Shown piece after piece: positions 1 to 21,988 of a DNA stretch of 21,988 bases; position 1 is the stretch's first letter; the number at the start of each line of letters is the position of its first letter. Source of the stretch: a virus. The stretch is taken from positions 1-21,988 of IMG/VR virus record IMGVR_UViG_3300003873_000076; one strand, written 5' to 3'. The position numbers were made by a program, and so were the translations under genes. Under the pieces are notes generated by a model. It had not been told where the DNA came from. It did not search any database and was given only the letters and a program-made list of their open reading frames with translations.

Positions 1-2
1 CT

Positions 3-110
3 GGTAAAGGTGAAATCGTGCTGAAAAATGTGAGTGATGAGACGGTTAGAAGAGTTAGAGCTTTTATCAAAAATAACTATCTTGAGGTTGAGGAGCGAGG
101 CGATGAGTGA
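3..110 (+). CDS. C-terminal fragment of an unidentified gene
   Basis: The third reading frame is open from the left edge and gives 35 residues (GKGEIVLKNV...VEERGDE) before TGA at 108-110. The tail overlaps the ATG of the next gene (103) by a few bases, the tight coupling seen elsewhere in this operon, so it is probably a real gene end and not noise. The fragment is charged and probably helical or beta-alpha. I do not recognise a family from so little sequence. Confidence 0.5.
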   Translation, partial: GKGEIVLKNVSDETVRRVRAFIKNNYLEVEERGDE

Positions 111-537
111 TGAGTGGATAGGTATTGATGAATTTTGCAAGATATTTGAGATAACAAAGGCAAATGCCTACACAACAATGAACCTAAATCCAAACTTTAA
201 AGCTTATACAAAAAGATATAAAAAGAGGAGAGTTATAAACAAGGCTATTTTGAGAAAAAGAAACAAGAAAATACAAAATAGAGAGTTTTGCCAAAAGAGG
301 TATTATGAGATTGTAGATGATTTAAGCGAGTCAAAGATAGCAAAGTATTTGGCATCTAAAAGCGATAGATTTAAAAGTCATAACAGTTGGCAGATGTTTA
401 TTAACAAAGGCATGTGGATAAAAAGAAAGATAAAAATAGGGAGGCTATTTAGAATAGACATGTTCGATGAAATGAGCCATTTACTCAAAGATGTAACAAG
501 TAAAGATATAGTTGACTACATAAAAGGCACACGATGA
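103..537 (+). CDS. Putative DNA-binding phage protein, unknown function
   Basis: This 144-residue protein is very basic (many Lys/Arg, for example KRYKKRRVINKAILRKRNKK at about 40-60). Residues 7-30 (IDEFCKIFEITKANAYTTM) look like a helix-turn-helix of the kind that reads 'this regulator defines a site', and a second helical segment (FKSHNSWQMFINKGMWI) lies near residue 95. I chose ATG 103 over the upstream GTG/ATG at 34/37 because AGGAG at 91-95 sits seven bases before it. The end overlaps the next gene as ATGA (534-537), indicating translational coupling. It could be a replication accessory protein or a transcription regulator; I cannot name the family. Confidence 0.6.
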   Translation: MSDEWIGIDEFCKIFEITKANAYTTMNLNPNFKAYTKRYKKRRVINKAILRKRNKKIQNREFCQKRYYEIVDDLSESKIAKYLASKSDRFKSHNSWQMFINKGMWIKRKIKIGRLFRIDMFDEMSHLLKDVTSKDIVDYIKGTR

Positions 538-911
538 AAAAAGAGCAGTCATTATCAAGCAAGATAGCACACTATCTATCGGCAAAGTATCCAAAGGTTG
601 TCTATCGGTTTGATTTGATAGCAGACTATAAAATGAATGCTAAAGTAGCAATGGCTATAAAGAGGCGGTATCTTCACGAGGTCGGATATCCTGACCTCTT
701 TATAGCAAAGTGCAAAAATGGATATGGTGGCTTATACCTTGAGCTTAAAGCAACAAATATCTACAAAAAAGATGGAACACTAAGAAAAGATAAACACTTA
801 CAAGAGCAGGAAAAAATGCACGAGAGGCTAAGAAGAGACGGATATAAGGTGCAGTTCGTGGTAGGGTTTGATGAGGCAGTTAAAGCAATAGATGAGTATA
901 TAAGGAGTTAA
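534..911 (+). CDS. VRR-NUC domain nuclease
   Basis: This 125-residue protein matches the VRR-NUC branch of PD-(D/E)xK nucleases. Residues 51-55 (GYPDL) carry the metal-binding Asp54. Residues 67-72 (LYLELK) carry the E-x-K pair, Glu70 and Lys72. A Gln (90 or 92) follows in the next helix, then the usual strand-helix ending VQFVVGFDEAVKAI. Small stand-alone VRR-NUC proteins are common in phages and are thought to cut branched or structured DNA, that is, to act as Holliday-junction or flap nucleases. Its place just upstream of the terminase fits a role in resolving replication concatemers before packaging, but that is inference. It starts by ATGA overlap with the previous gene. Confidence 0.85.
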   Translation: MKKEQSLSSKIAHYLSAKYPKVVYRFDLIADYKMNAKVAMAIKRRYLHEVGYPDLFIAKCKNGYGGLYLELKATNIYKKDGTLRKDKHLQEQEKMHERLRRDGYKVQFVVGFDEAVKAIDEYIRS

Positions 912-912
912 G

Positions 913-1056
913 ATGTTTGAGATAAAACAAGCAAAAAATAAGGTGCAGTGGTTTTTGATGTATAATGAGTGTATCGTTGGAGTGTTTTATAGTATTGAGA
1001 GGGCTATGGAGGAGATGGGAAAGGCGGTTAAAGAGAAAAAGGAAGGCGATAGATGA
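913..1056 (+). CDS. Small hypothetical protein (47 aa)
   Basis: ATG 913 follows an excellent ribosome-binding site (AGGAG, 903-907) that overlaps the stop region of the nuclease gene, and the frame runs 47 codons to TGA 1054-1056. The predicted peptide has an N-terminal half with aromatic and hydrophobic residues (VQWFLMYNECIVGVFYSI) and a charged amphipathic helical tail (ERAMEEMGKAVKEKKEGDR). I do not recognise it. Operon position, RBS and the ATGA overlap with the next start support it being translated. Confidence 0.6.
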   Translation: MFEIKQAKNKVQWFLMYNECIVGVFYSIERAMEEMGKAVKEKKEGDR

Positions 1057-1200
1057 AAGACAACACAGTTACCATTCATCCAACTGTAAAACGCTGAAGA
1101 TAAAAAAATGCCAATAGGCAAAATGATAGAAATACTACTTGAAAAAGACCCTGAATTTATAAAGAAAAAGAGGATCTACTACAACTATAAAAAATCTTAA
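1053..1200 (+). pseudogene. Short gene split by an apparent 1-nt frameshift
   Basis: ATG 1053 overlaps the previous stop (ATGA) and has AAGGAAGG upstream, but it opens only a 14-codon frame ending at TGA 1095-1097. A second frame begins at ATG 1108 and encodes 30 residues (MPIGKMIEILLEKDPEF...) ending at 1200. Removing one A from the run at 1088-1091 joins both into a single 48-residue protein without an internal stop. So this is either a small gene broken by a frameshift (or a sequencing indel), or two tiny genes. No function can be assigned. Confidence 0.35.
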
Positions 1201-1212
1201 AAGATACAAAAC

Positions 1213-1249
1213 CCTCACATTTTGAAATAATCATAAAAAATGTGAGGAG
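1213..1249 (+). promoter_or_regulatory. Hairpin overlapping the next gene's ribosome-binding site
   Basis: A perfect 11-bp inverted repeat, CCTCACATTTT (1213-1223) and AAAATGTGAGG (1237-1247), is separated by a 13-base loop. No U-tract follows, so it is a poor intrinsic terminator. Its 3' arm runs into GAGGAG (1244-1249), the only good Shine-Dalgarno for the downstream TTG start at 1256. Folding would therefore hide the ribosome site, which makes translational control plausible. Confidence 0.55.
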
Positions 1250-1255
1250 TTTATC

Positions 1256-1552
1256 TTGGGATTTATGGACTACTTGGAAAAACTACTACAAAACATACCT
1301 AACAAAAATGAAATACTTATCAACATATCAGAGCGATACTCAGGAAACAGGGAATATATAAAAGATATAAAAAGCAAAATCACAAAACAGTTAATCATAG
1401 ACATATACAAAGAGCGATACAAGGATCGATACAAAAGAGGAACTATCTCACACTTGCTAATCTCAAAAGAAATATCAAAATATCTACTTAGCAAAAATAT
1501 CTTTATGAGTGATGAAGCAGTCAGAAAGGTGCTAAGAAATGATTGTAGATAG
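1256..1552 (+). CDS. Small putative regulator upstream of terminase
   Basis: This 98-residue lysine- and tyrosine-rich protein is probably all helical. Residues about 26-40 (SERYSGNREYIKDIK) followed by a helix (QLIIDIYKERYKDRY) and a terminal HTH-like segment (ISKEISKYLLSKNIFMSDEAVRKVL) recall the layout of Mor/C-type late activators of Mu-like phages, but the match is weak. The start is taken as TTG 1256 because AGGAG at 1245-1249 is six bases upstream; ATG 1265 would be 15 bases away. It overlaps the terminase small subunit start by 14 bases. A late-gene activator would make sense here. Confidence that it is a gene is good; confidence in function is low. Confidence 0.6.
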   Translation: MGFMDYLEKLLQNIPNKNEILINISERYSGNREYIKDIKSKITKQLIIDIYKERYKDRYKRGTISHLLISKEISKYLLSKNIFMSDEAVRKVLRNDCR

Positions 1553-1976
1553 CAAACAAATAGCTGAGATATTTGGAGTATCTGTATCGGCTATAAGAAA
1601 ATGGCATACTTTTGGACTTCAATACACCAAAAAGGGAAATAAGAGATATTATGATACAAAAAAAGCGATAGATTGGTATCTTGACTATAAGAGACCTATT
1701 GAAAATATTGGTGAAATGTCGGCTGAAGAGGCAGATATAAGGCTAAAAATCGCAAGAGAAAAGATGCTAAAACTTGACTATGCCGTTAAAAAAGGCAAGT
1801 TGATAGAGATAGAGAGACTTGATGAGCAAATGGCACTTTTGGGTAATCTGTTTATATCTGAGTTAAGACAATGCTACATAAAACTACCTCAAAAACTCAA
1901 AAAGATAGCAGATAGACATATAAAAAATATGATAGAAAAAATCAAAGAAAAAATCAAAAATGATAATAGCGGGTAA
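1539..1976 (+). CDS. Terminase small subunit (Nu1-like)
   Basis: This 145-residue protein recognises the packaging site and recruits the large subunit. Residues 5-27 (SKQIAEIFGVSVSAIRKWHT) form a MerR/Nu1-type winged helix-turn-helix, followed by the wing (YTKKGNKRYYDTKKAIDWYL). A long charged helix (SAEEADIRLKIAREKMLKLDYAVKKGKLI) corresponds to the dimerisation part of lambda Nu1, and the C-terminus is helical. The length is normal for Nu1-like proteins (lambda about 181). It overlaps both the upstream gene and TerL (17 bases), so the terminase pair is translationally coupled. The cos or pac site it binds is not obvious in the sequence. Confidence 0.85.
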   Translation: MIVDSKQIAEIFGVSVSAIRKWHTFGLQYTKKGNKRYYDTKKAIDWYLDYKRPIENIGEMSAEEADIRLKIAREKMLKLDYAVKKGKLIEIERLDEQMALLGNLFISELRQCYIKLPQKLKKIADRHIKNMIEKIKEKIKNDNSG

Positions 1977-3891
1977 AAGACTTTTATCAGTCTTAGAGTG
2001 GAAAGAACTTATCCCGATAGATGAGTGGGCTGAAAAATACTATCACTTAGAGCCTGAAAGTGCTATCGGGGGTGGACTGTATAACTTTGAGTATGCCCCA
2101 TATCTAAGACTGCCTATGCAATCCATAGGGTTTGACAATCTAAACAACTATAACTTTTGGTTTGCATCACAATCAGGTAAAACTACTCTATCAATGGTGG
2201 CTTTAAACTACTTTATAGATAGAACACCCTCAAACATAGCTTTTTATCTACCAAACGATAACTTAGTCCCCTCAACTTCAGCAGATAGGATACTCCCATC
2301 CATAAGACGAACTCCAAATGCAAAAAAGATAGAGGTAGAAAAAGAGATAAACAAACTCAAAGACAATACTAAAATCATAAGATATGGTGGCGGGGTTTTA
2401 AAGGTTTTAAGCGGAAATAGTGCTGCCAATAGAAAATCATTTCCTGCAAAGTATATATTTATAGATGAGACAAGCGAATTTAAAAAAACTCATATAACAG
2501 AGATAGAAGAAAGAGGGAAAACTTATAGTGAGTTTGGCGGTAAAATCATCAAAACCTCTACATCACTAACTTCAAATGACCCCTGTGTAAAAGAGCATAG
2601 ACAAGCTGATTGCATAATGGAGTATTTTATCAAATGTCCTAAGTGTAAAAAAGAGCATATAGATGACTTTTTAGAAAATGTGAAATATGAAGAGCTAAAA
2701 GGCGATCTTGAAGATGAAGAGTTTAAAGTAAGATACATCAAACACGCAAGAGAAACAGCATACTATGAGTGTCCACATTGTAAAGCTAAACTGGATGATG
2801 AACTTTTTAATAAAGCAGTTGAAAAAGGCAGATGGGAAGCGATAAGAGGTGATATACACAAAGATAAAAAGGTAAGCTTTAGAGCATCAAGTATGCTTAG
2901 TTTTTTTGTAACTATCGGCTCTATGGTTGATAGGTATCTTAACTGTGGAGATGATGAAGAGCTTTTAAGAAGTTTTTTTAATGGATACCTCTCAAAAGTT
3001 TTTACCCCCAAAAAAAAGCAAAAGTCTCATAGTGAACTTTTACCTTTGATAAATGAGGAGATGGACAAAGGGAAGATTTGGAAAGATACATTAAGTATCG
3101 TTGGTAGTGTAGATGTGCAAAAAGACCACTACTACTATGCAGTGGTGGCATTTAAGCAAGGCGTAGCAGTGCATATCTGCGACTATGGAAGAGTGGAAAA
3201 TGAAATAGACCTACAATATAAGATTTTACAGGGATATAAAGATGATGAGGACAATATCCAATATGTTGAAAAATGGGCGATAGATAGCGGATATGATACT
3301 AAAAATGTATATGACCTTGTAGAGCATTTAAACAGTTTAAATGATAAAGCCGAGTATGATGAAACACTTAGAGAGATATTTGATAAAAGGCAAGGTATCC
3401 CCTTAGATGTTGTGCCGATAAAAGGCGCAAATAGAGAGATGAATGTTATATCACAGATAACCACGATAGAGAGTGATATAAACGGTAAAAAGTATGATGA
3501 TAGCTTGAAGCTACATATCATCAATACTAAAATGTTCAAAGACAATGCACAAGGCTACATAGATAGAAGTTTAAATCCTGAATATGAGGGTAAAAAGAGG
3601 CTATCTATACATGCACAAGCCGGTGATGATATACTAAAATCTTTTGTAAGCGAGCATAAAGTAGAAGTGATAAATAAAAAAGGTATATCAAGATATGAGT
3701 GGGTGCCGGTAAAAAAACACCCTTTCAATCACTATTGGGATTGTTTGGTATATTGCTTATATCTTGGTGAAAAGCTTGATGTGAGGTTTAGAGAGCCTAT
3801 CATAAGACAAACAGTAAAAAGAACACCGCCTCCAAAAAGGGAGCAATCCGTTGATGGTTTTGTGATGGGAGATTGGCTGGACGAATACTGA
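1960..3891 (+). CDS. Terminase large subunit (GpA family)
   Basis: This 643-residue packaging motor is an ATPase plus nuclease of the lambda GpA family, of normal length (lambda gpA 641). The ATPase half has a P-loop-like segment ASQSGKTT (69-76), Walker B FIDE (167-170, Asp169/Glu170) and a coupling motif KTSTS (198-202). Two CxxC pairs (226-229 and 271-274) form the zinc-binding insertion typical of GpA. The nuclease half has SVDVQ with Asp385 and AIDSGYD with Asp442 as likely metal ligands. It translocates DNA into the prohead and makes the genome-end cuts. The P-loop lacks the first Gly of a classical Walker A, which is common in terminases. The ribosome site is weak, so translation probably depends on coupling with the small subunit. 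Confidence 0.95.
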   Translation: MIIAGKRLLSVLEWKELIPIDEWAEKYYHLEPESAIGGGLYNFEYAPYLRLPMQSIGFDNLNNYNFWFASQSGKTTLSMVALNYFIDRTPSNIAFYLPNDNLVPSTSADRILPSIRRTPNAKKIEVEKEINKLKDNTKIIRYGGGVLKVLSGNSAANRKSFPAKYIFIDETSEFKKTHITEIEERGKTYSEFGGKIIKTSTSLTSNDPCVKEHRQADCIMEYFIKCPKCKKEHIDDFLENVKYEELKGDLEDEEFKVRYIKHARETAYYECPHCKAKLDDELFNKAVEKGRWEAIRGDIHKDKKVSFRASSMLSFFVTIGSMVDRYLNCGDDEELLRSFFNGYLSKVFTPKKKQKSHSELLPLINEEMDKGKIWKDTLSIVGSVDVQKDHYYYAVVAFKQGVAVHICDYGRVENEIDLQYKILQGYKDDEDNIQYVEKWAIDSGYDTKNVYDLVEHLNSLNDKAEYDETLREIFDKRQGIPLDVVPIKGANREMNVISQITTIESDINGKKYDDSLKLHIINTKMFKDNAQGYIDRSLNPEYEGKKRLSIHAQAGDDILKSFVSEHKVEVINKKGISRYEWVPVKKHPFNHYWDCLVYCLYLGEKLDVRFREPIIRQTVKRTPPPKREQSVDGFVMGDWLDEY

Positions 3892-3893
3892 AA

Positions 3894-3927
3894 CCTCATC
3901 ACTAAAATGTTTTGTAGAGTGATGAGG
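3894..3927 (+). repeat. Hairpin copy 1 (CCTCATCACT arms)
   Basis: CCTCATCACT (3894-3903) pairs perfectly with AGTGATGAGG (3918-3927) around a 14-base loop, three bases after the terminase stop codon. No run of T follows, so it is not a standard intrinsic terminator. The same arms recur in a second hairpin 139 bases downstream. Confidence 0.75.
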
Positions 3928-4032
3928 TAGTCTTTCACTTCGCACCTGAATTCTACCACATCTCTCCAAAAAAGTCAATAAAACAATCAAAAAATGTTCA
4001 AAAAAAATAAGCCTTTAAGTATGAATAATAGC

Positions 4033-4074
4033 CCTCATCACTAAAAAACTAAATTGCTTTATAAAGTGATGAGG
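4033..4074 (+). repeat. Hairpin copy 2 (same arms as copy 1)
   Basis: CCTCATCACT (4033-4042) and AGTGATGAGG (4065-4074) enclose a 22-base loop of different sequence from copy 1. Identity between copies extends to CCTCATCACTAAAA on the left and AGTGATGAGGTA on the right, while the loops are unrelated. This argues for selection on the arms (protein or RNA-processing site) or for a duplicated insertion boundary. Confidence 0.75.
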
Positions 4075-4156
4075 TAACAATAAAGTTTAGCGACTAAAAT
4101 TTTACCCAAATACTCTTTATAAGTCAAGCATAGAAACAGATATTAAATCAATTAGC

Positions 4157-4185
4157 TTTACAATCAACCAAATAGATAGTATAAT
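4157..4185 (+). promoter_or_regulatory. Sigma70-type promoter for the accessory islet
   Basis: TTTACA (4157-4162) and TATAAT (4180-4185) are spaced by 17 bases, the ideal distance. The transcription start would fall around 4192, just before the ribosome site AAAGGAG (4201-4206) and ATG 4213. This near-consensus promoter after terminase means the islet can be expressed independently of the late operon, for example in the lysogen. Confidence 0.7.
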
Positions 4186-4212
4186 TATAAAAAAGATTTT
4201 AAAGGAGTAGTT

Positions 4213-4650
4213 ATGCAAGAAACAAGGTGGTTTGCCGACATAGACAAAAAAGAAGTAGCCAAAAGTTTTGGAGTGCCTGAAAATACTATCATAAAATGGA
4301 AAAAGGCACAAACAGATGGGGATAATTATCGAGGGTATATGTATGATAAAATGTCCTTGATAGCCAAAATGGAAAAAGATACGGAGCAAAAGCTAAAACA
4401 GCTTTTTACGGAAAAAGAGCTTATGGCACTATGGGGAGCTTTTGCCAAAAGCACAATGTATAATTATGATATGATAAGCATGAAAAATGCTCTTGAGTAT
4501 GGGTTTAGTGATTATTGTGTCTATGAGAGCATGGAAGCATCACAGTTCACGGATGATTTGGAAAAATTTAAAGACAATGTTTGCAAAAAATTATCATCAC
4601 TTTGCGATTTTGAAAAATATGTTTTGTTGATGATGTTAAAACAAAAATGA
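4213..4650 (+). CDS. Putative HTH regulator, islet gene 1
   Basis: This 145-residue protein has an N-terminal helix-turn-helix at about 11-32 (DKKEVAKSFGVPENTIIKWKK), the pattern of a small site-specific DNA-binding protein. The rest is helical, with FTEKELMALWGAF followed by a conserved-looking tail (CKKLSSLCDFEKYVLLMMLKQK). The second half vaguely resembles a common family of small phage and plasmid proteins that start with 'FTkaEL' helices, but I cannot name it. It has its own strong promoter and a perfect ribosome site. An autoregulator of the islet or a superinfection repressor is possible. A GC-rich hairpin follows it. Confidence 0.7.
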   Translation: MQETRWFADIDKKEVAKSFGVPENTIIKWKKAQTDGDNYRGYMYDKMSLIAKMEKDTEQKLKQLFTEKELMALWGAFAKSTMYNYDMISMKNALEYGFSDYCVYESMEASQFTDDLEKFKDNVCKKLSSLCDFEKYVLLMMLKQK

Positions 4651-4660
4651 CTTTTACAAT

Positions 4661-4705
4661 CCCCACTCCAAAAAAAAGTGGGGAGACCCCTCCTAACGCT
4701 TTTTT
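4661..4705 (+). terminator. Probable weak terminator after islet gene 1
   Basis: CCCCACT (4661-4667) and AGTGGGG (4677-4683) form a 7-bp stem with an A-rich 9-base loop. The right arm can also pair in a second small hairpin with CCCC at 4687-4690. A run of six T lies at 4700-4705, some distance downstream. The stem is strong but the T-run is not adjacent, so termination may be partial. Confidence 0.45.
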
Positions 4706-4766
4706 GAGTATCCCATAAAATGTGGGTATGCACTTTCAGTAAAAAAATTCTACTATAACAAAATAT

Positions 4767-4879
4767 TATAATCATAAGAAAAAATAACTCTCTATAAAGT
4801 CCTATATTTAGGCACTTTTAGCACTTTTAAAAATAAATTTTGTATGTTTAAGACTTTAATTTTTGATTTAGTGTATAGT
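4767..4879 (+). promoter_or_regulatory. Likely promoter region of the 478-aa gene
   Basis: This AT-rich stretch contains TATAAT (4767-4772) and TATAGT (4874-4879), either of which could be a -10 box; neither has a good -35 box. Between them lies a direct repeat GCACTTTTA (4812-4820 and 4821-4829), a possible operator. The ribosome site AAAGGAG (4897-4903) and ATG 4909 follow. Confidence 0.3.
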
Positions 4880-4908
4880 TTCGTAAATTAAAATTTAAAG
4901 GAGATGAG

Positions 4909-6345
4909 ATGTTAGATTTTACAAATAAGAAACAAATAGGAGTAAAAGAAGTAAGAACCCTTATAAAAAACAATAAAATAAGAAAAATTGCTATTTTAAA
5001 TAGTGATTTTTTAACAAGAGCGGCAAAAAATGAAGCCCTTGCATACTTGTTAAAACAAGAAGATTTTTTAAAACAATATTTAAAAGTAGATATGGATAAA
5101 ATAAAAATATCTACTAAGAAATATTATGTAAATAAAAAAGATAGATATTGTGATGGTATTATGCCTACAAAACACTTTAGCAAAATAGGTCGCATTCCTG
5201 CTTTATTAGATAATGGATGGGGAGGGTATGTAAAACAAAGTTATTATCCTCTAATAAATGTTGCTTTGGAAGATTACATAAAACAAAAACAAAAAGATTT
5301 TATTAGGGGATTAAGAACAAGAGAGCAAAATTTAGAAAAAGCTTTTTACACTTTTAAAAAGATAACAGGCGTAAAAGATGAATGGTATAGCATAATTAGC
5401 TATGAAAAATATGCTAAACAATACGGCTATAAATCATTGCAGCAAGTTTACGCCGCAGCAAGAAGATACAAAAAAACAGAAGAATATAAAAAACTTAGAA
5501 AAGAAAGGCTTTTTAATTATTTATACTCAAAAATATTTGAAAAATATGGCTACAGTATAGGAGATTATATATACTTAAGAGAAGAGACAAGAGATGAAAT
5601 AAAAAAAGAAATGTGCCAAAAAGAAAAAAATTACAAAAAATATGGCAAATTTTTGGCGGATAAAGATATAAGAAGTGTTAAAAATGTCCAGGGCGGACAT
5701 GATGGTTTTTGTATTTTTTTAGATACTCTTGCAGCGGTAAGTTACGATTTTGATGAAGATTGGGACTATTATAGTAAAAGCTGGCACAAACAACACGGTC
5801 CTAAAAAAACCGTAGTAAACAGAAGAGTAACTTTTTACAAAAAAGGAATGGCTCCTAAAACTATCTACTTAGACAATTTTAGAGGGGATTTTATACTAAA
5901 AGCATACAAAGAAGCTTTTAAAATTAGAAAAACACACTACAAAGATACAAAGAAAAAGAGAATACAGTTGGACGCTCATTTTAAAGTAAAAAAAATAAAA
6001 GAGTTGTGTGGTATAGAAATATACACAAGAATTATAAATAATTGTGTATATGATTATGTCGCTTACTATAATAAAACAACATATCACGCTTTTACTAAAA
6101 AAGAAGCTATTACAGGGTTAAAAAATAAAGTTAATAAAAAATATAAAACAGATAAAGAGCTGCTTGACTACAAAGAAGCCAAAAAGTATGGATTTTGTGA
6201 TGCAGGGATAAAAAGTTTTTGCGAAACAAACGGGCTTAATTGCGATAGCAGCTATACAAGAGCGGAACTTAAAAAAATAGTTGCAGAAAATAAAGAGAAA
6301 AACAAACCTTTTATCGCAGAGTTAACAAAAATAGGGATAATTTAA
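4909..6345 (+). CDS. Unknown 478-aa accessory protein, islet gene 2
   Basis: I do not recognise this protein. It is soluble-looking, very rich in Lys and Tyr, with no signal peptide or TM segment. Three parts are visible. Residues 1-240 are mostly helical and basic. Residues about 260-335 look alpha/beta, with GGHDGFCIFLDTLAAVSYDF, WHKQHGPKKTVVNRRVTFYK and PKTIYLDNFRGDFIL. The C-terminus (about 375-478) contains a strand-helix segment (YDYVAYYNKTTYHAFTKKEA) and KEAKKYGFCDAGIKSFCETNGL, a pattern I associate only loosely with uncharacterised phage proteins. The start is secure (AAAGGAG six bases before ATG). Leu is mostly TTA and AT content is high, unlike the terminase gene, suggesting separate ancestry. 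A defence, superinfection-exclusion or nucleic-acid-binding role is possible but unproven. Confidence 0.75.
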   Translation: MLDFTNKKQIGVKEVRTLIKNNKIRKIAILNSDFLTRAAKNEALAYLLKQEDFLKQYLKVDMDKIKISTKKYYVNKKDRYCDGIMPTKHFSKIGRIPALLDNGWGGYVKQSYYPLINVALEDYIKQKQKDFIRGLRTREQNLEKAFYTFKKITGVKDEWYSIISYEKYAKQYGYKSLQQVYAAARRYKKTEEYKKLRKERLFNYLYSKIFEKYGYSIGDYIYLREETRDEIKKEMCQKEKNYKKYGKFLADKDIRSVKNVQGGHDGFCIFLDTLAAVSYDFDEDWDYYSKSWHKQHGPKKTVVNRRVTFYKKGMAPKTIYLDNFRGDFILKAYKEAFKIRKTHYKDTKKKRIQLDAHFKVKKIKELCGIEIYTRIINNCVYDYVAYYNKTTYHAFTKKEAITGLKNKVNKKYKTDKELLDYKEAKKYGFCDAGIKSFCETNGLNCDSSYTRAELKKIVAENKEKNKPFIAELTKIGII

Positions 6346-6635
6346 AAGATTTAAACGGCTTAGGCTTTTCTTTTGCTCAAAAGGAGATTTTAGATTGGAT
6401 GTGCCGTAATGTTTTTAATTAGCTACTAAAAACATAAAAACATTGCAACTGATAAAATTTACCGGTAACATCTTAACCCCAGATGTAAAACAGGGGTTAA
6501 ATAAAAAAGCTATTGTTGTAGCTATTGAATTGTAAAAAACATTTCAATACAGCACCTGTGTCGGTTCAAGAGTGCTACAACAATAGCAAAAGAATTATAT
6601 CAAAAGTAAATAAAACAAAACTTAAGGAGGATGAG
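6346..6635 (+). other. Non-coding stretch rich in inverted repeats
   Basis: No convincing gene lies here. A good Shine-Dalgarno (AAGGAG, 6381-6386) is followed only by a TTG/ATG mini-frame of 4-7 codons (ATG 6399). Then come four inverted repeats in a row: AATGTTTTTA/TAAAAACATT (6408-6417/6435-6444), the palindrome TTACCGGTAA (6459-6468), TTAACCCC/GGGGTTAA (6473-6480/6493-6500), and a 14-bp pair (6509-6522/6574-6587). None is followed by a T-run. The arrangement fits a structured leader, an attenuator or a small RNA. Confidence 0.6.
6509..6587 (+). ncRNA. Candidate structured RNA, 79 nt closed by a 14-bp stem
   Basis: GCTATTGTTGTAGC (6509-6522) pairs perfectly with GCTACAACAATAGC (6574-6587). 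Inside, ATTGAATTG (6524-6532) pairs with CATTTCAAT (6540-6548) with one mismatch around a TAAAAAA loop, and ACAG/CTGT (6549-6552/6556-6559) makes a small second arm, so the fold is a multibranch junction of tRNA-like size. It contains GGTTCAAG but cannot be folded as a normal tRNA. The strand is assumed from the flanking genes; no promoter of its own is clear. It could instead be an operator or cruciform at the DNA level. Confidence 0.4.
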
Positions 6636-7157
6636 ATGGCATATGTAACAAAAGAGGAGGCAAAAACAGCAAGGACAATAGCTAATAAGATAGCTAAAAA
6701 ATACAGATTTAAAATATCTGTTACAAAAGATGATGGGCAGTTGAATGTTGCAGTTATGAGTGGATCGGCTATAACCTTGCAAGATATAGAATGTAATCGC
6801 ATATTAAAAAGGTTTATTGATAAATACGGATTGACAATCAATAAAGAGAAAGATTTTATAGACAAATATAAAGAGTTTTTAGATGGTCCTTATTATTTAG
6901 TGATTGAACATTACTGGGAATATTTGCACATAAAAGAGATCATTCAAGATGCAAAAGGGACATCTATAAGCATATTAAAACATACATCCAAGATAGGTGA
7001 AATGCTTGAACAAATAGAAAAAAGCATTAAAAAGGCTTTAAACTGGTTTGATGAAAGCGATCCTATGACTGATTATTTTAATACTGCATTCTATTATAAT
7101 GTAACTATTGGAAAATGGAATAAAAAATATACAGTAATGGGAGGGATAAAATGTTAG
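6636..7157 (+). CDS. Unknown 173-aa protein, islet gene 3 (possible LPD29-like)
   Basis: The start is ATG 6636, preceded by a consensus ribosome site (AAGGAGG, 6624-6630); an upstream TTG at 6525 would begin inside the stem of the inverted repeat and is rejected. The protein starts with a basic helix (KEEAKTARTIANKIAKKY), then strands RFKISVTKDDGQLNVAVMSG. It ends with MTDYFNTAFYYNVTIGKW. An N-terminal 'F-K-I-S-V' strand with a closing 'D-Y-F...Y-Y-V-x-I' element recalls LPD29 domains of polyvalent proteins carried by phages and conjugative elements. That is a remembered resemblance and not a match I can test. It is translated with the tiny downstream frame by a 7-base overlap. Confidence 0.7.
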   Translation: MAYVTKEEAKTARTIANKIAKKYRFKISVTKDDGQLNVAVMSGSAITLQDIECNRILKRFIDKYGLTINKEKDFIDKYKEFLDGPYYLVIEHYWEYLHIKEIIQDAKGTSISILKHTSKIGEMLEQIEKSIKKALNWFDESDPMTDYFNTAFYYNVTIGKWNKKYTVMGGIKC

Positions 7158-7204
7158 AGGCTGTCTTTATAGTCCTTTTGCTAATAGCATTAGGGCTAAT
7201 ATAA
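7151..7204 (+). CDS. 17-aa hydrophobic peptide
   Basis: ATG 7151 overlaps the stop of the previous gene and has a strong ribosome site (GGGAGGG, 7139-7145). It encodes MLEAVFIVLLLIALGLI and stops at 7202-7204, ten bases before the terminator stem. The peptide is a single hydrophobic segment with almost no flanking charge, like leaderless membrane mini-proteins or the peptides of type I toxin systems. Translation is supported only by the ribosome site and coupling, so it may be spurious. Confidence 0.4.
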   Translation: MLEAVFIVLLLIALGLI

Positions 7205-7213
7205 AAATCTACA

Positions 7214-7246
7214 GGCTGGACGGTTTTATATCGTCCAGCCTTTTTT
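7214..7246 (+). terminator. Intrinsic terminator ending the accessory islet
   Basis: GGCTGGACG (7214-7222) pairs perfectly with CGTCCAGCC (7232-7240) around a 9-base loop, directly followed by TTTTTT (7241-7246). This is a textbook rho-independent terminator and the strongest in the window. It closes the islet and would stop transcription from terminase reaching the head genes unless antitermination occurs. Confidence 0.92.
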
Positions 7247-7635
7247 ATGTCTAATTTTCTTTATGCGGCACTCTCCATTACAATCTACATATAACTACAA
7301 TTTACAGTCAAAACGCAAATTTTACATTCTCACTGTAAGCCACTACCAAAAAAAATCAAAAAAATTTGAAAAAAATACCGTGACATTTTAAGAAATGGGC
7401 TTTAAGGTTTGTTTTTTAGGATTTTATGCTCAAAATTTACCCTCTTTGAAATGCCTTGTTTTAGGGGTTTACTAGGGGTTGAAATGTGGGGTTAAAAGGT
7501 ACTCCGTGAAGAGGAAAATCTTGTGGGGGTCGGCATAGCCTCGTTTACTCTCAAATATTTAGCTTTTATTTTTCGAGTAGCAGTATCAAGCTAAAAAGAC
7601 TTTTTGTAAAAACATTAATTGCACCTTAAAAATAC
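7247..7635 (+). other. Long non-coding region before the head operon
   Basis: No gene with a ribosome site is visible on either strand. Three copies of GGGGTT (7464-7469, 7475-7480, 7488-7493) are spaced 11 and 13 bases apart, roughly one helical turn, and another G5 run lies at about 7524-7528. An 8-bp inverted repeat TTTAGCTT/AAGCTAAA (7558-7565/7588-7595) follows. The region probably holds regulatory sites for the head operon and could also contain the packaging site, although nothing identifies it as such. Confidence 0.5.
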
Positions 7636-7677
7636 TTGACACAAAGATTGGTCGGTTTTGTCCTATTTTTGACCAAT
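7636..7677 (+). promoter_or_regulatory. Candidate head-operon promoter with overlapping dyad
   Basis: A perfect -35 box TTGACA (7636-7641) is followed by only poor -10 candidates (TCCTAT at 7661-7666, spacing 19). A 7-bp dyad, ATTGGTC (7647-7653) and GACCAAT (7671-7677), straddles the promoter position. A promoter with a weak -10 overlapped by a dyad suggests control by a repressor or activator. It lies about 35 bases before the first head gene. Confidence 0.4.
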
Positions 7678-7710
7678 TTAAAAAAGTAAGATTGTGCAAA
7701 AGAGGTGAAG

Positions 7711-7953
7711 ATGAAGAGTTTAGGCGAAAAGTTACAAGATGTTCAAGAAGCTATCTCTTACATAGAGGGTGGAAAAGTTGGAGAGTATAGGACGGGGTTG
7801 TCTTATGTTATCAGACTTCCACTATCTGTTTTATACAAGAGAGAGAATGAACTTATCAAAAAGATAGATATTTACGGGAGTGCTTATGTTGAAGGGCAAA
7901 ATACAAAGCCGAATAAAACATACAACCACATCAGTTTTACAGATAATATCTGA
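7711..7953 (+). CDS. gpW-like head-tail joining protein
   Basis: This 80-residue protein has the lambda gpW pattern: an N-terminal helix (SLGEKLQDVQEAISYIEGGK), a short beta hairpin (GEYRTGLSYVIRLPLSV), a second helix (LYKRENELIKKID) and a small tail. gpW (68 residues in lambda) joins the filled head to the tail connector and lies just before the portal gene, as here. The tail of about 18 residues is longer than in lambda. ATG 7711 is preferred over GTG 7705 because AGAGGTG (7701-7707) then acts as the ribosome site. Confidence 0.75.
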   Translation: MKSLGEKLQDVQEAISYIEGGKVGEYRTGLSYVIRLPLSVLYKRENELIKKIDIYGSAYVEGQNTKPNKTYNHISFTDNI

Positions 7954-8131
7954 TATTTATCTTTTGCCTTTTTTGGTTGGCGTAACTCTTTTTTATACGC
8001 TTGGCTCTTTTGTATCTATCTCTTTTGATATAACTCTTTGGAGTATTTATACAAGAATTGTCTTTGCATTTCTCACTTTGGTTTTTTTCATATTTCTCCT
8101 TTATATCAAGATAAGGAGCTTTAAAAAATGA
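7886..8131 (+). CDS. Two-TM small membrane protein, possible holin
   Basis: This 81-residue protein starts at ATG 7886 (GGGAG at 7876-7880) inside the gpW gene and ends by ATGA overlap with the portal (8128-8131). It has a basic N-terminus (KGKIQSRIKH), a first hydrophobic segment at about 25-43 (YLLPFLVGVTLFYTLGSF) and a second at about 57-74 (RIVFAFLTLVFFIFLLYI), ending in basic KIRSFKK. Two TM segments with a positive C-terminus fit small holins or superinfection-exclusion proteins. Its place between gpW and portal is unusual, and no endolysin is next to it, so the holin idea is weak. The double overlap supports it being a real gene. Confidence 0.6.
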   Translation: MLKGKIQSRIKHTTTSVLQIISDIYLLPFLVGVTLFYTLGSFVSISFDITLWSIYTRIVFAFLTLVFFIFLLYIKIRSFKK

Positions 8132-9528
8132 GCTTCTTATCTGATGCTTCAACCGTTATAAATGCAAGTTTTTATGAGGGTGGCAAGATAACAAAAACAA
8201 ATGCCGACTTCACAAATGCAATAGGAACTTTTGAAGATACAGCAGCGAATGACCGTCTTGAGATGATGAAAAGGGCAAGATGGCTACACGAAAACAATCC
8301 AATCATTGCTAACATAGATGAAACTATCAAAAACAATGTTATAGCAAACGGTATAAAACTAAAATCCTTAGTAAAAGATAAAAACATAGCAGATGAAATA
8401 GAAGAGAAATATAAGCAAAGAATGGAAAATAAAGATGCTTTTTCTCTTGACGGTAAAACTGCCGGCACGATATGTGAAAGACTTATACTTGGTGCTAAAA
8501 TGATGGATGGTGAGAGCATAGTAAATTATATTATCACAAATGATAAATTTCATCCTCTTAAAGTTCAAGTTATAGAGGCATCACAATTTGATTTGTCAAA
8601 ATATGGAGACAATATCTATAGCGGTGTTGAAGTAAATAAATACAATAAACCTATCAAATACTACTTTACCGATGATAAATATAATGAGTTTGAAGTTGAT
8701 GCTAAAAATATCCTCCATATAATGAATATGGAAAACAGAGCATCTCAAATAAGAGGTGTTACTGACTATAAACAGGTCATACTTGACCTTAAAAACTTTA
8801 TGGCTTACAACACAGCTCTTATACAAAATGCAAGAGTAAGAGCAAATCTACCTTACTATGTAACTACTGAAAATCCATCAGGATCAAGAAGAGGAAATGA
8901 AAGCGAAACAAACTCTCAACTCCAACAGATAAACGGCTTGATAGTGCATTATCTAAACAGAGGTGAAGAGCTAAAGCAACTTGACCCTAAAGTAGCAGGA
9001 GATAACCATAAGGATTTTTTGATGATGGTTATCAGACTGATAGCAAGTGGTAGAAAAGTAAGCTATGAGTTGGCTTTTAGGGACTATTCGCAGGTAAATT
9101 TTGCATCAAGCAGAGCATCGCTCATACAGGACAATAAAAGATTTGATTTTGAGCAGTATCAGCATATCTTAAACTTTAAAAATCCTGACTTTGAAAGATG
9201 GCTTGATGTGATGGTTTATAGTGGCAATATCAAGTCTATAAAACCGTCATACTACACAACACACAAAAACGAATTTCTTAAGAAAAACTGGATACCACCT
9301 GCAAGAGAATGGGTTGATCCTTTAAAAGACATTACAGCTATCAAAGAAAAATTAAACCTAAACATGACAACTCTCACAAGAGAGATAGCAAAACAAGGGC
9401 TTGACATAGAAGATGTTATAGCGGAAAAACAAAAAGAGAAAAAGATGTTTGAAGATGCTGGGTTGGCATACATAGACACAACTCCAAATTTACAACTTCA
9501 TCAAATATTGTTAGGAGAAAAGGAATGA
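8128..9528 (+). CDS. Portal protein (lambda gpB family)
   Basis: This 466-residue protein forms the dodecameric ring at the head vertex through which DNA enters and leaves. It has the lambda portal signature: the early segment LEMMKRARWLHENNPIIANIDETIKNNVIANGIKL, the middle VIEASQFDL...SGVEVNKYNKPIKYYFTDD, the stem helix region DLKNFMAYNTALIQNARVRA, and the hallmark C-terminal YSQVNFASSRASLIQ. It is shorter than lambda gpB (533). It couples to the two-TM gene upstream and the protease gene downstream by ATGA-type overlaps. Its N-terminus lacks the extension that lambda trims. Confidence 0.9.
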   Translation: MSFLSDASTVINASFYEGGKITKTNADFTNAIGTFEDTAANDRLEMMKRARWLHENNPIIANIDETIKNNVIANGIKLKSLVKDKNIADEIEEKYKQRMENKDAFSLDGKTAGTICERLILGAKMMDGESIVNYIITNDKFHPLKVQVIEASQFDLSKYGDNIYSGVEVNKYNKPIKYYFTDDKYNEFEVDAKNILHIMNMENRASQIRGVTDYKQVILDLKNFMAYNTALIQNARVRANLPYYVTTENPSGSRRGNESETNSQLQQINGLIVHYLNRGEELKQLDPKVAGDNHKDFLMMVIRLIASGRKVSYELAFRDYSQVNFASSRASLIQDNKRFDFEQYQHILNFKNPDFERWLDVMVYSGNIKSIKPSYYTTHKNEFLKKNWIPPAREWVDPLKDITAIKEKLNLNMTTLTREIAKQGLDIEDVIAEKQKEKKMFEDAGLAYIDTTPNLQLHQILLGEKE

Positions 9529-11702
9529 ACTTAGAAACTATGCTTTACGATAGTGTTTGGCTTACATCCAAAGAGAATTTAGAAAACATTATCAACATAG
9601 CTACAAGAAAAACAAGTGATATTAAATCAGCATTAGAGATAGCAAACAAAAACCAAGAGTATCTACTATCCAATGGGCTTGATAACTCAAATAGACTATC
9701 TAAAAGGTCATACATCAACCAAAATGTAGGGGTTATATCCATAACAGGCTCATTAGTAAGATATGGGGATATGTTTACGGATATTAGCGGTGCAACAAGC
9801 ACAGAAACCATAATGCAAGACTTAAATATCTTGCTTCAAGATCCAAGAGTGGAGAAAATCATCCTTTCTATAGATAGTGGCGGTGGTCATGTAAACGGCA
9901 TAAGCGAACTTAGTGATGTGATTTACCAAAACAGAGGCAAGATAGTAGCTCATGTAAAAGGTATGGCTTGTAGTGCGGCTTATTGGATAGCAAGTGCTAC
10001 ATCCAAAATATACATAGAAGATACCAGCATAGTAGGCAATATCGGTGCAATTATGGGAGTGCCTAAAGGTAGTGAGAATATTATCAGATTTGTATCTTCC
10101 CAATCTCCAAATAAAGCTCCAAATCCTGAAAGTGAAGCGGGTTTAAAAGAGTATCAAAAAAGAGTTGATGATGTTGCAAAAGTCTTTATAGACAAAGTTT
10201 CGCTCCATCTTGGCATCGGTGCTGAAGATGTGGTAAGTCGATTTGGCGGCGGCTCAGTTTTTGTCGGTGAAGAGGCGGTAAAAATTGGCTTGGCTCATAG
10301 TGTTACTTCTCTAAGTAACCTAATGAATAAATTTTTGAAAGGAGGCAATATGCCTAAATCAAACGGAATTAGTGGCACTATGGCAAGTGAGCCTAATGCT
10401 ACAGTAAACACAGAGGATATTAAGTCTCAGTTGGAAGCTCAAAATCAAACCATTGAGCAACTACAAGCACAATTAGCAGAGCAAAGAAGACAAAAAGCTA
10501 TAGGTGATGTTATCGGTGAAAATGCTGACCTCTTTACACAAGATGAAATAGCAGCTTTTATGAGTGATAAAACTCAAAATGAAAATACAGTTGCTATGAA
10601 ACTTGTAGAAAAGCTAAAAGCTAAACAAACACCGGTATCAGTTACAGTCGGAGAGCCAAATGTAGATGTCGAAGCTATCACAAATGCTATCTTGGCAAAA
10701 TCAGGTATAGCTATCGAGGCAAATGCAGATAAAGGATTTGCAAACAAAGATGTTTTACAGCTTTTAGCAATGGCAAACGGGGTAAATCTCAACACCGCAT
10801 CTCAAGGTGAAGTGATAGCAAGTATGAATACAGGTAACTTTCCTCTCATACTAAGCAATGTCCAAAACAAAATCATAGCAAATGCTTATGATAAAGTGCC
10901 GGTAACTTATAGAGAATGGACTAAATCAGTTGGATTGAAAGATTTTAAAATGCAAAGTGTGTTAAGTTTTAACGGCTTTGATAGTGAGTTTAAACAATTA
11001 ACTGAGGGTGGAAGCTTAGAGTATGGTGTTAGAAGTGAAGATGGTCTTGATTGGAGACTATTTAGCTATGGCAAGAAGTTTGCACTCAATTATGAGGATA
11101 TTGTAAATGATGATTTGGATGCTTTTTCAGACAATCTTAAAGATTTGGTTGAAAATATCGAAGTTTGGAAAAATAGACAAGTTTACGACATGCTACTTGG
11201 TAGAGGCAACTATGCCAACTATAAAATGGCTGACGGCAAAGCGATATTTGACAGTTCTCACAACAACACAGGAACCGCAGGTGCGATAAGTGAAGATACT
11301 TTGCTTGAGGGCTATACAAAAATGGTATCTCAAACTGTAAAAGTCGGAAGAAATAAAAAAAGACCGGCAGGAATATTCCCTAAAAATATTATATTCTCAG
11401 CAGATCAAACTCCAAAAGTTACAACATTGCTCAACACAAACGGTGCAAACGGAGTAAATGACAATGTAGTCAAAAACTTAGTATCTCCAATCCCTGAGTT
11501 TGAGCTTGTAGGACAAAGTGCTTGGTTTATGACCGGTGCAAAGAAAACTCTAAGAGTTGGGTATCTAAAAAGAGAGGGCAATAGGCCAGTTATCGAAATG
11601 GTAAGAAACTCTAAGATACACGGTATCGAGTATGAATTGGCATTTAGGTTTGGTTTGGTAGCGGAAGATTATAGAAGTCTATTTAAAAATGCAGGAGCTT
11701 AG
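9525..11702 (+). CDS. Prohead protease / scaffold / major capsid fusion protein
   Basis: This 725-residue fusion combines three lambda roles (C, Nu3, E). Residues 65-235 are an S49/ClpP-like protease: SIDSGGG at 115-121, nucleophile Ser150 in GMACSAAYW, and Lys197 a likely general base. Residues 298-365 are a coiled-coil scaffold (SQLEAQNQTIEQLQAQLAEQ). From about 400 comes an HK97-fold major capsid protein of the GpT-like type, with TYREWTKSVGLKDFK, SLEYGV, YGKKFALNYEDIVNDDL and C-terminal FRFGLVAEDYRS. Such protease-capsid fusions are a known phage arrangement. An in-frame internal ribosome site (GAAAGGAGG, 10337-10345) and ATG 10350 would give a protease-free scaffold-capsid product. Confidence 0.9.
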   Translation: MNLETMLYDSVWLTSKENLENIINIATRKTSDIKSALEIANKNQEYLLSNGLDNSNRLSKRSYINQNVGVISITGSLVRYGDMFTDISGATSTETIMQDLNILLQDPRVEKIILSIDSGGGHVNGISELSDVIYQNRGKIVAHVKGMACSAAYWIASATSKIYIEDTSIVGNIGAIMGVPKGSENIIRFVSSQSPNKAPNPESEAGLKEYQKRVDDVAKVFIDKVSLHLGIGAEDVVSRFGGGSVFVGEEAVKIGLAHSVTSLSNLMNKFLKGGNMPKSNGISGTMASEPNATVNTEDIKSQLEAQNQTIEQLQAQLAEQRRQKAIGDVIGENADLFTQDEIAAFMSDKTQNENTVAMKLVEKLKAKQTPVSVTVGEPNVDVEAITNAILAKSGIAIEANADKGFANKDVLQLLAMANGVNLNTASQGEVIASMNTGNFPLILSNVQNKIIANAYDKVPVTYREWTKSVGLKDFKMQSVLSFNGFDSEFKQLTEGGSLEYGVRSEDGLDWRLFSYGKKFALNYEDIVNDDLDAFSDNLKDLVENIEVWKNRQVYDMLLGRGNYANYKMADGKAIFDSSHNNTGTAGAISEDTLLEGYTKMVSQTVKVGRNKKRPAGIFPKNIIFSADQTPKVTTLLNTNGANGVNDNVVKNLVSPIPEFELVGQSAWFMTGAKKTLRVGYLKREGNRPVIEMVRNSKIHGIEYELAFRFGLVAEDYRSLFKNAGA
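10337..10352 (+). promoter_or_regulatory. Internal in-frame ribosome site and start (scaffold-capsid)
   Basis: GAAAGGAGG (10337-10345), one of the strongest Shine-Dalgarno sequences in the window, lies four bases before ATG 10350, which is in frame with the fusion gene (codon 276). The product would be 450 residues (10350-11702): scaffold plus capsid protein without the protease. In lambda, Nu3 is made in just this way from inside gene C. Confidence 0.7.
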
Positions 11703-11704
11703 AA

Positions 11705-12037
11705 ATGGCATATTTAGTAACAGATAACAACACAAATTTAGCAAAGATAGATGTAACTCTATCAGCAGATACAGCTCCCGGCTCATTTTTGGCAGTCGGG
11801 GAAGTTGTAGGAGTAGTTGAAGTAGGTGGCTCAGCCGGTGAGACAGTAGCACTTACTCTAAATGGCACTTGGGAGGCTGATACTGCTGATACATTTGCAG
11901 TAGGCGATAAAGCTTACTTAAAGCCTGATGGAACTATCACAAAAAATGCAGATGACGGAGCCGGCACAAGCTATACATTTACCGGTACTTGCTTTGATGC
12001 AGGGACTGGGTATGTAGTCATATTGTTAGGTAGATAA
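11705..12037 (+). CDS. Head decoration protein (DUF2190/gpD-like)
   Basis: This 110-residue all-beta protein fits the cement/decoration role of lambda gpD or DUF2190 proteins, which bind the expanded capsid and stabilise it. Characteristic pieces are ADTAPGSFLAVGEVVGVVEVGG, the central ETVALTLNGTWEADTADTFAVGDKAYLKPDGT, and the closing strand GYVVILLG. It starts two bases after the capsid stop and ends overlapping the next start (TAATG), so stoichiometric expression with the capsid is expected. Confidence 0.8.
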   Translation: MAYLVTDNNTNLAKIDVTLSADTAPGSFLAVGEVVGVVEVGGSAGETVALTLNGTWEADTADTFAVGDKAYLKPDGTITKNADDGAGTSYTFTGTCFDAGTGYVVILLGR

Positions 12038-12378
12038 TGAGTTTAAAAGAGCAGTTATCAAGTGACGCAAATGCTATGCTAAACAGTGATGAGTTAGCTT
12101 TAGAGGCTACTTATCATAAAAAAGATGGCACAAACATATCACTAAACTGCTTTTTAGATGCTCTATCATCAAACAATATGCTAAGAGGCAATAAAGAGGT
12201 TGAGGATATGTTGTTAGCTCATGTTCATATAGACTTTACACCTGAAGTGTATGATGAGTTTAGTGTTGATGGTGATACTTACAAGATCACCTCTTATGAC
12301 AAAAATGACCTTTTTACCTCTTTGCATCTTAGTAAAAATAAAAGACCTACCGGAAAAAACTATGGCTTTAGAAGTTGA
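12037..12378 (+). CDS. Head-tail joining protein (lambda FII-like)
   Basis: This 113-residue protein sits where lambda FII lies, between the capsid/decoration genes and gpZ. It has the small beta-barrel pattern of FII-type connectors: LALEATYHKKDGTNISLNCFLD, then AHVHIDFTPEVYDEFSVDGDTYKITSYDKNDLFTSLHL, with 'DEF.VDGDTYKI' matching the 'G-D-x-L-x-I-x-G' turn common to the family. Sequence similarity is low and the call rests on order and fold pattern. FII proteins form the hexameric interface receiving the tail. It overlaps the next gene by 17 bases. Confidence 0.65.
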   Translation: MSLKEQLSSDANAMLNSDELALEATYHKKDGTNISLNCFLDALSSNNMLRGNKEVEDMLLAHVHIDFTPEVYDEFSVDGDTYKITSYDKNDLFTSLHLSKNKRPTGKNYGFRS

Positions 12379-13006
12379 TTTTAGCGAAGCATTGGGCAGA
12401 CTTGAGGTGTTAAAAGCTCAAGCTCCGAACTATGCTATGGAAGCTATGCAAAAAAGTGCAGCAGAGCTTAGAAAAGCAATGATACAAAAAGCCAATAGCT
12501 ATGGCACTCATGATTGGGGCAAAAAAGAGGTAAACGGCTTTAAGCGTATCACTTTTGGTGAGAGTAAGAAAAGAGCTTACTCAAGGCAAGGTGATAGAGT
12601 AAGCGGTAAAAATGAAAACTTAGCAGAGTTTATAAGATTTCAAGCTTACGATAGAAGCAAAAAAGTCCTTGTAGGCTTTATGAATGAGAAAAAAGGCTTT
12701 AAATCATATAGATATGATGATGGCAAAAAGACACCATATACCTATGTGAGTGGAGTTTATGTAAAAGAGATAGGCGAGAGGATGGAAAAAGGAGGCAAGA
12801 TAGACTTAACCAAAAAACAAAGAGCTATGTTTAGATACTCAGGTATGAATACCATAGCAAATAGAGGTTGGGTCAAAAGAGTTGCAAGACCGATAGTCAA
12901 GCCGACATTCCAATCAAAAAGAGGAGAAGTTATAAACAAGATAAAAGATATTTATACAAAACTTGTTTCTAACTCATCAAATAACTCTTTTAGGACAGCA
13001 TCATGA
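12362..13006 (+). CDS. Minor tail protein Z-like (neck/tail completion)
   Basis: This 214-residue protein corresponds by position and pattern to lambda gpZ and HK97 gp10-type tail completion proteins (lambda gpZ 192 residues). It begins with a helix (SEALGRLEVLKAQAPNYAMEAMQKSAAELRKAM), has a middle loop rich in Lys/Gly, and ends with RGWVKRVARPIVKPTFQSKRGEVINKIKDIYTKL. The start is ATG 12362: upstream in-frame codons lie entirely within the previous gene. It helps make the tail's upper end competent to bind heads. The stop overlaps the next gene as ATGA. Confidence 0.75.
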   Translation: MALEVDFSEALGRLEVLKAQAPNYAMEAMQKSAAELRKAMIQKANSYGTHDWGKKEVNGFKRITFGESKKRAYSRQGDRVSGKNENLAEFIRFQAYDRSKKVLVGFMNEKKGFKSYRYDDGKKTPYTYVSGVYVKEIGERMEKGGKIDLTKKQRAMFRYSGMNTIANRGWVKRVARPIVKPTFQSKRGEVINKIKDIYTKLVSNSSNNSFRTAS

Positions 13007-13485
13007 TAACCAATCAAGAGATAAGTGAATTTTTAATATCAAAATTATCAAATTCATCACAATTAAGTGATTATGCAAATGCTAATTTTGGTAAAGACCC
13101 ACTTATCTTTTTAGGCATTGATGTAGAAAACCCTCCAAAAGATAGCGACTACCCTATCATAGCACTATCCCCTCTTGTAAATGAGATGAGTGACAGCAAC
13201 ACAAACTTTGACTATGAGATAGTTTTGCATATCTTTATAGAGGGTGGTAAAACCCCAAATATAACAGATAATGTTGTCCGATACGAGGGCATTTACAAGG
13301 TAGAAGGGTTAGGGAATATCGTTGTAAAAGAGTTAAAAGATGCTTTTTGTGATACAAATCTTGAAGCTTACGAAATAACCTTTTATAACCATGAAATAAC
13401 ACTATTTCCCATCTATACAGGGGCGGTAATAGTAAACTTTAGTGTGCCTAATGTAGTAGGCGATACACAATTAAATTTAACATAA
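13003..13485 (+). CDS. Tail terminator protein (gpU-like)
   Basis: This 160-residue protein occupies the lambda gpU position between gpZ and the tail tube. The pattern fits tail terminators: an N-terminal helix (TNQEISEFLISKLS), 'YPIIALSPLVNEMSDSN' and then a beta sheet (FDYEIVLHIFIEGG), an alpha helix with KVEGLGNIVVKELKDAF, and a final strand ('GAVIVNFSVPNV'). It would form the hexamer that caps the finished tail and sets its final length together with the tape measure. The start follows AGGA at about 12991 and overlaps the upstream stop. Confidence 0.65.
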   Translation: MITNQEISEFLISKLSNSSQLSDYANANFGKDPLIFLGIDVENPPKDSDYPIIALSPLVNEMSDSNTNFDYEIVLHIFIEGGKTPNITDNVVRYEGIYKVEGLGNIVVKELKDAFCDTNLEAYEITFYNHEITLFPIYTGAVIVNFSVPNVVGDTQLNLT

Positions 13486-13496
13486 AGGATTAGAAA

Positions 13497-14459
13497 ATGG
13501 CAAATCCATTGATAAAAAAAGTTGTTTTAGATTGGGAGGATACACCCGGTAGCGACCCATCGTCTCCAAAACCAATCTATCTAAAAACCGTTGAGAGCGG
13601 GATTGTCGTAAATAGACAAACTAAAACAGACAATATCATAGGCGGTGATATAGACAGCGGTAATGAGCCATACGGAACATTTAACGAAGTTAGCGGGGGT
13701 ATCACTACTCCATTATATTTTGAGCAAATAGGAGTGTTGTTAAAAGCATCTCTTGGAAGTCCTACAACTGTTGATAATGGAGATGGAACATATACTCATA
13801 CTTTTGTTTCAACTGCTTGTATCCCATCTTTTTGTTTGCAAAATACACTAAACAATAGTTGTGATGGTGGATCTGACATAGTAGAGAGATATAACGGTTT
13901 AAAAGCTAAAGGATTTTCTCTTACAGTATCACCTGATGGAGACTATAACATATCTCTTGATACGGTTGGAATGAGTATGAGAGATAGCATAGTTGATGGT
14001 ATTGGGGAGCTTGATGAAACAAACAAAATAGTTCTTGGCTCAACTCGTATCAAAAATACTCATACATCTTTGAAGATTGACGGCTCAGTATATACACTAT
14101 CAAAAAGCTTATCTTTAAGCTTAGATAGAGGAACTGAGGCAACTTATACCATTGGCACTGGTGCAAATGCCGGTGAGGTGAATGACCTACAAGTCAAAGC
14201 AAGTGGAGATTTTTCAGGCTTATTTGATGATGCTATCTACACAAAAGCAAAAAATGAAATGCCGGTAAGCTTTGATGTGGTCATGACAAGCGGTAGCGAT
14301 AGTCTTACTTGGACAGTTGCAGAGGCAAAATTTGCTTTTAAAAATGAAGCTAAAAAAGTAGGAGAAAAATATCCTCTAAATCTTGGATGGACAGGGTATA
14401 AATCAACAGGCACAGAGCTTTTAAAAGTTGTATTGACAAATACAGTATCAAGCTACTAA
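13497..14459 (+). CDS. Major tail tube protein (gpV-like)
   Basis: This 320-residue protein is the tube subunit that stacks to form the tail. It has the phage tail tube pattern: VESGIVVNRQTKTDNIIGGDIDSGNEPYGT, then YFEQIGVLLKASLGSPTTVDNGDGTYTHTF, a core of beta strands (AKGFSLTVSPDGDYNISLDTVGMSM) and a C-terminal beta domain (MPVSFDVVMTSGSDSLTWTV) that may be an Ig-like projection. It is larger than lambda gpV (246), probably because of a C-terminal domain. The ribosome site AAGGA precedes ATG 13497. Confidence 0.85.
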   Translation: MANPLIKKVVLDWEDTPGSDPSSPKPIYLKTVESGIVVNRQTKTDNIIGGDIDSGNEPYGTFNEVSGGITTPLYFEQIGVLLKASLGSPTTVDNGDGTYTHTFVSTACIPSFCLQNTLNNSCDGGSDIVERYNGLKAKGFSLTVSPDGDYNISLDTVGMSMRDSIVDGIGELDETNKIVLGSTRIKNTHTSLKIDGSVYTLSKSLSLSLDRGTEATYTIGTGANAGEVNDLQVKASGDFSGLFDDAIYTKAKNEMPVSFDVVMTSGSDSLTWTVAEAKFAFKNEAKKVGEKYPLNLGWTGYKSTGTELLKVVLTNTVSSY

Positions 14460-14471
14460 TAAAGGAAAAAG

Positions 14472-14840
14472 ATGGCAGTTAAAAAAGCAAACGACAAAGT
14501 AGAAACACCGGCGATAAATCTATCTCCTGAATTGATAAAAGAGATACAAACTGAGCAAAAAGAGCTTATAGATAGCATATTGGAGTATGAGTTACCCGAA
14601 GAGTTAGAGGACAAAGCAGAGCCTTTGACTTTTAAAGAGAAAAGAGAGTTATCTAAAAAGCATAAATTGCAAGAGATAGACACAATGGAAGATAAAGATT
14701 TGGATGATCTTATAGGTGATATGCTTGAAAAAAGGCATATCGCAGACATAGACAATCTAAAATACAGTGATTTACAAATGTGGGTTAGAAAGATAATCAT
14801 AACTACATTTAACACAAAGGTTATCGCAACAAAAAAATAA
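14472..14840 (+). CDS. Tail assembly chaperone, zero-frame product (gpG-like)
   Basis: This 122-residue acidic, helical protein corresponds to lambda gpG, which binds the tape measure protein and helps tail tube polymerisation. Residues 15-45 (LSPELIKEIQTEQKELIDSILEYELPEELED) and 58-105 are charged helices. Its last three codons are ACA AAA AAA TAA, so the frame ends exactly on an A7 slippery run that lets some ribosomes shift into the next frame. Its place between tail tube and tape measure is the conserved chaperone position of long-tailed phages. Confidence 0.8.
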   Translation: MAVKKANDKVETPAINLSPELIKEIQTEQKELIDSILEYELPEELEDKAEPLTFKEKRELSKKHKLQEIDTMEDKDLDDLIGDMLEKRHIADIDNLKYSDLQMWVRKIIITTFNTKVIATKK

Positions 14841-15139
14841 AAAGCTATCTTGATTGGTTAAATGATAGTGCCATACAAGACTACATCAAGATAGCATCGG
14901 AAACAGGCGAGGAACTGCCCGATGAGGCTCTTCCTCCAAAACTTCCAAAACATATGATGGAAGTTATAGAGTTTTTTCAAACCATTAGAACACAATGGAA
15001 TGTTGGATTTAATGGCTTGATAGGGTTAAATTATGTATCTGTTGTAGAGATTGCAAAGATACATAATTTTGAGCTTACACCTTATAGGATGGAGCTTATA
15101 AGGTTTATAGAAACATACTATTTAAAAAGGAAAGGTTAA
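14472..15139 (+). CDS. Tail assembly chaperone, -1 frameshift product (gpGT-like)
   Basis: Read in frame from 14472 to 14837 and then one base back, the sequence stays open to 15139. The extra residues are about 100 (IKSYLDWLNDSAIQDYIKIA...YYLKRKG), giving 222 in total. This second domain has no start codon of its own before 14954 and is open upstream through the slippery run, so a frameshift is needed to express all of it. It parallels lambda gpGT, where the T domain contacts tail tube protein. The segment MMEVIEFFQTIRTQWNVG to FIETYYLKRKG is helical. The tape measure gene begins four bases after its stop. Confidence 0.8.
14831..14895 (+). promoter_or_regulatory. Programmed -1 ribosomal frameshift signal
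   Basis: The slippery heptamer A AAA AAA (14831-14837) is in the right phase (acA AAA AAA). After a six-base spacer, GCTATCTTGAT (14844-14854) pairs perfectly with ATCAAGATAGC (14885-14895), an 11-bp stem with a 30-base loop. A zero-frame stop (TAA 14838-14840) follows at once. All three parts (slip site, spacer, stimulatory stem) are present. Transcriptional slippage on the A7 run could add to the effect. Confidence 0.85.
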
Positions 15140-15142
15140 AAA

Positions 15143-18100
15143 ATGGCGGCTTCAGATGTTATCATAAAATTTAGTGCCGAAGACAATCTAACACCTGAAT
15201 TAAAAAAACAACTTGAAGCCCTGAAGCAACTACAAAACGAATACAATGCACTTGATCTAAAAATAAAAGATTTAAAAGCCGATAAAAAAGGGATACTTGC
15301 AGGAACTGTTATATCTGACATAGAGGATATAAAAAAACTTCAAATAGAGATAGCAAAACTAAAAGATGCTTATAAGTTAGCAAGTAGAGGCGAAAAAACA
15401 TCAGCTAAAAATGCTTTAAAAGCTAAACAAATAGAGTTAGAAGCAAGGCTCACAAAAGAGATAAATAGGCAAACTTTAACACTAAAAAGATACAAAGAGG
15501 AGTTAAATTACTCTTCCAAAGCTCTTGAAAAAGAGTATCTGCAAAAGAAAAAGGTTGAAAGAGCTACCAAAAGCGAAGACAAGGCATCTCAAAGGCTTAT
15601 AAAAACCAAAAGAAAAGAAAACTCCATAAGAGCAAGCACCGTAAATGCGATAGTAAGGCACTTAAGACAGGTAGAGACACTTGTTTTAGCTTACTATGCG
15701 GTAGGTAGAGCCATAGATGTAACTATAAAAAGAGGTATTGACTTAAATAGAACAATAGAAGATGGAACGGTAGGTATAGCAGCACTAATAGCCGCAAACA
15801 CTCAAGGCGGAAATAGTGCAGAGAGATTTAGTGCTGCTATGGCTATCAGCTCAAAAACAATGTTAGCACTTAAAAAAGCAAGTGTAGAAACTGCCGCAAC
15901 ATTTCCACAACTTACAGAGGTTTTCCAACAAGCCATAGGCGGAGCTTTGGGAGCAGGTCAAGCTATGGGTAAAAATGTAGATGAGATCATCAAACATACT
16001 ATCAAACTATCCCAAAGAATGACCAACATAGCAAGCTCTATCGGTATGCCTATGGATCAGGTAAACCAAGAGATAAGAGCGATAATGGAAGGCACTATCA
16101 CAAAAGATGCTCGTATCGCAAAAATGCTCGGTATAACAACAAAAGACATAGATAAAGCAAAAAAGAGTGCTGACGGACTTTTTAAATATCTTGAGAAAAG
16201 ATTGGAAGTCTTTGATGTATTGGCAGACCAGATGACTTTATCAAGAGCAGTTGCAAGATTTACCGATGCACTTGATACTATCAGAATGGATGCTACTAGG
16301 CCTATATTTGAAGATTTAAAATATGAAGTAATAGATGTTACAAAAGAGTTAAAAAACAAAGCAAACGAATGGATAAAATCAATTCAAGATACATATTTTA
16401 AGTTAAAAGCATATTATAACTATTATGGTGATGTCATATCTTCTTTTTCAGACAAGATAGAAGAGGCTTATAACAAGATAAAAGGCATCATAAACGATAC
16501 TTTATCTATGCTTGAAAAAGCAACAAGTGAAGTTATAAATTTCTTAAGTGTATCAAATAAAGTAACTGTTAGAGTAGAAGATAAAACACTTGAAGATTTG
16601 CAAAATATACTAAAACAAAAACAAGAAGAATTGAAAAATTCAGATAGCTTGTGGAATGAATTGTTTGGGACAAGCAGTAAAAAAAGTCTTGAAAATGATA
16701 TAGCAAGAATAAAAAGAAAAATAGCACTTTTAGAAAGAGAGAAGAGCGTTCAAAAAGAAAAAGGGCAAATAACAGTAGATGCTTTAAGCCGTGAAATTCA
16801 TGGAGTAGATGGATTATACCAAGCATACAAAGAAGTATATGCTATCGCAAATAAAAAGTTTACCACAACATCTCAACTTGCAGATTATGTTACAAAAATA
16901 GTCCAAAAATACAAGCAATATCCTGAAATTTTAAAAACTTTGGGGCACGAAGTTTCAAAGCAGATGGATACACTTGAGGGCAAAACAAAACTAACGCTAC
17001 AACAGCAGATAAAATTACAAAAAGAGATAATAAAAACACAAAAATTATGGCAACAAACACCACTATCAAAATCAATAGATAGAAAAACATACTTTAAAGA
17101 TATGTTTGCAGAGGTAGGCTACACTATAAAAGCATATGATAAGGCAGTAGAGTTATACCAAAAAGCTATAAAAAAGTATGCAGATGATCCAAAAGCCTTA
17201 GAGATTATAAAAAAAGAGTTTAATGCAAAAATTCAAGGCTTAAACGAAGTAGCCTTGCTAAGATATAAAAATCATCAAAAAGAGCTTGAAAACATCAAAA
17301 AAGAGAAAAAAGAGTACCTAAGACTTCACGGCTCTATCATGGACGGGATAAGAGATCAGCTTAAAAACTATCAAGAGACCTTACCGACTGCTTATGAGAA
17401 TGGGATAGAGATAATGAAGAGCATCACACAGACACTTGATGATGCTTGGACTAACTTTTTTGATAGACAAAGTAATGCTTTTATGGATTTTGGGAAGCTT
17501 GGAAAGTCTATCATAAATGATATAGAAAAACAGATAGTAAAAACTCAGATAGTTGCACCTTTGACTCAAGCCTCAAGTAATGTTATAGGTAGCGTTACAA
17601 GCTCTCTTATGGATAGTTTGTTTGACGGATGGGCTAATGGTGGCTATACTTATAGAGATAGTAGCGATAAAACACCTGTTGGAGTAGTGCATGCAAATGA
17701 GTATGTAATCCCCGCAAATATGGTAAGAAAACACCCCTCTTTGATAGCAGGGCTTGAAGCTGAAAGAAGAGGGCTTAAAAGATTTGATGTAGGCGGCTTT
17801 GGTGGAGGAATGGATGGCTATGGCGGTGATGATTTAGGTGGTGGCTATGGGATGAGCCATGATGATGGAGTAGATGGTTTTGGGAATGGAGGTAATGATT
17901 ATGGAGACGGGACAACCATAAATACGATAAATACTCAAAATTTTGTAACAAATATTACAACTCCATCATCAACATCAAAAACAAGAATATCAAGCGGGAT
18001 ATCCCCTGCGGATATAACAGTAGTAAATTTAGACCCAAATGCTAAACAAGAATTTACTACCTTTGATGGGTATGGCAACCCAATAGGGAATAATGGGCAT

Positions 18101-20173
18101 ACTGTATCTATGGATGGCACTTCACTTGCCGGTAAAGTAATAGGGACAATACTGGGAGCTTTTACAGGTAGCCCTCTTGTTGCTGCGATAACTGGGAAGG
18201 TAGGAGAAAAATTAGGCTCTAAAGTTGATAATGGTGCAACAACATCCATGAGTTTTGGCTCAACCTCTCTTGATGCAGCTTTAGGGGTTACACAAAACAC
18301 ATCCTCAAACAATGCTCTATCTTCACATACCCAAAATACCGTAGATACTCTTACAGGCATATTCGGAGATGATCTAAGTGGTGATGGAGGTAGCTTTTAT
18401 CAGGATTATACAGGACAAACAATCCAGCAAGCAACAGATGATATAAATAAGAAAATAATAGAAGCAAATAAAGCAGATATTATAAAAACTACTCAGGACT
18501 TGTGGCAAAGTATGGTTGGAGCTATACCTGATGTAAAAACAGATGCAACAGAGGATTGGACTACTTTATTTAACAACTACATAAAAGATGGCAATAAAGC
18601 ACTTTTGCAAGTAGCTCTTGATGGCTCTTTATTTGATACACCTGATTTTTACTCTGTTTGGGAAGATTATGCTAAAAATCTAAATGAGAGTGTAGATAAA
18701 GCATTAAAAGACGAATTGACAAAATATACTCAATATGAAAGAGATTGGCAAGAGTGGCTTTATGACAGAAGCGGAGACACTTTAAAAGCTCTTAAATATA
18801 AAGCTGACTATCTCAAACAAGACTTTGAAAAGTTAGAAGATACTCTTAGTATAAGCGGGGTTACAGTAGATAACTTTATGCAAAGATATACAAAAGCTAT
18901 ACAAAATAACCTAACCCCTGATAAGATAGATAAATGGGATAGCTTAGGGGATGCACTTAAAAAAGCAACTATCGCTCAAGAAGCTTATAATAAAGCATTA
19001 ATAAATAGTATACAACAACAAAGAAATAGTTATATATCCACGCTTAATTCTTTAGCAACTGCCGTAAAAGATAGAATGTCTGAAGTAAATAATTTATTAG
19101 CCTCTGTAAGTAGTGTTAGAAGTTCTTATGCATCTGATATAAATAAATATAAAGGTGTTACAACATCAAAAAGTAATGTAATAAATAGTTTAAGTAAATT
19201 TTCATTGTTAAGTGGCAGTGCTGAAATAAAACAAGCATTTACCGTAAAAAATGTAATAGATAGCTATTATACTGATGCAAAAGCGAAAATAGAAGCTACT
19301 TATAATACACAAGTAAAAGCTTTAGAACAAGAGCAACAATTAGCTATATCAAATGCTCAAAGTAGATATAATAGTCTTAAACAAGAACATGATGCAATAA
19401 AAAGTGTAAATGATAGTGTTAAAGCATTACACGATTATGCAACCTCTATATTAGTAAATAGTGTTACTGTATCTCCTAAAAATACTCTTAAAATATATCA
19501 ATCTCTTTTTAATAGGGCTTTTGGTAATTTAAGAAATGCAATATCAGCAAACAATATTGATGGTATAAATAAATATAGCAATACTGCTAAAAGTTATGCA
19601 CAAGAGTATTTAACAAGTGCAAAACAAAATTCTACAACTTCACAACAATATGCAATAGCGGCTGGAGTAATTGCTTCTAAATTTAATAGTTTATCTTTAA
19701 AAGATAATGTAACTCTTGGAAATATAAATAGTAGTATAAATGCTATAAATAATACATTTGCTTCAAGAATATCTTCTTTGCAAGATAATGAGGAAGATAG
19801 CTTAAATGCTTTAAAGTCAGAAACAATACATTGGCTTACTTCTGTGGACGATAAACTTAAAACAGAACAAAGTAATTTAACAACTATTCGTGATAGTTTG
19901 GCATCTAACTTTCCAAATTTAATACAACCTGTTGATGATATAGAATTAACTTTGCAAAAAATGGAAGCAAACACCCTTCCTATAAAAGAAGTTGAACAAA
20001 ATATAAATAATACTGCTGCGCATTATTCAAAATTAGAAAGTTTATTGGCAGCGACAAATGCAAAACTTGCAGGAATTGAGGCAAAAATAAACTCCCTTAA
20101 TCATGCTACAGCTAAAGTGGTAAGCAATACAGATACCACAGCAGATACAATTTTTACACAAGGAGTAGCATAA
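15143..20173 (+). CDS. Tail tape measure protein
   Basis: This 1676-residue protein sets tail length. Residues 15-165 are coiled coil (KKQLEALKQLQNEYNALDLK and similar). Residues 200-345 match the conserved tape measure core (NRTIEDGTVGIAALIAANTQ, QRMTNIASSIGMPMDQV). Residues 725-880 hold a lambda-family C-terminal motif (FDRQSNAFMDFGKLGKSIINDI, FDGWANGGYTYRDSSDKTPVG, HANEYVIPANMVRKHPSLIA). That motif normally lies near the end, but here it is followed by a Gly/Asp-rich hinge (about 885-930), a hydrophobic glycine-rich segment near 1010-1035 and about 640 mostly helical residues. Codon use becomes richer in TTA, ATA and AGT after about 18990. Tail length at 1.5 Å per residue would be at most about 250 nm. 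Confidence 0.92.
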   Translation: MAASDVIIKFSAEDNLTPELKKQLEALKQLQNEYNALDLKIKDLKADKKGILAGTVISDIEDIKKLQIEIAKLKDAYKLASRGEKTSAKNALKAKQIELEARLTKEINRQTLTLKRYKEELNYSSKALEKEYLQKKKVERATKSEDKASQRLIKTKRKENSIRASTVNAIVRHLRQVETLVLAYYAVGRAIDVTIKRGIDLNRTIEDGTVGIAALIAANTQGGNSAERFSAAMAISSKTMLALKKASVETAATFPQLTEVFQQAIGGALGAGQAMGKNVDEIIKHTIKLSQRMTNIASSIGMPMDQVNQEIRAIMEGTITKDARIAKMLGITTKDIDKAKKSADGLFKYLEKRLEVFDVLADQMTLSRAVARFTDALDTIRMDATRPIFEDLKYEVIDVTKELKNKANEWIKSIQDTYFKLKAYYNYYGDVISSFSDKIEEAYNKIKGIINDTLSMLEKATSEVINFLSVSNKVTVRVEDKTLEDLQNILKQKQEELKNSDSLWNELFGTSSKKSLENDIARIKRKIALLEREKSVQKEKGQITVDALSREIHGVDGLYQAYKEVYAIANKKFTTTSQLADYVTKIVQKYKQYPEILKTLGHEVSKQMDTLEGKTKLTLQQQIKLQKEIIKTQKLWQQTPLSKSIDRKTYFKDMFAEVGYTIKAYDKAVELYQKAIKKYADDPKALEIIKKEFNAKIQGLNEVALLRYKNHQKELENIKKEKKEYLRLHGSIMDGIRDQLKNYQETLPTAYENGIEIMKSITQTLDDAWTNFFDRQSNAFMDFGKLGKSIINDIEKQIVKTQIVAPLTQASSNVIGSVTSSLMDSLFDGWANGGYTYRDSSDKTPVGVVHANEYVIPANMVRKHPSLIAGLEAERRGLKRFDVGGFGGGMDGYGGDDLGGGYGMSHDDGVDGFGNGGNDYGDGTTINTINTQNFVTNITTPSSTSKTRISSGISPADITVVNLDPNAKQEFTTFDGYGNPIGNNGHTVSMDGTSLAGKVIGTILGAFTGSPLVAAITGKVGEKLGSKVDNGATTSMSFGSTSLDAALGVTQNTSSNNALSSHTQNTVDTLTGIFGDDLSGDGGSFYQDYTGQTIQQATDDINKKIIEANKADIIKTTQDLWQSMVGAIPDVKTDATEDWTTLFNNYIKDGNKALLQVALDGSLFDTPDFYSVWEDYAKNLNESVDKALKDELTKYTQYERDWQEWLYDRSGDTLKALKYKADYLKQDFEKLEDTLSISGVTVDNFMQRYTKAIQNNLTPDKIDKWDSLGDALKKATIAQEAYNKALINSIQQQRNSYISTLNSLATAVKDRMSEVNNLLASVSSVRSSYASDINKYKGVTTSKSNVINSLSKFSLLSGSAEIKQAFTVKNVIDSYYTDAKAKIEATYNTQVKALEQEQQLAISNAQSRYNSLKQEHDAIKSVNDSVKALHDYATSILVNSVTVSPKNTLKIYQSLFNRAFGNLRNAISANNIDGINKYSNTAKSYAQEYLTSAKQNSTTSQQYAIAAGVIASKFNSLSLKDNVTLGNINSSINAINNTFASRISSLQDNEEDSLNALKSETIHWLTSVDDKLKTEQSNLTTIRDSLASNFPNLIQPVDDIELTLQKMEANTLPIKEVEQNINNTAAHYSKLESLLAATNAKLAGIEAKINSLNHATAKVVSNTDTTADTIFTQGVA

Positions 20174-21093
20174 TGAATATAGTTATACCTTATACTTCTT
20201 CTTTAAGTGATGCAAATGGAAATAGTATAGAATATTTTAATACACTTATATCTACAAATGTAACAGACCAAAACTTAAATGAACATGATAGTTCTACTAC
20301 TTACGCTTTAAACGATGTTGTAAAAATAGGAGCATTAAAGCGCTGGTATACATCTAATACAGATAACAATACTGATTACCCCTTTGGAAGTGCAAAATGG
20401 GTAGATATGGGGGCTTTAAACTCTTACGCTTGCTTTGATAAACAGTTAAATACTGTGTCTAAAGCATCGAGAGATATGGTAATAGAAATAGACACAAGCA
20501 GAGCTACTAAATTAGCTTTATTAAATTTAACAAATGTTACAAGTGTAACAATAGAGGTTACCGATACAAATGATAATACTGCTACAAGTGATACTGTAGA
20601 ACTCAGGGATTATGGAGTAAATAGTCTATATGATTATGCTTATAAACCTTTTAGAGATAAAACAGAACTTTTTTATACATTGGAGTGGCTCCCCGCATCA
20701 AAAACAAAAATAACAATTCCTTATGCAAATGCGGATATAGAAGTAGGGGCTATTGTAACAGGAGTAGAAGAAGATACTGGAGTAACTTTATACAACACTA
20801 CAGTAGGGTTTAAAGATTTTTCTCAAGTAAACACTGATACATGGGGGAATACAACCTTTGTCCCTAGAAATGTAGCATCAATCATAGATGCTGATATTGT
20901 TATAAATACAGTAGCAGTAGATAGCGTGCTTGATACATTTAAAGACGCAAGAGCTAGATTAAGTTTGTTTATAGGGGACGAAAGGGATACAGGATTTGAG
21001 AGTTTAAATACTCTTGGGTTTGTAAGAAATGTAAGAATACCTTTAACTCCTGTAAAATCTCAATATAGCATATCAATAATAGGAGTAATATAA
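20173..21093 (+). CDS. Tail tip/baseplate protein with carbohydrate-binding-like module
   Basis: This 306-residue protein follows the tape measure gene, where distal-tail and hub proteins lie. Residues about 42-80 (TYALNDVVKIGALKRWYTSN...FGSAKWVDMG) match the 'Y-x-x-x-D-V-V...W' layout of small CBM5/12-like modules often found in tail proteins. The remainder is mostly beta (MVIEIDTSRATKLALLNL, TLEWLPASKTKITIPYAN), ending RNVRIPLTPVKSQYSISIIG. I cannot assign it to Dit or Tal with certainty. It starts at an ATG overlapping the tape measure stop (TAATG), and base composition matches the last third of that gene. Confidence 0.6.
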   Translation: MNIVIPYTSSLSDANGNSIEYFNTLISTNVTDQNLNEHDSSTTYALNDVVKIGALKRWYTSNTDNNTDYPFGSAKWVDMGALNSYACFDKQLNTVSKASRDMVIEIDTSRATKLALLNLTNVTSVTIEVTDTNDNTATSDTVELRDYGVNSLYDYAYKPFRDKTELFYTLEWLPASKTKITIPYANADIEVGAIVTGVEEDTGVTLYNTTVGFKDFSQVNTDTWGNTTFVPRNVASIIDADIVINTVAVDSVLDTFKDARARLSLFIGDERDTGFESLNTLGFVRNVRIPLTPVKSQYSISIIGVI

Positions 21094-21094
21094 A

Positions 21095-21988
21095 ATGGCA
21101 ACATTAGTTCCAATATATACGGGCACAGTGCCTAATAGGCAAAGTGATACAAAGGAGGCTTTTGCACAAAACATATATAACATGTTTGTATATATAAGTG
21201 ATACTTTTACCCCTAATTTTAACACAAGTATATCAAGTGTAAATGAGAATTTAACAACAATAAATGAATATATGACTACAACTTTAGGTTATCAAAATAC
21301 AACAAAATCATATATGAAAACAACAGAAAAATATAAAGAGATAGCACAAAGTGTAGCAAATTATAAAGGTGATTGGGATAATTCAGTTGCATATAATACA
21401 GGAGAACAAGTTACATATACCGATGGTTATGTATATGCATCAAAAGTGGATAATAATACTGCAGAACCTGTAAGTGGTGTAAGTGATAATAATTGGAAAT
21501 TTAATGGTAGAACTGAATTTGTTTATTTAACTATAACAGCAGATTATACAGCAGTAAATAGAGATGGTTTACTTGTAGATACTACCAGTATAGCTCAGGT
21601 TGATACGATAGATAGTATAGTCGCAGTTGATAGCACAGATTATACTGTAACAATTAATGGAACAGACTACACTTACACATCAGGAACAAGTGCAACTGTT
21701 CAAGATATTATTACAGGTGTAGTTGCTGCTGTCACAGACAGTAATGTAACCGCAACAGACTCTGGTAATTCTACAATACTGCTTATAGCAAATACAGCAG
21801 GAGTAGCATTTACTTCAAGTGTTAATGCAAATATGACAGATACTACTACAACTGCTAATAAAGTAGGTCCTATTACAGTAACACTCCCTGCCACCCCATT
21901 AGAAAATGATGTCATTGGTTTTCTTGATTTAAAAGGAACTTTTGACATAAACTCCTTGAGTGTCGCGCGAAATGGAAAACTTATAATG
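21095..21988 (+). CDS. Tail fibre-like protein, N-terminal part (cut by window edge)
   Basis: ATG 21095 opens a frame that remains open to the end of the window (298 codons, no stop). AGGAG lies 15 bases upstream (21081-21085), overlapping the previous gene. The N-terminus (about 1-85) is helical and may trimerise. Residues about 91-136 (KGDWDNSVAYNTGEQVTYTD...DNNWKF) are another CBM5/12-like module. Residues 140-255 are Thr-rich beta repeats (TINGTDYTYTSGTSATVQDI). Residues 258-298 begin the 'TVTLP...D-V-I-x-F-x-D...N-x-L-x-V-A-R-N-G' fold common in tail fibres. The role would be host surface recognition; the receptor-binding end lies outside the window. Confidence 0.7.
   Translation, partial: MATLVPIYTGTVPNRQSDTKEAFAQNIYNMFVYISDTFTPNFNTSISSVNENLTTINEYMTTTLGYQNTTKSYMKTTEKYKEIAQSVANYKGDWDNSVAYNTGEQVTYTDGYVYASKVDNNTAEPVSGVSDNNWKFNGRTEFVYLTITADYTAVNRDGLLVDTTSIAQVDTIDSIVAVDSTDYTVTINGTDYTYTSGTSATVQDIITGVVAAVTDSNVTATDSGNSTILLIANTAGVAFTSSVNANMTDTTTTANKVGPITVTLPATPLENDVIGFLDLKGTFDINSLSVARNGKLIM

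Follow-up and report, generated by a model that had tools for sequence, protein, structure and literature searches.

A candidate cos-side cargo islet between the terminase and head genes of a lambda-type phage

Between the large terminase gene (terL) and the gpW-like head-tail adaptor gene of IMG/VR virus record IMGVR_UViG_3300003873_000076, analysed here as a single stretch of 21,988 bases (the window), lies an islet of genes that can be regarded with high confidence as exchangeable accessory cargo. The reading favoured here, held at somewhat better than even confidence as a whole, is that this cargo occupies a cos-side site, between terL and cos, and consists of genes for early or lysogenic conflict.

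The nearest named relatives of the window phage are Nitratiruptor phages NrS-4 and NrS-5, through TerL (~40-43% identical) and portal (~40%), and this kinship makes a Campylobacterota host likely. The window carries the GpA-type large terminase (PF05876, PF20454) that marks lambda-type 5' cos phages, and its content suggests a temperate-type, lambda-type siphophage. Alignment of TerL against genome and viral contigs gave no matches; a portal-alignment scan identified two close relatives, the contigs L013 and L014. The family to which the gpW-like gene was assigned, phrog_20307, has a further weak match in NrS4_38, which in turn weakly resembles the head-tail adaptor family phrog_118.

The terL-gpW interval in related phages

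The distance from terL to gpW is 3.8 kb in the window, 2.1 kb in NrS-4 (L004), and 5.5 and 1.6 kb in the distant GpA phages L002 and L003. In NrS-4 the cargo comprises 163-aa and 101-aa proteins and a 197-aa SHOCT protein (minus strand) and has no family in common with that of the window. A fixed interval with differing genes in NrS-4, L002 and L003 points to a constant site whose content changes; such variation of cargo among relatives likewise marks P2/P4-type hotspots. NrS-4 and NrS-5 (LC545445/6; PMC9723563) share with the window the order terS-terL-islet-conserved element-gpW-portal and an islet operon whose last ORF encodes a 17-aa hydrophobic peptide and is followed by a GC-rich hairpin, whereas the islet proteins differ and neither a 478-aa nor an LPD29-type gene is found there.

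Further GpA-type phages, all of them distant kin, were gathered through TerL or portal matches. In seven (2G7b, Pd_22F, CRP-821, the Thiohalocapsa phage, PS3, B8b and S-CBS1) the next head gene follows terL within 30 bp, and the terL-gpW gap is ~450 bp in FP_Epona and SNW-1. The synteny check proposed in the preliminary description, that terL and gpW should adjoin where the islet is absent, is thus borne out among these distant relatives. Its claim of an accessory insertion agrees with the other genes seen in the NrS-4, L002 and L003 intervals, with the adjoining of terL and gpW in most phages surveyed, and with a lower GC content (29.3% in the islet, against 34.7% in terS-terL and 36% in the head genes).

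Genes and signals of the islet

Hairpins, promoter, HTH protein, 478-aa and 173-aa proteins, structured stretch, 17-aa peptide and terminator, all listed in the preliminary description, were each recovered where it had placed them (Table 1). The good ribosome sites it had reported are also present, an AAGGAG/GGAGG-type site preceding all four start codons.

Table 1. Features of the islet and its flanks in the window
Feature	Position	Strand	Evidence
Terminase small subunit, Nu1/phrog_57 family	1539..1976	+	Pfam PF07471 3.4e-9; phrog_57 1.1e-22
Terminase large subunit (TerL), GpA type; left boundary of islet	1960..3891	+	PF05876 2.9e-32, PF20454 1e-30
Twin hairpins, identical perfect 10-bp stem	3893-3928; 4033-4074	+	z -3.8 and -4.5
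Sigma-70-like promoter match, TTTACA-17-TATAAT	4157..4185	+	11/12, prediction
145-aa protein, N-terminal HTH	4213..4650	+	weak, below-cut-off matches to HTH/CENP-B_N and to HTH of terminase small-subunit type
Possible terminator: hairpin and T run separating the HTH and 478-aa genes	4661..4720 (about)	+	z -3.4; weak terminator-like match at 4681
478-aa protein; C-terminal ~200-aa domain common to phage and plasmid proteins	4909..6345	+	sequence matches
Highly structured stretch; perfect 14-bp stem 6509-6522/6574-6587	6470..6610	+	z -7.35 vs shuffles
173-aa protein, phrog_10415/LPD29-type family	6636 (ATG)..7157	+	phrog_10415 6.1e-12
17-aa hydrophobic peptide MLEAVFIVLLLIALGLI	7151..7204	+	ORF overlaps end of 173-aa gene
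Intrinsic terminator	7213..7241	+	12-bp stem and T run, z -6.5
Probable cos site, cosN near 7528-7541	7525..7560	+	conserved element; L014/L013 contig starts; lambda left-end alignment
gpW-like head-tail adaptor; right boundary of islet	7711..7953	+	phrog_20307; kept in L013, L014
Portal protein	8128..9528	+	PF05136 1.6e-60; 75-76% identity in L013/L014

Two hairpins of the twin pattern were found where 0.01 would be expected per window. A repeat pair likewise follows terL in NrS-4 (L004), at 16817 and 16878, where the predicted hairpins are weak. Regarding the claim that the islet has its own promoter and terminator, the terminator is strong; the promoter is a match of a grade expected 0.58 times per 22 kb strand and, although the sole 11/12 match on the plus strand of the window, is notable solely for its position. 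Independent transcription of the islet, as predicted from promoter match and terminator together, is plausible. Within it, the hairpin that follows the HTH gene suggests that this gene may form a unit of its own. An Rfam search of the window, including the structured stretch, returned nothing.

No homologue of the HTH protein was found in the phage collection, nor any similarity between this protein and the 146-aa protein that partners the 478-aa-type gene in L116. More can be said of the 478-aa protein, the C-terminus of which is, by its sequence matches, an undescribed domain found repeatedly in phage and plasmid proteins. It matches L116 (1.1e-31), L002 (4.7e-4), gut phages (1e-6 to 1e-8) and a Shewanella plasmid protein (35.5% identity, E 2e-21), and no family in Pfam, NCBIfam or PHROG was found for the protein. 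The gene with this type of domain lies within the terL-gpW islet in L002 and adjoins the terminase pair in L116. Viral and genome contigs searched with exact peptide patterns gave no close homologue of either the 478-aa or the 173-aa protein. In L086 a 172-aa LPD29-type gene, followed by one for a 341-aa protein, lies between terminase and portal; the C-terminus of the latter has a GxCDxGI motif that, by eye, resembles one in the 478-aa protein, pairwise similarity being not significant.

The 173-aa protein belongs to a family that is common in IMG/VR (at least 532 of 599 pattern matches to phrog_10415 confirmed). The carriers known here are lytic phages, in which the genes sit among small unannotated genes. 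LPD29 (PF18847) is a domain of polyvalent proteins, and solo LPDs have been proposed to facilitate early invasion (PMC5512222). The likeness to it is that 17 of the 36 phrog_10415 members match the Pfam model (best 1.5e-12); unlike the LPD29 of polyvalent proteins, the 173-aa protein stands alone, has an insertion of 30-50 residues and itself falls below the model. The structure-prediction check put forward in the preliminary description gave no significant match: for the 173-aa model (pLDDT 76) Foldseek found nothing significant, and for the 478-aa model (pLDDT 47) the top match, RnlA, had an unusable E of 0.23. Together with a PADLOC run on the islet proteins that returned no defence match, this leaves the suggested defence or superinfection-exclusion function unsupported so far.

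The 17-aa peptide is single-span with a mean hydropathy of 2.89, and so has the small, hydrophobic character used to recognise type I toxins. Among short ATG ORFs with a Shine-Dalgarno match it is the one strongly hydrophobic case in 15 in the window, and one of 24 such ORFs in NrS-4 (31.8 kb) is strongly hydrophobic, its counterpart MTHLILLLFVLWFLGVI, also 17 aa (L004 17966-18019). Both ORFs overlap the end of the preceding gene, close the islet operon and are followed by a GC-rich hairpin. Shuffled windows contain on average 0.025 such hydrophobic ORFs, a somewhat flattering figure as the threshold was set after the peptide was seen. An obligate pairing of peptide and LPD29-type gene was considered and rejected, a hydrophobic peptide following the phrog_10415 gene at one of the six loci checked (Melnitz-3, 31 aa).

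The probable cos site

An element, GGGGGTCGGC(A/G)T(A/C)GCC, is kept between islet and gpW-like gene in the window (7525) and in NrS-4 (L004 18782), and its score was reached by 3 of 1000 shuffle pairs. The 24,263-base contig L014 starts inside this element with GGTCGGCGTAGCCC (fuller start GGTCGGCGTAGCCCCGAACTCTCTC), retaining just the last two G of the G run, and L013 starts 19 bases further on; terL is absent from both contigs. The simplest reading of these starts is that they are left ends of virion DNA, which places cos between terL and gpW. The first base of L014 also aligns with the first base of the lambda left end, GGGCGGCG (10/16), the lambda similarity of the window element by itself being unremarkable (9/16, with 27 places in the window scoring as well). 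The ORFs that precede terL in NrS-4 overlap so closely that little room is left for a cos upstream of terS. From two contig ends, one element and one analogy, the element at 7525 is thus quite probably cos.

Searched as a DNA pattern across IMG/VR, the element was found in L014 and ten other contigs; seven of the ten were set aside as chance-like matches in GC-rich DNA, with L103, L105 and L109 left out. Sulfurimonas phage SNW-1 (OP810509; PMC11290706) resembles the window phage as a 5'-cos phage of Campylobacterota with a lambda-group TerL; unlike it, SNW-1 has cos, mapped with PhageTerm, at the start of terS, and between terL and gpW a single small gene and no islet. Conventional placement therefore exists in Campylobacterota phages, which counts against a cos between terL and gpW. 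The sequence GCATAGCC is common to the mapped SNW-1 overhang AGTGCATAGCCC and the window element, a resemblance left uncounted because the two strands, judged against the terminase genes, are opposite.

A different reading is that the element is some other late-region signal, the contig ends are accidents of assembly and the islet is simply an insertion separating terL from gpW. This alternative draws on there being just two contigs, on shuffles that reach the score at a rate of 0.3%, and on L002 and L003, neither of which has a recognisable cos element next to gpW; it must contend with two independent contigs from different metagenomes that end less than 20 bases apart inside the element, one of them just where the first base of lambda aligns, and is considered improbable.

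The preliminary description had read the islet as lying between terminase and head genes of a lambda-type layout. Its location there stands, but the probable cos separates it from the head genes, so the islet would form a terminus of the linear genome instead of being simply part of the late operon. With cos between terL and gpW instead of upstream of terS, terminase cutting would make the islet the right-hand end of virion DNA (cos-gpW-portal ... terS-terL-islet-cos), where genes could be added or swapped without breaking the terS-terL or the gpW-portal-head block. Lambda DNA enters a new host right end first; if the window phage has the same polarity, the islet could be its leading region. 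The islet's own promoter could then switch its genes on early as well as in the lysogen, with the HTH protein as regulator, the 17-aa peptide as membrane effector, and the 478-aa and LPD29-type proteins as cytoplasmic effectors directed at the host or at rival elements. Such an early or lysogenic conflict role is a guess, given slightly less than even chances. The further proposal that cos moved between terL and gpW in a lambda-type lineage, creating a leading region of exchangeable early genes (LPD29-type effector, new-domain protein, 17-aa peptide) for disarming the host or keeping rivals out, is tentative and more doubtful still.

Known cargo sites and alternative readings

The defence hotspots of P2 and P4 directly adjoin cos (PMC9122126). 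Like the islet, these hotspots, described in 2022, hold variable accessory genes beside the packaging site, which in the islet's case is a probable one, and the P2 hotspot is also next to portal; either orientation and several genes per cargo are further likenesses. The islet differs in belonging to a GpA phage, with terL on its other side, and in having no recognised defence gene, and the comparison here rests on far fewer genomes than the P2/P4 study. With the morons of lambdoid phages the islet shares a place between otherwise adjacent late genes, its own promoter match and terminator, and a different GC content; unlike them it lies at a probable genome end, has several genes and its transcription is a prediction. 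An ordinary moron, that is, a cassette for lysogenic conversion or superinfection exclusion that the prophage expresses and that lies near cos by coincidence, would account for the promoter match, terminator, low GC, HTH regulator and membrane peptide, and for cargo that is exchangeable in NrS-4, L002 and L003. It leaves unexplained the contig ends of the relatives beside the islet and the presence of an LPD29-type gene of lytic-phage kind, and is rather unlikely; a cos-side cargo site accounts for the islet better than does a moron inside the late operon. The moron and cos-side readings overlap, the main difference being one of timing.

Type I toxins are small hydrophobic peptides, and the islet could also be a small-peptide toxin module in which a type I-like membrane toxin of 17 aa, controlled by structured RNA or antisense, stabilises the prophage or aborts infections while the other genes ride along. 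The single-span 17-mer at the same place in NrS-4, its low chance expectation per window and the strongly structured stretch upstream in the islet's unit all accord with this. That stretch, however, precedes the 173-aa gene and not the peptide, no such structured RNA is seen in NrS-4, and the overlap of the peptide ORF with the gene before it suggests translational coupling; the module is slightly less credible even than a non-cos origin of the element. Least credible, and very improbable, is that the islet belongs to the late operon and encodes phage-specific packaging or head functions, with the HTH protein perhaps serving as a second small-terminase-like factor. Weak matches of that protein to small-terminase PHROGs (E 0.004-0.15) and the strand shared with the late genes fit such a role, whereas a proper Nu1-type TerS is already present, none of these genes has a homologue in the NrS-4 islet, the terminator and low GC set the islet apart, and the relatives of the LPD29-type gene lie among small unannotated genes of lytic phages.

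On the favoured reading of cos-side cargo, the terL-gpW interval is a place to search Campylobacterota phages for conflict genes, of which they have yielded few so far, and two testable unknowns stand out in it, the C-terminal domain of the 478-aa protein and the recurrent 17-aa peptide. If that reading is true, the rule of cos-side cargo would extend from P2/P4 to lambda-type phages.

Hairpin and membrane protein gene near the gpW-like gene

The arm sequences of the hairpin preceding the gpW-like gene vary among the window and the close-relative contigs L013 and L014 while complementarity is kept, the pairs being ATTGGTC/GACCAAT, GAGTGG/CCACTC and ATGGAT/ATCCAT, and the loop retains CCTATTTT in all three. 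The element is perhaps cosB, an RNA or a leader element. The window's 83-aa membrane protein has homologues, at E about 1e-15, in both L013 and L014; the annotation of Nitratiruptor phage NrS-4 has no counterpart. The hairpin upstream of the terminase genes resembles in style the twin hairpins 3' of terL.

Features in the window and in related phages
Feature	Location	Remarks
VRR-NUC / Holliday junction resolvase-like protein	window 534-911	phrog_5702 1e-11, phrog_824 1e-13
Hairpin CCTCACATTTT...AAAATGTGAGG	window 1210-1250	5' of terS-terL genes
Hairpin	window 7645-7684; L013 113-150; L014 137-170	immediately 5' of gpW-like gene
83-aa membrane protein	window 7880-8131	overlaps both gpW-like and portal genes
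146-150 aa protein	L002 10485-10937; L116 4661-5101	after 478-like gene in both contigs
31-aa hydrophobic peptide + phrog_10415 gene	L007 2210-2693	Methylophilales phage Melnitz-3

Islet genes and similar features in other phages

In Melnitz-3 the hydrophobic peptide shares an overlap with the phrog_10415 gene at the latter's end, an arrangement reminiscent of the window's 17-aa peptide. Among distant GpA phages, L002 carries a tRNA-Leu (gag) between its islet and gpW (12248-12333, minus strand), and an L003 islet gene (4524-5018, minus strand) encodes a product that is ADP-ribosyltransferase-like by eye.

The 146-150 aa proteins, absent from the window, are similar to each other by eye, and each is a possible partner of the 478-like protein.
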